Shown in pieces: positions 1 through 64,000 of a DNA stretch of 64,000 bases. The stretch's first letter is position 1; the number at the start of each line of letters is the position of its first letter. Source of the stretch: Thermus caldilimi (lineage in GTDB: Bacteria > Deinococcota > Deinococci > Deinococcales > Thermaceae); contig NZ_CP038452.1 of assembly GCF_004684245.1 (NCBI RefSeq), positions 248,001-312,000 on the forward strand, given 5' to 3'. The notes below the pieces were generated by a model that was not told the DNA's origin, did no database searches, and saw only the letters and a program-made list of their open reading frames with translations. The translations under genes and the position numbers were made by a program.

Positions 1-2
1 GC

Positions 3-812
3 GCCTATCTCGCTATCGGTGATCATCCCCGAGCGGCGGAGTATGCCGGCGAAGCCTACCTGCTAGCCCAAAAGCTTGGGGACGAGGAGCTTGTGCACCT
101 GACCCGAACCGCCTACGCTGCGGCCTTGTGGGGATTGGGCCGGGCCGATGAAGCCATACATCTTTTGGAGCCTGAGCTGGCCCATGGCCATCCCGACCCC
201 CGCCACCGCATCCGCATCCTGGCCTACCTGGGGGCCCTATACGCCCATAAGGGCCGCTTCCCGGAGGCCTATCCCCTTTTGGAGGAGGGCTACTACCTGG
301 CCCAGAAGCAGGATCCCTACTGGCAGGTCCTGGTAGCGGCCTTCCTGGTGGGGGCCGACGTGGAGCGGGGCGAGCCCCTGGCCCATCGAGAGCTGGCCCG
401 GGCTGCATGGGCCCTGGGACCCTTTGACGTAAGCGAGTATCTGGCTTTGGTGTTGGCGCGGGCCTATTTGGAGGCCAACGAACCGGAGCCTGCTTTGAAG
501 CTCTTGGCAGAGCGTCCAGGCGAGCACCTTGGGCGGGCCTACGCCTGCTTGAGCCTGGCCTATACCAGCCAGGCGCTCATGGCTTTGGGCCGGGTGGAGC
601 CTGCCCGACAAGCCCTTACCGAGGCCCTGGCCTTGGCTGAGGGCCTGGAGGGAGCCCCGCGGGCCCTGGCCCAGGTGGCGGTGGCGGGTGCTCGGCTTGG
701 GGAGGCCCGGGTGCAAATGCTCCTGGGGCGGATTCCCCTCGGGGCCTTGGGTCCTGCCGACCGCAGAGCCCTCGAGGAGGTTGGCTTAGCTCTCGGCCTC
801 GAGTCCCCCTGA
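3..812 (+). CDS. TPR-type protein, C-terminal part of a probable transcriptional regulator (cut by window start)
   Basis: The reading frame is open from the left edge, so the N-terminus lies outside the window; the GTG at 93 is probably internal. About 269 residues are visible, made of repeated Ala/Leu-rich helical pairs of TPR type (for example residues reading AYLAIGDHPRAAEYAGEAYL, then GRADEAIHLLEPEL and GRFPEAYPLLEEGYYLA). Such repeats form the C-terminal part of MalT/LuxR- and SARP-type regulators, and the window encodes two other regulators of this broad kind (7324 and 38852). There is no DNA-binding domain in the visible part. The gene ends just before a promoter-like repeat with paired GTCATYC boxes at 817. 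Function as a regulator is inference; a plain TPR scaffold is the alternative. Confidence 0.6.
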   Translation, partial: AYLAIGDHPRAAEYAGEAYLLAQKLGDEELVHLTRTAYAAALWGLGRADEAIHLLEPELAHGHPDPRHRIRILAYLGALYAHKGRFPEAYPLLEEGYYLAQKQDPYWQVLVAAFLVGADVERGEPLAHRELARAAWALGPFDVSEYLALVLARAYLEANEPEPALKLLAERPGEHLGRAYACLSLAYTSQALMALGRVEPARQALTEALALAEGLEGAPRALAQVAVAGARLGEARVQMLLGRIPLGALGPADRRALEEVGLALGLESP

Positions 813-816
813 ACCT

Positions 817-884
817 GTCATTCTCCAGTCATCCGGGGCTATCTAACCTAACCTTACCCGGCTGGGTTTACCGCTGGGTAGGGA
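817..884 (+). repeat. Left copy of a diverged ~68-bp promoter/operator-like repeat
   Basis: Contains two direct boxes, GTCATTC (817-823) and GTCATCC (828-834), exactly 11 bp apart, followed by CTAACCTAACC and CGGCTGGGTTTACCG. A clearly related block stands at 2111-2178. Direct boxes one helical turn apart are typical targets of SARP-type activators (known for that family). That this is an operator here is inference. Confidence 0.55.
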
Positions 885-950
885 ATGGAGGGAAGAAAAA
901 GATGGCACATCCCTGTATTTATTGGGCAAGTTTAACCTAAAGAGGCACAC

Positions 951-1693
951 ATGAAAGGGAAAATCGAGAAGATCACGGGCAAGAGCTTCGATATCCCAGA
1001 TGAAACGCGGCGGCCATTTGAAAAGGGCAAGATTGACGTGATCAGTGTCGGGGGGCTGACCTTCTACCGTGAAACCCTTGAGCCGGGCTGGCAGTGGTCC
1101 AAGCACGTCAAGCCGGTCGTGGGCGGCGAAAGCTGCCAGCGGTTCCATGTGAAGATCTTTTTCGCAGGGTGGCAACGGGTGCGGATGGATGACGGCACCG
1201 AGATGGAATTCGGTCCGGGGGATGTGGCGGTCATACATCCTGGGCATGACGCTTGGGTGGTTGGTGACGAACCCAATGTGCTGATCGAACTGGCAGGTAT
1301 CGTCAAGATGTCCGCCAACGCGCCCGAAGAAATGCTGACAAAATTCACGCTCGAAGCGGTTCAGCGCTTCAACAACGCCATCAACAGACATGATGTTGGC
1401 GCGGCCATGGCTGCCATGACCGCGGACTGTGTGTTCGAAAACACTTATCCGCCCCCGGATGGCGGGCGTTATGAGGGCCAGGCGGCTGTCCGTGCCTTCT
1501 GGGAACGATTCTTCGCGACAAATCCAGATGCGCTCTTTGAGGTTGAGAAATGTTTGCCGTCGCCGATCAGTGCGTTGTCCGATGGGTTTACAGAGAGACG
1601 AAAGAAGGAACGCCGTGGTATCTGCACGGCGTGGATGTGTTTCGTGTACGGGATGGGAAGGTAGCTGAGAAGTTCTCCTACGTCAAAGGTTAG
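951..1693 (+). pseudogene. Cupin + NTF2/SnoaL-like fusion protein, frameshifted, foreign composition
   Basis: From ATG 951 (weak AAAGAGG upstream) the frame encodes a cupin-like barrel of about 120 residues (HVKIFFAG, FGPGDVAVIHPGHDAW). It then passes into an NTF2/SnoaL-like domain (AVQRFNNAINRHDVGAAMAAMTADCVFEN, then GRYEGQAAVRAFW). After the AAA at 1548-1550 the expected sequence continues one frame over: MFAVADQCVVRWVYRETKEG, WYLHGVDVFRVRDGKVAEKF, stop at 1691-1693. One extra A would restore a single open frame. The unshifted frame runs on to 1664 with an unnatural tail. Base and codon use are less GC-rich than neighbouring Thermus genes, which suggests transfer. SnoaL-like proteins are often small polyketide cyclases or steroid-type isomerases; the substrate here is unknown. 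Confidence 0.7.
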
Positions 1694-1858
1694 GTGGGTG
1701 ACTGCTGCAGATAGTTCTCGGCATGGCCTAACCCAAGGTCGCCATTCGGATGAACAGCGCTGCCCAATACGCGCTTGCGCCTGACGTCGTCCCGCTGCGC
1801 TTCGCGGCGCAGTGAGGCGCAGATAGGCAGTACGTAGCGAGATTACCTAGGGGGTGGC

Positions 1859-1999
1859 ATGATATTCGATATCGCGAGCATGGGTGCAGGTTCGGCGGGA
1901 TGCGTCTTGACTGCCCGCTTGAGCGAGGGTAGAGGCCGTACGGTTCTGCTTCTCGAAGCTGGCTTGGATTACCCGGCTGGAGCCGAACTGCCAGCTGAA
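1859..1999 (+). pseudogene. N-terminal stub of a GMC-type FAD oxidoreductase
   Basis: About 47 residues match the start of glucose-methanol-choline oxidoreductases: the dinucleotide-binding loop MGAGSAGCVLTARLSE, a strand ending in TVLLLEAGLDYP, then LPAEV. The rest of the protein (normally over 500 residues) is missing, and the reading frame continues into unrelated sequence to a stop at 2140. It shares the foreign composition of the preceding cupin-NTF2 gene and lies in the same patch. The 165 bases before it (1694-1858) contain only a short hairpin (CTGCGC/GCGCAG near 1795-1812) and no gene that I can see. Confidence 0.6.
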
Positions 2000-2110
2000 G
2001 TGTGCATCGGATCAAGGGGTGCGCTATCGCTCCAGATGTGCCGCCGAAAATGCTCACACAGGTGTGAAGGAATCAGCGCATCGGTTCGGAAGCACCCCGA
2101 ACCTGGTGCT

Positions 2111-2178
2111 GTCATCCTTCGGTCATCCTGCGCTTGCTAACTTGACCCTGCCTGGCTGGATTACCGGTTGGGCAAGGA
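2111..2178 (+). promoter_or_regulatory. Right copy of the promoter/operator-like repeat, in front of the exported-protein cluster
   Basis: Boxes GTCATCC (2111-2117) and GTCATCC (2122-2128) are again 11 bp apart, then GCTAACTTGACC and TGGCTGGATTACCG, matching the block at 817-884 with scattered substitutions. It ends in the AAGGAGG ribosome-binding site of the gene at 2187. It is the likely control region for the cluster 2187-7083; the regulator may be one of the SARP/TPR proteins in the window (inference). Confidence 0.55.
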
Positions 2179-2186
2179 GGCAAGGG

Positions 2187-2603
2187 ATGGCTAGATTGGG
2201 ATTTCTCGGATTTGTAGTTGCGCTATCGGGTTTATTGGTAGGTGTTTTGGCGCAACCACCAGCGCAAAAGGCCAAAGCCCTGGGGTTGCCAGAAGGCGTG
2301 GTCCAGGTAAGCTCCTGTGTTCCGGGGATGGGTGAGCACTGGGCTAAGCCCCAGGACCTTCCCTTTGGCCCCATCTACGGGGTCATGGGGGAGAAGGTGG
2401 TGTTCGTGGAGATCATGGTTTCCCAGGCCGACTTTGTGGCTGGCAAGTCCTGGACCGAGGTGCTGAGGCCCCTGAAGGGTCATGCCATAGACCATGTGGA
2501 CATAGAGTTCCAGCCCGGAGGCCACGAGGGCTACGAGGTTCCCCACTACGACGTCCACGCCTACTTTGTGCCGCACGCAGAACACACGGGGTACTGCCTA
2601 TGA
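2187..2603 (+). CDS. Exported TTHB210-like (DUF5602-type) protein
   Basis: The start ATG 2187 follows AAGGAGG at 2174-2180; the longer upstream frame has no such signal. The 138-residue product has a signal peptide (MARLGFLGFVVALSGLLVGV, then LAQPPAQ). The mature domain carries GMGEHWAKPQDLPFGPIYGV near the front and HVDIEFQPGGHEGYEVPHYD near the end, with several conserved His. I recall this pattern from the TTHB210-like family of Thermus thermophilus, where the founding member is linked to an ECF sigma factor system; that link is from memory and not shown here. The His-rich core could bind a metal, but no reaction is known to me. It is the first gene of the exported-protein cluster and is followed by a strong hairpin at 2631. 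Confidence 0.7.
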   Translation: MARLGFLGFVVALSGLLVGVLAQPPAQKAKALGLPEGVVQVSSCVPGMGEHWAKPQDLPFGPIYGVMGEKVVFVEIMVSQADFVAGKSWTEVLRPLKGHAIDHVDIEFQPGGHEGYEVPHYDVHAYFVPHAEHTGYCL

Positions 2604-2630
2604 GGAGGGCTTGAAGGAGTCCTCACGTAG

Positions 2631-2655
2631 AGGGGTGGGTTGTCCACCCACCCCT
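2631..2655 (+). terminator. Strong hairpin after the TTHB210-like gene
   Basis: A perfect 10-bp stem (AGGGGTGGGT / ACCCACCCCT) with loop TGTCC. There is no U-tract, so it may attenuate transcription or protect the mRNA end rather than fully terminate; the next gene's ribosome-binding site follows within 15 bases. Confidence 0.5.
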
Positions 2656-2674
2656 ATGTGCCTAAGGAGGAGGT

Positions 2675-3127
2675 ATGCAGGCTCTTTGGTTCTTCAATAC
2701 CCTGGTTCGCATCTGGGTCTCGGAAGTAGAGGGCCAGGATGGCCTTTCCGTCATGGAGCATTGGGCTCCTTTTGGGGATTCCCCACCCCTGCACATCCAC
2801 CACACCGAGGACCAGGTCTTTATCGTTTTGGAAGGTGCGATCCGTTTTTTCGTGGGGGATACATCCCGGCTTGCTCTACCCTTTGAGGAAATCCTAGGCC
2901 CCAAGGGGGTGCCCCATACCCACCAGGTGGAGTCCCCTGAGGGAGCCCGCTGGGTTACGGTCAACGCCCACCGGGACTTCGAGCGCTTCGTGCGGGCTAT
3001 AAGCCGGCCAGCGGAGCGGGAGGAGCTACCTCCCCCTGCCGGCCCACCCACCCCTGAAGAAATGGAGCGGATCGCAAGGATCGCGGAGACCTATGGCATC
3101 GAGTTCGTGGGCCCGCCCTTGGGATGA
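2675..3127 (+). CDS. Small cupin-fold protein
   Basis: The 150-residue product has a single cupin barrel. Motif 1 is visible as PPLHIHHTEDQVFIVLEGAI (residues about 34-53), with the metal-type His-His-Glu arrangement, and motif 2 as LGPKGVPHTHQV (about 75-86). The C-terminal 40 residues are Pro/Glu-rich and helical (PTPEEMERIARIAETYGIEF). Cupins of this layout are usually single-metal dioxygenases or sugar isomerases, but the family alone does not fix a reaction. The ATG is preceded by AAGGAGGAGG. No signal peptide is evident, unlike its neighbours. It lies co-directionally between the TTHB210-like gene and the lipoprotein/fibre genes. Confidence 0.75.
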   Translation: MQALWFFNTLVRIWVSEVEGQDGLSVMEHWAPFGDSPPLHIHHTEDQVFIVLEGAIRFFVGDTSRLALPFEEILGPKGVPHTHQVESPEGARWVTVNAHRDFERFVRAISRPAEREELPPPAGPPTPEEMERIARIAETYGIEFVGPPLG

Positions 3128-3138
3128 GGGGGTGAGGG

Positions 3139-3270
3139 GTGAAGGCAAAGCTAATGGGCTGGTTCTGGCTTTTGGTGCTGTTGTTGGCTGCCTGCACCGG
3201 TCCGGGTGGGGGTCAGGCCGAGGCAGGGCTTTGGGACCAGAGCCAGTGGGACCAGGCAAGCTGGCAGTGA
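3139..3270 (+). CDS. 43-residue lipoprotein
   Basis: Starting at GTG 3139 (ATG 3154 is also possible) the frame encodes a basic N-terminus (VKAKLMG), a hydrophobic stretch FWLLVLLLAAC with a classic lipobox ending in Cys, then a short Gly-rich linker and a Trp/Asp/Gln tail (LWDQSQWDQASWQ). The stop at 3268 lies 11 bases before the fibre gene. The lipobox and the operon position support a real gene despite its size. It may anchor or plug something at the membrane, next to the fibre protein; that is inference. Confidence 0.6.
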   Translation: MKAKLMGWFWLLVLLLAACTGPGGGQAEAGLWDQSQWDQASWQ

Positions 3271-3281
3271 GGTGATGGTAC

Positions 3282-4568
3282 ATGCAAGGGAAAAGGCTCA
3301 AGTACTTTGCGCTGGGATTTCTCCTTTCGGCCATGGGGTTTTATGTGGCTGCGGTGGGCAATCTGATCAGCTTCAGCCCGGGCACGCCCATCAAATCCGC
3401 TGAGGTCAACGCTAACTTCAAAACCCTGCGGGATGCGGTGGTGGCCCTCGAGGCTCCCGTCACCACTGAGCGCCTGGCTGACGGCGCGGTGAGTGCCAGT
3501 AAGCTTAGGACCGGCAATGGGGCTAGCGAGGGGAAGGTGCTCAAGTTCCAGGGCGGAGGGCTGGTCTGGGCCGACGATCTGAGCGGTGGGAGTGACAACC
3601 CAGGCTGGGGGCTCTCCGGCAACGTCGGCACCGACCCCACCACCCACTTCCTGGGTACCATCGATGATCAACCCCTGGTGGTGCGGGTTAACAACCAGCG
3701 GGTTTACCGGTTTGAGGCCGCCTCGAATGGCAGTGTGAACCTCATTGGCGGATACGTGTTCAACTCTCTGGCCCAGGGTGTGCGGGGGGCCACCATTGCC
3801 GGGGGAGGAACCAATGAGTTTTACCCGGGCACAAACCAGGTACTAGACAACTATGGCTTTGTTGGGGGTGGGGCGGGCAACCGGGCGGGCACCGAGGATC
3901 ACAATGTACAAAGCCAGCGGTTTGCCAGCGTGGTAGGCGGGGCCTTCAACAGCGCCAGCGGGTTTGAGTCCTTTGTCGGGGGTGGGTCGGAGAATACCGC
4001 TTCTGGAGCTAACGCGGTGGTGCCGGGCGGCAAACACAACGTTGCCAGTGGGAGCTTCAGCTTCGCTGTCGGGTATCGGGCCAAAGCCCAACACAATGGA
4101 GCTTTCGTCTGGGGCGACTTCACCAATGCCGATGTGGCCTCGAGCGCAGACAACCAGTTCGTGGTCCGGGCCTCTGGCGGAGCCATCTTTTACACCAACG
4201 CCAACCTGACCAGCGGGGCCAGCCTGGCCCCCGGTTCGGGCAGCTGGAGTAGCCTGAGCGACCGCGCGGTGAAGACCGGCCTGGTTGCTGTGAACCCCAA
4301 GGCGGTCCTGGATCGCTTGGCAGCCATGCCCATTTACGAGTGGAGCTACCAAGCCCAGGGGTCCGGCGTGCGCCACCTGGGACCCACCGCCCAGGACTTC
4401 AAGGCGGCCTTTGGCCTAGGGGAGGACGACCGCCACATCAGCACGGTGGACGCCGACGGGGTGGCTCTGGCCGCCATCCAGGCCCTTTACCGGGAGAACC
4501 AGGAGCTCAAAGCCCGGCTTGAATCCCTGGAGGCCCGGTTGTTAGCCCTGGAGGGGAGAAAGCCATGA
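3282..4568 (+). CDS. Surface fibre protein with YadA-head-like repeats and C-terminal S74 chaperone domain
   Basis: The 428-residue product begins with a signal-anchor segment (residues 8-26) followed by NLISFSPGTPIKSAEVNANF, a motif common in bacterial tail-fibre-like surface proteins. The middle (about 165-270) repeats short units of the GGG-xxN-xAsG type (FVGGGAGNRAG, VVGGAFNSASG, FVGGGSENTASG), as in trimeric beta-roll heads. The C-terminal ~105 residues form an intramolecular chaperone of peptidase S74 type, starting around Ser326-Asp327 (SLSDRAVKTGL), with IYEWSYQ, GPTAQDFKAAFG and a final coiled coil (YRENQELKARLESLEARL). S74 domains trimerise the fibre and cut themselves off (known for endosialidases and tail fibres). 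No phage genes surround it, so a cellular adhesin or surface fibre is the better reading. Confidence 0.8.
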   Translation: MQGKRLKYFALGFLLSAMGFYVAAVGNLISFSPGTPIKSAEVNANFKTLRDAVVALEAPVTTERLADGAVSASKLRTGNGASEGKVLKFQGGGLVWADDLSGGSDNPGWGLSGNVGTDPTTHFLGTIDDQPLVVRVNNQRVYRFEAASNGSVNLIGGYVFNSLAQGVRGATIAGGGTNEFYPGTNQVLDNYGFVGGGAGNRAGTEDHNVQSQRFASVVGGAFNSASGFESFVGGGSENTASGANAVVPGGKHNVASGSFSFAVGYRAKAQHNGAFVWGDFTNADVASSADNQFVVRASGGAIFYTNANLTSGASLAPGSGSWSSLSDRAVKTGLVAVNPKAVLDRLAAMPIYEWSYQAQGSGVRHLGPTAQDFKAAFGLGEDDRHISTVDADGVALAAIQALYRENQELKARLESLEARLLALEGRKP

Positions 4569-4658
4569 AGGTGCTTTGCAAGGTGGGCCAGGAAACCCTC
4601 TTGCTTGTCTCCCTGGACTCGGGTGAACTTCCAGGAATGCTCATAGGGTGAGGGAGTT

Positions 4659-5678
4659 GTGCTAAGGGGAATGGCAACCGGCTTTCTGGCCCTGGGGCTC
4701 TTGCTCCTGGCCCCTATCTGGGGCCAGGGCAACCCCCTAAGCTCGTTCCCAGGGTCCATCATCTACCTCCGGCAGGGAAACATCTGGACCTTCACCCCTT
4801 CCACCGGGGTTCGGCGGCAGCTGACCCGGGACGGGGGTTACCACAACCCCTCCCTGGCTGACGACGGCACCATCGGCGCGGTGCAGACGGTCGCCGGCCG
4901 CTCGCACTTCGTGACCATCCGTCCCGACGGGCAGAAGCGGGCTTTCCCGCCAGGGGAGATTATCAACCTGGTGCACGCCGAGCTATCGCCGGATGGGAGC
5001 CTCTTCGCCTTTGCCTACGTGGTCGTGACCCCCTTGGGGCCCAACCCCGCCCGCGTGGGCCTGACCTTCTCCGACCGCTGGGCCGCCGCCGGGGTGGCCG
5101 GGGGCAGTTGGGGGAGGTTTAGCTCGAGCTACTACCACGCCCGCTGGATGACCGCCGAGCGCCTCATCCTCTCGGGTGGGGGGGCGTATCCCTACCTGGT
5201 GCGCGGGGCGAAGAGCGGCTGGGAAGGCGAGGGGAGCCCCTACCAGTTTGAGATCCCGGGGCTTCGCTACGAGACCTACGACATCGCCCGCAACGGTGCG
5301 CGCTTTCTGGTGATCGGGGCCACTTACCAAATCGTGGGTTACGAGGAGCAAATTACCGGATGGCACGCCATCGCCTACCGCCCCGCCCGGCCGGAGGAGC
5401 GGGCCGTGGCCGAGTTCAGCCTGGAGGAGATGCGCGCCTGCCAGGGGGATTCTGCGGTGCGCTTTGGCGGGGGGAAGTGCGCCGTGGGCTGGATTCCGGA
5501 AGGGGGCTTTCCCCTCGAGGGGGAGCCCCAAGGGGGGGCCATCTCCCCCGACGGCCGGGCCATGGTCTTTGCCGATGCCCGGGGCCTTTGGGTCACTGAT
5601 GGAATGGGCCCCTCCATGCGCGCCTATGTGGTGGATCCCCAGGGTTCTTACCCGGAATGGTCCCCCTTCACTCGCTAG
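4659..5678 (+). CDS. Exported TolB/PD40-like propeller protein
   Basis: GTG 4659 is preceded by GAGGG; ATG 4671 is a possible later start. The signal peptide ([20 protein letters not shown]) is followed by a roughly 310-residue beta-propeller of WD40-like/TolB type: SIIYLRQGNIWTFTPSTGVR, QLTRDGGYHNPSLADDG, HAELSPDGSLFAFAY, AISPDGRAMVFADARGLWV. Such propellers usually bind partner proteins in the envelope. Two Cys (ACQGDS and GKCAVGW) could form a disulfide. The gene follows the S74 fibre gene by 90 bases and precedes the ZU5-like lipoprotein, all co-directional. No catalytic motif is seen and the partner is unknown. Confidence 0.65.
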   Translation: MLRGMATGFLALGLLLLAPIWGQGNPLSSFPGSIIYLRQGNIWTFTPSTGVRRQLTRDGGYHNPSLADDGTIGAVQTVAGRSHFVTIRPDGQKRAFPPGEIINLVHAELSPDGSLFAFAYVVVTPLGPNPARVGLTFSDRWAAAGVAGGSWGRFSSSYYHARWMTAERLILSGGGAYPYLVRGAKSGWEGEGSPYQFEIPGLRYETYDIARNGARFLVIGATYQIVGYEEQITGWHAIAYRPARPEERAVAEFSLEEMRACQGDSAVRFGGGKCAVGWIPEGGFPLEGEPQGGAISPDGRAMVFADARGLWVTDGMGPSMRAYVVDPQGSYPEWSPFTR

Positions 5679-5709
5679 GGAGGGGTTTAGTGAAAGGAGG
5701 ATTCCAACC

Positions 5710-7083
5710 ATGGCAAGGATAGGCTACTTGGCAGCGGCCCTGCTCCTGGGACTCCTGGGGGCTTGTAGCAGCGGCCCCCGGCCAGTTGAACCGGAACCCA
5801 CCCCCAGGGGCACTCCCACCGGGGATCCGGTGACGGCCACCATCGGGCCCGAGGGGGGCAGCCTGGCCTCGGCGGATGGGGTGCTCACCCTCGAGGTCCC
5901 GCCGGGGACCGTGGAGGCCCCCACCGAGTTTGGCATCCAGCCCATCACCAACACCGCAAGGGGCCTGGGGAGCGGCTACCGGCTCACCCCGGAGGGAAGG
6001 ACCTTCCCGAAGCCGGTAAAGCTCATCTTCCGCTACGCCGAGGAGGAACTGGAGGGGGCCAGGCCCGAGGGGCTGGGGCTGGCATTCCAGGACGGGAAGG
6101 GCGTTTGGTGGGCTCACCTGGGGAGCACGGTAGACCCCGTGACCCGGATCCTCACCGTGGAGACCAGGCACTTTAGCGACTGGGTGCGGAAGACCTTCTG
6201 GGTGTTCATCCCCGAGGAAGCCCGCCTCAAGGTGGGGGAGTCCATCGGGCTCATGGTGATCGCCTGTGTGCTGGAGAAGTACGCTGGGCCGGTGCCCGAG
6301 CCTTTCGAAGATGAGGAAGGGCTTCTTCTGGCACCGCTGATTCCCAAGGACCGGGAGGTCTGCGACTACTCGGTGCGCACGGGGAGGTGGGCGGTCAACG
6401 GGGTCCCTGGGGGCAACAGCGCCTACGGCACGGTTACCCCCTCACAGCCAAGCTCCCGGGCCACCTACACCGCCCCGGCCCAGGTCCCCAGCCCCAACCC
6501 GGTGACGGTCACCGCCGACATGACCTGGGAGGAGCGGAACGTCACCAAGCGCTTCACCTCGAGGATCACCATTTATGACGCCCTCGCTCAGGTTCACGTG
6601 ATCGGTTCCTTCAGCTACGTTGGTTATCCCATTAATGTCGGCATCACTGCCGACGTCCAGGACCGCTTTGAGGCTGATCTCTGGCTCTCCAGCGAACCCA
6701 ACGGCAGCGGCTCTTATGTGGGCAGCATGCAGAACACTCCCTCCACCGAAGCCAACGTCCGGCTCGAGCCGGGTTTAGAGCAGGGGGTCTGCAGCTTCCA
6801 ACTGGACGGGGATTACGAGCACCTGACCCTCAGTTCTGGGAAGTTCATGGGGGCGACTGACAAGGATTACTTCTTCGCCTTGGAGGGCAGTAGGACGGTT
6901 CCCTCGGTCATCTTGTTCTTCCGCACCGACGAGGGGTGTATTGCCACGACCTTTCCTGGGTATTCGGATCAGGGTGAACTTTCTTTCGTGGTAGACCTCA
7001 GTCGCCTGCAGAAGCCGGGCGATGCCTATACCGCACCCGATCCGATGAATACAGGGTGGGAGCTTCGCTTCGAGCGCAGGTAA
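5710..7083 (+). CDS. Large lipoprotein with ZU5-like N-terminal domain
   Basis: ATG 5710 follows AAAGGAGG at 5693-5700. The 457-residue product has a lipobox signal (ALLLGLLGAC, then SSGPRPVEPEPTP linker). Residues about 40-165 resemble a ZU5-type module: TATIGPEGGSLASADGVLTL, EVPPGTVEAPTEFGIQPI, then a section ending HFSDWV. The remainder is beta-rich (a middle section around TVTPSQPSSRATYTAPAQV resembles Ig-like surface-protein repeats) with four Cys in the C-terminal half. It is the last gene of the exported cluster. ZU5-like modules in bacteria occur in large envelope proteins and are not catalytic. The 240 bases after it (7084-7323) hold a short hairpin (GGGGCT/AGCCCC near 7119) and nothing else I can support. 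Confidence 0.6.
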   Translation: MARIGYLAAALLLGLLGACSSGPRPVEPEPTPRGTPTGDPVTATIGPEGGSLASADGVLTLEVPPGTVEAPTEFGIQPITNTARGLGSGYRLTPEGRTFPKPVKLIFRYAEEELEGARPEGLGLAFQDGKGVWWAHLGSTVDPVTRILTVETRHFSDWVRKTFWVFIPEEARLKVGESIGLMVIACVLEKYAGPVPEPFEDEEGLLLAPLIPKDREVCDYSVRTGRWAVNGVPGGNSAYGTVTPSQPSSRATYTAPAQVPSPNPVTVTADMTWEERNVTKRFTSRITIYDALAQVHVIGSFSYVGYPINVGITADVQDRFEADLWLSSEPNGSGSYVGSMQNTPSTEANVRLEPGLEQGVCSFQLDGDYEHLTLSSGKFMGATDKDYFFALEGSRTVPSVILFFRTDEGCIATTFPGYSDQGELSFVVDLSRLQKPGDAYTAPDPMNTGWELRFERR

Positions 7084-7323
7084 GGCATTAGGACTCGAAT
7101 GGGCAGGTCTGCGAACCGGGGCTATGCCGAGCCCCGTTGACGGGGAGGTGGCTGTGATGAAACGATAACCGGCGCATTTCACAACCCCTTCTCAGCGGGC
7201 TATCTATCGTGGGCGGGGCGGTTTTTCCCCCGGATTTCAGGACGGTGGACAGCCGTTGTGTGTGCGCTAGCGAAGACGAGGGACTCGTGGTGCGCTCTGA
7301 CGGGAGATTAAGCTGCCGGGTGC

Positions 7324-9945
7324 ATGCTTGCCTCTAAAGCGGCTCCCGGGGAGAATAAGACTGTGCCCTACCCGGTGCCCGCCTCCAGGCTCCTGCTCCC
7401 TCGTACGGCCAAGGAGGTGCGACGGGACCGCCCAAGACGCTTGGTGGAGGAAGCCTTCCGCCAAAGCCCCGGGGTGGTCCTGGCTGCGGGGGCGGGGTAC
7501 GGGAAGACCAGCCTGGCCTCGGAGTTTTCCGGGGTCTACGTGGCCCTGGCGGAGGAGGCCAAGGACCCGGCGGTTTTCCTGTGGCACCTTCTGGCGGCCT
7601 ACCAAGGCCGGGCCGAGCTTCAGAAGGTGGCGGAGTTTTTGGAGGCGGGGGCCTGGCCCAGGGCTTTGGAGGCCTTGTTGGGTGCCTTGGAGCCCTTGGG
7701 TGGCCACCTTCTGGTGCTGGATGAGGTCCATCGGGCGGAAAGCCCAGGGTTACTTAAGGTGGTGCAGGGCCTGGTCCGGCTTCCTGGTTTAAGGCTCTTG
7801 CTCCTTTCGCGAAGGGCCACACCTTTTGCCTTCCTCACGGTGCTTTCCGAGCGAGAGTTGGCCTTTGATCCCGAGGAGGCCTGCCAGCTGGCCAGGGCCT
7901 TGGCCCCGGAACTTCCAGCCTTTGAGGTGGAACGAGCCCTTTCCCTGGTGAGGGGATGGCCCTTGGGCCTCCGGGTGGCCCTTTTGGCCATGCGCCGGGG
8001 GCTTAGGCCGGAGCTGGCGCTGGAAAGCGCCGAGGGGCTCTTGGCCTACCTGGCCTATGGGCTTCCCGAGGGAGTTTTGCAGGAAGCCTCGAGGCTGGCA
8101 CTTTTGGGGGAGGTACCGGAGGCGGAGGGCCAGGCCCTTTTACCCTATGCCGAGGACCTTCTTCTGGAGAGGCGAGAGGGGAAGCTTTGTTTTCACCCCC
8201 TGGTGCGTAGCGCCTTGAAAACCCTCCTTCCCGAGGCGGAGGCCCGGGGGCTTTTGGCCAAGGCGGCGGCGGAAGCCCTAGCCCGCGGGGAGGGGATCCG
8301 GGCGGCCGGGTACCTCTTGGAGGCAGGCAGGCTGGGCCACGTGGCGGATCTCCTGGCGCAGGAAGGCTTTTCCTGGTTGGCGCACGGCCTCACCTACACC
8401 GTGCTCCGGCTTTTGGCCCATCTGCCGGAAGGCTTGCGCCAAGGACGGCGCGCCCTCGACCTGTTGGAGGCTGAGGCCTTGCGCCAGGCGGGGCGCTACC
8501 AGGAAGCGGAGGCCGCTTACCAGAAGGCCCTTAGGGCGGGGGAGGCTCGGGCCTACCTGGGTCTAGCCCGGCTTTTCCTGGACACCGTGGAACCGGCTCG
8601 AGGACGTCCTTACCTGGAGGAGGCCTCGAGGTTGTTTCCCGAGGAAGCCAGGCTTCTCCTGGCGGAGAACCTTCTCAACGAGGGCCGGGTAGCGGAGGCG
8701 GAAGCCTTAGGGTTCTCTGGGCCAAGGCTTCTCCTGAGGCAGGGGAGGCCTGCAGAGGCCCTGGCCCGCCTCAGGGAAAGCGAGGACCCCGGCCTGCACC
8801 GGCCGCCGCAGAACCATCGAGAGGGTACCCTTCTCCGGTCCCTTTTGGAGTGCGTGGCAGGGGATGCGGAGGAGGGCCTCAGATGGGCGGAGCGAGGGCT
8901 TTGGGAGGCCGAGGTGCTGGGGAGTCCTTTCGGCATGAGCCTGGCCCAGGCCAGGAGGGGGCATGCCCTTCTGGTTTTGGAACGCTTGGAGGAGGCCAAG
9001 GCAGCCTACCAGGCCGCCTTGGCCATGGCGGAAGGCGGTCCAGCGCGGCTTAAGGCGGAGGCCCTGGGGGGTCTGGCTGCCCTGGGGGATGAGGAGGCCT
9101 ATAGGGAAATGGTCCGCCTGGCCCGGACCGCTGGGGATCTCTGGGTGGAAGGCTTCCTCACCCTTATGATGACGTTGGCTTGGCTTCGGCGGGGCGAGGT
9201 TTTTTCCTTGCCCGCCTTGCCCCTTTTGGACCCCTTCCTTCGGGCTTTGGCCGAGGCCTACCCCTTTGGGGATGGATGGGAAGACCTTTTGCGGGTTTAC
9301 CCCTTCCTGGCTCACCGGACGCTTTTCGCACCCCCGGTTTCCCGGGTACGCCGGGCCCTTTGGCGGCTTGGCCGCCTTCCCGTTCCCTACCACCCCGGGG
9401 TGCGGGTGGAGATCCGGGTCCTGGGTGGGTTTGCGGTCCGGGTGGAAGGCCAGGCCGTCCGCTTCCGCCGGGAGAAGGCCCGGCTCCTCCTCGCCCTCCT
9501 GAGCGCCAGGGACTGGGAGAAGGAGGACCTCCTGGAGGCCTTGGGGGTATCCCCCGGGGAGTTCCGCGTCCTGTGGTGGGAGGTGGTGAACGCCCTGGAG
9601 CCGGGCCGGCCCAAGGGAGTGGTTCCCTACTTCCTCCGTACCCGCCCTTACGGGCTTAACCGCGGAGCGCCCGAGCTCTACCTGGACCTTTGGGACCCAG
9701 AGGCGCCCCTCGCCCCCCCTTACCGGGGCCTGGACCACCCGGTGCTGGACGAGGGGTCGCGGGTGTGGTTGGAGGAGCGCCGCCGCACCCTATTGCAAAG
9801 CCCCCACCCTGGGGACTGGCTGGCGGCCCTGCGCCTGGATCCATTGGACGAAACGGCCCTCCTGCGCCTGCAGGGCACCCCCGCCTACGAGGAGGGACTT
9901 CGCCTGCGCCAGCGGGCCCTGGAGGAGCTGGGGTTTCCCCCTTAG
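7324..9945 (+). CDS. STAND-ATPase / SARP-type transcriptional regulator
   Basis: The 873-residue protein combines three parts. Residues about 20-330 form a MalT-like STAND NTPase, with P-loop AAGAGYGKTSL (about 55-65) and Walker B HLLVLDEVHRAE. Residues about 330-650 are TPR-like helical pairs (YQEAEAAYQKALRAGEARAY, LEEAKAAYQAALAMAEG). Residues about 693-800 form a SARP-type winged helix (IRVLGGFAVRVEGQAVRFRR, EKARLLLALLSA), followed by a shortened BTAD-like end. Proteins of this build switch on when a ligand and ATP drive assembly, and bind direct repeats upstream of target promoters (family knowledge). The DNA-binding module is C-terminal, unlike classic SARPs. It directly follows the exported-protein cluster and is a candidate regulator of the paired GTCATYC boxes. 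The start is uncertain; a GTG at 7363 is possible. Confidence 0.8.
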   Translation: MLASKAAPGENKTVPYPVPASRLLLPRTAKEVRRDRPRRLVEEAFRQSPGVVLAAGAGYGKTSLASEFSGVYVALAEEAKDPAVFLWHLLAAYQGRAELQKVAEFLEAGAWPRALEALLGALEPLGGHLLVLDEVHRAESPGLLKVVQGLVRLPGLRLLLLSRRATPFAFLTVLSERELAFDPEEACQLARALAPELPAFEVERALSLVRGWPLGLRVALLAMRRGLRPELALESAEGLLAYLAYGLPEGVLQEASRLALLGEVPEAEGQALLPYAEDLLLERREGKLCFHPLVRSALKTLLPEAEARGLLAKAAAEALARGEGIRAAGYLLEAGRLGHVADLLAQEGFSWLAHGLTYTVLRLLAHLPEGLRQGRRALDLLEAEALRQAGRYQEAEAAYQKALRAGEARAYLGLARLFLDTVEPARGRPYLEEASRLFPEEARLLLAENLLNEGRVAEAEALGFSGPRLLLRQGRPAEALARLRESEDPGLHRPPQNHREGTLLRSLLECVAGDAEEGLRWAERGLWEAEVLGSPFGMSLAQARRGHALLVLERLEEAKAAYQAALAMAEGGPARLKAEALGGLAALGDEEAYREMVRLARTAGDLWVEGFLTLMMTLAWLRRGEVFSLPALPLLDPFLRALAEAYPFGDGWEDLLRVYPFLAHRTLFAPPVSRVRRALWRLGRLPVPYHPGVRVEIRVLGGFAVRVEGQAVRFRREKARLLLALLSARDWEKEDLLEALGVSPGEFRVLWWEVVNALEPGRPKGVVPYFLRTRPYGLNRGAPELYLDLWDPEAPLAPPYRGLDHPVLDEGSRVWLEERRRTLLQSPHPGDWLAALRLDPLDETALLRLQGTPAYEEGLRLRQRALEELGFPP

Positions 9946-9952
9946 GCCGCCC

Positions 9953-10897
9953 TCACTCCCAGGGACCTTTCCCAGCTTCGTCCAGGAGGGGAAAAAGGCG
10001 GGGGCAGTCCTCCTCCCTTAGGGCCTGGGCCAGGGCTTCCGCGGTGCCGGGGACCCTAGGGCCCAGGAGGGGGAGGAGGTAGGAGAGGAAGAAGAGGCGG
10101 CTGGACGCCCAGGCGGCCCCCTCGTGCCCGCCGTTCAGGGGGCTCGGGCAGACCTGTTCCAGCAGGTGCCGCAGGTGGGCCAGGCCCTGCTGTGGGTCCC
10201 GGGGGAGCAGGTCCATGCCCAGGCCGGCCTCGAGGGCGTAGGCCAGGTCCAAGGTAGCTTCCCGAACCTCATCGGGATCCCGGAAGTGGACGGGAAGCTC
10301 CGAGCTCGGGTAAACCGCCCACAGGGCCGCCAGGGCTTCGCTCACCTGCGACCAGGCCGCAGGGGATAGGTGGGGCTTGAGGTCCTCCGCCAGGACCTGG
10401 AGCCGCCACAGGAGGAAGAATCCCCGGCGGTAGGCCGCCCTCTTCCCCAGGAAGCCCCCGCGGTAGCTCGCGGCCACCCCGTCCTCCCCCAGGGCCATCT
10501 GGACCAGAAGACCGGCCACAAGGGGCGGGTCCAGCTGGGGCACCAAGACCTGCTGTATCTGCTCCAGAAGCTGGAAGGCTTGGGGTAAGAGGGGCCGGAG
10601 TCCCTGGGGACCTTCCTGGGCCAGCTGCCGCACCTGGGTAGCGAGGGTCTCCAACTGGGCCTGGAGGTCGGGGTGGGGGCGCAGGTTACCTGCCAGGAGG
10701 ACAAGCCCCTGGGCAAGGTCGGAGAGGGCCTGGTCCGAAGGGGCTTCGGCTTGGGCCTCGAGGGCTGCCCGGACGAGTTCACTTGCCCAGAGGTGCTCCA
10801 CCTCCTCCCAGCGCCCAAGGAGCAAGGGCTGGCCCGAAGCCCAAGGCGCCAGGGCTAAGAAGCCCAAGCCCATGAGGCGCGTACGCACCGCTACCAT
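9953..10897 (-). CDS. Exported helical protein of unknown function
   Basis: ATG 10897 follows AGGAGGAAGC on the minus strand. The 314-residue product starts with a signal peptide (MGLGFLALAPWASG after a short basic leader). The rest is almost entirely helical and rich in Leu, Ala, Gln and Glu, with no motif I recognise. Two Cys occur near the C-terminus (EQVCPSPLNGG, EEDCPRLF). It is convergent with the SARP regulator (7 bases apart) and follows the secDF hairpin, so it is probably transcribed on its own. Confidence 0.6.
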   Translation of the reverse strand: MVAVRTRLMGLGFLALAPWASGQPLLLGRWEEVEHLWASELVRAALEAQAEAPSDQALSDLAQGLVLLAGNLRPHPDLQAQLETLATQVRQLAQEGPQGLRPLLPQAFQLLEQIQQVLVPQLDPPLVAGLLVQMALGEDGVAASYRGGFLGKRAAYRRGFFLLWRLQVLAEDLKPHLSPAAWSQVSEALAALWAVYPSSELPVHFRDPDEVREATLDLAYALEAGLGMDLLPRDPQQGLAHLRHLLEQVCPSPLNGGHEGAAWASSRLFFLSYLLPLLGPRVPGTAEALAQALREEDCPRLFPLLDEAGKGPWE

Positions 10898-10924
10898 GCT
10901 TCCTCCTGTTCTCCCCTTCAGGAT

Positions 10925-10967
10925 AGCCCTCCTCCCCGGGTTCCAATGGAACCCAAGGAGGAGGGCT
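10925..10967 (-). terminator. Long hairpin after secDF
   Basis: Inverted repeat of about 20 bp per arm with a 3-base loop: AGCCCTCCTCC then GGGTTCC pairs with GGAACCC then GGAGGAGGGCT, with a small mismatch between the blocks. It lies 8 bases beyond the secDF stop. There is no U-tract on the minus strand, which is common for GC-rich thermophile terminators. Confidence 0.65.
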
Positions 10968-10974
10968 CAAGGCT

Positions 10975-13182
10975 TTAGGCCGCCCTTTTGCTCTGCCCCC
11001 GGCGTAGCTCCTTCCAGAACACCACCAGGGCGCTCACCACGTAGATGGAGCTGTAAGTTCCCACGAAGATGCCCACGAAGATGGCCAAGGAGAAGTCCCT
11101 GAGGACGCTTCCTCCCAGGAAGAGGAGGGCGACGATGGGTAAGAGGGTGGTGAGGCTGGTCATCACCGTGCGGGAGAGGGTCTGGTTGATGGAGCGGTTC
11201 ACCATCTCCCGGTAGGGGATGCCCCGCATGAGCTTCTGGTTTTCCCGGATGCGGTCTGAAACCACGATGGAGTCGTTGATGGAGTAGCCCACGATGGTGA
11301 GGAGGGCGGCGATGGTGGGGATGGAGAACTCCAGGCCTAAGAGGCTGTACATTCCCGCCACGATGGCCACGTCGTGGGCCACGGCGATGACGCTGGCCAC
11401 CCCGAAGGTCCAGTCGAAGCGGAAGGCCACGTAGAGGAGGATGAGGCCAAGGCCCACCAAGACCGCCATCACCGCGTTTCGCCTTAGCTCGGAGCCGATG
11501 GCGGGGCCCACCGTCTCGGAGGTGAGGACGTTGGCCTTTAGCTCCGTGGGAAAGAGCCGCTCCAGCTCCAGACGCTTGGCATCGGAAAGCGGCGGGAGCT
11601 TGAGGGAAAACTCCCGGAAGTCGGCGGTGGGAGCCTGCACCTGGGTGATGACCGCTTCCTTAGCGGGGAAGCCTTTGGCTTCCAGGAAGCGTCTCAGGGT
11701 GTCCACGCCCACCTCGGGGCCCGTGCGCAGGGTGTATGCCGTACCCCCGGTGAAGTCGATGGAGTAGTTGAAGCCCTTGATAAAGACCACCCCCGCCGCC
11801 AGTACGGCAAGGAGCAGGGTGGCCACGGTGACGAAGCGGGCTGGGCCCATGAAGTTGAACCTGGGGTCCACCAGCCACATGGGAGGGCGGATCTCCCCGC
11901 GCTCGGCCATGCGCTCCAGAAGGTAGCGGCTGAAAATCAGGTTGGAGAAGACGCTGGCCACCACCCCGATGGCCAGAACCACCGCAAATCCCCGAACGGG
12001 CCCGGTGGCGTACTGGTAAAGAGCGGCAGCCGCCAGCAGGTGGGCGGCGTTTACGTCCAGGATGGTCAGGGTGGAGTGTTTGAAACCCTCGGGGATGGCC
12101 TGGCGGAACTTCTTCCCGGCCCTGAGCTCCTCCTTGATGCGCTCAAAGGAAAGCACGTTCCCGTCCACCGCAGCCCCCAGGGTGAGGACCAAGCCGGCGA
12201 TGCCGGGGAGGGTCAGGGTGGCCCCCAGGCCCGAAAGGAGCCCCAAGATGAGCACGGAGGTGTAGATGAGGCCCAAGGAGGCCACCAGGCCGAGGCCAAA
12301 TCCGTAGTAGGCGAAGATGAGGAGGAAGATGGCCAGGGTGCCGATGAGGGCCGAGCGGATGCCCGCTTGGATGGCGTCCTGACCCAGGGTGGGACCGATG
12401 GCCCGGATCTCCGCCACCTGGAGGGGCACGGGCAATGCCCCGGAACGCAACACCAGGGCGATCTCGCTGGCCTCCTCGAGGCCCGATAGCCCCTCGATCA
12501 CCGCCTGACCCCCGGTGATGGCCTGGCGGATCACGGGGGCGGTGTAGACCTTGCCGTCCAAGACGATGGCCAGCTGCTTGCCCACGTTGGCCCGGGTCAC
12601 CTCCTCAAACTTCTTGGCCCCTTCCGGGGTAAAGGTGAGGGCTACCTGGGGACGGCCGAACTGGTCAAAAACCGCCCGGGCGTCGGCCAGGTCCGCTCCC
12701 GTGAGAAGGGCCGGGCCCAGGTCCTCGGGCTTGATCAGGTCTTTCTCCAGGTCCTCCCGCTTCAGGCGGGGGTTTTCCCGCAGGGCCTGGTTGATCTGGG
12801 CCACAGTGGTGCCGGTGGCCCCCTCCTTGAGGATGCGGAACTCCAGCACCGCCCGCTGGCCGATGAGCTTGAGGGCCCGGTCCTGGTCGGCCTGGGAGAG
12901 GCCAGGGAGCTCCACCACGATGCGCTTTTGCCCCTGGATCTGGATCAAGGGTTCCGCCACCCCCAGGGCGTTGATACGGTTTTCCAAGACGGTGCGGGCC
13001 TTTTCCAGGTCGTCGGGGGTGGGGTTTTCCACGGCGGCCTCGAGGACAATGCGCAGACCTCCTTTAAGGTCTAAGCCCAGCTTTACCTTGGGTTCCCCAG
13101 GGGCCCAGGGCTTCCAAACCATGAGAAGGGCCAGGAGAAAAAGGCCTAGGAGGAGCAGTCCGTTGAGAAGCTTGCGGTTCAT
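10975..13182 (-). CDS. secDF: Protein translocase SecDF (fused SecD and SecF)
   Basis: Membrane component that uses the proton gradient to pull secreted proteins through SecYEG. The 735-residue fusion matches the length of Thermus SecDF. SecD part: first membrane helix (GLLLLGLFLLALLMVW), the D1 signature LGLDLKGGLRIVLEA, periplasmic domain, and GATLTLPGIAGLVLTLGAAV with the AVDGNVLSFERI segment. SecF part from about residue 430: FNYSIDFTGGTAYTLR, then the helix bundle with IVGYSINDSIVVSDRIRE. ATG 13182 (MNRKLLNG) is preceded by AAGGTGA; the longer frame from 13203 lacks a site. It is downstream of infB and the small membrane ORF at 13320, and ends at a long hairpin. Confidence 0.95.
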   Translation of the reverse strand: MNRKLLNGLLLLGLFLLALLMVWKPWAPGEPKVKLGLDLKGGLRIVLEAAVENPTPDDLEKARTVLENRINALGVAEPLIQIQGQKRIVVELPGLSQADQDRALKLIGQRAVLEFRILKEGATGTTVAQINQALRENPRLKREDLEKDLIKPEDLGPALLTGADLADARAVFDQFGRPQVALTFTPEGAKKFEEVTRANVGKQLAIVLDGKVYTAPVIRQAITGGQAVIEGLSGLEEASEIALVLRSGALPVPLQVAEIRAIGPTLGQDAIQAGIRSALIGTLAIFLLIFAYYGFGLGLVASLGLIYTSVLILGLLSGLGATLTLPGIAGLVLTLGAAVDGNVLSFERIKEELRAGKKFRQAIPEGFKHSTLTILDVNAAHLLAAAALYQYATGPVRGFAVVLAIGVVASVFSNLIFSRYLLERMAERGEIRPPMWLVDPRFNFMGPARFVTVATLLLAVLAAGVVFIKGFNYSIDFTGGTAYTLRTGPEVGVDTLRRFLEAKGFPAKEAVITQVQAPTADFREFSLKLPPLSDAKRLELERLFPTELKANVLTSETVGPAIGSELRRNAVMAVLVGLGLILLYVAFRFDWTFGVASVIAVAHDVAIVAGMYSLLGLEFSIPTIAALLTIVGYSINDSIVVSDRIRENQKLMRGIPYREMVNRSINQTLSRTVMTSLTTLLPIVALLFLGGSVLRDFSLAIFVGIFVGTYSSIYVVSALVVFWKELRRGQSKRAA

Positions 13183-13319
13183 ACTCTTCACCTTTTGGGG
13201 CACACAGGTGCCCGATTCGCTAGCAGAAGGGTTTAAAGCCGTATACCAGAGCCTAACCTTAGACTGCGCCGGACGGTCTTTTGGGCTTGCGCCAGCGCAA
13301 GAAGAAAGGATGCCAGGCC

Positions 13320-13709
13320 CTAGCCCCCGTCCATCTGGAGGCGGCCATAAAGGAGGTAAAGGTGGGATGGGGAAGAGGTTTCCAGTGACGGCGGCTTGGC
13401 CTTCCTATTCTGGGGCTTAAGGGAAAAATGGGGAGGCCGGGTGGGAGCCTGGGCCAGGGGGGTAGGCCCGTTTCCTTGGCGGTCCTCCTTGAGGACCCAG
13501 GCAGGTCCCTTGGCGTGAAGCCCGGCTTCTCCCTTTCCCTTTCCCGCAGGGAAAGGGGGTAGGCCCTGGAGAACCAGGGCCAGGATGGCCAGGGCCAGCC
13601 CTAACCTTCCCCAAGCATTCCCTGGGGTCTTCCATTGCCCCAAGGAGGGCCTAAAGACCCCTGCCGCCTTAGGGCACGCCGCAAAGAAAGACCGCCCGAT
13701 CCAGCGCAA
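13320..13709 (-). CDS. Small single-pass membrane protein between infB and secDF
   Basis: Starting at TTG 13709, four bases after a strong AGGAGG that overlaps the infB stop region, the frame gives 129 residues. One hydrophobic segment (RLGLALAILALVLQGLPPF) lies near residue 40, followed by a Lys/Pro-rich, probably disordered or periplasmic tail. The good ribosome-binding site and the infB junction favour translation; the low-complexity tail argues for caution. I recognise no family. If it is not a gene, the 535 bases between infB and secDF hold nothing else I can identify. Confidence 0.5.
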   Translation of the reverse strand: MRWIGRSFFAACPKAAGVFRPSLGQWKTPGNAWGRLGLALAILALVLQGLPPFPAGKGKGEAGLHAKGPAWVLKEDRQGNGPTPLAQAPTRPPHFSLKPQNRKAKPPSLETSSPSHLYLLYGRLQMDGG

Positions 13710-13717
13710 GGAACCTC

Positions 13718-15433
13718 CTACGCTGGCACCTCCACCATCTGGAAAACTTCTATGATGTCCCCTTCCTGGAAGTCGTCGAACCCCTCGAGGCCGATGCCGC
13801 ACTCGTAGCCCTGGGCCACCTCCCGCACGTCCTCCTTGAAGCGCTTGAGGCTGGCCATTTTCCCCTTCCAGATTTCCTCGCCCTTGCGCAAAACCCTTAC
13901 CTCGGCGCTACGCACCACCTTACCCTGGGTGACCATGCATCCCGCCACCTGTTTGCCCCCGGGCAGGCGGAAGATGGCCCGCACCTCGGCCCGGCCCAGG
14001 ACCTCCTCCTTGAACTTGGGCTCCCGCTGCCCTTTGACCATGGATCGGACCTCGTCGATGAGGTCATAGATGATGCGGAAGGTTTTGAGGAGAACCCCCT
14101 TGCTTTCCGCCGCCTTTTTCACCGCACCGGAGGGGTTCACCCCGAAGGCCAGGATGGCGGCGTTCGCGGTCTGGGCCAAAAGCACGTCGGACTCCGTGGG
14201 GGCCCCCACCTGGGCCAAGAGAACGTTGATCTTGACCTCCTCGGTGCTTTCCTTGGCCAGGATGTGCTGGATGGCTTCCAGGGAACCCTGGGTATCCGCC
14301 CGGAGGATGAGGTTAACCTCCTTCTGCCCTTCCTCCTGCAGGGCCCGGAGCAGGTCGGCCATGGTCCTGGGGCGGCGCTCCTTCTCGGCTTCCTCGCGGG
14401 CCTTGCGCTCCTCTTTGCGCTCCTCGGTGATCTCCTTGGCGGCCTCCAGGTCCGGTACCCACTCCACCACATCCCCGGCGTGGGGAAGCTCCTGGAAGCC
14501 CAAAACCTGCACGGCACTTCCCGGGCCCGCTTCCTTGCGCTGGTGGCCATCGGCGTCCATCATGGCCCGGATGCGGCCAAAGACCTCCCCGGCCACCACG
14601 TGGTCCCCCACCCGGAAGGTGCCCTCCTGGACCAGCATGTTGGCGATGATCCCCGCTTGCTTGTCCAGCTTGGACTCGAGGATAACCCCTTTGGGCTCGG
14701 CGTTTGGGTCGGCCCGGTAGTCCTCCAGCTCGGCGATGAGGAGGATCATCTCCAAAAGGTCCTGCACCCCTTGGCCCGTTTTGGCGCTGATGGGCACCAC
14801 GATGGCATCCCCGCCGTACTCCTCGGGCACGAAGCCCCGCTCCATCAGCTGGCGCTTGACCCGTTCGGGGTCAGCTTGGGGTAGGTCCATTTTGTTCAGG
14901 GCGAAGATGATTTTGGCCCCGGCTGCCTTGGCATGGGCGATGGCCTCATCCGTTTGGGGCATAATCCCGTCGTCGGCGGCGATGACGATGACAGCGATGT
15001 CCGCCACCTTGGCTCCCCGCTGCCTTATGGTGGTGAAGGCCTCGTGCCCCGGGGTGTCTATGAAGACCACCGTGCCCTGAGGGGTCTTCACCTCAAAGGC
15101 ACCCACGTGCTGGGTGATGCCCCCCGCCTCCTTCTCGGCGATGCGGCTTTTCCGCAGGTAGTCTAGGAGGGTGGTCTTCCCGTGGTCCACGTGACCCATG
15201 ATCACCACCACGGGAGGCCTTTGGGGTAGGGCTTTCCTGCGTTCCTCCTCCGCCAGCTTCTCCTGCAGGCCCCGTTGCTCTTTTACCAGGTCCCGCACCG
15301 CCTCCGCATCCTCCTCGGAAAGGGTGGAGGCGTGGGACTTGTAGGCAACCCCCATCTGGTCCAGGAGCTCCAGGAGTTCCTCGTTGGTCATGCCCAGCTC
15401 TTTAGCCAGCTGGTAGATGCGTATTTTGGCCAT
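13718..15433 (-). CDS. infB: Translation initiation factor IF-2
   Basis: GTPase that places initiator fMet-tRNA on the 30S subunit. The 571-residue length is typical of the short Thermus form. Visible: N-terminal IF2-N helix (IRIYQLAKELGMTNEELLEL), G1 MGHVDHGKTTLLDYLRKS, G2 GITQHVGAFEV, G3 DTPGHEAF, G4 NKMDLPQ, then domains II-IV ending in QGYECGIGLEGFDDFQEGDI. It sits in the classical rimP-nusA-ylxR-infB order and overlaps ylxR by 32 bases, so it is probably translationally coupled. Confidence 0.97.
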   Translation of the reverse strand: MAKIRIYQLAKELGMTNEELLELLDQMGVAYKSHASTLSEEDAEAVRDLVKEQRGLQEKLAEEERRKALPQRPPVVVIMGHVDHGKTTLLDYLRKSRIAEKEAGGITQHVGAFEVKTPQGTVVFIDTPGHEAFTTIRQRGAKVADIAVIVIAADDGIMPQTDEAIAHAKAAGAKIIFALNKMDLPQADPERVKRQLMERGFVPEEYGGDAIVVPISAKTGQGVQDLLEMILLIAELEDYRADPNAEPKGVILESKLDKQAGIIANMLVQEGTFRVGDHVVAGEVFGRIRAMMDADGHQRKEAGPGSAVQVLGFQELPHAGDVVEWVPDLEAAKEITEERKEERKAREEAEKERRPRTMADLLRALQEEGQKEVNLILRADTQGSLEAIQHILAKESTEEVKINVLLAQVGAPTESDVLLAQTANAAILAFGVNPSGAVKKAAESKGVLLKTFRIIYDLIDEVRSMVKGQREPKFKEEVLGRAEVRAIFRLPGGKQVAGCMVTQGKVVRSAEVRVLRKGEEIWKGKMASLKRFKEDVREVAQGYECGIGLEGFDDFQEGDIIEVFQMVEVPA

Positions 15434-15680
15434 CCGTACCTCCTAAAAGGATGACAAGCGCTTCCGACAAGGCTCTGGCTCGGCCCCCAGTAAAGCGCCT
15501 GAGTTTCTTTTCCGTCCAGCACTCTGGGTTGTCGGGGCAGATATAGGCCCCCCTGCCCGGCAGTTTCCCCGTGGGGTCCAGGCGAAACCCCTCCGGCATG
15601 AGCAGGATCCGCAAAAGCTCCCCCTTGGGCCGCCTCCTGCGGCAGGCCACGCACATGCGGATGGGGACATGCTTCGCCAT
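15402..15680 (-). CDS. ylxR: YlxR-family nucleoid/RNase P-associated protein
   Basis: The 92-residue protein shows the YlxR signature: PIRMCVACRRRRPKGELLRI near the start and the GRGAYICPDNPECWTEKKL block with paired Cys. In Firmicutes the family (also called RnpM) binds RNA or DNA and modulates RNase P; that role has not been shown here. Its ATG overlaps the nusA stop in TAATG, and it overlaps infB by 32 bases, the standard position. Confidence 0.92.
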   Translation of the reverse strand: MAKHVPIRMCVACRRRRPKGELLRILLMPEGFRLDPTGKLPGRGAYICPDNPECWTEKKLRRFTGGRARALSEALVILLGGTDGQNTHLPAG

Positions 15681-16843
15681 TACTCGGAAAGATCCCGGAA
15701 GAGTTTCTCGAATTCCTCTTTCGCCCGGCTGGTGGTTTCCGCCTCTTCCTTGGCGGCCTTGCGAATGGCCTCGTCCAGGTCGGAGATCTCTGCCTCCTCA
15801 AAGTGGATCTCGTACCCCGTGAGCTTGGAGGCCAGGCGCACGTTCTGACCCCCGGTGCCGATGGCCAGGGAGTGCTGGTCCTTGGTCACCTTCACCCGAG
15901 CTTTCTTGCCCTCTGGGTCCAGCTCGATGGAGCCCACTTCGGCGGGAGAGAGGGCATTTCGGATGAAGTCCTTGGGGTCCTTGGCCCAGAGGATGATGTC
16001 CACCTTCTCCCGGCCTAGCTCGGCGGAAACCGCCTGGATGCGCTGCCCCTTGTGGCCGATGCAGGCCCCGATGGGGTCCACATTGGGGTTGTGGGTCATC
16101 ACCGCCACCTTGCTGCGACGGCCGGGCTCGCGGGCGATGGCCTTGATCTCCACGATGCCCTCGGCGATCTCGGGGACTTCCTGCTTCAAGAGGTGCTCCA
16201 GAAGTTTCTCGTGGGCCCGGCTTACGATCAAGGAAGGGCCCTTGGCGGAGCGGTCCACCTTCTTCAGGTACACTTTGAGACGCTGCCCGGGGTAGTAGCG
16301 TTCCGTGGGGATCTGCTCGCTCTTGGGGAGGTAAGCCTCCCCCCGGCCCAGCTCCACGAAGACGTTGCCCCGGTTGTCCACCCGGGTCACCACCCCAGTG
16401 AGGACTTGGCCTTCCTTATCCTTGTACTCGTTGTAGATGCGGTTGCGCTCGGACTCCTTGAGGCGCTGGGTGAGGATCTGACGTAGGTCCTGGATGGCCA
16501 TGCGGGAGAGGCCCTCGGGGTCGATGGGGAACTCCATCTCGTCGCCCACCTGGACCTCGGGGTCATACTGGAGGGCCTCGGAGAGGGCAATTTCCTTGTC
16601 CGGGTCCTCCACCTTCTCCACCACGCGGCGGACCTCCACCATCTCGATGCGCCCGGTCTGGGGGTCTATATAGACGTCCACCTCCGGACCCTTGCCCGCA
16701 TCGATCTCCTCCTTGCGGTACCCCTTTTGCCGCTTGATGTAGGCCTTGCGCAGGGCTTCCTTGAAGGCCTCGAGGACCTCCTCGGTGGTCACCCCTCGCT
16801 CCAAGGCCAGCTGCTGCATGGCGTCTATAAATTCCCGGTTCAT
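15680..16843 (-). CDS. nusA: Transcription elongation/termination factor NusA
   Basis: The 387-residue protein has the N-terminal RNA polymerase-binding domain (MNREFIDAMQQLALERGVTT), S1 domain (GQVLTGVVTRVDNRGNVFVE), KH1 (with GACIGHKGQRIQAVSAELG) and KH2 (LAIGTGGQNVRLASKLTG). It modulates pausing, termination and antitermination. It lacks the acidic C-terminal repeats of the E. coli protein, as is normal outside Gammaproteobacteria. It lies between rimP and ylxR in one operon. Confidence 0.97.
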   Translation of the reverse strand: MNREFIDAMQQLALERGVTTEEVLEAFKEALRKAYIKRQKGYRKEEIDAGKGPEVDVYIDPQTGRIEMVEVRRVVEKVEDPDKEIALSEALQYDPEVQVGDEMEFPIDPEGLSRMAIQDLRQILTQRLKESERNRIYNEYKDKEGQVLTGVVTRVDNRGNVFVELGRGEAYLPKSEQIPTERYYPGQRLKVYLKKVDRSAKGPSLIVSRAHEKLLEHLLKQEVPEIAEGIVEIKAIAREPGRRSKVAVMTHNPNVDPIGACIGHKGQRIQAVSAELGREKVDIILWAKDPKDFIRNALSPAEVGSIELDPEGKKARVKVTKDQHSLAIGTGGQNVRLASKLTGYEIHFEEAEISDLDEAIRKAAKEEAETTSRAKEEFEKLFRDLSE

Positions 16844-16866
16844 CTCTCCTCCCTGAATCTAAGCTG

Positions 16867-17292
16867 TTACCTGGGCTCCTCGGGCCACTCGGCAAGGTTG
16901 GCGCGGAAGGTGCCGATCCTCAAGCGCTTTTCCTCCTGGCCCACCTGGAAGACCACCTCGCCCTCTTCCACCCGAAGGATGCGCCCGGTGAAGCCCTCGG
17001 GCCCCGGCACCTTGGCCTTTAGGCCCTGGAAGCGCTCGAAGTGACGGCGGGTAAAGAGGGGGCGCTTGGGGCCGGGAGACTCCACCAGAAGGCGGTAGCT
17101 TCCCGGAATGGGGTCCTCCCGGTCAAGGATGGCTTCTATGGCCCGGCTGGCCTGTTCCAGGTCGGCCACGTGGATGGGCCTTTCGTCCTTGCGCTCCAGC
17201 CGGACCAAGACCTCTCCGGGGGCTTCCTTCACCTCCAGGACCTCGAGGCCCAGGGGCTCCACCGCTTCCTCCACCAACCGCCAAAGGTCCAC
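16867..17292 (-). CDS. rimP: Ribosome maturation factor RimP
   Basis: Promotes 30S assembly. The 141-residue form starts at GTG 17292 (VDLWRLVEEAVEPLG), which has AGGGAGGTGCCT in front; longer in-frame GTG starts at 17298 and 17316 would place the Shine-Dalgarno inside the gene. Family marks: LEVLEVKEAPGEVLVRLER and the conserved YRLLVESPGPKRPLFTRRHFERF. It is the first gene of the rimP-nusA-ylxR-infB operon, behind a leader with a hairpin at 17324. Confidence 0.92.
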   Translation of the reverse strand: MDLWRLVEEAVEPLGLEVLEVKEAPGEVLVRLERKDERPIHVADLEQASRAIEAILDREDPIPGSYRLLVESPGPKRPLFTRRHFERFQGLKAKVPGPEGFTGRILRVEEGEVVFQVGQEEKRLRIGTFRANLAEWPEEPR

Positions 17293-17323
17293 AGGCACCT
17301 CCCTACCTCCCTTCACAAAGGAA

Positions 17324-17343
17324 GGGTGGGCTTACACCCACCC
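17324..17343 (-). promoter_or_regulatory. Hairpin in the 5' leader of the rimP-nusA operon
   Basis: A perfect 7-bp stem (GGGTGGG / CCCACCC) with a six-base loop lies about 25 bases downstream of the predicted -10 box and 31 bases before the rimP start. It may stabilise or attenuate the leader; NusA autoregulates this operon leader in E. coli, but nothing here shows the same mechanism. Confidence 0.4.
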
Positions 17344-17367
17344 CCCTCCCTTGGGAGCACTGGACTT

Positions 17368-17397
17368 AGTGTACACCCAAAACCCCCTTGACTACAA
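17368..17397 (-). promoter_or_regulatory. Promoter of the rimP-nusA-infB operon
   Basis: On the minus strand, -35 TTGTAG (17392-17397) and -10 TACACT (17368-17373) with an 18-bp spacer. It overlaps the divergent ssrA promoter on the plus strand, so the two transcription units may compete or be co-regulated. Confidence 0.55.
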
Positions 17398-17417
17398 CCC
17401 CTTTAGCCTGGTACACT
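17388..17417 (+). promoter_or_regulatory. Promoter of the tmRNA gene
   Basis: -35 TTGACT (17388-17393), 18-bp spacer, -10 TACACT (17412-17417). The transcript would start near 17424, giving a leader of about 27 bases that RNase P removes at 17451. Confidence 0.7.
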
Positions 17418-17450
17418 CAAGGTTGCCGGTCCGAGCCCGGCCAATCGCAT

Positions 17451-17797
17451 GGGGGTGAACGGTCTCGACGGGGGTCGCCGAAGGCAGGTGGCGCGCCGAG
17501 GTGCGGGTGGCCTCGTAAAAACCCGCAAAAGAATAAAGGCCAACAAGCCTGCTTACGCTCTCGCGGCTTAATGACCGCGACCTCGCCCGGTAGCCCTGCC
17601 GGGGGCTCACCGACGCGGGGACACAAACCCGGCTAGCCTTGGCTAGGCCCCGTAACCCAAGGCGAAGTGAAGCGGGGCTTGCTCCTGGCCGCCCGTCCGC
17701 GGGCCAAGCCAGGAAGACACCCAAAACGCGGACTACGTGCGTAGAGGCCTGCCGTAGGGACTTTCGGACGGGGGTTCGACTCCCCCCACCTCCACCA
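17451..17797 (+). ncRNA. ssrA: tmRNA (SsrA)
   Basis: Rescues stalled ribosomes and tags the unfinished protein. The acceptor stem is formed by GGGGGTG (17451-17457) and CACCTCC, followed by the encoded CCA (end 17797). The T-arm has GGGGGTTCGACTCCCCCC. The tag frame opens at the resume codon GCC 17539 and reads ANKPAYALAA before TAATGA, giving the usual hydrophobic degradation signal. At 347 bases the length is normal. It has its own promoter and intrinsic terminator. Confidence 0.97.
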
Positions 17798-17801
17798 ATG
17801 G

Positions 17802-17836
17802 AAAAAAGGGGCCTGTGAAGGCCCTTTTTTGTTTTT
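17802..17836 (+). terminator. Intrinsic terminator of ssrA
   Basis: AAAAAAGGGGCC pairs with GGCCCTTTTTT around a short loop (TGTGAA), followed by a U-rich tail into GTTTTT. This is a classic factor-independent terminator, and its A-tract makes it usable on the opposite strand too. Confidence 0.85.
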
Positions 17837-17863
17837 GACACATGTAGTATAGCAGTCTAGAAA
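17835..17863 (+). promoter_or_regulatory. Possible promoter of the FMN-riboswitch/rib operon transcript
   Basis: TTGACA (17835-17840), 17-bp spacer, TAGAAA (17858-17863). The -35 is consensus and the -10 is weaker. The transcript would run through the PIN-like remnant into the riboswitch; a second promoter closer to 18063 cannot be excluded. Confidence 0.45.
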
Positions 17864-18022
17864 AGACCACCCTGTACCTGCTCAAGTCCTTGAAGCTTCT
17901 GCTGGAGATTAAGGCCCGGCGGGAGGGCCGCTCCCAGGCTGAGCCCGGTGCTTACCCTGGACACCCACTTTCTGGTCCTGGCCCGGGGTGAGGGTCTTAA
18001 GGTAGTCCATCCCAGCTTGTGA
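17854..18022 (+). pseudogene. Remnant of a PIN-domain (VapC-like) gene
   Basis: Two frames join into a PIN-like C-terminus. The first reads LEKTTLYLLKSLKLLLEIKA and continues RREGRSQAE. The second, from about 17929, reads RLSPVLTLDTHFLVLARGEG and ends LKVVHPSL, stop at 18020-18022. The block VLTLDTHFLVLARGEGLKVV matches the last acidic motif and strand of PIN nucleases. The N-terminal half, the start codon and any antitoxin are missing. Assignment rests on a short stretch, so confidence is low. Confidence 0.35.
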
Positions 18023-18062
18023 TCTTCCTTCGGTTGTAAAGTAAGTTTGGTGCCGCCTGGCA

Positions 18063-18179
18063 CCTCCTTCGGGGCGGGGTGGAAGTCCCCACCGGCGGTG
18101 AAAGCCCGCGAAGCCCCTTCGGGGCCCGATCCGGTGGAATTCCGGGGCCGACGGTGAAAGTCCGGATGGGAGAAGGAGG
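18063..18179 (+). promoter_or_regulatory. FMN riboswitch (RFN element) controlling ribD-ribE-ribBA
   Basis: The conserved core blocks are present: GGGGCGGGGTGGAAGTCCCC, ACCGGCGGTGAAAGCCCGCG, CCGATCCGGTGGAATTCCGG, GCCGACGGTGAAAGTCCGGA. The closing helix P1 pairs CCTCCTTC (18063-18070) with GAAGGAGG (18172-18179), 8 bp without mismatch. The 3' arm of P1 is itself the Shine-Dalgarno of ribD, whose TTG start is at 18184. FMN binding, which stabilises P1, should therefore hide the ribosome-binding site directly. No separate terminator hairpin is seen. Confidence 0.95.
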
Positions 18180-18183
18180 TCTT

Positions 18184-19317
18184 TTGCGAGAGCTGGACGA
18201 AAGGTTCCTTCGTAGGGCGTTGCAGCTGGCCGAGAGGGCTCGAGGCCACACCCACCCTAACCCCCTGGTGGGAGCTGTGCTGGTGCGGGAAGGCCGGATC
18301 GTGGGGGAAGGGTATCACCCTAGGGCCGGGGAGCCCCACGCGGAGGTCTTCGCCTTGAGGCAGGCGGGGGCCTTGGCCCAGGGGGCCACGGCCTACGTGT
18401 CCTTGGAGCCTTGCAACCATCACGGGCGCACGCCCCCTTGCTCCCTCGCCCTCTTGCAGGCGGGGGTAGCCCGGGTGGTGGTGGCGGTTCGGGACCCCAA
18501 TCCCGTGGCCCAAGGGGGTCTGGAACGGCTTAGGGCTGGGGGGGTGGAGGTGGAGGCTGGGCTCCTAGAGGCTGAGGCCCAGGGGCAGAACGAGGTCTTC
18601 TTCCACGCGCAGAAAAAGGGCCGGCCCTTCGTGCTCCTCAAAGCTGCCTTGACCTTGGATGGCAAGGTGGCTGCCGTAGGCGGGGATGCCCGTTACGTGT
18701 CCTCGGAGGCAAGCCGGCGCGTGGCCCAGGCTTACCGCCAGTGGCTTCCCGTGGTGATGGTGGGGGTGGGAACGGTCCTCACGGACGATCCCTGGCTCAC
18801 CGTGCGGGAGCCCGACTTCAGGCCCTTTCCCCTCATGCTGGAGCCCCCGCCCCTCAGGGACCCCGTGAAGGTGGTCCTGGACACGGAAGGCCGCACCCCC
18901 CCCACGGCTCAGATTTTCCGCGAGGGGCCCCGGGGGGAACCCGCCCGGGTGTATGTGCTGGTGGGCAAGGGTGCGCCCAAGGATCGGCTTAGGGCCCTCG
19001 AGGAGGCGGGTGCCCGGGTGGTGGAGCTTCCCCGGGAAGGGGGAAGGGTGAGCCTCGAGAGGGCCCTGGCCTTCCTTCTGGAGGAAGGGCTGGATGGGGT
19101 GCTCCTGGAGGGGGGCCCCCGCCTAGCCGGGGCCTTTTGGGAAAGGGGGCTGGTGGACAAGCTGGCTCTCTTCCTGGCCCCCAAGGTCTTGGGAGAGGGG
19201 AGGGGGTTCTTGGAGGGGTTTGCCCTGGAGCGCATGGCCGAGGCCAGGAGGCTGAGGCTCGTCCGAAGAGAATGGCTCGGGGAGGACCTTTGGCTGGAGG
19301 CATACCCGGAGGGGTGA
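18184..19317 (+). CDS. ribD: Riboflavin biosynthesis deaminase/reductase RibD
   Basis: Bifunctional enzyme that deaminates the pyrimidine made from GTP and reduces its ribosyl side chain. Start TTG 18184 sits after AAGGAGGT of the riboswitch; the frame open from 18079 is riboswitch sequence. From TTG the protein has 377 residues. Deaminase domain: HPNPLVGAVLVREGRIVGEG, GEPHAEVFALRQAG, SLEPCNHHGRTPPC (zinc ligands His, Cys, Cys). Reductase domain from about residue 145: PFVLLKAALTLDGKVA, VGVGTVLTDDPWLTVR, LLEGGPRLAGAFWE. Its stop overlaps the ribE start (TGATG). Confidence 0.95.
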   Translation: MRELDERFLRRALQLAERARGHTHPNPLVGAVLVREGRIVGEGYHPRAGEPHAEVFALRQAGALAQGATAYVSLEPCNHHGRTPPCSLALLQAGVARVVVAVRDPNPVAQGGLERLRAGGVEVEAGLLEAEAQGQNEVFFHAQKKGRPFVLLKAALTLDGKVAAVGGDARYVSSEASRRVAQAYRQWLPVVMVGVGTVLTDDPWLTVREPDFRPFPLMLEPPPLRDPVKVVLDTEGRTPPTAQIFREGPRGEPARVYVLVGKGAPKDRLRALEEAGARVVELPREGGRVSLERALAFLLEEGLDGVLLEGGPRLAGAFWERGLVDKLALFLAPKVLGEGRGFLEGFALERMAEARRLRLVRREWLGEDLWLEAYPEG

Positions 19318-19901
19318 TGTTCACGGGATTGGTGGAGGAAACCGGCGAGATCGTGCAGGTCAGGGAGGGTCCTTTTCTCAGGGTCAGGATCGCCGCCAGG
19401 GAAGTGCTTTCTGACCTAAAGGTGGGGGATTCGGTGGCGGTGGATGGGGTCTGCCTCACCGCAGTGGAGGTGGACGAAGGAGGATTTTGGGTGGAGCTTG
19501 CCCGGGAAACCCTACGCCGCGCCGCCCCCACCTGGCGGGTGGGGCACCGGCCCAACCTGGAGAGAGCCCTTAAGGTGGGGGACCGGCTTGGGGGGCACTT
19601 CGTCACCGGGCATGTGGACGGGGTGGCGGAGGTGGTGGCCATCCGGGAGGCCCCGGGGGCCAAGGACTACTTCTTCCGACCTCCCCAAGACCTTGCCCGC
19701 TACATTGCCGAGAAGGGAAGCGTGGCCTTAAACGGCGTTTCCCTCACGGTGGCGGGCTTAAAGGGGCAGGACTTCTTCGTCACTCTCATCCCCCACACCC
19801 TTAAGGTCACCAACTTGGGAAGCCTAAAGGTGGGGGATGGGGTGAACCTGGAAGTGGACCTCATCGCCCGCTATCTGGAGCGGCTTGTGAAGGGGGAATG
19901 A
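19317..19901 (+). CDS. ribE: Riboflavin synthase alpha chain
   Basis: Dismutates two lumazine molecules to riboflavin. The true start is ATG 19317 ([12 protein letters not shown]), overlapping the ribD stop; the upstream extension is antisense-like. The 194-residue protein has the two tandem lumazine-binding barrels: [17 protein letters not shown] in the first and [16 protein letters not shown] in the second, with [10 protein letters not shown] at the second barrel's start. Its end overlaps ribBA by four bases (ATGA). Confidence 0.95.
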
Positions 19902-21100
19902 TGGAGGGTTTGGCCAGCGTCAGGGAACTCATGGAGGAACTCCGCCAAGGCCGCCCGGTGATCCTGGTGGACGACGAGGACCGGGAAAACGAGGGCGACC
20001 TCATCATGGCGGCAGAGCACGTGACCCCGGAGTGGGTGAACTTCATGCTCAAGGAGTGCCGGGGGCTCCTCTGCGTGGCCCTCCCGGAGGAGCGGGCCAA
20101 GGCCCTGGACCTGCCCCTCATGGTGGAGAGGAACCAGGATCCCCAGGGCACCCGCTTCACGGTGAGCGTGGATGCCCGGGGGACCACCACGGGGATCTCC
20201 GCCTTTGAGCGGGCGGCCACCATCCGCCTTCTGGCGGACCAGGAGGCCACCCCCCAGGACTTCCGGCGCCCTGGTCACATCTTTCCCCTGGTGGCCAGGC
20301 CGGGAGGGGTCTTGCGGCGGGCGGGGCACACCGAGGCCACGGTGGATCTCCTGCGCCTTGCCGGGCTTACCCCGGTGGGGAGCCTCATCGAGATCCTCAA
20401 GGAGGATGGCACCATGGCCCGGCTCCCGGACCTCCTGGAGTTTGCCCGCCGCCACGGCCTTAAGGTGGGCACCATCGCCGACCTCATCCGTTACCGCCTG
20501 GAGAAGGGGGACCTCTACGTGAAACGGGAGGCGGAGGCCCTTTTACCCACCCGGTTTGGCGAGTTCCGCATCCTGGGCTACCGGGATACCCTCACGGGAG
20601 AGGAGCACGCCGCCTTGGTCATGGGTAGCTGGGATTCTGAGGAGCCCATCCTGGTGCGCATGCACTCCGAGTGCCTCACCGGGGATGCCCTGCACTCCTT
20701 GAGGTGCGACTGCGGCTTCCAGCGGGACCTGGCTTTGGAGCGCATTTCCAAGGAGGGGAAGGGGGTCTTGGTCTACCTTCGGCAGGAGGGACGGGGAATT
20801 GGGCTCATCAACAAGATCCGCGCCTATCACCTGCAGGACCAAGGCCTGGACACGGTGGAGGCTAACCTGGCCCTGGGGTTTCCGCCGGACCTACGGGACT
20901 ACGGGGTGGGGGCCCAGATCCTCTACGACCTGGGGGTGCGCAAGATGCGCCTCCTCACCAATAACCCCCGCAAGGTAAAGGCCCTGTCGGGTTTCGGCAT
21001 CGAGATCGTGGAGCGCATTCCCCTGCGGGCCGGGGACAACCCCTTCAACGAGCGGTACCTCCAGGCCAAGAAGGAGAAGCTGGGGCACTGGATGGACTGA
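19898..21100 (+). CDS. ribBA: Bifunctional DHBP synthase / GTP cyclohydrolase II
   Basis: Makes both riboflavin precursors: 3,4-dihydroxy-2-butanone 4-phosphate and the pyrimidine from GTP. In the 400-residue protein, residues about 1-205 are DHBP synthase ([34 protein letters not shown]). Residues about 206-400 are GTP cyclohydrolase II ([20 protein letters not shown] with the zinc Cys, [30 protein letters not shown]). The lumazine synthase gene ribH does not follow; the operon ends here and a new leaderless promoter starts the next gene. Confidence 0.96.
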
Positions 21101-21121
21101 GGTGCCCTTTAGGATAGGGCT

Positions 21122-23254
21122 ATGCTCCGCCTCCTGCGGGGAGGGGTGCTCCTCTTGCTCCTCCTGGCCTTCCTGGACCCCAGGTGGCCCCTGCCGGGCC
21201 GGGTGGTCTACCTCCTGGACTTCTCCCCCTCGGCCCGGGAGGGCGTCTTCACCCTAGCGGAGCGCCTGCCCAAGGATGGGATCTACGTGGCCTTTGCGGA
21301 GCGGGCGGTGCGGCTTCCCTCTCCCACGGCCCGCAGGCTGGACCTGGGGGAGAGGACAGACCTGAAGGCCGCCTTCCAGGAGGCGGAGGCCTTGAGGCCA
21401 AGCCGCGTGGTGTTGGTTTCCGATGGGCTCTTTGAGCCCATCCCCGCTCCCTTCACTTTGGACGCGGTCTACGTGCCCCCCAAGCCCCACGTGGGGGTGG
21501 AGCTGGTCCCCCCACCTTACCCCCTGTACGGGGAAACGGTGGGGGTGGGGGTGGTCCTCGAGGCGCCCCTCTCCGTGGAGGCACGCCTGAGGGTGGAGGG
21601 TCCCGCAGGGACCTGGGAACGAAGCCTTCGGGTGGAGGGGCGCAAGAGCCTGGTGTACACCTTTCCCCTCACGGAAAAGGCGGAGGTGCGGGCGGTGGCG
21701 GAAGGTTTTTGGGGCAGGAGCGAGGCCCAGGTGAACCTCCAACCCGCTGACCGCGGCAAGGCCCTGGTGCTGGGGGATGCGGCCCTTGCCCGGTACCTGG
21801 AGGCCCAGGGCTTCCAGGTGGAGGAAGGCCCTTTCCGCCTGCCCCTCGAGGCCGACCTGGTGGCGGTGGGCCTCGGGGTCTTGGACCTTCCGGAGGGAGC
21901 CCCGGAGGCTCTGAGGGGCTACCTCCGCCAAGGGGGCGCCCTCCTTTTCACCGCCACCCCTAAGGGCCTCTTCTTTGGCGGCTGGGACCGGGCTTTGCCG
22001 GAAGACCTCCCCTTAAAGCCCCTGGGCCGGAAGGGGGCGGCTCTGGTCTTGGTAATGGATGTATCGGGGAGCATGGAGGGGGAGAAGCTGGCCATGGCCG
22101 TGGCCGGGGCCTTGGAGCTCTTGCGCTCCGCGGCGGAGGAGGACTACCTGGGCGTGGTCCTCTTTTCCTCTACCCATCGGGTGCTTTTCCCCCCTAGGCC
22201 CATGACGGAGCAGGGGAAGAAGGAGGCGGAAAGCCTCCTCCTTTCCGTGCGGGCGGGGGGCGGGACGGTCCTGGGCCCGGCCTTCCGGGAGGCGGTGCGG
22301 CTTTTGCAGGGGGTGCCGGTGGAGCGCAAGGGGATCCTGGTGCTCAGCGATGGCCTTATCGCCGACCCTCAGGATCCCATCCTGGCCCTGGCGGGGGCCT
22401 CGGGCCTCGAGGTGAGCGCCATGGCCCTGGGGCCCGACGCCGACCGGGCCTTTTTAAAAGCCCTCGCTGAAAGGGGTGGGGGGCGGTACTACCAGGCGGC
22501 CACCGCAGGGGAGCTTCCCCGGCTTTTCCTGAAGGAAGGGCAGGAGGTTTTCCAGGGGGAGGGCCTGGAGGGCCGTTTCCCCGTCAGGGCCAGGCCCCAT
22601 CCCCTGACCCAGGGCTTCTCCCCACCCCCCCTTTCCGTTCTCCTTCCGGCCCGGGCCGAGCCCTGGGCGGAGGTGGTTTTGGAAAGCGAGGGCAGGGCGG
22701 TGCTGGCCCTGGGGGAGAGGGGAGAGGGGCGGGTGGCCGCCTTGGCCACGGACCTATTCCGCTCCTGGCGGGGCTGGAAGGACGCGGCTTCTTTTCTGGG
22801 CGGCCTCGCCCGCTACCTCATGGGGGGCAAGAAGGCCCTCGCCCTGTACGCCTATCCCGAGGGAAAGGGGGCGCGGGTGGTGGTCCTAGGCCACCTGGAA
22901 CGCCCCCTCTTCCTAAGCGGGGGCCAGGAGATGCCCCTGGTGCCCACGGGGCCTAGGCGGTACGAGGTCCAGGCCCAGGCTCCTGGGGTACTCCTGGACG
23001 GCCCGCGCCGCCTGCCCCTGGCCTTTCCCTTGCCCGGGGAGTGGACCCCGAGGGATGGGAAGGCGGTGCTGGAAGCGCTAGTCAAGGCCTCCGGGGGGCG
23101 GTTGCTGGGCCTCGAGGAGCTGGATCAGCCGGCCTCTACCCCCCTCCCCCTGCGCCCCTACCTCCTCCTTCTGGCCTTGGTCCTCTTTCTTCTAGAAAGG
23201 TTCCTTGAAATTCGAGTGAGCCAGGGCACACTGGTCCGGTTCCCTAGGGGGTAG
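21122..23254 (+). CDS. Membrane-anchored von Willebrand factor A protein
   Basis: The 710-residue protein has an N-terminal hydrophobic segment (LLRGGVLLLLLLAFLDP) and a C-terminal one (PYLLLLALVLFLLERFLEI). Between them lies a VWA domain whose MIDAS motif DVSGS begins at Asp313, with GGGTVLGPAF and VLSDG completing it. The parts before and after (VALGLGVLDLPEGAPEALRG; VAALATDLFRSWRGW) resemble the glutamine-amidotransferase-like envelope proteins that carry VWA domains. Its role is unknown; such proteins often bind partners through a metal ion. The ATG at 21122 lies 6 bases after TAGGAT (21110-21115), so translation is probably leaderless. Confidence 0.75.
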   Translation: MLRLLRGGVLLLLLLAFLDPRWPLPGRVVYLLDFSPSAREGVFTLAERLPKDGIYVAFAERAVRLPSPTARRLDLGERTDLKAAFQEAEALRPSRVVLVSDGLFEPIPAPFTLDAVYVPPKPHVGVELVPPPYPLYGETVGVGVVLEAPLSVEARLRVEGPAGTWERSLRVEGRKSLVYTFPLTEKAEVRAVAEGFWGRSEAQVNLQPADRGKALVLGDAALARYLEAQGFQVEEGPFRLPLEADLVAVGLGVLDLPEGAPEALRGYLRQGGALLFTATPKGLFFGGWDRALPEDLPLKPLGRKGAALVLVMDVSGSMEGEKLAMAVAGALELLRSAAEEDYLGVVLFSSTHRVLFPPRPMTEQGKKEAESLLLSVRAGGGTVLGPAFREAVRLLQGVPVERKGILVLSDGLIADPQDPILALAGASGLEVSAMALGPDADRAFLKALAERGGGRYYQAATAGELPRLFLKEGQEVFQGEGLEGRFPVRARPHPLTQGFSPPPLSVLLPARAEPWAEVVLESEGRAVLALGERGEGRVAALATDLFRSWRGWKDAASFLGGLARYLMGGKKALALYAYPEGKGARVVVLGHLERPLFLSGGQEMPLVPTGPRRYEVQAQAPGVLLDGPRRLPLAFPLPGEWTPRDGKAVLEALVKASGGRLLGLEELDQPASTPLPLRPYLLLLALVLFLLERFLEIRVSQGTLVRFPRG

Positions 23255-23275
23255 CCTTTCTTGCAAGGAGGCAGT

Positions 23276-24196
23276 ATGGAGCGCAGGCAGTTTCTGAAGG
23301 GTACAGGGGCCTTTTTGCTGGCTTCCGGCGCGGGGGCCTTGGCCCAAGGAGAGGGGCATTCGAGCCGGGGGGTGAACGGGGGGGGTTTTTACCGCTTTTC
23401 CCTGGGATCTTGGACCGCGGTGATCCTCTCCGACGGCCAGTCGGCCCCAGGGCCACTTTTGCCCAACTGGGGGGCAAACCCCGAGCTACAGGAGGCTTTC
23501 CGCCAAACCCTGAGGGAGCACTTCCTCGACCCGGAGGCTACCCGGAACAACTTCAACCCCGTCCTGTTGGACACGGGTCAAGCTAGGCTTCTGGTGGATA
23601 CCGGCCGGGGAGCAGGCGCCGGAGGGAGGCTTTTGGAACACTTGGCCCTGGCGGGTTACGCTCCAGAGGACATCACCCACCTCTTCCTTACCCATGGCCA
23701 CCCTGACCACATCGGCGGCCTGGTGGACGAGGGGGGAAGGCCGATCTTCCCCCAGGCGCAACACCTCATGGGCCAGGCGGAGCTAGCGTACTGGTTCCAG
23801 AACCCTTCCCCGGCGGTAAACCGGGCCCTCGTGCCCCTTAGGGACCGCATCCGACCCGTGCAGGATGGGGAGGAGATTCTGCCGGGGGTGCAGGCGGTGG
23901 CCTCCTTCGGCCACACCCCGGGGCACATGAGCCTGGAGGTCCTCTCCCAGGGCCGTCGCCTCTTTATCTTTGGCGATGCCGCGGGGCATTTCCTCCTCTC
24001 CTTGCGCTTCCCTCAGGCGTACCTGGGCTTCGACATGGACAAGGAACTGGCGGTGCGCACCCGGGCCCGCTTGCTCCGGAAGGTCTCCCAGGAGAGGAGC
24101 CTGGTCACCGCCTATCACTTTCCCTGGCCGGGGCTTGGCCACATCCACCCCTTGGGGGAAGGGTTCGAGTTTGTACCTGCCTTCTTCGAGTTTTGA
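23276..24196 (+). CDS. Tat-exported metallo-beta-lactamase-fold hydrolase
   Basis: ATG 23276 follows AAGGAGG. The 306-residue product starts with a twin-arginine signal (ERRQFLKGTGAFLLASGAGA). The zinc-binding signature is THGHPDHIGG (HxHxDH), with further ligands GHTPGHMS, the Asp in FGDAAGH and HFPWPGLGHIH near the end. This layout fits the AHL lactonase/quinoprotein-like relatives in the family, but the substrate cannot be told. It is 22 bases after the VWA gene. Confidence 0.85.
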   Translation: MERRQFLKGTGAFLLASGAGALAQGEGHSSRGVNGGGFYRFSLGSWTAVILSDGQSAPGPLLPNWGANPELQEAFRQTLREHFLDPEATRNNFNPVLLDTGQARLLVDTGRGAGAGGRLLEHLALAGYAPEDITHLFLTHGHPDHIGGLVDEGGRPIFPQAQHLMGQAELAYWFQNPSPAVNRALVPLRDRIRPVQDGEEILPGVQAVASFGHTPGHMSLEVLSQGRRLFIFGDAAGHFLLSLRFPQAYLGFDMDKELAVRTRARLLRKVSQERSLVTAYHFPWPGLGHIHPLGEGFEFVPAFFEF

Positions 24197-24229
24197 GGCG
24201 ATGGGCAAACCACGCGCGGTGGGCGGGGG

Positions 24230-24490
24230 CTTGGGTCGAGCCTACCCCTAGGCTCGCGCGGGGCGACGCCCTCGAGGGGCCTCGGCCTCCTGGCGCCTCC
24301 ACGAGGACCATCTGACCAGGCTTCTTCATGAGCGGGAGGTGCCTTCCCGGTAGCGGAAAGGGGGGAGATCAAGCGGGTGCGGGAGGAGGCCTGGCTGGAT
24401 CGGGTCGTTCACACCTCCCCCAAGGCGGAGGCTCCCTCCCCCTTGATCCACTTCAGGGAGCGCTATCTCCTTGGCCGAAGCCTTCAGTGA
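24230..24490 (+). pseudogene. 3' remnant of an unidentified gene
   Basis: Coding-like sequence in two frames: SWRLHEDHLTRLLHEREVPS up to the CCC run at 24346-24348, then, one frame over, [46 protein letters not shown] and a stop at 24488-24490. One extra C would join them. Upstream the frame breaks again near 24275 and has no start codon, so the gene is also truncated. Composition is Thermus-like. I do not recognise the family. The end overlaps the convergent thioesterase gene by 38 bases. Confidence 0.45.
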
Positions 24491-24932
24491 TCTGCACCAG
24501 GACTGCCTCTCCCCGCACCGTAAGCACCCCTTCAGCGTAGAGTTCGGTTTCCACCACCACCTTCCTCCCCTTTACCTCCTTGGCCCGGCCCACCAGGACG
24601 AGCTCCGGACCCAGGGGGGTGGGCTTCAGGTAGTCCACCTTGAGGCTGGCGGTGACGAAACGGAGGGGATGGGTTTCTAGATCTAGGCCCTCAGCATGGG
24701 CCTTGGCGGCGGCGGCGGTGGCGGTGGAGTGGCAGTCCACCAGGGAGGCGAGAAGCCCCCCGTAGACGAACCCGGGAATGGCGGTGTGGTGGGGGCTTGG
24801 GGTGAAACGGGTTTCGCTCTGGCCCTCGTCCGCCTTCCAGTAGGTCTTGAGGTGGAGGCCCATGGGGTTCAAGTAGCCGCACCCGTAGCAGTGGGCCCAC
24901 TCCGGGGGGTAGTAAAGCTGGATGGCCTTCAT
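24453..24932 (-). CDS. PaaI-type hotdog-fold thioesterase
   Basis: The 159-residue protein fits acyl-CoA thioesterases of the PaaI/YiiD group: an N-terminal [19 protein letters not shown] (two Cys), [20 protein letters not shown] as the catalytic helix segment, and [20 protein letters not shown] as the second strand block. It overlaps mcmA2 by four bases, so it belongs to the methylmalonyl-CoA mutase operon. It may release CoA from acyl-CoA intermediates of that route (inference). Confidence 0.8.
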
Positions 24933-25348
24933 GCCAAGCCCTGGGCCCGCCAGCGCTCGGGCACCGCCCGTTTCAAGAAGTCCACGATGTCCTGGGTGCT
25001 GGTGCCGGGGCCGAATACCGCCGCCACCCCCAGCTCCTTCAGCCTGGGCACATCCTCATCGGGGATGATCCCTCCCCCGAAGAGGAGGATATCCGAGGCT
25101 CCTTGCTCCTCGAGGAGCCGCTTCACTTCCCGGAAGTAGTGCATGTGGGCCCCGGAGAGGATGGATAGCCCTATGGCGTCCACGTCCTCCTGGATGGCCG
25201 CGGACACGATCATCTCCGGGGTCTGCCTGAGCCCCGTGTAGATCACCTCCATGCCGGCATCCCTTAAGGCCCGGGCCACCACCTTGGCCCCGCGGTCGTG
25301 GCCGTCCAGCCCGGGCTTGGCGATGAGCACCCGTATGCGCCTGTCCAT
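24929..25348 (-). CDS. mcmA2: Methylmalonyl-CoA mutase, cobalamin-binding subunit
   Basis: The 139-residue protein is a free-standing B12-binding domain: DGHDRG (the His replaces the lower axial ligand of the cofactor), [10 protein letters not shown] and [12 protein letters not shown], the three loops of the corrinoid site. It works with the large subunit encoded 9 bases upstream. The split catalytic/B12 arrangement is common in archaea and deeply branching bacteria. Confidence 0.93.
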
Positions 25349-25357
25349 ACGCTAATC

Positions 25358-27013
<1,656 letters not shown>

Positions 27014-27157
27014 GGGTCCTCCCTTGGACCATATTCTACGCTTTTATGCGCCTAAGGAAAAGAGCGTTAGAAGACTCCTTCGCCGGTGGGGAAAAGCCAA
27101 CCTGTCGGCGGCACCTTGAAGCCACCTTCTCGAGTGGCCAGGGGGCAGCCCTATCCT

Positions 27158-28024
27158 TTAGCGCTTCCGCTCGCTTTCCGGCTCCACGTGGATGGTGACG
27201 GCAAGCCCGGGGAAAGTTTTCTCCAAAGTCCTTTCCAGCTCGTCGCAGAGCCGGTGGGCTTCCTCCACGGTCATGGACCCCGGCACCACCAGGTGGAACT
27301 CCAAAAAGGCCCGGTTCCCCGCCTTGCGGGTTTTGAGGTCGTGGACCTCGAGGGCCCTTCCCCCCAAGGCCTCGGCGATGGTTTTTCGGATCCGGCCCAC
27401 CTCCGCTGGGGAGAGTCCCTCATCCATAAGCCCTCCCACGGACTGGCGCACCAGGCGGAAGCCCATGAGGAGGATGTTCCCCGCCACCAAAAGGGCCAGC
27501 AAGGGATCCAGCACCCATAACCCCGTGGCCCAGGCAAGGCTTACCCCGGCGAGAACCCCCACGGAGGTGAGCACGTCGGAAAGGACGTGGTAGCCATCGG
27601 CGGTGAGGGCGGGGGAGCGCAGGCGCCTCCCCTGGCGGAGGAGGTGCCAGGCGAGAAGGCCGTTGATCAGGGAAGCCAGGAGGCTGACCAGGAGGCCCGG
27701 TCCCAGGTCCCCTAGGGGCCTGGGATGAAGGAGGCGAGGGATGGATTCCTTGGCGATAAGAAAGGCGGCCAGCACCACAAGGACTCCCTCCAACACCGCG
27801 GAGAAGTATTCGGCCTTGCTGTGGCCGAAGGGGTGGGTTTCGTCGGGGGGGCGCTGGGCGAAGCGGATGGCGAAGAGGGCCATGAGGGCCGCGGCCACGT
27901 TCACCGTGGACTCGAGGGCGTCGGAAAGCAGGGCCACCGAGCCGGTGAGGAGGTAGGCCAAGGCCTTTAGCCCCAGGACCCACAGGGCCACCAGGAGGCT
28001 GAGGCGGGCAGCCCTTTCCGCCAC
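27158..28024 (-). CDS. Cation diffusion facilitator (metal exporter)
   Basis: The 288-residue protein has about five to six membrane helices and a cytoplasmic C-terminal domain. CDF signatures: SVALLSDALESTVNVAAALM (metal-site Asp in helix 2), DETHPFGHSKAEYFSAVLEG, and ADGYHVLSDVLTSVGVLAG (His/Asp of helix 5). The C-terminal domain has GNRAFLEFHLVVPG. It probably exports Zn, Co or Fe against protons; the specific metal cannot be told. GTG start directly follows the lysS stop, so the two are coupled. Confidence 0.88.
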   Translation of the reverse strand: MAERAARLSLLVALWVLGLKALAYLLTGSVALLSDALESTVNVAAALMALFAIRFAQRPPDETHPFGHSKAEYFSAVLEGVLVVLAAFLIAKESIPRLLHPRPLGDLGPGLLVSLLASLINGLLAWHLLRQGRRLRSPALTADGYHVLSDVLTSVGVLAGVSLAWATGLWVLDPLLALLVAGNILLMGFRLVRQSVGGLMDEGLSPAEVGRIRKTIAEALGGRALEVHDLKTRKAGNRAFLEFHLVVPGSMTVEEAHRLCDELERTLEKTFPGLAVTIHVEPESERKR

Positions 28025-29973
<1,949 letters not shown>

Positions 29974-29994
29974 AGCTCACCTCGTAAGTCATGA

Positions 29995-30014
29995 AGGTCG
30001 GCCAAAGCCGACCT
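29995..30014 (-). terminator. Hairpin between the zinc-ribbon-like gene and gfh1
   Basis: A perfect 8-bp stem (AGGTCGGC / GCCGACCT) with a 4-base loop stands 22 bases after the stop of the gene at 30037 and 21 bases before gfh1. No U-tract. It probably ends or attenuates the upstream message. Confidence 0.5.
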
Positions 30015-30036
30015 CCTTGGCCCAAGGGCCTCCTTC

Positions 30037-30399
30037 TCAGGTGAGTATACCGCGAAGGAGGATTTCCCTCAAACGTTCGGGCTCCGCGTGGCTGGCGCAA
30101 GAGCCCGTGTCCAGGCAGAGCACCAGGTAGCGGAGGTGGGTTTCCCTGCCCCCCACCGGGTGGCGGAAAAAGCCCAGGGCGCTTCCTGAAAGGTGGCGGC
30201 GGCAGGCCTCGCACACCTGAGGGCTTCCCAGGGTTCCGGGCAGGGGTTCCAGGGTCAGGCGGAGCTCCGGGGGACCCTTTTCCTGGATGACCACCCGGCC
30301 TTCCTCGTCACGATAATAAAGAATCTCCCCAATGGGGAGGAGCTCGGGGGGAGTGCCTGGAAAGATCTCCAGGATCATCTCCCTTTCCTCGTGGTCCAT
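30037..30399 (-). CDS. Unrecognised protein with a Cys-x2-Cys motif
   Basis: The 120-residue acidic protein has a pair VCEACRRHLSG in the middle and two further Cys in LVLCLDTGSCASHAEPERL. Four Cys in this spacing suggest a small zinc-binding treble-clef or ribbon, and the block around FRHPVGGRETHLRYLVLCLD resembles the C-terminal zinc domain of EF-G-binding proteins only loosely. No catalytic motif. It follows dgkA by 4 bases on the same strand and ends before the hairpin at 29995. Confidence 0.6.
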   Translation of the reverse strand: MDHEEREMILEIFPGTPPELLPIGEILYYRDEEGRVVIQEKGPPELRLTLEPLPGTLGSPQVCEACRRHLSGSALGFFRHPVGGRETHLRYLVLCLDTGSCASHAEPERLREILLRGILT

Positions 30400-30403
30400 A
30401 GGA

Positions 30404-30802
30404 CTAGCTTAGCCCAAACCGCCCGAGGAGGGGAGGCAGGAAAAGGTAGAGGCCCAGGAGGAGGGCGAAGAAGCTCGCCAGAAGCACTGCCGCTGCCGCC
30501 GTGTCCTTGGCCCGTTTGACCAGGGGATGGAATACCGGACTCACCAGGTCGGCGAGGGCCTCGAGGGCGGTGTTCATGAGTTCCAGGGAAAGCACCAGGG
30601 CGCTAACGAGCAGCACCGGCACCGGGCTGACCTCCAGCCAAAGGGCAAGCCCGAGGGCCAGAAGGGCCAAGTAGGCCTCGAGGCGGAAGTTCCGCTGCAC
30701 CCGCCAGGCGTAAAGAACCCCCTCCCAGGCATAGCCCAGGGAGCGCCAAATGCCCTTTAGAGGGCGAGGATCCTCTCTTGGACGCGGCGGAAGCCCTCCC
30801 AA
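30404..30802 (-). CDS. dgkA: Diacylglycerol/undecaprenol kinase (DgkA family)
   Basis: Small membrane kinase with three helices. The family signature is clear: LELMNTALEALADLVSPVFH with the catalytic Glu-Asn-Asp pattern, and VKRAKDTAAAAVLLASFFAL. Gram-positive-type members recycle undecaprenol or diacylglycerol. The start is uncertain: TTG 30802 has AAGGAGGAGGA in front and gives 132 residues. A longer ATG at 30841 overlaps ybeY deeply, and the conserved part begins only near IWRSLGYAWEG. Confidence 0.85.
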   Translation of the reverse strand: MGGLPPRPREDPRPLKGIWRSLGYAWEGVLYAWRVQRNFRLEAYLALLALGLALWLEVSPVPVLLVSALVLSLELMNTALEALADLVSPVFHPLVKRAKDTAAAAVLLASFFALLLGLYLFLPPLLGRFGLS

Positions 30803-31176
30803 TCCTCCTCCTTCTGGTGGTCGTGGCCGAGGAGGTGCCATAGCCCATGGGCCGCCAGGACAAGCACCTCCTCTTCTAAAGGAACCCCTCGCTCCTCCGC
30901 TTGCCTTTTGGCGGTGTCCAGGCTGATCCAGATATCCCCCAGGTGGGAGGGTACAAAGGGGTCTCCGGGTTCGTAGTGGGGAAAGGAAAGGACATCCGTG
31001 GCCTCATCCTCCCCCCACCACTCCCGTTTCAGGGCCCGGATCCTGCGGTCCCCGGTGAGGATGACGGTGACGGCTCTCTCTCCCACGCCCAGTTCCTCCA
31101 TCAAGGCGGAAAGGGCCCGGCGGAGTCTGGGGATAAGACCCCGGGGCGGACGCTTATTGGCTACGATCTCCACCAC
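30757..31176 (-). CDS. ybeY: Endoribonuclease YbeY (16S rRNA maturation)
   Basis: Metal-dependent RNase needed for 16S rRNA 3'-end processing and ribosome quality control. The zinc motif HGLWHLLGHDH (HxxxHxxxxxH) is present, along with WWGEDEATDVLSFP and LGDIWISLDTA. The start GTG 31176 (VVEIVANKRPPRG, next GTG at 31173) lies inside the 3' end of phoH; the longer frame upstream is phoH sequence in another frame. About 139 residues, normal for the family. The phoH-ybeY pairing is a widely conserved one. Confidence 0.92.
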   Translation of the reverse strand: MVEIVANKRPPRGLIPRLRRALSALMEELGVGERAVTVILTGDRRIRALKREWWGEDEATDVLSFPHYEPGDPFVPSHLGDIWISLDTAKRQAEERGVPLEEEVLVLAAHGLWHLLGHDHQKEEDWEGFRRVQERILAL

Positions 31177-32116
31177 GCTCGGCTTCCTCGTAGGCCTTGA
31201 TGATGCGGGCCACCAGGGGATGGCGCACCACGTCGGACTCCTTGAAGTAGATGAAGGCGATGCCCTCAATGCCCTTGAGGATGCGGGTGGCCTCGATGAG
31301 CCCCGACTTTTGGTGCTTGGGCAGGTCGATCTGGGTGACGTCCCCGGTGATGACCATCTTGGAGGAGAAGCCCATGCGGGTGAGGAACATCTTCATCTGC
31401 TCCGGGGTGGTGTTTTGCGCTTCGTCCAGGATGATGAAGGCGTCGTTGAGGGTACGGCCGCGCATGAAGGCCAGGGGGGCCACCTCGATGATCCCGGACT
31501 GCAGGTACTGTTCAAAGCGCTCGGCATCGATCATGTCAAAGAGGGCGTCGTAAAGGGGACGGAGATAAGGGTCCACCTTGGCCTGGATGTCCCCCGGCAA
31601 GAACCCCAACTTTTCCCCCGCCTCCACCGCCGGCCGGGTGAGGATGATGCGCTTGACCCTCCTGGCCCGGAGGTGGCTCACCGCCATGGCCACCGCCAAA
31701 TAGGTCTTGCCGGTTCCCGCAGGGCCCACCCCGAAGGTGATGTCGTGGCGGGCGATGGCTTCCACGTAACGCCTCTGCCCCGGGGTTTTGGGCCTGAGAC
31801 GGCCCGGTAGCGCCAGTTCGGTTTCCGGGGTGGTGGCCTGGTACAGGCCCTCCCCTTGCAGGGCCAGGGCCACGGATTGTTCCAGGGTGGGTGGGTCCAG
31901 CTCTGCCCCCTGCCTTAGCAGGGCCAGAAGGTCCCGCACGGCCCGCTCGGCCGCCTCCACCGCTTCCGGGTCGCCCTCCAGCTCCACCTGGTTGCCCCGC
32001 ATGATGAGCTTGAGCCGGTCGCCGAAGGCTTCCCGGAAAAGGGAACGGAGCTTCTTCAGGTTTCGATCCGCCTGGCCTAAAAAGGCCAGGGTTTCCTCGG
32101 GTTTTAGGGGAATCAC
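31154..32116 (-). CDS. phoH: PhoH-family ATPase
   Basis: P-loop ATPase related to the helicase core of RNA-acting proteins, usually next to ybeY. Walker A GPAGTGKTYLAVAMAVSHL, then RRVKRIILTRPAVEAGEKLG, Walker B NDAFIILDEAQNTTPEQMKM, and FSSKMVITGDVTQIDLPKHQ. The N-terminal third has a KH-like domain (LKLIMRGNQVELEGDPEAV). I prefer GTG 32116 ([10 protein letters not shown]), which overlaps the upstream stop in GTGA; ATG 32149 would overlap by 37 bases. Confidence 0.93.
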   Translation of the reverse strand: MIPLKPEETLAFLGQADRNLKKLRSLFREAFGDRLKLIMRGNQVELEGDPEAVEAAERAVRDLLALLRQGAELDPPTLEQSVALALQGEGLYQATTPETELALPGRLRPKTPGQRRYVEAIARHDITFGVGPAGTGKTYLAVAMAVSHLRARRVKRIILTRPAVEAGEKLGFLPGDIQAKVDPYLRPLYDALFDMIDAERFEQYLQSGIIEVAPLAFMRGRTLNDAFIILDEAQNTTPEQMKMFLTRMGFSSKMVITGDVTQIDLPKHQKSGLIEATRILKGIEGIAFIYFKESDVVRHPLVARIIKAYEEAERGGDRSQ

Positions 32117-32517
32117 CAGCCTTTGGGCTTCTTCAGGATCTCGTGCCATATCACCCCTTTCAAGATGCTTTCACCGTCGGTGGTGAGCAGTCGTTTCCGC
32201 GGGCGCTTCTTTCGCTCTTCCTCCGGCAAGGATGCCTCGCGGAACCGCACTTCCAAGGGTTGCCGCTCGGGGCTCGAGGGCCCTTCTAAACTCTCTCCCT
32301 CCGGTTTTTGGGGTGGGGGAAGGGACGGGGGCGGAGGAACCTTGGGCCTGGGCCGGGCCTTGGGCTTGGGGCGAGGTTGGGGTTCGGGTAGGGGCAGGTC
32401 CTCGGGAAATCCCGGGGGGATGGGGGGAGGCTGGCCACGACGGCTTAAGCCCTGCAGGGCAGGGATGACGATGAAGAAGAGTAGGAAAAGGAGACCCAGG
32501 AGGTCGTCTAGGCTCAT
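32113..32517 (-). CDS. Single-pass protein with proline-rich linker
   Basis: The 134-residue product has one N-terminal membrane helix ([19 protein letters not shown]), a long Pro/Arg/Lys linker ([20 protein letters not shown]) and a short folded-looking end ([20 protein letters not shown]). The ending resembles the C-terminal motif of small proteins that follow SPFH genes; I do not recognise a named family. It overlaps floA by four bases upstream and phoH by four downstream, so it belongs to the nfeD-floA-phoH chain. Confidence 0.65.
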
Positions 32518-33491
32518 TCCTCACCTTCGGGCTTGGCCGCCCGGCTGATGGACTCCCGCATGTCGGTGTCGGCCTCGATGTTCTTCAAGCGGTAGTAGTC
32601 CATGACCCCAAGCCGCCCTGAGCGCAAGGCCTCGGCCAGGGCCAGAGGCACCTGGGCCTGGGCCTCCACCAGCTTGGCCCGCATGGCCTCCACCAGGGCC
32701 CGGTTCTCCTGCTCCGCAGCCACGGCCATGGCCCGGCGCTCCTCCGCCTTGGCCTGGGCGATCTTCTTGTCGGCCTCCGCCTGGTCTATTTGGAGCTGGG
32801 CCCCGATGTTCTTGCCCACGTCCACGTCGGCGATGTCCACCGAGAGGATCTCAAAGGCCGTGCCCGCGTCCAGACCCTTTTCCAATACGGTCTTGCTGAT
32901 GCGGTCCGGGTTTTCCAGCACTTCCTTGTGGGAGAGGGCCGAGCCGATGGTGGTCACGATCCCTTCCCCCACCCGGGCGATGATGGTCTCCTCGCCGGCC
33001 CCGCCCACCAGGCGGTCGATGTTGGCCCGCACCGTCACCCGGGCGGTGGCGAGCAGTTGGATCCCGTCCTTGGCCACCGCGGCCACCATGGGGGTCTGGA
33101 TCACCTTGGGGTTCACCGAGACCCGTACCGCCTCCAGCACATCCCGCCCCGCCAGGTCGATGGCCGCGGCCCGATCAAAGGTGAGCTTGATGCCCGCCTT
33201 GTCGGCGGCGATCAAGGCGTCCACCACCCGGTCCACATTGCCCCCGGCCAGGTAGTGGGCCTCGAGGCGGTCCAGCCGGACGTCCAGCCCCGCCTTGGTG
33301 GCCTTGATGAGGGGGTAGATGATCTTGGCCGGGGGAACCCGCCTTAAGCGCATGGCCACCAGGGTGATCAAGGGCACCCTGACCCCTGCGGCCCAGGCGG
33401 AGATCCAGAGGCCTACCGGGATGAAGCTGAAGAAAAGGAAGACGAAGATGAGGACGATAAAGGCCAGAAAGAGCACGCCAAGTCCTTCCAT
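32514..33491 (-). CDS. floA: Flotillin-like SPFH protein FloA
   Basis: Membrane-associated scaffold of functional membrane microdomains. ATG 33491 gives 325 residues. An N-terminal hairpin helix ([20 protein letters not shown]) is followed by the SPFH domain ([40 protein letters not shown]) and an Ala/Glu-rich coiled coil ([20 protein letters not shown]). Two bases separate it from nfeD, its usual partner. The frame open further upstream is antisense-like sequence inside nfeD. Confidence 0.93.
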
Positions 33492-33493
33492 AG

Positions 33494-34762
33494 CTATTCC
33501 TCCAAAGCTTCCACCACCACCGTGGGTCCCCTGACCTCCACCACCCTCAAGGTGGTGCCCTTGGGCAGGAAACCCCGGTTGGCCACCACATCGATGCGCT
33601 TGTTGCCGAAGCGGGCCACACCCCCAGGCCTCAGGTCGGTGAGAGCCACGCCGATGGCGCCCACCTCCACCTCGTCCCCGGTGGCGTGTTCGGAGATGGC
33701 GCTTTCCAGCACCAAGGCCCTGGCAGGCCGGGTCCTGGGCAGGAAGCGGAAGACGAGGAGGAGGCCCAGGCCCAGGGCGATCACCGCAATGGCGATGACC
33801 ATGAGGGCGTTCTCCCCGAAGGTGAAGTAGACGGAGGCCAAGATGGCCCCCACCCCCAGGGCCCCGGCGATGCCGAAGCCGGGGAAGAGGAAGGCCTCGG
33901 CCAGGAGGAGGGCCACGCCCAGGAAGAAGAGGACCAGCTCGAAGGCCCCGGAAAGCCCGGCAAGCCACCCCCCAGCAAAGTAAAGGGCTAAAAACGCCAG
34001 GCCCAAGGTCCCCATGACCCCGAAGCCCGGGGTGAAGAGCTCGAGGAGGAGGAGAAGAAGCCCAAGGGCCAGGAGAAGCCCCGCCACGGTGGAGCTGGTG
34101 AGGAACCGGGCCACCTGCACCCGGGGGCCAGGCTCAAGCCTTTCCGTTTCCAGGCTGTACCCTGCCTGGCGCAGGGCCTCGGAGAGGCTTCCTGCCTTGA
34201 AGTCCGCCACCTTGAGCTCCACCGCCTTGTCGGCGGAAAGGGTGAGGGGCTCTCCTTTGGCGGAAAGGCCAGGGATCTCCACCTGGGGGTCCACCATGGC
34301 CTCGGCCAGATCCACCGGCCTTCCCCGGGCCTCGGCCACCGCCCGGAACTTGCCCTTCAGGGCGGAGATGATCTTCTGGTCCGCCGCCTGGGGCTGCTGC
34401 AGGGGAAGAGCCACCACCGGCAGGGCGGCCCCGATCTCCGAGCCCGGCAGCATGGCGATCTGGCGGCAGGAAAGGGCGATCAGGGCGCCGGCGGAAAAGG
34501 CGTTCTGCACCACGGCTAGGGTGGGAAGGGGGCTTTGCAGGATCCGGTCGGAGATGCGGATGGCGGCGTCCACCCGGCCCCCTGGGGTGTCGATGAGGAA
34601 GGCCACGCCGCTGGCTCCCTCCCGTTCGGCGCGGGTCAGGGCCTGTTCCACGAAGACCGCCAAGGCGGGGTCGATCTCCCCCTGGATGGGGATGAGGTAG
34701 GTCTTCCCCAGGGCCAGGGAGAGCAGGAAGCATAGGGCAAGGAGCCTTTTCACCGACCTCAT
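33494..34762 (-). CDS. nfeD: NfeD long form: membrane serine protease (ClpP class)
   Basis: From ATG 34762 the 422-residue protein starts with a signal peptide ([14 protein letters not shown]). A ClpP/SppA-like protease domain follows, with [38 protein letters not shown] (oxyanion loop) and [15 protein letters not shown] holding the nucleophile Ser. Five or so membrane helices and a C-terminal OB-fold ([20 protein letters not shown]) complete it. Archaeal relatives cut stomatin C-termini, which fits the adjacent floA. Confidence 0.92.
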
Positions 34763-34772
34763 TCTATACGGC

Positions 34773-34801
34773 TTGGATGAGGGAGTGGGGTGGGGTATCC
34801 T
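34773..34801 (+). promoter_or_regulatory. Leaderless promoter of aroE
   Basis: -35 TTGGAT (34773-34778), 17-bp spacer, -10 TATCCT (34796-34801), then 7 bases to ATG 34809. This places the transcription start at or next to the start codon. The minus-strand nfeD start is only 11 bases away. Confidence 0.7.
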
Positions 34802-34808
34802 GAGGTTC

Positions 34809-35603
34809 ATGCTGCGCCTGGCGGTGTTGGGCAGTCCCATTGCCCACTCCCTGTCCCCGGCCATGCACCGGTACGCCTTGAGCTCCCTGGGCCTCGAGGG
34901 AAGCTACGAGGCCTTGGAAACCCCCCTTGAGGCCCTAAAGGACCGCCTGGAAAGGGTGCGCCGGGAATACCGGGGCGCCAACCTGACCATCCCTCTTAAG
35001 GAGGTGGCCTTACCCCTCTTGGACTGGGTGGCCCCGGAGGCCCAGGCCATCGGGGCGGTGAACACGGTACTTTCCGTGGAGGGGAGGCTTTTTGGCTTCA
35101 ACACCGATGCCCCGGGGTTTTTGCAGGCCCTGAGGGCCGAGGGGATCCCCCTGATGGGCCCTGCCTTGGTCCTGGGGGCAGGGGGAGCGGGGCGGGCGGT
35201 GGCCTGGGCCTTGAAGGAGGCGGGGTTGGAGGTTTGGGTGTGGAACCGCACCTCCACTCGGGCGGAAGCCCTGGCGGAGGAGTTTGGCCTAGAGGCCGTG
35301 CCCCTGGAGCGGGCAAAGGAGGCCCGGCTCCTGGTGAACGCCACCAGCGTGGGGCTTAAGGACCCCACCGCTACCCCGTTGCCTGCGGAGTTCTTCCCCC
35401 GAGAGGGGGCGGCGGTGGACCTGGTCTACCGCCCCCTCTGGACCCGGTTTCTGCGGGAGGCCCAGGCGCGGGGGCTCATGGTGCAGACCGGGCTTCCCAT
35501 GCTGGCCTGGCAGGGGGCCTTGGCCTTCCGCATCTGGACAGGCCTCCTGCCCGATGCCCGGGGGATGGAGGCGGCGGCCCTGCAGGCCCTGGGGGAGGGG
35601 TAG
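34809..35603 (+). CDS. aroE: Shikimate dehydrogenase
   Basis: Reduces 3-dehydroshikimate with NADPH in aromatic amino acid synthesis. ATG 34809 (MLRLAVLGSPIAHSLSPAMH) fits the family start and the leaderless promoter; the frame from 34773 crosses that promoter. In the 264 residues: substrate motif SPIAHSLSPAMH, NLTIPLKEVALPLLD with the catalytic Lys, GAVNTVLS, and the NADP loop LVLGAGGAGRAVAWAL with WNRTSTRAEAL. Confidence 0.95.
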   Translation: MLRLAVLGSPIAHSLSPAMHRYALSSLGLEGSYEALETPLEALKDRLERVRREYRGANLTIPLKEVALPLLDWVAPEAQAIGAVNTVLSVEGRLFGFNTDAPGFLQALRAEGIPLMGPALVLGAGGAGRAVAWALKEAGLEVWVWNRTSTRAEALAEEFGLEAVPLERAKEARLLVNATSVGLKDPTATPLPAEFFPREGAAVDLVYRPLWTRFLREAQARGLMVQTGLPMLAWQGALAFRIWTGLLPDARGMEAAALQALGEG

Positions 35604-35606
35604 AAG

Positions 35607-36188
35607 GTGGCGGGGCTGACCCTGGCCGGTCCGGTGGAGTACGAGGAGGTCATCCAGAGAAGCCGCTTCCTTGCCAAGGCGGCCCCGGTGGCCTCGGAGG
35701 AGGAAGCCCTGGCCTTCTTGCAGGCCCACCGGGAACCCCAGGCCACCCACAACTGCTACGCCTACAAGCTGGGCAACCTCTACCGCTTCTCTGACGACGG
35801 CGAGCCCAGGGGTACGGCGGGTAAGCCCATCCTCCACGCCATAGAGGCCCAGGGGCTGGATAGGGTGGCGGTCCTGGTGGTGCGCTACTTCGGGGGGGTC
35901 AAGCTGGGGGCCGGGGGCCTGGTGCGGGCCTACGGGGGGGTGGCGGCGGAGGCCTTACGGCGGGCCCCCAAGGTACCCTTGGTGGACCTGGCGGAGGTGC
36001 GCTTCCGGGTGCCCTTTGCCCAGGCGGGCCGGGTGCGCGGGTTTCTCAGGGCCCGCGGCTTCCTGGCGGAGGAAACCTACCTGCCCGAGGGGTTGGCTTT
36101 CGCCCTGCGCCTTCCAGAAGAGGAGAAGGAGGCTTTTCTGCGGGCCCTTTGGGACCAAACCCGGGGGCAGGCCCAGGTGGAGGGGTGA
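35607..36188 (+). CDS. YigZ/IMPACT-family protein
   Basis: The 193-residue protein shows the UPF0029/IMPACT N-terminal domain: FLAKAAPVASEEEALAFLQA, ATHNCYAYKLG, FSDDGEPRGTAGKPILHAIE, VRYFGGVKLGAGGLVRAYGG. A second ferredoxin-like domain (FRVPFAQAGRVRGFLRARGF) follows. Family members bind nucleic acid or ribosomes, but their function in bacteria is unclear. GTG 35607 starts 3 bases after aroE. Confidence 0.88.
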   Translation: MAGLTLAGPVEYEEVIQRSRFLAKAAPVASEEEALAFLQAHREPQATHNCYAYKLGNLYRFSDDGEPRGTAGKPILHAIEAQGLDRVAVLVVRYFGGVKLGAGGLVRAYGGVAAEALRRAPKVPLVDLAEVRFRVPFAQAGRVRGFLRARGFLAEETYLPEGLAFALRLPEEEKEAFLRALWDQTRGQAQVEG

Positions 36189-36197
36189 GCCCTTACC

Positions 36198-38699
36198 ATG
36201 GAGGCAATGCTGCCCCTCTTTGAATCCAAAGGCCGCCTCCTCCTCGTGGACGGCCACCACCTGGCCTACCGTACCTTTTTTGCCCTGAAGAGCCTCACCA
36301 CCAGCCGCGGGGAGCCCGTGCAGGCGGTGTACGGCTTCGCCAAGAGCCTCCTCAAGGCCCTGAAGGAGGACGGGGACGGGGTGATCGTGGTCTTCGACGC
36401 CAAGGCCCCTTCCTTCCGCCACCAGGCCTACGAGGGGTACAAGGCGGGGCGGGCCCCCACGCCGGAGGATTTCCCCAGGCAGCTCGCCCTCATCAAGGAG
36501 CTCGTAGACCTTCTGGGCCTCACCCGCTTGGAGGTTCCCGGCTTCGAGGCGGATGACGTCCTGGCCACCCTGGCCAAGAAGGCGGAAAAGGAAGGCTACG
36601 AGGTGCGCATCCTCACCGCGGACCGGGACCTCTACCAGCTCCTTTCGGACCGGATCTCCATCCTGCACCCCGAGGGGTACCTGATCACCCCGGAGTGGCT
36701 TTGGCAGAAGTATGGTCTCCGTCCCGAGCAGTGGGTGGACTACCGGGCCCTGGCTGGGGATCCTTCCGACAACATCCCTGGGGTGAAGGGCATCGGGGAG
36801 AAGACGGCGGCCAAGCTGATCCGGGAGTGGGGGAGCCTGGAAAACCTTCTCAAGCACCTGGACCAGGTGAAGCCCGCTTCCGTGCGGGAGAAGATCCTCA
36901 GCCACATGGAGGACCTCGAGCTGTCCTTGGAGCTTTCCCGGGTGCGCACGGACTTGCCCCTTCAGGTGGACTTCACTCGGCGCCAGGAGCCGGACCGGGA
37001 GGGGCTTAGGGCTTTTTTGGAGAGGCTGGAGTTCGGAAGCCTCCTGCATGAGTTCGGCCTTCTGGAAAGCCCCACGGCAGCGGAAGAAGCCCCCTGGCCG
37101 CCCCCCAAAGGGGCGTTCGTGGGCTTTGTCCTCTCCCGGCCCGAGCCCATGTGGGCGGAGCTTAGGGCCCTGGCGGCGGCCCTAAAGGGGCGGGTTCACC
37201 GGGCGGAGGAGCCCTTGGCTGCCCTTAGGGAGCTGGAGGAGGTCCGGGGTCTTTTGGCCAAGGACCTGGTGGTCTTGGCCCTGAGGGAGGGGGTTCCCCT
37301 GGTGCCTGGGGACGATCCCATGCTCCTCGCCTACCTCCTGGATCCTTCCAACACCAGCCCCGAGGGGGTAGCCAGGCGCTACGGGGGGGAGTGGACCGCG
37401 GAGGCGGGGGAAAGGGCCCTGCTTTCTGAAAGGCTCTACGCCGCCCTCTTGGAGCGGCTTAAGGGGGAGGAGCGGCTTCTTTGGCTTTATGAGGAGGTGG
37501 AAAAACCCCTCTCGCGGGTTCTGGCCCAGATGGAGGCCACGGGGGTCCGGCTGGACGTGGCCTACCTGAAGGCCCTCTCCCTCGAGGTGGAGGCGGAGAT
37601 GAAGCGCCTCGAGGAGGAGGTCTTCCGCCTGGCCGGGCACCCTTTCAACCTGAACTCCCGCGACCAGCTGGAGCGGGTGCTCTTTGACGAGCTGGGGCTT
37701 CCCGCCATCGGCAAGACGGAGAAGACGGGCAAGCGCTCCACCAGCGCTGCGGTGTTGGAGGCCCTAAGGCATGTCCACCCCATCGTGGACCGCATCCTGC
37801 AGTACCGGGAGCTTTCCAAGCTCAAGGGCACCTACATCGACCCTCTGCCCGCCCTGGTCCATCCCAAGACGGGCCGGCTTCACACCCGCTTCAACCAGAC
37901 GGCCACGGCCACGGGGAGGCTTAGTAGCTCCGACCCCAACCTGCAAAACATCCCCGTGCGCACCCCCTTGGGCCAGCGGATCCGCCGGGCCTTCGTGGCC
38001 GAGGAGGGCTGGGTCCTGGTGGCCTTGGACTATAGCCAAATCGAGCTCCGGGTCCTGGCCCACCTCTCCGGGGACGAGAACCTCATCCGGGTCTTCCGGG
38101 AAGGGCAGGACATCCACACCCAGACCGCAAGCTGGATGTTTTCCGTGCCCCCGGAGGCCGTGGACCCCCTCATGCGCCGGGCGGCCAAGACCATCAACTT
38201 CGGGGTCCTCTACGGCATGTCCGCCCACCGGCTTTCCGCAGAGCTTGCCATCCCCTACGAGGAGGCGGTGGCCTTCATCGAGCGCTACTTCCAGAGCTAC
38301 CCCAAGGTGCGGGCCTGGATTGAGAGAACCCTAAAGGAGGGGCGGGAGCGGGGCTATGTGGAAACCCTCTTTGGCCGCAGGCGCTACGTGCCGGATCTGG
38401 CTTCCCGGGTGAAGAGCGTGCGGGAGGCGGCGGAGCGCATGGCCTTCAACATGCCGGTGCAGGGCACCGCCGCGGATTTGATGAAGCTGGCCATGGTGAA
38501 GCTCTTTCCCAGGCTTGGGGAGCTAGGAGCCAGGATGCTTTTGCAGGTACACGACGAGCTGGTCCTCGAGGCCCCGAAAGAGCGGGCAGAGGCCGTGGCC
38601 GCCCTGGCCAAGGAGGTGATGGAAGGGGTCTGGCCCCTGGCCGTGCCCCTGGAGGTGGAGGTGGGCCTGGGGGACGACTGGCTTTCCGCCAAGGGGTAA
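36198..38699 (+). CDS. polA: DNA polymerase I (Taq-type)
   Basis: The 833-residue enzyme is one residue longer than Taq polymerase and nearly collinear with it. Residues about 1-290 form the 5'-3' nuclease (VDGHHLAYRTFFALKSLTTS, GFEADDVLATLAKKA, GEKTAAKLIREWG). The middle domain lacks the acidic residues of a 3'-5' exonuclease, as in Taq, so proofreading is not expected. In the polymerase domain, motif A is DYSQIELR with Asp611, the O-helix is RRAAKTINFGVLYGMSAHRL, and motif C is VHDELVLEAP. It is used in repair and Okazaki fragment maturation. Confidence 0.98.
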   Translation: MEAMLPLFESKGRLLLVDGHHLAYRTFFALKSLTTSRGEPVQAVYGFAKSLLKALKEDGDGVIVVFDAKAPSFRHQAYEGYKAGRAPTPEDFPRQLALIKELVDLLGLTRLEVPGFEADDVLATLAKKAEKEGYEVRILTADRDLYQLLSDRISILHPEGYLITPEWLWQKYGLRPEQWVDYRALAGDPSDNIPGVKGIGEKTAAKLIREWGSLENLLKHLDQVKPASVREKILSHMEDLELSLELSRVRTDLPLQVDFTRRQEPDREGLRAFLERLEFGSLLHEFGLLESPTAAEEAPWPPPKGAFVGFVLSRPEPMWAELRALAAALKGRVHRAEEPLAALRELEEVRGLLAKDLVVLALREGVPLVPGDDPMLLAYLLDPSNTSPEGVARRYGGEWTAEAGERALLSERLYAALLERLKGEERLLWLYEEVEKPLSRVLAQMEATGVRLDVAYLKALSLEVEAEMKRLEEEVFRLAGHPFNLNSRDQLERVLFDELGLPAIGKTEKTGKRSTSAAVLEALRHVHPIVDRILQYRELSKLKGTYIDPLPALVHPKTGRLHTRFNQTATATGRLSSSDPNLQNIPVRTPLGQRIRRAFVAEEGWVLVALDYSQIELRVLAHLSGDENLIRVFREGQDIHTQTASWMFSVPPEAVDPLMRRAAKTINFGVLYGMSAHRLSAELAIPYEEAVAFIERYFQSYPKVRAWIERTLKEGRERGYVETLFGRRRYVPDLASRVKSVREAAERMAFNMPVQGTAADLMKLAMVKLFPRLGELGARMLLQVHDELVLEAPKERAEAVAALAKEVMEGVWPLAVPLEVEVGLGDDWLSAKG

Positions 38700-38702
38700 G
38701 CA

Positions 38703-38730
38703 CCCCGCCCTGACTCAAGCTGCGGCGGGG
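38703..38730 (+). terminator. Probable polA terminator hairpin
   Basis: CCCCGCC (38703-38709) pairs with GGCGGGG (38724-38730) around a 14-base loop right after the polA stop, followed by TTGATGTG. A second hairpin (GGCCCC/GGGGCC, about 38760-38776) follows. U-tracts are weak. Confidence 0.45.
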
Positions 38731-38851
38731 TTGATGTGTGCCTGGCCCCGGACCCAAGCGGGCCCCTCACGGGGCCGGAAGGGGACTCCATGCCTAGGGG
38801 AACGTGACCTCCTTCCAGAGGCAAAGGGGGAGTAATGCTTAGCCTAGGGGC

Positions 38852-40366
38852 ATGGAATCCTTAGGGCCCGTCCTCCGCGCCCTGGAGGCGGGGCGGGAGG
38901 GGGAGGCGGAAGCGCTCCTCGGCGCCCTGCTCCCGGCGGGGCCGGAGGAGGCGGCGGAGGCCCTGGCCCTGAGGGGCTTCCTCCGGGGGAGGAGGGGGGA
39001 CCTCCCGGGCTACCGCAGGCTCGCCCTGGAGGCCGCGAGGCAAGCCCCAACCCCCTTCACCCTCTACCATCTGGGCCTGGCCCTGCCCCCACGGGAAGGG
39101 GTGGTGGCCCTGGAGGAGGCCCTCCACTGCCTCAGGGGAGACCCGGAGGGGGAGGCCCGCCTCCACCTGGCCCTGGCCCGGGCCCGGGAGCTTCTGGGCC
39201 AGGAGGCGGCCCTGGCCCACGCGGCCTTGGCCCAGGCCAAGTGGCCCACCCCCTGGACCTATCTCCACCGCCTGAGGCTGGAGCTCCTCTTCGGGAAGAT
39301 GCCCCTAGGGGAGGTCCTGGCCGGGGCGGAGAGTTACACCTTCCACCCCTACCCTGGGGTGCGCCTCCTGGCGGGCTTCACCCTCCTCCTGGCCCACCTC
39401 CTCCGGGGGAGGCGGGAGCAGGCGGCCGCGGCGATGCGGGGCCTGCTGCCCAGCCTGGGCCCCGGGGCCTACGGGAGCTTCCTGGGGGAGGGGGTCCTGG
39501 CCCTCCTGGGGGAGCCCGAGCTGGCCCTTCTTTTGGAGGGGGCCAAGGCCGCCCTGCCCGAGGGGAGGCAGGGTTACCTGGCCCTGGGCCGGGGGCTCGC
39601 CCTCTGGGAAGCCTACCCTGAGGAGGCTTACCCTCACTTGACAGAGGCGCTGCTTTGCCTGGGGGAAGGCCCCGGGGTGGACCGCCCCCGGGCCCTCCTG
39701 GCGGCCAGCCGCCTGGCCTGGTCCCGGAGCACACCCCTTCCCCCTGGGTTCCAAGGCTTGGCCTTGGCCCTCCGCCCCGAGGCTCAACGCCTCTACCTGG
39801 GTCCCTTGGCCCCAGAGGCGGGGGGCTTCCGGGCCCTGGGGGAAGCCCGGCTTTTCGGGAAGCCCCTGCCCCTCAGGCAGGCCGAGCTTCTGGTCCTCCT
39901 CCTGTTTAGGCCCGAGGGCTGGAGGGGAGAAGCCCTGGCCCTGGCCCTCTACGGGGAAGCGAATACCCCCGCCCTGCGCATGGAGCTCCATCGCCTGCGG
40001 GCGCGGGGGCTTGCTGTGGCGAGCCGCCCCTACCGCCTCCTCTCCCCCTTACGGGCGGACTTCCTGGAGGTGAGGGAAGCCCTGGAACAGGTGGACCTCC
40101 CCCGAGCCCTCCAACTCTACCGGGGCCCCCTCCTCCCCAGGAGCCAGGTCCCGGCCATAGAGGAGATGCGCGGCCACCTGGAAGAAGCTTTGCGCCATAA
40201 GGTCCTGGCCTCGGGGAACCCCCTCCTCCTGGAGGGCCTAGCAGAGCGGCTTGGGGACGACTTAGAGCTCTGGGAGGCCCTCCTGGAACGCCTCCCTCCC
40301 CTGGACCCCCGGCGCCCCGCGGTCCTGGCCCGGGTGGGGCGGCTCCGGCGGGAATGGGGCCTCTAG
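38852..40366 (+). CDS. SARP/BTAD-like transcriptional activator
   Basis: The 504-residue protein begins with TPR-like helical pairs (EGEAEALLGALLPAGPEEAA, FTLYHLGLALPPREG) over about 300 residues. The C-terminal third has a winged-helix module: LFGKPLPLRQAELLVLLLFR, GEALALALYGEANTPALRME, LHRLRARGLAVASRPYRLLS. A BTAD-like tail follows (DLPRALQLYRGPLLPRSQVP). This C-terminal layout resembles actinobacterial activators of dehydrogenase operons. ATG 38852 lies 6 bases after TAGCCT, so it is probably leaderless. The direct-repeat operator array at 40503 is the obvious candidate target; there is no ATPase domain, unlike the regulator at 7324. Confidence 0.75.
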   Translation: MESLGPVLRALEAGREGEAEALLGALLPAGPEEAAEALALRGFLRGRRGDLPGYRRLALEAARQAPTPFTLYHLGLALPPREGVVALEEALHCLRGDPEGEARLHLALARARELLGQEAALAHAALAQAKWPTPWTYLHRLRLELLFGKMPLGEVLAGAESYTFHPYPGVRLLAGFTLLLAHLLRGRREQAAAAMRGLLPSLGPGAYGSFLGEGVLALLGEPELALLLEGAKAALPEGRQGYLALGRGLALWEAYPEEAYPHLTEALLCLGEGPGVDRPRALLAASRLAWSRSTPLPPGFQGLALALRPEAQRLYLGPLAPEAGGFRALGEARLFGKPLPLRQAELLVLLLFRPEGWRGEALALALYGEANTPALRMELHRLRARGLAVASRPYRLLSPLRADFLEVREALEQVDLPRALQLYRGPLLPRSQVPAIEEMRGHLEEALRHKVLASGNPLLLEGLAERLGDDLELWEALLERLPPLDPRRPAVLARVGRLRREWGL

Positions 40367-40479
40367 CCCCGCGGGGGCCAGCACCCCAGGTCCAGGCAGG
40401 CCAGGTCCGGGGGGTGCCCCAGGGCGAGGGCCCAAAGGAGAAGAACCGCCAAAAGGAGGAGGTGCACCCACCGCTCCAT
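40363..40479 (-). CDS. Possible 38-residue membrane peptide
   Basis: On the minus strand from ATG 40479: MERWVHLLLLAVLLLWALAL followed by GHPPDLACLDLGCWPPRG. One helix plus a tail with two Cys. GGATGGGGG stands in front as a weak ribosome site. It is divergent from the operator array and overlaps the convergent regulator gene by 4 bases. It could be a real small membrane protein or chance; no homologue is known to me. Confidence 0.3.
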   Translation of the reverse strand: MERWVHLLLLAVLLLWALALGHPPDLACLDLGCWPPRG

Positions 40480-40502
40480 GCCCCCATCCTGCTCGGAAGG
40501 GC

Positions 40503-40594
40503 GTAACGTCCGGGAGGCTAAGGTAACGTCTGAGGGCAAAAGGTAACGTCTGACCAGGGAAGGTAACGAAATTTACCTCACCGGTTCGTTACCT
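40503..40594 (+). promoter_or_regulatory. Operator array: four direct repeats of 20-bp period plus an inverted copy
   Basis: GTAACGTC at 40503, 40523 and 40543 and GTAACGAA at 40563 are spaced exactly 20 bp. The last unit AGGTAACGAA (40561-40570) is mirrored by TTCGTTACCT (40585-40594), making a palindrome with a 14-bp centre. The following gene starts at 40614, five bases after TACCCT. Tandem repeats at whole-turn spacing are the hallmark of SARP-type activators and of other oligomerising regulators; the adjacent gene at 38852 encodes such a protein. Confidence 0.8.
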
Positions 40595-40613
40595 CCTCCC
40601 TGCTACCCTGGGG

Positions 40614-40877
40614 GTGACCCTGAAGGGGGTGGGGGAGATGCTCCAGGAGGTACAGGAGGTCAAGGTGGGCGGCCGGACCCGGCGGGTGCACGTGCGGCCC
40701 TTTGCCTGGAACCTGCACGCGCCCACCCACATGGAGTGGACCCCGGACGGCAGGCTCCTGATTTCGAAACACACAGGGGACACCATCCGGGACACAACGG
40801 ATAACTCTATTACACACGACTTGAGCCAAGTGCAATTTAACTCTAAAGGAAAAAAAAGAAAGGAGAAAAATCCATGA
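40614..40877 (+). pseudogene. 5' stub of a propeller-type gene, truncated by the foreign insert
   Basis: From GTG 40614 about 60 residues have Thermus composition: LKGVGEMLQEVQEVKVGGRT, then PFAWNLHAPTHMEWTPDGRL, LISKHTGDTIRD. The block HAPTHMEWTPDGRLLIS is typical of NHL/sorbosone-dehydrogenase-like propeller proteins. After about 40800 the composition changes abruptly and the frame adds some 25 unrelated residues before a TGA at 40875-40877. That stop overlaps the ATG of the next gene (ATGA), so ribosomes reading the stub could couple into the insert. The missing 3' part is not found at the right end of the insert. Confidence 0.6.
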
Positions 40878-41629
40878 GCGCACCGATCACGAAGAGCACT
40901 GCTGAAGTGAAACTACTAAGGGTTGGTGAGTCGGCAACGACGGGGCTCCCATGTTTCATCTATCACGACCCCTATCACGAGCGCTTTGTCAACCATGTTC
41001 GCTCACTGGTGGCCCAGAACCTGCCCGTTCTGGTCCGTCTGCATCCGGGGTGGAACTACCCTGCAGAGGAGGACATTCTCCGTAAGGAAGTCGACCGAAC
41101 TGGGCACGCGGTGCTGGTGGTGGGCTACGATGATGCTGCCGAGGAATTCATTCTTCTGGACCCGTGGGATCAAAGCCGCTGGGGGGGAAGCAGGGGCGGG
41201 GAGTGGCGCATTGGCTACCGTGAGTTCGGCCTCTTTACCGTGGACTGTACTAAGGACGCTGTGATTGTCGGTGACTTGCCGAAAGTGGAAATCCAGTTCG
41301 ACGGCGTGGATAAACTCCGATGCAACGTCACGTATTCCTGTCCCGAACCTCTCTTCCAGACCTTTATCGCAGAGGAGGCATTCCTGACGCTGACCGTGCC
41401 AAAGGGCATGCAGCTGAACGCAGACGGGAATCGGATATGCCTTGGCCAGCTGCAGCCAGGGGAAACGTGCTCCGTGGTTATTCCCGTGACCCTGGGATAT
41501 CCTGTAAACGGCGAGATTACGGCAGAGATCGAGTTCGTCATCCGCTCCCTTTGGTTGCGAGACTGGAAGGAACCAGTCCGGGTCGCCTCCCGTTATCGTA
41601 TCACTGTCATCGAACGGGCCCTGGTCTAA
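40874..41629 (+). CDS. C39-like peptidase, C-terminal half plus beta-sandwich domain
   Basis: Start ATG 40874 after AAGGAG (40860-40865), in AT-rich sequence. The 251-residue product holds the second half of a papain-like C39_2 domain: NHVRSLVAQNLPVLVRLHPG, then TGHAVLVVGYDDAAEEFILL with the active-site His (His78), and DPWDQSRWGG with the acidic partner (Asp96). The first half, with the nucleophile and its Gln, is absent. Residues about 140-250 look like an Ig/CARDB-type sandwich (LTLTVPKGMQLNADGNRICL, GQLQPGETCSVVIPVTLGYP). No signal peptide. Composition and codons are foreign to Thermus. It cannot be an active peptidase alone; it may be a truncated gene or pair with the half at 43017. Confidence 0.65.
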   Translation: MSAPITKSTAEVKLLRVGESATTGLPCFIYHDPYHERFVNHVRSLVAQNLPVLVRLHPGWNYPAEEDILRKEVDRTGHAVLVVGYDDAAEEFILLDPWDQSRWGGSRGGEWRIGYREFGLFTVDCTKDAVIVGDLPKVEIQFDGVDKLRCNVTYSCPEPLFQTFIAEEAFLTLTVPKGMQLNADGNRICLGQLQPGETCSVVIPVTLGYPVNGEITAEIEFVIRSLWLRDWKEPVRVASRYRITVIERALV

Positions 41630-41720
41630 GCAAGTGACCCATGGCCCTACTGTACGCCGCATTCCGTCATCTCAAAGGAAGCCACGCTTCTCCAAATACC
41701 GGCTCTCTGGGGAGCGTTTC

Positions 41721-42959
41721 ATGTATGAAGCCATCGCCACCTTGATGACCAGGCTGGGGCTTGCGCTTTTCGCCCGAAACCCCACCTTCTCCTACTTTTT
41801 CCTCAGCAGGACCTCATCCCGCATCGGCGAGAACGTGTTCTCCCTTGCCGTCCCGTGGCTGGTGTTTCAGCTGACGGGCAGCGCCCTGCAACTTGGGCTG
41901 GCCTTTGCCGTCCAGGTTGTCCCTTCGCTGCTGCTGGCTCCCTTTGCTGGTGTTTACGCGGACGCTGCTTCAAGGACAAAAGTGATACTCGTTGCGGAAA
42001 GTTTCCGGGCCCTGCTCGGTCTGGCTGTGGCTGGGCTGTCGCTCCTGGGCAACTTGCAGGCGTGGCACCTGTACCTTGCTGTGGTGGCCCATGCGGTAAC
42101 CGCCAGTTTTCTTACCGTCGCAGCCGGGGCTGTGGTCCCGACCATCGTTGACCAGGTGGACCTGACACGCGCCAACGCGCTGCTCAGGTTGAGCCGCAAC
42201 GCGTGCGACCTGTTTGGCAAGGTTATGACGGGCGTACTCTTAGCCTGGGTAGGCCCGGTGTACACGTTCATGGCGAATGCGGCCTTGTCTGTGGCGTCGG
42301 CGGCTCTGTTGCCGATCCGTCGCATGGACGGGGAATCCCTAGTGGTGCGGGGCCGGCGGCCAAGGGTACTGCAGGATTTCGTGAGTGGGGTGGGTATCCT
42401 GCGCCGCCACGGCGCGGCTTTGCTCGCCATGGCCGATCTGGTGGTGGTCAACGTCGGTATTCCGGTTCTGGTAATAGCCCTGCCCGTTGTTTCTGAACAG
42501 GTTCTGCGCCACGGCGCCGCTGGCTATGGGTTCCTCACCGGGGCGATGGCGCTCGGGGCCATCGCTGCGACCCTGATGGCCACTCCACTGGCGGGGCGGA
42601 TGGACGAGCACCGGTTGTCCGGGCTTGCCACGGTCCTGTTCGGCTTCCTGGTTGGGTCCCTGGGCTTCCTCGGGGGACTGGAGGGGTGGTTGCTGGCGGT
42701 GGCGCTCGCCGGTCTGACGGCCGAATTGGTTTCGGTCTACACGGCCAGCATCCTGCAGCGGACCCTGCCTTCGGAGGTCCTGGGCCGGGCCTTTGCTGTT
42801 CAGTATGCGGCCCTACGGGTCATCCCTGTGGTCGTGTTCCTAAGTGCCGGTGCGGTTCTCCAAAGGTTCGGCGTCCAAACGCTCTTGATCTTGGGTGGTT
42901 CGGCAACCGCCCTCATCGCGGCGCTCTTGCTCTACATCAGGGTGCGCGGTGCGCAATAG
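41721..42959 (+). CDS. MFS transporter (probable drug/peptide exporter)
   Basis: ATG 41721 has GGGGAG six bases upstream; the earlier GTG 41634 has no good site. The 412 residues carry about 12 membrane helices in two six-helix halves. The start FFLSRTSSRIGENVFSLAVP, WLVFQLTGSALQLGLAFAVQ and the loop FAGVYADAASRTKVILVAES (MFS motif A, degenerate) fit the MFS_3/enterobactin-exporter-like group. The second half has TASILQRTLPSEVLGRAFAV. Such proteins often export peptides or antibiotics from biosynthetic clusters. Composition is foreign. It lies between the two C39-like halves. Confidence 0.85.
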   Translation: MYEAIATLMTRLGLALFARNPTFSYFFLSRTSSRIGENVFSLAVPWLVFQLTGSALQLGLAFAVQVVPSLLLAPFAGVYADAASRTKVILVAESFRALLGLAVAGLSLLGNLQAWHLYLAVVAHAVTASFLTVAAGAVVPTIVDQVDLTRANALLRLSRNACDLFGKVMTGVLLAWVGPVYTFMANAALSVASAALLPIRRMDGESLVVRGRRPRVLQDFVSGVGILRRHGAALLAMADLVVVNVGIPVLVIALPVVSEQVLRHGAAGYGFLTGAMALGAIAATLMATPLAGRMDEHRLSGLATVLFGFLVGSLGFLGGLEGWLLAVALAGLTAELVSVYTASILQRTLPSEVLGRAFAVQYAALRVIPVVVFLSAGAVLQRFGVQTLLILGGSATALIAALLLYIRVRGAQ

Positions 42960-43016
42960 GGGAGCGGGGAGGTGGGGTTCCAACAAAGCCATCCGGGCTA
43001 AGGAGGTGATGGAAAG

Positions 43017-44600
43017 ATGAAGCTGCGGTGGATCCAGTACATCCAAGGAGTCCCACGGTATCCTGTTCTGGTCGGCGACACTGTCATGATCGTGGCATAC
43101 AACCGGACAGTACACCAGTACGAGGCGATGGCCTACTGCTCCCACAACGGGGAGCTCAGATGGAAGGTGACCCTCCCTGCCGGCGGTTACGGACGCCCAG
43201 TAACGGACGGCTCGAGACTTTACTTGCTCTGGGGCCAGTCCGGGTTGGCTGCCCTAAACGTCGAGAACGGTGACCTACAGTGGGCGTGGAAAACACCCTG
43301 GCGGATCAGGAGCGGCCCGGCTCTTTTTAAGGATATGGTCTACCTGTGTGCTGGAAACTGTCTCATCGCTGCCACCAAACAGGAAGGGCGGGAGACACGA
43401 AGGTTCCAGGTGGGGCAAACATTTCTGTTCGGCAACCCCTGCGTCTCCCTTTTTGACTCCCGCCCTTTGTTGTTTGTGTTGGGTACGGAACCGTCAAACA
43501 ATTACCTGTACTGCGTTTCCCTAGACGACACGGGAGTACCCGTCAGCCTTGAGTGGAAACGGCCGATAGGTAAGACCGGGGTCGTGACGTCGGAAACGGC
43601 CGGACCTGCTGTGAGCGCTGGCCGTGTCGTGGTCGGATCGCTCGACGGCACAGTTACCTGCTTCGCGTGCGCCACGGGACAGGTGCTGTGGACAGATCAC
43701 GTGGGGGAAGTCACGATTCGTAGCGCTGCCTTTACAGATGGGGAACGTGTTTACATCACCACGCTCGGGGGCTCCATCCTCGCTTACGACCTGCACACGG
43801 GGGTCCGGCTGTGGGGGCGACAAGTGTACGCAGAGGGGATTTGGGCCCCTCCGGCCCTGGCGGCCAGACATCTGATCGTCCTGGGCGGCGGTGTCCTGGA
43901 AGCCCTTGACCCGGCCAACGGGTCATCCGTGGCACAAGTTGCGGTGGGCCATGGCCCCTACTCCGCCCCCGTTCCCGCCGGAACTCAGGTATTTGTGGGT
44001 GGTGGGGATCCCCCGTTCACAGGCTATCTCTTCGCAGTGGACCTAGCGGTGACCGATTCCACCATCGTGGCGGACCCAGACCTTGCCGGTCTTGAAATCC
44101 AGCCTAGTGATTGGGAAATTCAGATTTCCTTCCAGGTTCCACCTTTGGTTACGGACCTCTGGCTCGATGGGCGGTCCCTGGGAGCGGACGCGGTGATTCG
44201 TCCCTCACGTCAGGCAGACCGGGCTTATTTTCGCTTCGCGCTTGCGCCCGGCAAGCGCATCGGAAAATATGCCCTCCCTGTTGCACTGCGGCACCAAGAT
44301 GGGCTCATCTGGCACACGATTTTTGTCGATCTCGGAATGAACCGTGGACCTGCAGTGGGGTTACCCCAGCAGGCACAGGTCTCGCATCTCACCTTGGAGC
44401 ACCAGGCCGAGCCAGCTGCCAGCGGTGCTGCAGCGTTAACTATGTTGCTTGGGCATTTTGGGCTGAAGGTATCCCAGCAGCACGTTAAGGAGATGGCGGA
44501 CCGTCTGGTGGAAATGTGGCAGGTGGATCCACACCACAAGTGGGCGGGTGTGGCAATCCGGATTGCCCATGCAGGCACCCGCGATGTGCAAGCGAGGTAG
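43017..44600 (+). CDS. PQQ-type propeller protein with N-terminal half of a C39-like domain at its end
   Basis: ATG 43017 after AAGGAGGTGATG. The 527-residue product has seven or so PQQ_2-type blades from residue about 1 to 345 (YLLWGQSGLAALNVENGDLQ, WLD-type repeats such as TCFACATGQVLWTDHVGEVT, ILAYDLHTGVRLWGRQVYAE). A beta-sandwich follows (about 360-440), then the first half of a C39_2 domain: LTLEHQAEPAASGAAALTML with Gln463 and, where the catalytic Cys belongs, Ser469, then LGHFGLKVSQQHVKEMADRL. It stops at 44598-44600 in mid-domain, just where the fragment at 40874 would continue. No signal peptide. The composition is foreign. It may be a binding scaffold for a peptide or an inactive relic. 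Confidence 0.7.
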   Translation: MKLRWIQYIQGVPRYPVLVGDTVMIVAYNRTVHQYEAMAYCSHNGELRWKVTLPAGGYGRPVTDGSRLYLLWGQSGLAALNVENGDLQWAWKTPWRIRSGPALFKDMVYLCAGNCLIAATKQEGRETRRFQVGQTFLFGNPCVSLFDSRPLLFVLGTEPSNNYLYCVSLDDTGVPVSLEWKRPIGKTGVVTSETAGPAVSAGRVVVGSLDGTVTCFACATGQVLWTDHVGEVTIRSAAFTDGERVYITTLGGSILAYDLHTGVRLWGRQVYAEGIWAPPALAARHLIVLGGGVLEALDPANGSSVAQVAVGHGPYSAPVPAGTQVFVGGGDPPFTGYLFAVDLAVTDSTIVADPDLAGLEIQPSDWEIQISFQVPPLVTDLWLDGRSLGADAVIRPSRQADRAYFRFALAPGKRIGKYALPVALRHQDGLIWHTIFVDLGMNRGPAVGLPQQAQVSHLTLEHQAEPAASGAAALTMLLGHFGLKVSQQHVKEMADRLVEMWQVDPHHKWAGVAIRIAHAGTRDVQAR

Positions 44601-44688
44601 AACTCGCCGGAATTCAGTCCAGGTCTTCCATAAGTCCACACCGGTAGACCCTGCCCGAGGCTCAGGAGCTTAGGAGCCGTTCCCATGC

Positions 44689-44717
44689 TTCCAGAATACC
44701 AGGCAGGGGCGTATAGT
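44689..44717 (+). promoter_or_regulatory. Leaderless promoter of glmM
   Basis: -35 TTCCAG (44689-44694), 17-bp spacer, -10 TATAGT (44712-44717), 7 bases to ATG 44725. Thermus-type composition resumes here, so the right edge of the foreign insert lies between 44600 and about 44689. Confidence 0.7.
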
Positions 44718-44724
44718 CTTCCCC

Positions 44725-46026
44725 ATGAGGCGCTACTTCGGCACCGACGGGGTGCGGGGGGAGGCGGGGAAGCCCCCCCTCACCCCGGAGTTCGTCCTGA
44801 AGCTCGGCCAGGCGGCGGGGGCCTACTTCCGGGCCCATAGCCCCAAGCCTGTGGTCCTCCTGGCCAAGGACACCCGCGAGTCCTCCGACCTCCTGGAGGC
44901 GGCTTTGGCCGCGGGGCTCCTGAGCCAGGGCGTGAGGGTGGAGCACCTGGGGGTCCTGCCTACCCCGGGGGTGGCCTACCTGACCCGGCACCTTAAGGCC
45001 ACCGCCGGGGCCATGATCTCCGCCAGCCACAACCCTTACCAGGACAACGGCATCAAGTTCTTCGGGCCCGAGGGGGAGAAGCTTCCCGACGAGGCGGAAG
45101 AGGAGATCGAGGCCCTTTTGGAGGAGGAGCATCCCACCCGGGTCATCGGCACCGTGGGGGACTTCCGGGAGGCGGAGAGGATGTACCTGGACTTCCTCCT
45201 GGCCCACGCTCCCGACCTCAGCGGGCTCAAGGTGGGCCTGGACCTGGCCCACGGGGCCACCTACCGCATAGGCCCAAGGCTCTTCCAGCGGGCGGGGGCC
45301 GAGGTGATGGCCTTCTTCAACACCCCGGATGGGCGGAACATCAACAAGGCCTGCGGCTCTACCCACCCCGAAGCCTTGAGCCGCTTCGTGGTGGAGCTGG
45401 GGTTGGACCTGGGCATCGCCTTTGACGGGGATGGGGACCGGGTGCAGTTCATTGACCGCCAGGGGCGGCTTTTCCACGGGGACCACATCCTCTACCTCAC
45501 CGCCTTGGCCTTTGGGGAGGAGGGGGTGGTGGGCACGGTGATGAGCAACATGGGCCTCGAGGTGGCCCTGAAGGAGCGGGGCCTCGGCTTCCACCGGGCG
45601 GCGGTGGGGGACCGGTACGTTTTGGAAATGCTTAAGGAAAAGGGGCTTTCCCTGGGCGGGGAGCCCTCGGGGCACGTGATCTTCCTCAGGCACCACACCA
45701 CGGGGGATGGCCTCCTCACCGCCCTCCTCACCCTAAAGGCCCTGAAGGCCTTGGGGGGGGACCTGGCCGACTGGTACGAGGCCCTCCCCATGTACCCCCA
45801 GGTGCTCCTCAACGTGCAGGTGGGGGACAAGGCCAAGGTGATGGGGCACCCGCGGCTTAGGGAAGCGGTACGGGAGGCCGAGGCAAAGCTCAAGGGTCTT
45901 GGCCGGGTGAACGTGCGCCCCTCCGGGACCGAGCCCGTGGTGCGGGTCATGGTGGAGGCCAAGGAGGGGGCGGAGGCGGTGGCGAGGGAGCTTGCCGACT
46001 TGGTTTCCGCCCTGGACCGGGAGTAA
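44725..46026 (+). CDS. glmM: Phosphoglucosamine mutase
   Basis: Converts glucosamine-6-phosphate to the 1-phosphate for cell-wall UDP-GlcNAc. The 433 residues contain MRRYFGTDGVRGEAG, the phosphoserine loop ISASHNPYQDNGIKFF, the metal loop IAFDGDGDRVQFIDRQG, GGEPSGHVIFL and the phosphate-binding RPSGTEPVVRVMVEA. It heads a glmM-rbfA-thioesterase set. Confidence 0.96.
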   Translation: MRRYFGTDGVRGEAGKPPLTPEFVLKLGQAAGAYFRAHSPKPVVLLAKDTRESSDLLEAALAAGLLSQGVRVEHLGVLPTPGVAYLTRHLKATAGAMISASHNPYQDNGIKFFGPEGEKLPDEAEEEIEALLEEEHPTRVIGTVGDFREAERMYLDFLLAHAPDLSGLKVGLDLAHGATYRIGPRLFQRAGAEVMAFFNTPDGRNINKACGSTHPEALSRFVVELGLDLGIAFDGDGDRVQFIDRQGRLFHGDHILYLTALAFGEEGVVGTVMSNMGLEVALKERGLGFHRAAVGDRYVLEMLKEKGLSLGGEPSGHVIFLRHHTTGDGLLTALLTLKALKALGGDLADWYEALPMYPQVLLNVQVGDKAKVMGHPRLREAVREAEAKLKGLGRVNVRPSGTEPVVRVMVEAKEGAEAVARELADLVSALDRE

Positions 46027-46035
46027 GCTTGAGGC

Positions 46036-46323
46036 GTGAGCTACGGGAAGGCCCACCTAGAGGAAAAACTCCTGCGCGCCCTGGCGGAGGCCATTGGGGA
46101 GCTGGAGGACCCCAGGCTTTTCCTCCTCACCGTGGAGGGGGTGCGCCTTTCCCCGGACGGTCGGGTGCTCACGGTGTACGTGGAAGCCTTTAGCGACGAG
46201 GAGAAAGCCCTCTTGGCCCTGCACCACGCCGAAAGAAGGCTCCTTTCCCAGATCGCCCGCAGGGTGCGCCTGCGCCACCTGCCCCGCCTGGAGTTCCTGC
46301 CGTGGAGAGCGAGACCCGCATAA
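46036..46323 (+). CDS. rbfA: Ribosome-binding factor A
   Basis: The 95-residue KH-fold protein aids 30S maturation. Family features: KLLRALAEAIGELEDPRLFL, LTVEGVRLSPDGRVLTVYVE, and the C-terminal RRVRLRHLPRLEFLP. It starts with GTG 9 bases after glmM and overlaps the thioesterase by 22 bases. Confidence 0.9.
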   Translation: MSYGKAHLEEKLLRALAEAIGELEDPRLFLLTVEGVRLSPDGRVLTVYVEAFSDEEKALLALHHAERRLLSQIARRVRLRHLPRLEFLPWRARPA

Positions 46324-46700
46324 AGGTGCGTTACGCGGAAACCGATCAGATGGGGGTGGTGCACCACTCCGTCTATGCGGTGTACCTCGAGGCGGCCCGG
46401 GTGGACTTCCTGGAGCGGGCGGGCCTCCCCTACCACCAGGTGGAGGCCCGGGGGGTATTCTTCCCCGTGGTGGAACTGGGCCTCACCTTCCGTGCCCCGG
46501 CCCGCTTCGGGGAAGAGGTCTTGGTGCGAACCCGCCTTGCCCACCTTTCCCGGCGGGATCTTCTCTTTCGCTACCGGGTGGAGCGGGAGGGGGCGCTCTT
46601 GGCGGAGGGCTTTACCCGGCATCTATGCCAGGTGGGGGAGAAGGCTGGCCGCATTCCGGAAGACCTCTACCAAGCCTTGAGTGTGCTACACTTAGGGTAG
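46302..46700 (+). CDS. YbgC/4HBT-type acyl-CoA thioesterase
   Basis: Hotdog-fold hydrolase of 132 residues. The active-site block is KVRYAETDQMGVVHHSVYAV with the catalytic Asp, followed by YLEAARVDFLERAGLPYHQV and PARFGEEVLVRTRLAHLSRR. Substrates in the family range from 4-hydroxybenzoyl-CoA to short-chain acyl-CoA. GTG 46302 lies inside rbfA, indicating coupling. Confidence 0.9.
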   Translation: MESETRIKVRYAETDQMGVVHHSVYAVYLEAARVDFLERAGLPYHQVEARGVFFPVVELGLTFRAPARFGEEVLVRTRLAHLSRRDLLFRYRVEREGALLAEGFTRHLCQVGEKAGRIPEDLYQALSVLHLG

Positions 46701-46710
46701 CCTTGTGGTC

Positions 46711-47955
46711 ATGAACCCCGATCCCTTTACCCTCTTTGAGCGGCACATCAATCCCGGCTTGGCAGGGTTGCTTCGCTTCACCGGCCTGGACCGCATCGAG
46801 TCCCACGCGGAAGGCCCTTATGTGTGGGACACCACGGGCAAGCGCTACCTGGATTTCTTGGGCCTTTACGGCACCCTGAACCTGGGCCACCGCCACCCCA
46901 AGGTGGTGGAGGCCGTCAAGGCCCAGCTTGAGCGCATGCCCATGTCCGTGCGGGTGCTGGTTTCCGAGCCCACGGCGAGGCTTGCCGCCAAGCTTGCCGA
47001 GATCACCCCCGAGGGCCTGGAGATGGTCTTCTTCGGCAACTCCGGGGCGGAGGCGGTGGAGGCGGCCATCAAGTTGGCCCGGGCCTACACGGGGAAGCCG
47101 GGGATCGTCACCACCCAAGGCGGCTTCCACGGCAAGACCCTGGGGGCCCTTTCCCTCACCCCCAAGCCCGAGTACCAGAACCCCGCCAAGCCCCTCCTCC
47201 CCGGGGTAAAGGTGGTGCCCTACGGGGACCTGGGGGCCCTGGAAGCGGCCATCGACGAGGAAACCGCCGCGGTGATCGTGGAGCCCATCCAGGGGGAAGG
47301 CGGCATCCGCGTGCCTCCGGAGGGCTACCTGAAGGGGGTGCGGGAGCTTACCCGGGAAAGGGGCGTCCTCATGATCGCCGACGAGGTGCAGACCGGCCTC
47401 GGGCGCACGGGAAAGCTCTTTGGGGTGGACTGGGAGGGGGTGGCCCCCGACCTCATGACCCTGGCCAAGGCCCTGGGGGGCGGGGTGATGCCCATCGGGG
47501 CCTGTGTGGGGCGAAAGGAGGTCTTTGATATCTTCAAGCAGAACCCCCTCTTCCACTCCTCCACCTTCGGGGGGAACCCCCTGGCGGCGGCGGCGGCCCT
47601 AGCGGCCATTGAGGTTACCCTGGAGGAGAACCTGCCGCAAAGGGCCCTGGAGGTGGGGGGCTACCTCATGGAGGGGCTAAAAGCCCTTCAGGCCCGGTAC
47701 CCCCACCTGATCGAGGAGGTGCGGGGCCGGGGGCTGATGCTGGGGGTGGAGTTTACCGATGCCGACATCGGGGCCCTGGTGGTGGCGGAGCTGGCGGAGA
47801 GGGGAGTGATCACCGCCTTCGGCCTCAACAACCCCAAGGTGGTGCGCCTCGAGCCCCCCCTCATCATCGGCAAGGAGCACGCGGACGAGGCCCTAGAGGC
47901 TTTCTCCGAAAGCCTAAAGGCCACGGAGAAGGCCCTGGAGGGCCTCCTGGGTTAG
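46711..47955 (+). CDS. Class III aminotransferase (PLP-dependent)
   Basis: ATG 46711 lies 7 bases after TAGCCT, consistent with leaderless translation; GTG 46705 is less likely. The 414-residue enzyme shows NSGAEAVEAAIKLARAYTGK, GGFHGKTLGALSLTPKPEYQ, the DEVQTGLGRTGKLFGVDWEG block with the PLP-contacting Asp, and TLAKALGGGVMPIGACV with the Schiff-base Lys. The overall pattern fits ornithine/putrescine/acetylornithine-type omega-aminotransferases; the substrate is not fixed by the sequence I see. Confidence 0.9.
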   Translation: MNPDPFTLFERHINPGLAGLLRFTGLDRIESHAEGPYVWDTTGKRYLDFLGLYGTLNLGHRHPKVVEAVKAQLERMPMSVRVLVSEPTARLAAKLAEITPEGLEMVFFGNSGAEAVEAAIKLARAYTGKPGIVTTQGGFHGKTLGALSLTPKPEYQNPAKPLLPGVKVVPYGDLGALEAAIDEETAAVIVEPIQGEGGIRVPPEGYLKGVRELTRERGVLMIADEVQTGLGRTGKLFGVDWEGVAPDLMTLAKALGGGVMPIGACVGRKEVFDIFKQNPLFHSSTFGGNPLAAAAALAAIEVTLEENLPQRALEVGGYLMEGLKALQARYPHLIEEVRGRGLMLGVEFTDADIGALVVAELAERGVITAFGLNNPKVVRLEPPLIIGKEHADEALEAFSESLKATEKALEGLLG

Positions 47956-47956
47956 A

Positions 47957-50212
47957 ATGCGGGAAACCTTACTGGAGTTTTTCAAGAAGACGGGCAGGCC
48001 CCACCGCCTGGAGGAGATCCTCAGGCGCTTTGGCCTGGAGAAGCGGGAGGCCAAGGCGTACCTCCGGGGACTGGTGCGGGAAGGGCTTCTGGAGAAAAAG
48101 GGAAGCCACTACTTCCTCCCGGCTCGGGTGCAGGGGCCCATCAGCCTCCACCGGGACGGGTACGGCTTTGTGCGCCTTCCCGAAAAGGACCTCTTCATCC
48201 CACCGGGCTACACCCTGGACGCCTGGCCCGAGGACCTGGTGGAGGCCCGGATCATGCCGCCTGGCCGGGACGGCAAGCCCTGGGGGGTGGTGGAGCGGGT
48301 ACTCAGGCGGGCCCGCGAGCGGGTGGTGGGCACCCTGGACCTCCGCAAGGGGTACGCTGTCCTCCTCCCGGACGAGCCAGGCCTGCCGGAACTGAGGCTC
48401 CTTCCCGAGGGGCTCCACGGCCTCAAACGTGGAAGCCGCATCGTGGTGAGGGTGCACTACGGCAAGCGCCCTTTCGGGGAGTTTCTGGAGTACCTGGGGG
48501 AAGGGGATGCCCCGGAAACCGAAACCGAGGCGGTGATCGCCAAGTACGGCCTAAGGGCCGAGTTCCCGGAGGAGGTGCGGAAGGAGGCGGAGGCCATCCC
48601 CCTGGAGATCCCCGAGGCCGAGCTCAGAAGGCGGGAGGACTTCCGGCACCTTCGGGTCTTCACGGTGGACGGGGTGGACGCCAAGGACTTTGACGACGCC
48701 ATCCACATCGAGCGCCTGCCCAAGGGGTACCGCATCGGGGTCCACATCGCCGACGTCGCCCACTACGTGAAGGAGGGAAGCCCTTTGGACCAGGAGGCCT
48801 TCTTGCGGGGGACCAGCGTCTACCTGCCGGGGCGGGTGCTGCCCATGCTCCCTGAGAGACTTTCCAACGGGGTGTGCTCCCTGAAGCCCCATGAGGACCG
48901 GCTGGTGCTTTCCGTCCTCTTTGACCTGAGCGAGGACCTGGAGGTAAAGCGGGTGCGCTTCGCCGAAGGGGTAATAAGGAGCGTGGCCCGCACCACCTAC
49001 ACTGAGGTGGAGGCCTTCGCCGAGGGGTATGGTTTACCGGAAGAACACGCTTTCTTGGCGGAGGACCTAAGGCTTCTCCTGGACCTCACGCAAAGGGTCA
49101 GGCAAAAGCGCCTTCAGGCCGGGGCTTTGGACTTCAGCTTCCCCGAGGTGAAGGTGGAGGTGGCGGAGGGCACCCTCCACCTCATCCCCCAGGAGGAGCC
49201 TAAGGCGCGAAGCCTGATTGAGGAGCTCATGCTCCTCGCCAACCAGGCGGTGGCGGAGCACCTGGTCAAGAAGGGGCTTCCCGGCCTCTTCCGGGTGCAC
49301 GAGGAGCCCCTGGAGGAAGCCTACGCCAAGCTCCGGCAGGCCCTCTTCCGGCTGGGGTACGCCCTGCCCGAGAAGCTTTCCCCCAAAGCGCTGCAGAGGG
49401 TGCTCCTGGAGGCCAAGGGCCGCCCGGAGGAGCCGGTGGTGGCCAACCTGGTCCTGCGCTCCTTGCGCCTGGCCCGCTACGCCGCGGAGAACCTGGGCCA
49501 CTTCGGCCTGGCCATGGAGCACTACCTGCACTTCACAAGCCCCATCCGCCGCTATCCGGACCTGGTGGTGCACCGGGTGCTGAAGGCCCTCCTGAGGCGC
49601 ACCCTCACCCCGGCCAAGAGGGCCAGGTGGCAGGAAACCTTTCCCGCCATGGCCGAGCACGCCTCGGAGATGGAAAGAAAGGCGGAGGCGGCGGAGCGGG
49701 AACTCACCAAGTACTACATGGCCAAGTGGGCGGAGCTCCACCTGGGGGAACGCTTCACGGGGAAGGTGACGGGGGTGGCCAGCTTCGGGGCTTTCGTCAT
49801 GCTGCGAAACGGGGTGGAGGGCCTGGTGCGCCTCGAGGTCCTGGGGCCCTACACCTACAGCGAGGAGGCCCTGGCCCTTTGGGGCCCCAAGGGCAAACGC
49901 ATCCGCCTGGGGGACGAGATGGAGGTGGTGATCGCCGCCGCCAACCCCAGGCTTCGCCAGATTGATTTCCTGCCCTATCGGGAGGAGGAAAAGAAGGAAG
50001 CTTCCAGGGAAAAAACCCTGGTGAAGAAGGGAAAGGCAAAGGAGGAGGACATGCGCAAAGTGGTAGGACCCCCCAAGGAGAGGAATCGCGACGACCGGCC
50101 CGAGCGGGCCACGGTGCACACGGTGTACTTCGGCGAGTGGACGCCCAAGGAGGAAAAGGCGGGGATGCACCGCCCGGCCCAGACCCGAGCAAGGCGGAAG
50201 CGGCGGCACTGA
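47957..50212 (+). CDS. rnr: Ribonuclease R
   Basis: 3'-5' exoribonuclease that degrades structured RNA and, in other bacteria, acts with tmRNA on faulty messages. The 751 residues contain an N-terminal winged-helix (LLEFFKKTGRPHRLEEILRR), cold-shock domains (GPISLHRDGYGFVRLPEKDL), the RNB core with FTVDGVDAKDFDDAIHIERL (metal Asp residues), and HYLHFTSPIRRYPDLVVHRV. An S1 domain (GKVTGVASFGAFVMLRNGVE) and a Lys/Arg-rich tail follow. It starts 2 bases after the aminotransferase. Confidence 0.95.
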   Translation: MRETLLEFFKKTGRPHRLEEILRRFGLEKREAKAYLRGLVREGLLEKKGSHYFLPARVQGPISLHRDGYGFVRLPEKDLFIPPGYTLDAWPEDLVEARIMPPGRDGKPWGVVERVLRRARERVVGTLDLRKGYAVLLPDEPGLPELRLLPEGLHGLKRGSRIVVRVHYGKRPFGEFLEYLGEGDAPETETEAVIAKYGLRAEFPEEVRKEAEAIPLEIPEAELRRREDFRHLRVFTVDGVDAKDFDDAIHIERLPKGYRIGVHIADVAHYVKEGSPLDQEAFLRGTSVYLPGRVLPMLPERLSNGVCSLKPHEDRLVLSVLFDLSEDLEVKRVRFAEGVIRSVARTTYTEVEAFAEGYGLPEEHAFLAEDLRLLLDLTQRVRQKRLQAGALDFSFPEVKVEVAEGTLHLIPQEEPKARSLIEELMLLANQAVAEHLVKKGLPGLFRVHEEPLEEAYAKLRQALFRLGYALPEKLSPKALQRVLLEAKGRPEEPVVANLVLRSLRLARYAAENLGHFGLAMEHYLHFTSPIRRYPDLVVHRVLKALLRRTLTPAKRARWQETFPAMAEHASEMERKAEAAERELTKYYMAKWAELHLGERFTGKVTGVASFGAFVMLRNGVEGLVRLEVLGPYTYSEEALALWGPKGKRIRLGDEMEVVIAAANPRLRQIDFLPYREEEKKEASREKTLVKKGKAKEEDMRKVVGPPKERNRDDRPERATVHTVYFGEWTPKEEKAGMHRPAQTRARRKRRH

Positions 50213-50220
50213 AGGCCCTG

Positions 50221-50238
50221 CCGCGGCTTGGGCCGCGG
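50221..50238. terminator. Bidirectional hairpin between convergent rnr and the MEMO-like gene
   Basis: Perfect CCGCGGC / GCCGCGG stem with loop TTGG in the 30-base gap between two convergent genes. It probably ends both transcripts. Confidence 0.6.
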
Positions 50239-50242
50239 GGGG

Positions 50243-51358
50243 TCAAAGCACGAGGGTTCCCGCCCCCACGGCGGAGAGGGTGAGGGCCTCGAGGTCCAGA
50301 CGGTAGGCCAACACCTGGCCCTTCCGCCCCGCGAGGAGAGGGCTTAGGGAGGCCACCACCTCCACCGCGTCCACCCGGGTGGGGTTGGCCCCCAGGTGGG
50401 CTAAGGCGGCTTCGGGCTCCCCTTGGGCGAGCCGTTCCAGAAAGCCCAAGTCCCGCCTCCTGGCCTCCTCCGCCAGGGGGCGGGAAAAGGGCTGGTCCCC
50501 GAAGCGGGGCCCCACGTGGGAAAGGTCCACCGCCAGGACCAAAAGCCCAGGGTAGTCCCGCAGGACTACCTTGAGGGCCTCCCCCAGCTCCGGGCTTCGC
50601 CTTCCCACCAGGAGGGGAAGCGCCTTAGCCCGAGGGAAGGCCCCCTTCAGGAAGAAGAGGGGAAGTTCCAGGCTGTGCTCCTCCCGGAAGGCCAGGGGGG
50701 TGTTGAAGAGCTCAAAGGGGAGGAGGGCGTCCAGGGCCTGCAGGGCTTCGAGGTCGGGCTCCGCCGGGCCAAAAGGGGTTTGGAAGGGAACGGGCAGGGC
50801 AGCGGCCTTTTCCTTGAGGGGCCGGTGGGCTACCCCCACCAGGTAGACCCGCTCCGGTTCTGGTATACCTTCCAAGGCAACCAGGGCGGCCCCGTAGGCT
50901 TCGGGCACCCGGCTCGGCTCCAGGTGGGGAAGCAGGAGGATGGAGGGGTTCCCTTGGGGCCTTGGCCCCGGGAAGCTGGCCCGGAAGGCCTCGAGGAAGG
51001 CCCGGGCCTCCTTCTCCCCCGTGGGGTAGGAGAGCCCCGCCAGGCGCATGGGCCGCTCCTTCTTTAGCCTCCCCTCCTCCTCGCGCAGCCTTCTTTCCAC
51101 CTCCTCCGTGAGGAGGAGGCCCGCCTCCTCCAGGGCCTTCAGGAGGTCTTCCAGCTCCTTTTTGGGCACCAGGACCCCGTGGGCCTTGAAGACCTCCTCC
51201 TGCACCTCTTCCAGGGTTTTCCCCTCCAAGAGGGAGAGGAGGAAAAGCCCCCCTTCCGTGAGGGCCAGGGGCTTTTCGAAGACCCCGTAGGGGTCGCTGA
51301 GGAGAAATCCCCCTTCCACCGGGGTGATCTGGGGTTCACGCAGGCGTATTCGTTCCAT
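50243..51358 (-). CDS. MEMO1-family protein (AmmeMemoRadiSam protein B type)
   Basis: The 371-residue protein has an N-terminal winged-helix-like region (residues 1-100, VEGGFLLSDPYGVFEKPLAL, LEEVQEEVFKAHGVLVPKKE) and a MEMO domain. The latter resembles non-haem dioxygenases of the class III extradiol group: FNTPLAFREEHSLELPLFFL, and LVLAVDLSHVGPRFGDQPFS with the His. Members occur with an AMMECR1 domain protein and a radical SAM enzyme; those partners are not in this window. Function is unknown. It overlaps cca by 23 bases. Confidence 0.8.
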   Translation of the reverse strand: MERIRLREPQITPVEGGFLLSDPYGVFEKPLALTEGGLFLLSLLEGKTLEEVQEEVFKAHGVLVPKKELEDLLKALEEAGLLLTEEVERRLREEEGRLKKERPMRLAGLSYPTGEKEARAFLEAFRASFPGPRPQGNPSILLLPHLEPSRVPEAYGAALVALEGIPEPERVYLVGVAHRPLKEKAAALPVPFQTPFGPAEPDLEALQALDALLPFELFNTPLAFREEHSLELPLFFLKGAFPRAKALPLLVGRRSPELGEALKVVLRDYPGLLVLAVDLSHVGPRFGDQPFSRPLAEEARRRDLGFLERLAQGEPEAALAHLGANPTRVDAVEVVASLSPLLAGRKGQVLAYRLDLEALTLSAVGAGTLVL

Positions 51359-52631
51359 CGCCCTTCCAATATAGGAGAAAGGCCTTGGCCTCTTCCTTGG
51401 TGCATACCCTTCCCTCCGCCTGGGCCAGGAGGAGGGCCTCCAGGGCCTTTCCCACCTGCGGGCCGGGCTTAAGGCCCAAGAGGGCCATCACCTCCTCCCC
51501 GGAGAGGAGGGGGCGCTCGGGGAGGGGTTCGGAAAGGGTTTCCCGGTAGGCCTCCAGCACCTCCCAGGCTTCCTTCTCCACCCCTTTCGTGCCCAGGCGG
51601 TCTGCTGCCATGAGGTAGGGAAGGGCGGGAAGGAGGTTGTGGCGGCGGAAGTAGAAGCGGCGAAGGGCCTGTTTCCCCTCGGGAGGGCGGTCCATGTGCC
51701 GTCGCACCAGGGCTTTGGCCTTCTCCACCGTCTCCTTTGGGAACCGTAGCCATTCCAGGGAGGTCCCCGCTATCTCCGCCCCTACCTCCGCATGGTCAAG
51801 GAAGCGGAAGCGGCCCGCTTCCGGGTCAAAGCGACGGGTCAGGGGCTTGCCCACGTCGTGGTAAAGGGCGGCGAGGCGTGCCGCAAGGGGAGCCTCTGGC
51901 CAGAGCCAGGTGAGGTGGAAGAGGACGGAGAGGGTGTGCCGCCAGGCGTCCAGATGGTGCACCCCCCCCTGCTCTAGGCCCACCAGGGGGCGGAGCTCAG
52001 GAAGGTAGGCGTCCAAAAGGCCCGTGCGCTCCAGCAGGTGAAGGCCCCAGGCCGCTCTCGGGGAAAGGAGGAGCCGGCTCAGTTCCTCCTTCACCCGTTC
52101 CCGGGCGGGAAGAGCCTCGAGGTGGGCCTGGAGAAAGCGGGCGTGGCGGGCAAGGGCGTTTCGGGTTTTCCCGGGCAGGCCGAGGCCCAGGCTGGCCGCC
52201 AGGCGCACCGCGCGGAGGCTTCGCAGGTGGTCTTGGTAGAGGTTCTCCTCCCGCACCGGGACCAAGACCCTGCGCCGGAGGTCGTCCTCCACCCCCTTTA
52301 GCCCCCACACCCGCTCCCCCATCCAAGCCAGGGCATTTAGGCGGAAATCCCGCCTGAGAAGGTCTTCCTCCAAGGCGCCCTCCAAGGGGGAGAAGTCCAG
52401 GACCAGGTTTCCGGATACGAGACGGTACTGGCCCCGGGCTGTATCCAAGGGGAAGAGGCTACCTCCCAGGCGGCTTTGGGCTTCCTCGGCCGCCTTCAAG
52501 GGGTCCAAGGCGGCGAAGTCCAGGTCCCAGGGCCTTCGTCCCAGAAGGAGGTCCCTTAGGGCACCCCCCACGGGGATGGCCCCCTTGGGGGTATAAAAGG
52601 GGAAGTCCCTATGGGCGATCGGGCGAAGCAC
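51336..52631 (-). CDS. cca: tRNA nucleotidyltransferase (CCA-adding family, HD domain)
   Basis: Adds or repairs the 3' CCA of tRNAs. The 431 residues contain the nucleotidyltransferase motif AIPVGGALRDLLLGRRPWDL followed by DFA, and EEDLLRRDFRLNALAWMG. The C-terminal part carries an HD phosphohydrolase domain (ALYHDVGKPLTRRFDP). Some relatives split CC- and A-addition between two enzymes, and the sequence does not tell me which type this is. GTG 52631 lies inside the divergent coaE gene, so the two 5' ends overlap by 21 bases. Confidence 0.9.
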   Translation of the reverse strand: MLRPIAHRDFPFYTPKGAIPVGGALRDLLLGRRPWDLDFAALDPLKAAEEAQSRLGGSLFPLDTARGQYRLVSGNLVLDFSPLEGALEEDLLRRDFRLNALAWMGERVWGLKGVEDDLRRRVLVPVREENLYQDHLRSLRAVRLAASLGLGLPGKTRNALARHARFLQAHLEALPARERVKEELSRLLLSPRAAWGLHLLERTGLLDAYLPELRPLVGLEQGGVHHLDAWRHTLSVLFHLTWLWPEAPLAARLAALYHDVGKPLTRRFDPEAGRFRFLDHAEVGAEIAGTSLEWLRFPKETVEKAKALVRRHMDRPPEGKQALRRFYFRRHNLLPALPYLMAADRLGTKGVEKEAWEVLEAYRETLSEPLPERPLLSGEEVMALLGLKPGPQVGKALEALLLAQAEGRVCTKEEAKAFLLYWKGDGTNTPA

Positions 52632-53216
52632 CCCATCATTATCGGCATCACCGGGAACATCGGAAGCGGCAAGAGCACGGTGGCCGCTCTCCTAAGGTCC
52701 TGGGGCTACCCGGTTTTGGACCTGGATGAGCTGGCGGCACGGGCCAGGGAGAACAAGAAGGCGGAGCTTGAGCGGCTTTTCCCGGAGGCCTTTGCGGGCG
52801 GGGAGCTGGACCGCAGGGCGCTGGCCCAGCGGGTCTTTTCCGACCCGGAAAGGCTTAAGGCCCTCGAGGACCTCCTCCACCCCGAGGTGCGGAGGCTTTT
52901 GGCCGAGGAGCTGGCCCGCATAAAAGCTCCCTTGATTTTTCTGGAAATTCCCCTACTTTTTGAGAAGGGGTGGGAGGCCCGTCTGGATGGAACCCTTTTG
53001 GTGGCGGCTCCTGTGGAGGAGCGGGTAAGGCGGGTGATGGCCCGCTCCGGGCTTTCGCGGGAGGAGGTCCTGGCCCGGGAAAAAGCCCAGATGCCCGAGG
53101 AGGAGAAGAGGGAGCGGGCTACCTGGGTTTTGGAGAACCGAGGGGGGCTTAAGGAGCTGGAGGAGGGGCTGAGGGAGATCCTGGCCCGGATCCAGGAGCG
53201 TTTTGGGCTAAGCTAG
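52611..53216 (+). CDS. coaE: Dephospho-CoA kinase
   Basis: Last step of CoA synthesis. The 201-residue enzyme has the P-loop [17 protein letters not shown], the substrate segment [37 protein letters not shown] and [20 protein letters not shown]. The start [16 protein letters not shown] matches the known Thermus enzyme closely from memory. TATAAA at 52590 and AGGGGA before the ATG suggest an ordinary leadered promoter. Confidence 0.94.
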
Positions 53217-53221
53217 AGGGC

Positions 53222-53913
53222 ATGCGGGTGGCCTTGGTATCGGGGGCGAGCCGGGGGATTGGGGAGGCCACCGCCCGGCTTCTCCACGCTAAAGGGTACA
53301 GGGTGGGGCTCTTTGCCCGGGATGGGGGAAGGCTCGAGGCCTTGGCCTCGGAGCTGGGGGAGGGGGCCTTGGCCTTGCCCGGGGACGTGCGCTCTTTTGC
53401 GGACTGGCAGAAGGCGGTGGCGGGCCTCTCGGAGGCTTACGGCCAGCTGGACCTCCTGGTCAACAACGCCGGGATTGGCGTGATGAAGCCCGTGGCCGAG
53501 CTCAGCGAGGAGGAGTTCCGCCAGGTTTTGGAGGTGAACCTGGTGGGGCCCTTTTTGGGCCTCAAGGCGGCTTTGCCAGCCCTCTTGGCCTCGAGGGGGT
53601 GGTGGTGAACATCGGAAGTTTAGCGGGCAAAAACGCCTTCAAGGGCGGAGCGGCCTACAACGCCAGCAAGTTCGGGCTTTTGGGCCTCATGGGGGCGGCC
53701 ATGTTGGAGCTAAGGGAGGCCGGCGTGCGGGTGGTGAATATCCTGCCAGGCTCGGTGGACACGGGCTTTGCCGGAAACATCCCCGGAGCCTCCTGGAAGC
53801 TTTCCCCTCTTGATGTGGCCCAGGCGGTGGTTTTCGCAGCGGAAATGCCGGAAAGAGCCTTGGTGAGCGAGATAGAGCTCCGTCCCACCCATACCGCTCC
53901 CAAGGTGGGCTAA
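53222..53913 (+). pseudogene. Short-chain dehydrogenase/reductase, single frameshift
   Basis: The first frame encodes the NAD(P) loop [15 protein letters not shown] and [20 protein letters not shown], running to LPALLASRG. There the GGGGG at 53595-53599 puts the gene out of frame. One more G would join it to [20 protein letters not shown] with the catalytic Tyr-x3-Lys (YNASK) and the end [13 protein letters not shown]. The joined protein is about 231 residues, a normal SDR. ATG 53222 lies 7 bases after TAAGCT. Either a recent mutation or a base-calling error; function is typical keto-reduction with unknown substrate. Confidence 0.85.
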
Positions 53914-53922
53914 GCTAAGGCC

Positions 53923-54333
53923 ATGGCCTTGCCCAAGAAGCTTCAGGAAGCCCTGGACCTGATTCGGGCCATGCCCAAGGAGCTCAAGGCCCAGGTGCTT
54001 CTGGAATACGCCAAAAAGGTGCCCACCCCCCCTCCTGGGGTGGAGCTGGAACGGGTCCACGAATGCCAGACCCCTTTTTTCCTGCGGGCGGAGGTGGAGG
54101 GGGGAAGGGTTAGGCTCTACTTCTTCGTCCCCGATGAAGCCCCCACGGTGAAGGCCTTCGCCGGCCTCCTGAAGGAGGGCCTCGAGGGGGAGCCCCCTGA
54201 GGCGGTGCTTTCCGTGCCCCCCACCTTCTACCAGGGGGCGGGGCTGGAGGAACTCCTCACCCCCTTGCGGCTAAGGGGCCTCGAGGCGGCCCTCTTGCGG
54301 CTCCAAGGCCAGGTGCAAAGGGCTCTTTCCTAG
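53923..54333 (+). CDS. sufE: SufE-family sulfur-transfer protein
   Basis: Accepts sulfur from a cysteine desulfurase for Fe-S cluster assembly. The 136 residues show the SufE order: IRAMPKELKAQVLLEYAKKV, HECQTPFFLRAEVEGGRVRL with the acceptor Cys, DEAPTVKAFAGLLKEGLEG and LTPLRLRGLEAALLRLQGQV. ATG 53923 lies 6 bases after TAAGCT, so it may have its own leaderless start. The Suf scaffold genes are not in the window. Confidence 0.9.
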   Translation: MALPKKLQEALDLIRAMPKELKAQVLLEYAKKVPTPPPGVELERVHECQTPFFLRAEVEGGRVRLYFFVPDEAPTVKAFAGLLKEGLEGEPPEAVLSVPPTFYQGAGLEELLTPLRLRGLEAALLRLQGQVQRALS

Positions 54334-54336
54334 CCC

Positions 54337-54879
54337 ATGTTCGTAGCCTTTCTTCTTGGGTACTTCCTGGGAAGCTTGCCCATCGCCTACTGGTTTGGGG
54401 CCCTTCGGGGAAGGAACCTCCTCCAGGAGGGATCGGGCAATCCAGGGGCCTTGAACGTCTACCGGGTGCTGGGGCCGGTACCGGGTTTCATGGTTCTCCT
54501 CCTGGACCTCTTCAAGGGAATCCTGGCGGTGGCCCTGGGGGAGGGAGTGGGGGGAAGCCCTCTGGGTGGCCTTGCCGGGGGCGTGGGGGCGGTGTGGGGG
54601 CATGCCTTTTCCCCCTGGCTCCTCTTCCAAGGGGGAAAGGGCTTGGCTACGGGGGCTGGGGTGCTCTTTGCCGTGGATCCCCGGCTTCTCTTCCTTTCCC
54701 TCCCGCTTTTCGCTACCCTTTTCGCCCTTTTCCGAAGGCCCTACCGCGTGGCCCTGGTCGTGGCCTTGGCCCAGCCCTTCCTGGCCGCCCTCCTGCACCC
54801 GTCTCCCGCTTACCTCCTTTTCGGGCTGGGGCTTGGCCTTCCCGTGGCCTTACGCCACCTTAAGGACTGGCACCGCTAG
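54337..54879 (+). CDS. plsY: Acyl-phosphate:glycerol-3-phosphate acyltransferase
   Basis: First acylation step of phospholipid synthesis. The 180-residue membrane protein has the three PlsY loops: LGSLPIAYWFG, GSGNPGALNVYRVLGPVPG, and GHAFSPWLLFQGGKGLATGA. Several membrane helices. It follows sufE by 3 bases and abuts the convergent livM gene without a gap. Confidence 0.94.
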   Translation: MFVAFLLGYFLGSLPIAYWFGALRGRNLLQEGSGNPGALNVYRVLGPVPGFMVLLLDLFKGILAVALGEGVGGSPLGGLAGGVGAVWGHAFSPWLLFQGGKGLATGAGVLFAVDPRLLFLSLPLFATLFALFRRPYRVALVVALAQPFLAALLHPSPAYLLFGLGLGLPVALRHLKDWHR

Positions 54880-55947
54880 TTAGTAGGGGAGGGGCCAGGT
54901 GCGGAAGTAGTTGCGGATCCTCCCCCAAAGACCCACCAATCCCAGGGGTTCCAGGATCAGAAAGGCCAGGATGAGGAGGCCGAAGACCACGTTGCGCCAG
55001 GCCGCCAGGGTGGCGGCGTACTGGGGGCCAAGGGACCCCACCAGGCCGTTTAAGACCTCGGGGATGAGGAGTACGAAGAAGGCTCCCAAAATCGCTCCCA
55101 GCACCGTGCCTGCCCCGCCCACGATGACCATAGCCAGGTACTGGATGCTCACCGTGAGGGGGAAGTACTCGGGGGTTACCGCCTTGTAAAGCTGGGCCAG
55201 AAGCCCCCCGGCCATACCGGCATAGAAGGCGGAGAGGGCAAAGGCCAAGAGCTTTACCCGTACCAGGTCTACCCCCGCCACCCGGGCGGAGAGGTCATTA
55301 TCCCGCACGGCCATGAAGGCGCGGCCCGCCCGGGTCATGAGGAGGCGCTTGCCGTAAAAGAACAGGGGTAGGGCGAACACGAGCACCAGGTACCAAAGCT
55401 TTCCAGGGGTGTCCAGGACGAAGCCGAAGAGCTCCGCAGGGGGTAGGGTCCGCCCCCGGATACCCCCCGTGACCGCTTCCCAGTTTTTGAAGACGTAATC
55501 CGCCAGAAACTGAAAGGCCAGGGTGGCGATGGCCAGGTACACCCCCTTGATGCGCAAGGAGGGAAGGCCCAGCACGAGACCCAAGAGGGCGGCGATACCT
55601 CCCCCGAGGAGGATGCCCAAGGGGGCCAAGGGACCGTAGAGGTGGCTTGCCGCGTAGGCTCCCACCCCCATGAAGGCGGCGTGGCCCAAGGAGATCTGCC
55701 CCGCACCCCCCACCAGGAGGTGGAGCCCCAAGGCGCTTAAAGCCCCGATGGCCACCAGGGTGGTCACGTACATGGGGTAGGGGGGAAGGAGGAGGGGAAG
55801 AAGAAGGAGGAAAACCAGGAAAACCCCTAGAGCCAGACGCCCCAGGGGCGTGCTGGCGTAGGCTTCGTCCTGCTGGTAGGTTTCCCGCACCGAACGGGCA
55901 AAGCGGCGGCTGAAGGCGTCGGTAAGCTGTTTGGCAAGGCGGTACAT
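54880..55947 (-). CDS. livM: Branched-chain-type ABC importer permease LivM
   Basis: The 355-residue permease has about eight to ten helices and the LivM signature: ALGLHLLVGGAGQISLGHAA, FMGVGAYAASHLYG, LRIKGVYLAIATLAFQFLAD, ITGWHAI-like loops absent, and AYASTPLGRLALGVFLVFLL at the start after a hydrophilic 45-residue leader. It ends the ABC operon, separated from the other permease by the ligase gene. One base follows the ligase stop. Confidence 0.92.
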   Translation of the reverse strand: MYRLAKQLTDAFSRRFARSVRETYQQDEAYASTPLGRLALGVFLVFLLLLPLLLPPYPMYVTTLVAIGALSALGLHLLVGGAGQISLGHAAFMGVGAYAASHLYGPLAPLGILLGGGIAALLGLVLGLPSLRIKGVYLAIATLAFQFLADYVFKNWEAVTGGIRGRTLPPAELFGFVLDTPGKLWYLVLVFALPLFFYGKRLLMTRAGRAFMAVRDNDLSARVAGVDLVRVKLLAFALSAFYAGMAGGLLAQLYKAVTPEYFPLTVSIQYLAMVIVGGAGTVLGAILGAFFVLLIPEVLNGLVGSLGPQYAATLAAWRNVVFGLLILAFLILEPLGLVGLWGRIRNYFRTWPLPY

Positions 55948-55948
55948 C

Positions 55949-57801
55949 CTAGACCTCCTGCACTTCCAAGGTGGCCTCGAGCCTCCCTTCCCCCTCGAGG
56001 TAGCGGATGGGGAGCACCACCTCCACCCGTCCCCCCTCCCCGTAGAGGGCCTGGATCACCGGGCCGTAGCGGGCCTCCACCACCTGGCGCCGCACCTTGC
56101 GGGTGCGGGTGATCTCCTCGTCGTCGGGGTGGAGTTCCTTGGGGAGGATGGCGAAGCGCTGGATCTTGAGCTTTTCGGGAAGGGTTTTGTTCACCATGCG
56201 GATTTCCTCGGCGATCAGGGCTTTGACCTCGGGCCTTTCCGTGAGGGAGAGGTAGGTGGTGAAGGGGATGCCTCGCCGACGGGCCCAGTTCTGCACGTTT
56301 TCCGGGTCCAGCTCGATGAGGGCGCTCACAAAGGGCTTGCCGTGGCCCAGGACCACGGCTTCGCGGATGTAAGGGGAGTACTTGAGCCGGTTTTCCAGGA
56401 ACTGCGGGGCGAAGCGGGTGCCGTCCGCAAGGGCCCCCACCTCCTTCACCCGGCCCAGGATCACCAGGTGCCCCCGCTCGTCGAAGAAGCCCGCATCCCC
56501 GGTGCGGAAAAAGCCGTCTTCGGTGAAGGTTTCCTCAGTGGCCTTTGCCTGGCGGAAATAACCCTGGAAGACCTGGGGCCCTTTCACCTGGATCTCCCCT
56601 TCCTCGCTGATGCGCACCTCTGTGTGGGGAAGAGGGGGGCCCACGGTTTCCGGAGGGGCATCCCCGGTGGCGTGGGCGGTGGTGGCGGCGGCGGTTTCCG
56701 ACTGGCCGTAGACCTGGCGGATGTCCAGGCCTAAGGCGCGGAAAAAGGTGAAAACCTCGTTCCCCAAAGGCGCTCCCCCGGTGACGGCAATCCTGCAGGC
56801 GGCAAGGCCCAGCCGGGCCCTAAGGGGCCTGGCGATGAGGGGGTAAAAAGGGCCCGCTTGAGGTTGAGCCAAGGGCCCACCCTCTCCCCCCGGAACTCCC
56901 GGCTCGCTCCTTCCAGGAGGGCCTCCATCCCCACCCGGTAGAAGAAGGCCTTTAGGAGGTCGGCGTCCGCCATGCGGCTTTGGATCAGGCTGGCCATGTC
57001 CTCCCAAAGCCGGGGTGGGGCCAGGAAAAAGTCGGGCTGGACCTCCTTAAGGTCCTCCCTCAGGGTGGTGGGGTCTTCGGGGAAGTGCACGGTGGAGCCC
57101 TCCACCAGGCCCTGAACCACGGTGAGCATCTGCTCCCCTATCCAGGGAAGGGGTAGGTAGCTGAAGACCCAGGCCCCCTTCTGGAACCCCAGGGCTTGGG
57201 CCAGGGCAAAGTGGCCGGCGAGGAGGTTCTGGTGGGAAAGCATGGCCAGCTTGCTCCTTCCCGTGGTGCCCGAAGTGGGGGCGAGGAGGGCGGTTTCCCC
57301 GGGGCGGCGCTTTTTTAGGGCCTCTTCCCCCACCTTGGGATCCCCGAAGGCCTGGCTAAACCGGAGCACCTTGCCCTGGAAGTGGCGGGACATCCCCGCC
57401 TCCTCCCAGACCAGGACGAAATCCACCCGGTGCAGGTGGGGGTAGACCTTGTCCAGTTGCTCCTCGTCGGAGACCACGATGCCCTTGGCCCCGGTGAACT
57501 CCAGGAAGTAGCCCACCTCCTCGGGCATGGCGTCCGCGTAGATGCCCATGGGAAGGGCTCCTAAGGTCTGGGCGGCCAGCTCGGCCTCCACCCACTCAGG
57601 AGCGTTATGCCCCAGGATGGCCAGGACCTCCCCTTCCCGAAGGCCCAAGGCCCAAAGCCCCCCTGCCAGGCTAAGGGTACGCTCCAAAAGCTCCTTCCAG
57701 GAGGTTTTCTGCCAGACCCCAAGCCGCTTCACCCGTAAGGCGGGGGCATGGGGAGTTTCCTTGGCGTGGTGGTACAGGTAGGCAAGCAGCGTTCCTTCCA
57801 T
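55949..57801 (-). pseudogene. AMP-dependent acyl-CoA synthetase inside the ABC operon, single frameshift
   Basis: The first frame (ATG 57801) covers the N-terminal domain with the AMP-binding loop ALLAPTSGTTGRSKLAMLSH and LPLPWIGEQMLTVVQGLVEG, ending as LNLKRALF. There the run of five T (minus strand, 56845-56849) shifts the frame. One more T joins it to YPLIARPLRARLGLAACRIA, VTGGAPLGNE, DIRQVYGQSETAAATTAHAT, and the motif GFFRTGDAGFFDERGHLVIL. The joined length is about 617 residues, typical of long-chain/aromatic acyl-CoA ligases of the FadD15 type. Ligases in this operon position are known in other bacteria and point to a carboxylic-acid substrate. Confidence 0.85.
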
Positions 57802-57807
57802 AGTGCC

Positions 57808-58550
57808 TCAAACCTGCCCCAGGTAGGCTTCTGCCACCTTGGGATCCTGGCGCACCCCTTGCGGGGGGCCATGGTAGAGAACCTCCCCGTAGGAGAGGAC
57901 CAGGACCCTGTCGGAAAGCTCCAAGACTGCCCTTAGGTCGTGTTCCACCCAGAGGAGGGTTACCCCCCATTCCTCCCGGGCGTCCAGGAGGAAGCGGGCG
58001 AGATCTTGCTTTTCCTCCAGGGAAAGCCCGGCCATGGGCTCGTCCAGGAGGAGGAGCTTGGGCCGGCTGGCCAGGGCCCGGGCTACCTCCACCCGCTTCT
58101 GCAGGCCGTAGGGAAGCATTCCGGCGGGGGCGTGGCGAAAGGGGGAGAGGTGGAGGTAGTCCAGGACCTCCTCGGCCCAAGCCCTGAGTTGCCACTCCCG
58201 CTCGGCCCGGGGTAGGGCGAGAGGATAGGAGGAAAGGGCCAACTCGGCTCCCAGCTTTACGTTGTCCAAAACGCTCATGCCCCGGAAGATCTCCAGACCC
58301 TGGAAGGTACGCCCCAAACCCATGCGGGCCCTTTCCTGGGGGCTTTTCCCCCGAGGCTTTGGCCCAGGAAGATCACCTCGCCCTTATCGGGCTCATACAC
58401 CCCGGAAAGTACGTTGAGAAGCGTGGTTTTCCCAGCCCCGTTGGGTCCTATCACGGCGAAGAACTCGCCTTCGGCAACGCTAAACTCCACTCCCGCTAGG
58501 GCCTTTACCCCTTTGAAGGAGAGGTGGAGGTTCTTGGCCTCGAGGATCAC
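57808..58550 (-). pseudogene. livG: ABC importer ATPase LivG, frameshift at a possible slippery site
   Basis: GTG 58550 overlaps the livF stop (GTGA). The first frame holds Walker A AVIGPNGAGKTTLLNVLSGV and runs to IFLGQSLGGKA. The second frame continues RMGLGRTFQGLEIFRGMSVL, the ABC signature region PYGLQKRVEVARALASRPKL, and Walker B LLLDEPMAG. The shift is at GGGAAAA on the minus strand (58344-58350), read as G GGA AAA in the first frame. This is a canonical -1 slippery heptamer, and a -1 step gives LGGKSPQERARMGLGRTFQ, the expected sequence. A lost base in the G, A or C run explains it equally well. Confidence 0.85.
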
Positions 58551-59326
58551 ACCCACCGCTTCCTCCTTCGGTAGCGCTTGGCCTGGCGGAAGCCAACCTC
58601 CTCCTTGCCCAGGTAGAACTCCATCACGTCCTGGTCCTCCTGGGCGGTTTTGGCATCGCCTTCAAACACCACCCGACCCCGTTCCATGACGTAAACCCGG
58701 TCCACGATGGCCAGGGCTGCCCGGGCGTTTTGCTCCACCAAAAGGAGGCTCAGGTTTTTCTCCCGCCTTAAGGCCTCCAGGGTGCGCATCACCTCCTCCA
58801 CCAGCTTGGGGGCTAGGCCCAAGGAAGGCTCGTCCACCACCAGCACCCTGGGCCGGGTGAGGAGGGCCATGCCCAATAGCAGCATCTGCTGCTCGCCCCC
58901 GGAAAGGTAGCCCGCCTGCTCGTGGCGCCTTTCGTAGAGCCGGGGGAAACGGGCGAAGACCTCTTCCATGCCCTCCTTAAGCTCCCGGGGAGAGAGGCGG
59001 TGGCCGGCGGCCACCAGGTTCTCCACGGGGGTCAGGTAGCGGAAGAGGGGGCGGCCCTCGAGGACCGCGGTAAGCCCCAGGCCCGTGATGCGCACCGGGT
59101 CCAGATGGGTGGCCTCCTGGCCCAAGAGGCGCACGTGCCCATCCAGCACCCTTCCCTCAAACTTGGGGAGAAGCCCCGACACCGCTCGCACCAAAGAGCT
59201 TTTGCCGGCCCCGTTGGGCCCCAAAAGGGCCACCGCTTCCCCTTCCCTCACCTCCAGGGAAACCCCGTCCAGGACCAGGATCACCCCCCGGTAGACCACC
59301 TTGAGGTTTTCTACGGACAGGACCAT
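58547..59326 (-). CDS. livF: ABC importer ATPase LivF
   Basis: ATG 59326 (MVLSVENLKVVYRG) gives 259 residues. Walker A LLGPNGAGKSSLVRAVSGLL, the LivF hallmark TAVLEGRPLFRYLTPVENLV, signature AGYLSGGEQQMLLLGMALLT, Walker B VLVVDEPSLGLAPKLVEEVM. It is longer than usual at the C-terminus, with a basic tail (GFRQAKRYRRRKRWV) of unknown use. It energises uptake with LivG. Confidence 0.93.
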   Translation of the reverse strand: MVLSVENLKVVYRGVILVLDGVSLEVREGEAVALLGPNGAGKSSLVRAVSGLLPKFEGRVLDGHVRLLGQEATHLDPVRITGLGLTAVLEGRPLFRYLTPVENLVAAGHRLSPRELKEGMEEVFARFPRLYERRHEQAGYLSGGEQQMLLLGMALLTRPRVLVVDEPSLGLAPKLVEEVMRTLEALRREKNLSLLLVEQNARAALAIVDRVYVMERGRVVFEGDAKTAQEDQDVMEFYLGKEEVGFRQAKRYRRRKRWV

Positions 59327-59391
59327 ACCGTTTCCCTCTCCCTCCTCGTGCGGCTGAGAAAGCCTCTGTCGGGACTCCCGGCCGGGTGGCA

Positions 59392-60267
59392 TCACACCCT
59401 CTCAATCTGCCGCTCGCCCAATAGGCCATAGGGGCGCACCAGGAGCACGAAAAGGACCACCACGAAGGGCAAGGCCTCGGTGAATCCGGGGAGGATGGGT
59501 TCCAGATAGCGTTGGGAAAGCGCTTCCAAGACCCCAAGGATAAACCCTGCCAGCAGGGCCCCCCCCACCGAGTCCAGCCCGCCCAGGATGGCCACGGGGA
59601 AGACCTTGAGGCCCAGGAAAACCAGGTTGGGGCCTACCCCGCTAGCCACCGCCAAAAGGGCTCCCGCCAAGGTGGCCAGGAGGGCCGAGATCCCCCAAAC
59701 CCCGGCCAGGATGCGGGCTGTGGGAATCCCCAAGGCCAGGGCGGCCACTTCCCTTTCGGAGATGGCCCGCACCAGGATGCCGTAGCGGCTTCTCCGAAGG
59801 AGCCAGAGGAGGCCAAGGCCCAGGGGCAAGGCCAAGAGGAGGTTCCAGACGGCCCTGGAGGGTACGAACACCTCCCCCAACTGGAAGCCGAGCTGGGGGA
59901 GTTCCCCACTGAGGTACTTAAGATCCGGCCCCCAGACCAGCTGGACCCCGCCGTCCAGGGCCGCGGCCAACCCAATGGTGGCCATGATCACCGCCACCAC
60001 GTTCCGCCCCAGAAGGGGCCGCACAAAACCCCTTTCCACCAAAAGTCCGAAGAGGAAGGCGGCTGGGAGGGCGGCCAGCATGGCCAGGGACAGGGGCAGG
60101 AAGAGGGCAAAGGTGTAAGTGAGGTAGGCCCCTACCAGCAGGAACTCGCCTATGGCGAAGTTCACCACGCTGGTGGCCCGGTAGACCAAGACGAAGCCCA
60201 AGGCCAGGAGGCCGTAGAGGGCCCCGTTGCTTAGGCCGCCGATCAGATACGGTAGGAGGTCGGACAT
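59392..60267 (-). CDS. livH: Branched-chain-type ABC importer permease LivH
   Basis: The 291-residue membrane protein has the LivH layout: ALYGLLALGFVLVYRATSVV, NFAIGEFLLVGAYLTYTFAL, VERGFVRPLLGRN and a final GGLDSVGGALLAGFILGVLE. Eight helices or so. It forms the channel with LivM. It follows the binding-protein gene by 51 bases. Confidence 0.93.
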   Translation of the reverse strand: MSDLLPYLIGGLSNGALYGLLALGFVLVYRATSVVNFAIGEFLLVGAYLTYTFALFLPLSLAMLAALPAAFLFGLLVERGFVRPLLGRNVVAVIMATIGLAAALDGGVQLVWGPDLKYLSGELPQLGFQLGEVFVPSRAVWNLLLALPLGLGLLWLLRRSRYGILVRAISEREVAALALGIPTARILAGVWGISALLATLAGALLAVASGVGPNLVFLGLKVFPVAILGGLDSVGGALLAGFILGVLEALSQRYLEPILPGFTEALPFVVVLFVLLVRPYGLLGERQIERV

Positions 60268-60318
60268 GGGCGCCTCGGGAAGCCCCCAGGCAGGGTAAAC
60301 CTGGGGGCGGTACAGGGG

Positions 60319-61503
60319 CTAAGCCAGCTTGACCCAATCGGTAATGGCGTTGAAGCGGCCATCCTTCACACTGGCCCGGTACAGCTTGGTGTAGGGCAGG
60401 CGATGGTTCACGAACTGGTAGCTCCGCTGTAGGCCCAGGCCGTTGTAGTCCCCGAGCTTGTCCAAGTACTCCACCACCCCTGCCCGGGTGAGTTTGCCTG
60501 CCTGCGCCGCCCGGCGCATGGCCTCGGCGATGCCCAAGACCACCGCCAAGCTACCCATGTAGTAGGTGGGGCGGTAGGAGGTGTCCCGGCCCTTCCTCTG
60601 GCGGAACTTCCGCATCTCGTCCACCGCTGGCACCAGGGTGTCGTACCAGTAGGCATTGTGGTAGGTGACGGTGAAGCCCTCCGCAGCTGGACCAGCCCGC
60701 TGGATGAGGGCTAGGTCCGCCGAGTAGTAGGTGCCCATAAACTGGGCTTGTAGGCCTTGCTCCCTGGCGGCCCGCAGGATGAGGGGTTCCGCGGAAAGGG
60801 CATAGCCTTGAAGGATCACGAAGTCGGGGTTTGCCCGGCGCAGGTTCAGCACCACCGGGGTGGCGTCGGTGAAGGCGGGGGGTGTCACCTCCTCGTGGAC
60901 CACCTCCATGCCTAAGGCCTTGGCCCTCTCCTTGGCGTAAGGGATGGGGTCGCGCCCGAACTCGGTGTTGGAGTAAACCAAGGCGATCCTGGCCCGGCCC
61001 TTTTGCAGGCGGACCTGGCGGAGGAGGGCCTCCATCATGTCGTTGTAGGTGGGGCCGAAGACGAAGATGGTGGGGTAGGTTTTGGGGTCGGCCAGCTCGT
61101 TGGCAAAGCTGGTGGCGGAGTAGGGGAGGCTCATGCGGGCGATCTCCGGGGCCAGGGCCTTGGAAAGCCCGGTGGAGTCCCCGTAGACGAAGAGAAGCTC
61201 ATCGGGACGCTCCCGGGATACCACCCGGTTGAAGGCGGCGGTGCCCTTGGCCACGTCGTAGCCGGTATCCTCCACAATGAGCTCCAGCCTGCGGCCCCCG
61301 ATCCCGCCCAGGACCTCGTTCACGTAGTCCACCCCGTCCACGAACCCCTCCCGCCCGGCGTTGCCCGCGAAGGCGAAGGGCCCGGTGAGGGGAAGGAGGG
61401 CAGCCAGCTTAACAGGCCGTGCCTGAGCGGCGGCGAAATAGGGCATGCCTAAGGCCGTCAACCCACCTACACCCAGCTTCCTTAGAAACTCCCTGCGCTT
61501 CAT
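60319..61503 (-). CDS. Tat-exported ABC substrate-binding protein (LivK-like)
   Basis: ATG 61503 with AAAGGAGG in front gives 394 residues. A twin-arginine signal (KRREFLRKLGVGGLTALG) precedes a type I periplasmic binding fold: PVKLAALLPLTGPFAFAGNA, GIGGRRLELIVEDTGYDVAK, VVSRERPDELLFVYGDSTGL, ALVYSNTEFGRDPIPYAKER, DFVILQGYALSAEPLILRAA. It is the first gene of the ABC operon. The Tat signal suggests folding in the cytoplasm before export. With the CoA ligase in the operon, the ligand is more likely an organic acid than an amino acid (inference). Confidence 0.9.
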   Translation of the reverse strand: MKRREFLRKLGVGGLTALGMPYFAAAQARPVKLAALLPLTGPFAFAGNAGREGFVDGVDYVNEVLGGIGGRRLELIVEDTGYDVAKGTAAFNRVVSRERPDELLFVYGDSTGLSKALAPEIARMSLPYSATSFANELADPKTYPTIFVFGPTYNDMMEALLRQVRLQKGRARIALVYSNTEFGRDPIPYAKERAKALGMEVVHEEVTPPAFTDATPVVLNLRRANPDFVILQGYALSAEPLILRAAREQGLQAQFMGTYYSADLALIQRAGPAAEGFTVTYHNAYWYDTLVPAVDEMRKFRQRKGRDTSYRPTYYMGSLAVVLGIAEAMRRAAQAGKLTRAGVVEYLDKLGDYNGLGLQRSYQFVNHRLPYTKLYRASVKDGRFNAITDWVKLA

Positions 61504-61535
61504 CCTGTGCCTCCTTTCCGGTTGTGCTTGCCGCA

Positions 61536-61564
61536 AAGATACCATGCTCGTCCTTCTTCGGCAA
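61536..61564 (-). promoter_or_regulatory. Promoter of the ABC importer operon
   Basis: Minus strand: -35 TTGCCG (61559-61564), 17-bp spacer, -10 TATCTT (61536-61541). The transcript has a leader of about 25 bases with AAAGGAGG before ATG 61503. Confidence 0.65.
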
Positions 61565-61689
61565 GCCCTGGGACCATGACCCGTCGGGCTCCTGGTCCGT
61601 AGGAGGTCTATTTCCCTGAGAGCATGGGGGTTGGGATGCGGTGCTGCACCTGCCCGGAGGGGCGCCTTCGCGAAGTTGGGGTTCATGTG

Positions 61690-61727
61690 CCCCGTCGTGG
61701 CGCAAGCTATGACGGGGTACTTAGGAT
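61690..61727 (+). promoter_or_regulatory. Imperfect palindrome and leaderless -10 box before the lyase gene
   Basis: CCCCGTC and GACGGGG enclose GTGGCGCAAGCTAT, forming an imperfect dyad that could be an operator. TAGGAT (61722-61727) lies 6 bases before ATG 61734, which fits leaderless translation. The -35 is not clear, as in activator-dependent promoters. Confidence 0.4.
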
Positions 61728-61733
61728 GGGATC

Positions 61734-63182
61734 ATGCGCTGGCATGCTGTTTACCGCCGCTTTGTTCTGGGCCGTCACTACCGATTCGCCCGCGAAGCCC
61801 TAGTTCCCCACTTCTTCGATGCCCTCACCGCTTACGGCATGGAGCTTTCCCGGTTGGGCATCCCAAGAGCGCAGGAAGCGGTGGCCGCTTTAAGGGAACT
61901 CCGTACGCTCCCCTTGCCTAGTTTCACGGGGGAGGTGGAGGACGTCTTCTTCTCCATCTACTCCCAGCTTGCCGAGCACTGGGGGGAGGAGGTGGCGGGG
62001 GCCATACGCCGGGGGCTATCCCGCAACGACCTGGACCTCACGGCCTTTCGCGCTTACCTGAGGGACCGGGCGGTGGCCTTGCTGGGGGATTTTCTTCGCC
62101 TACGGGGGGCGGTACTCGGAGTCGCCCGGGCCCACGCCGGGGTACCCCTGGTCCTCCGCACCCACCACCGGCCGGCCCAGCCCTCCACCTTGGACCATTA
62201 CCTCCTCGGGGTGGAGGCACTTTTGGAAAGGGACTTCCGCCGTTTGCGGCAGGCTTTGGATACCTTGGATCGGTGCCCTTTGGGGGCCAGTGCCCTGGCG
62301 GGGAACCCCTACCCTGTAGACCGGTTGCGGCTTGCCGCCCTTTTGGGTTTTGCCGGACCGGTGGAGAACACCTTGGATGCCGTGGCCTCGGGGGATTATG
62401 CCCTGGAGCTGGCCTCGGCCCTGGCGGGACTGGGTACCAGCCTCTCCCGTTTTCTCACCGACCTGCTGGCCCTGGCGGAGCGGGGGGCCTTTGTGGTGGG
62501 GGAGGGGTTGGCCCAGGGTTCCAGCTTCATGCCGCAGAAGCGGAATCCCGTGGTGCTGGAGCACGCCCGCATCTATGCGGGCCAGCTGGTGGGCGGGATG
62601 GGTACGCTGGCTTCCCTGAACCACAACACCCCCTTCACCGACTTGAACGACCACTCCACCGGGGTACTGGAGCCTTTGACGGCCCTGATGGAAAGCGCCG
62701 AGGCAGCCTTGGAGCTTACCCGGGTGGCCCTCGAGGAAAGCCGGTTTGAGCCAGCCCTTCTTCTGGAAGAGCTTTCCCCGGAGGTCCTGGCCTCGGAGGC
62801 GGTGGACCTTTTGGTGCGCAAGGGGGTACCCCTTGCCGAGGCGTACCGGCGGGTACAGGGCGCCCTGCCTGGGGTCCGGCCCGAGCTCTTGGGGGTGGAA
62901 CGGGAGGAACTCCTTGCCTGGATGAGCCTCGAGGGCTTTTTCGCCCGCCGGGAGGTCCTGGGAGGTGTGGGGCCTAAGGCCCGGGGGGAGGCTTTGGCTT
63001 GGGCCAGGAAGCGCCTTAAGGAAGACCGCAAGGCCCTAGCGGCCCTGCGGGCTCGGGTGCGCCTGGCCAGGCGCCTGTTGGCCAAAGGGCCTGAGGGTTT
63101 CCAGACGGAGGAAGGCGAGAAGGCTACGGACCAGCAGGGGCAGGTGGAAGGCCAGGAGCACCAGGAAGAGCCCCTGGGCTAG
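61734..63182 (+). CDS. Fumarase/argininosuccinate-lyase superfamily enzyme
   Basis: The 482-residue protein carries the superfamily signature [20 protein letters not shown] and the helical core ([40 protein letters not shown] resembling the TxxHxQPA catalytic block). It is closest in feel to argininosuccinate lyase ([20 protein letters not shown]), but lacks the usual WGGRF N-terminus, so the substrate is uncertain. It is divergent from the ABC operon and starts just after a leaderless -10 box. Its last 147 bases overlap the convergent channel gene; the tail [20 protein letters not shown] looks like antisense read-through. Confidence 0.8.
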
Positions 63183-64000
63183 GAGGTGCAGGAGTAGGCT
63201 GTGCAAGCCCTCGGCCAGGGCCCGGGTGGCCAGGGTGAAGGCCGCCAAGGGAAAGACCAAGCCCCAAAGCCCCGGTTGGAAGACTAAACGCACCCGGTGC
63301 AGGAGGAGGTTTTCCAGGAAGAGGGTCATGGCCAGGGCAAACCACCATCCCCCTAAGCCCCAGAGGGCAGCGCCGAAGAGATGGAAGTTCTCCAGGTCCA
63401 CGGCCAAAAGGCCCGCCGCCTTGGCCCCTTGGAGGAGGGAGAGGGGGGCCAGGATGCCCACCCCCACCGGGGCCAGGCCGATGAAGAGGCTGGGCACCAG
63501 CTCAGGGGCGGGGCGCTCGTGGGCGTAGAGGCGGGCGAAGAGGGTCGACCCCACCCAGAGGAAGAGCACCAGCCCGAGCCCCAGGAACATCAGCATCCAG
63601 AAGAAAGCCTCCCTCGCCCAGGGCCCCATGAGGGGAAGGAGAGGCCCCCCCGCCAGGGGCACCACGATGGCGGACACCGGGGGGATGAACCAGGTGCCGT
63701 TGGCCGCCTCAAAGGGGAGGCGCATCCGGGTGAAGACCAAGTAGCCCAGGAGGAGGCTGGAGAGGAGGACCAAGGGGGCTCCCACAGCGAAGAGGGTGAG
63801 GGCCAGGCCCTTCAGGCCCGCTACCTCCTGGCTGGCCAGACCGAACAGGAGGAAGGCCAGGGGGAAGGTGGCGTAGAGCTGGGAAAGAAGGGGATGGTGG
63901 AGCTCCTCCCAGACCCGCTCCCGGTGGCCGAAAAGCTTCGCCAAGAAGATGCCCAGGCTTGCCAGGAAAAGAAGGGCCACCACACCGTAATTCACCAGGG
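63036..64000 (-). CDS. TehA/SLAC1-family transporter, cut by window end
   Basis: The frame runs to the right edge; GTG 63995 is probably internal because the sequence begins at what matches the family's second helix. Visible: about nine helices, with [29 protein letters not shown] and the family block [20 protein letters not shown]. The family includes C4-dicarboxylate/tellurite-resistance carriers and anion channels. The C-terminal [21 protein letters not shown] is read from the opposite strand of the lyase gene. Confidence 0.8.

Follow-up and report, generated by a model that had tools for sequence, protein, structure and literature searches.

Papain-like domains are normally single chains, and in the papain fold the active site lies between the two lobes. 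A C39 peptidase acts by cleaving a leader behind a double glycine. In HlyB-type type 1 secretion ABC transporters, a C39-like domain without the catalytic Cys is used in export. SERA5 (PMC4671257, PMC5500368) and silicatein (PMC6233156), two papain-like proteins in which Ser occupies the Cys position, are eukaryotic, of the papain/cathepsin type, and encoded by one gene each.

We analysed a stretch of 64,000 nt (hereafter, the window) from Thermus caldilimi, whose genome is Thermus-like, 2.45 Mb in length and contained in one contig. The window held a foreign cassette (~40795–44655) with three ORFs at the coordinates given in a first-pass annotation of the same DNA. Two of these ORFs carry parts of a C39-like domain. 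The cassette resembles Peptidase C39 and C39_2 (PF03412, PF13529; e.g., the ABC transporter PCAT1) in the order of the elements, with a Gln six residues before the nucleophile position, a Gly after it, and His and Asp in the second lobe. It differs in having Ser for Cys, in being distributed over two genes, in its propeller-Ig carrier and in not being fused to a transporter. The C39-like domain of HlyB-type proteins is one chain within an ABC transporter, whereas the cassette encodes two separate chains accompanied by an exporter of varying type. The Cys to Ser replacement is shared with SERA5 and silicatein, neither of which is of the C39 type or split, unlike the cassette. Propeller repeats are common to gene 3 and BamB-like PQQ propellers (PF13360), but gene 3 showed no signal peptide and has Ig-like and C39-like parts attached to its propeller. 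The features of the cassette were as follows:

40795–40873, + strand: left border and 5′ leader of the cassette, a promoter-like region with the ribosome site AAAGGAG; host homology ends at ~40794
40874–41629, + strand: gene 1 (251 aa), C39-like second half (R-lobe, His78/Asp96) and Ig-like C-terminal domain, assigned from Pfam and the homologues in genomes G505 and G171 (below)
40940–41203, + strand: C39-like half in gene 1 (residues 23–110), assigned from dN/dS and His/Asp conservation
41721–42959, + strand: gene 2, MFS exporter (MFS_3, E = 1.3e-25)
43017–44600, + strand: gene 3 (527 aa), PQQ-like beta-propeller (PQQ_2, E = 7e-24), Ig-like domain and C39-like first half, assigned also from the G505 fusion
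44379–44597, + strand: C39-like half in gene 3 (residues 455–527), the helical L-lobe, corresponding to Pfam C39 positions 4–39
44601–44655, no strand: right border of the insert; the L009 copy is homologous up to 44593, and host homology starts from 44656

The foreign origin proposed in the first-pass annotation was borne out by GC3, which was 0.67–0.76 in the three cassette genes versus 0.87–0.92 in the flanking genes. The borders proposed there (40797–44650) were right to within a few bases: comparison with other Thermus genomes showed that Thermus DNA runs to ~40794 and that host homology begins again at 44656. The whole event at this site was larger, however, since polA directly adjoins glmM in the nearest Thermus relatives (e.g., G044, G047 and G025) and the two genes are separated by ~6 kb in the window. 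The insertion event (~38.7–44.66 kb) thus also introduced the Thermus-type DNA that lies left of the cassette.

Window positions 38702–40794, between polA and the cassette, consisted of Thermus-type DNA that was absent from relatives at this site and contained a 504-aa gene and a truncated ORF. Many Thermus genomes contained several copies of the sequence of the truncated ORF, which ends at ~40794. Upstream of the cassette, at 40503–40600, there were short GGTAACG repeats (GGTAACGTCTGA and variants).

Gene 1 matched positions 88–143 of the 143 in the Pfam profile Peptidase_C39_2 (E = 8e-5, 23.7 bits; cut-off 24). Gene 3 matched positions 4–39 of the 133 in Peptidase_C39, with E = 0.0096 and 16.2 bits for the full-length protein and E = 3.9e-4 and 20.7 bits for its tail alone (cut-off 22). 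Each half of the window domain, taken alone, was just under the curated Pfam cut-off. The codons of His78 (41105–41107), Asp96 (41159–41161), Gln463 (44403–44405) and Ser469 (44421–44423) were found at the residue positions named earlier, and gene 1 and gene 3 each possessed their own ribosome site. The C-terminal domain of gene 1, which had no Pfam match, we take to be Ig-like from its strand pattern. Structure models of the window proteins were poor (pLDDT 34 and 53); in these low-confidence models, three helices were seen in the gene 3 tail, and gene 1 contained mainly strands plus helices. With low confidence, the models place the break between a helical lobe (the gene 3 tail) and a mainly beta lobe (gene 1). 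For gene 2, the real start is probably 41721 rather than 41634; its nearest NCBIfam subfamily was TIGR00900 (E = 6e-50, below the cut-off of that subfamily).

An intact version of the domain was found in G505, a Bacillota-group genome, as a single 840-aa propeller-Ig-C39-Ig chain with Ser at the Cys position. Along this chain, the propeller and an Ig domain come first, then the first half of C39, a linker of ~45 residues, the second half of C39 and another Ig domain. Gene 3 was 35% identical over 530 columns to residues 31–541 of the fusion (E = 8e-72) and gene 1 was 38% identical to residues 600–797 (E = 1e-35). Aligned to this chain, the window halves did not overlap, and only the ~45-aa Pro-rich linker was missing; the Thermus break lies inside this linker. 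Searching for an intact propeller-C39 fusion and aligning the junction, as the first-pass annotation had recommended, thus revealed neither an overlap nor a large missing middle, and its view of the halves as complementary parts of one domain held. The G505 fusion (37.9 bits) and G171 gene 1 (32.3 bits) scored above the profile cut-off. The joined window halves did so as well (28.5–31.9 bits), but a control join in reversed order also passed with about the same score (31.2 versus 31.9), and the score of the joined halves was therefore not used as proof.

The catalytic Cys of Peptidase C39 and C39_2 was absent: the Ser noticed earlier in its place in the window was also found in the other Thermus copies, G505 and G457. 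The conserved Gln, His and Asp were all present in the alignment columns: the Thermus copies, G505 and G457 retain both Gln and Ser, and every lineage having the gene 1 half retains His and Asp. The domain was encoded by two genes in Thermus and in the G171/G457 lineage; only G505 had it in a single chain. In the PDB, C39 chains of bacteriocin ABC transporters gave weak sequence matches. A DUF6125 gene (Pfam E = 1.9e-71), at L025:2176-2709, immediately precedes the G505 fusion gene.

Four other Thermus genomes contained these three genes, with matching ends, at 85–89% DNA identity. These were the only positives, besides the window's own genome, among 50 genomes of the family, and a search of 111 Deinococcota genomes yielded matches only in the same five Thermus genomes. 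Homology among the Thermus copies starts in the leader and ends only a few codons from the gene 3 stop. In two genomes, the cassette lies in an 8.4-kb unit (L009:6628-15028 and L012:6628-15028) that was 99.96% identical between them and had different surroundings; the shared core of this unit was also found in L010 and L011. Each end of the unit carries an IS481-type copy, and another transposase gene interrupts the right-hand one. These end copies were 78% identical to each other, and the best NCBIfam family for the left-end transposase was IS481 (204.5 bits; cut-off 224). Both copies of the unit were read to their outer ends and were flanked by 5-bp target duplications, GGTTC and CCTAG. Near-identical IS481-flanked units at different sites with 5-bp duplications indicate that the cassette moved as cargo. 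In these respects, the L009/L012 unit resembles IS481-flanked composite transposons, from which the window copy differs in having lost, or never had, the flanking IS481 copies; no IS481 transposase was found flanking 40795–44655 in the window. The window leader aligned with the L009 leader, with 2 of 500 shuffles scoring as well. In L009, the IS481 end stops at the leader start and is followed by TTGACA-18-TATAAT.

At a third site, T. caliditerrae (L015:6710-8072) possessed nothing of the cassette but the exporter and the opening residues of gene 3, with 97.7% identity to the window; a new in-frame leader was observed there before the exporter. A 4.6-kb contig (L013) binned in the Bacillota MAG Bu84 was 99.96% identical to the Thermus element. 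It may be a stray Thermus contig and was for this reason not counted as a separate lineage.

Distant relatives proved to be few. A sample of 398 genomes from the phylum of Bu84 yielded one new relative, G171; the class of G171 (37 genomes) added G457, and the class of Bu84 (154 genomes) added G505. Two repeat draws from the Bu84 phylum comprised largely the same genomes and gave no new member. Plasmid searches gave only general propeller matches or nothing, viral contigs contained no relative, PADLOC gave no match and no description of this system was found in the literature. The family is rare.

The G171/G457 lineage was ~30% identical to Thermus in gene 1 and showed the same split and the same gene order, with an ABC exporter replacing the MFS one. 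In G171, gene 1 stands alone (273 aa) and has a ribosome site of its own; the ~530 bp before it contained no relic of C39 or of a propeller. Gene 1 is followed by a propeller gene, which an IS200-type element has broken, and then by an ABC transporter. G457 was ~95% identical to G171 at the DNA level over parts of the locus, and its propeller gene was also broken. The C39 first half of G457 could still be read and had Ser at the equivalent position; when aligned to the Thermus half, it beat all of the shuffles (2000/2000). No second half comes after this first half, and the next gene is an intact ABC transporter. The exporters near the module were thus of three kinds: MFS (Thermus), ABC exporter (G457) and ABC-2 genes (near the G505 fusion).

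In the C39 second half, Thermus was 49.5% identical to fused G505 and 41.9% identical to split G171, and G171 was the furthest from both. It is unlikely that the domain was split twice, independently, at one place and in one reversed order, and these three lineages, compared with no outgroup, therefore give a hint, and only a hint, that the split is older and the one-chain G505 fusion derived.

We estimated selection as dN/dS (NG86) between the window and L009 copies. Gene 1 gave a ratio of 0.31, gene 3 one of 0.25 and the exporter one of 0.40; against the T. caliditerrae copy, the exporter ratio was 0.25. The C39 half of gene 1 (residues 23–110) was its most constrained part (0.12, bootstrap 0.03–0.28), and the first 22 residues of gene 1 had diverged fast. 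For the C39 half of gene 3, dN/dS was 0.22 over residues 456–512 and 0.29 over residues 456–527 (bootstrap 0.14–0.74). No broken reading frames were found in the window and L009 copies of the cassette. Both halves are under purifying selection and not drifting freely; the constraint may in part date from an earlier host.

On balance, we lean towards reading the cassette as an old two-chain variant of the propeller-Ig-C39-Ig module, with its lobes split over two genes and with a role, more plausibly non-proteolytic, in exporter-side substrate handling. The C39-like domain would be divided at the lobe boundary, so that the Gln/Ser lobe ends gene 3 and the His/Asp lobe opens gene 1. Two cytoplasmic chains would assemble into one domain with a Gln-Ser-His-Asp site, and the propeller and Ig domains would serve as a scaffold. 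Since Gln, Ser, His and Asp are all kept, the two-chain domain is likely the working form. The module could then bind or transfer a peptide-like substrate, which the neighbouring transporter (MFS here, ABC elsewhere) would export; a role in export is suggested by the presence of neighbouring transporters whose type differs between lineages. By analogy with other C39-like and papain-like domains without Cys, non-proteolytic handling of the substrate for export is favoured. A split Ser-variant made of two chains, offered as an alternative in the first-pass annotation, is thus supported as a reading by the split shared with G171/G457, the retained Ser and the intact fusion in G505. Speaking against a two-chain module, G171 and G457 are partly broken, no distant split copy is wholly intact, and T. 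caliditerrae keeps only the exporter. The earlier comparison with a RiPP-like locus was right about the exporter. No modifying enzyme was recognised among the three cassette genes with Pfam/NCBIfam profiles, and no precursor peptide was recognised in the cassette, which has little intergenic room; a precursor could lie elsewhere. Without one in the cassette, a RiPP role is not supported.

The assembled domain might instead be an active enzyme, a Ser-type papain-like hydrolase or acyl transferase with Ser469 as nucleophile and His78/Asp96, acting on the exported compound. Every copy with the relevant half has Ser at the Cys position, Gln, His and Asp are all kept and the His/Asp half is strongly constrained, as such an enzyme would predict, but SERA5, a well-studied papain-like protein with Ser, has kept the fold and is reported to be non-enzymatic (PMC4671257, PMC5500368). 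We regard this activity as unlikely. The same doubt attaches to a papain-like Ser enzyme whose site is completed only by two separately encoded lobes, with the two-gene form older and G505 a later fusion.

It seems more doubtful still that gene 1 and gene 3 act independently, with half-domains that fold alone or were recruited for some other contact and never form one C39-like site. Separate genes with ribosome sites of their own and the fast divergence at the start of gene 1 would fit independence, but what has been conserved is precisely the four positions of the active site, divided between the two chains, and G505 encodes a one-chain version.

That the halves are leftovers of one truncated propeller-C39 gene, functionless as a pair and produced by a circle opened inside the gene or by trimmed tandem genes, is improbable and largely refuted: their reversed order at the two cassette ends, the loss of homology close to the gene 3 stop and the intact fusion elsewhere fit such an origin, but diverged Thermus copies share the same ends, both halves are under purifying selection with unbroken frames, and distant G171/G457 has the same two separate genes in the same order. 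Homologues that are separate genes with shared start and end points were what the first-pass annotation had itself named as refuting this origin. A truncation or circle private to this insert was rejected, with the same ends in four Thermus genomes and the same split in G171/G457.

If the two-chain reading is true, the cassette would represent a natural, selected split between papain lobes with Ser in the active site, and thus a compact test case for a protein site shared by two genes. It would also bear on what C39-like domains do after loss of the Cys, and would mean that what looks like an odd, broken domain in a mobile insert can be an old and functional arrangement.
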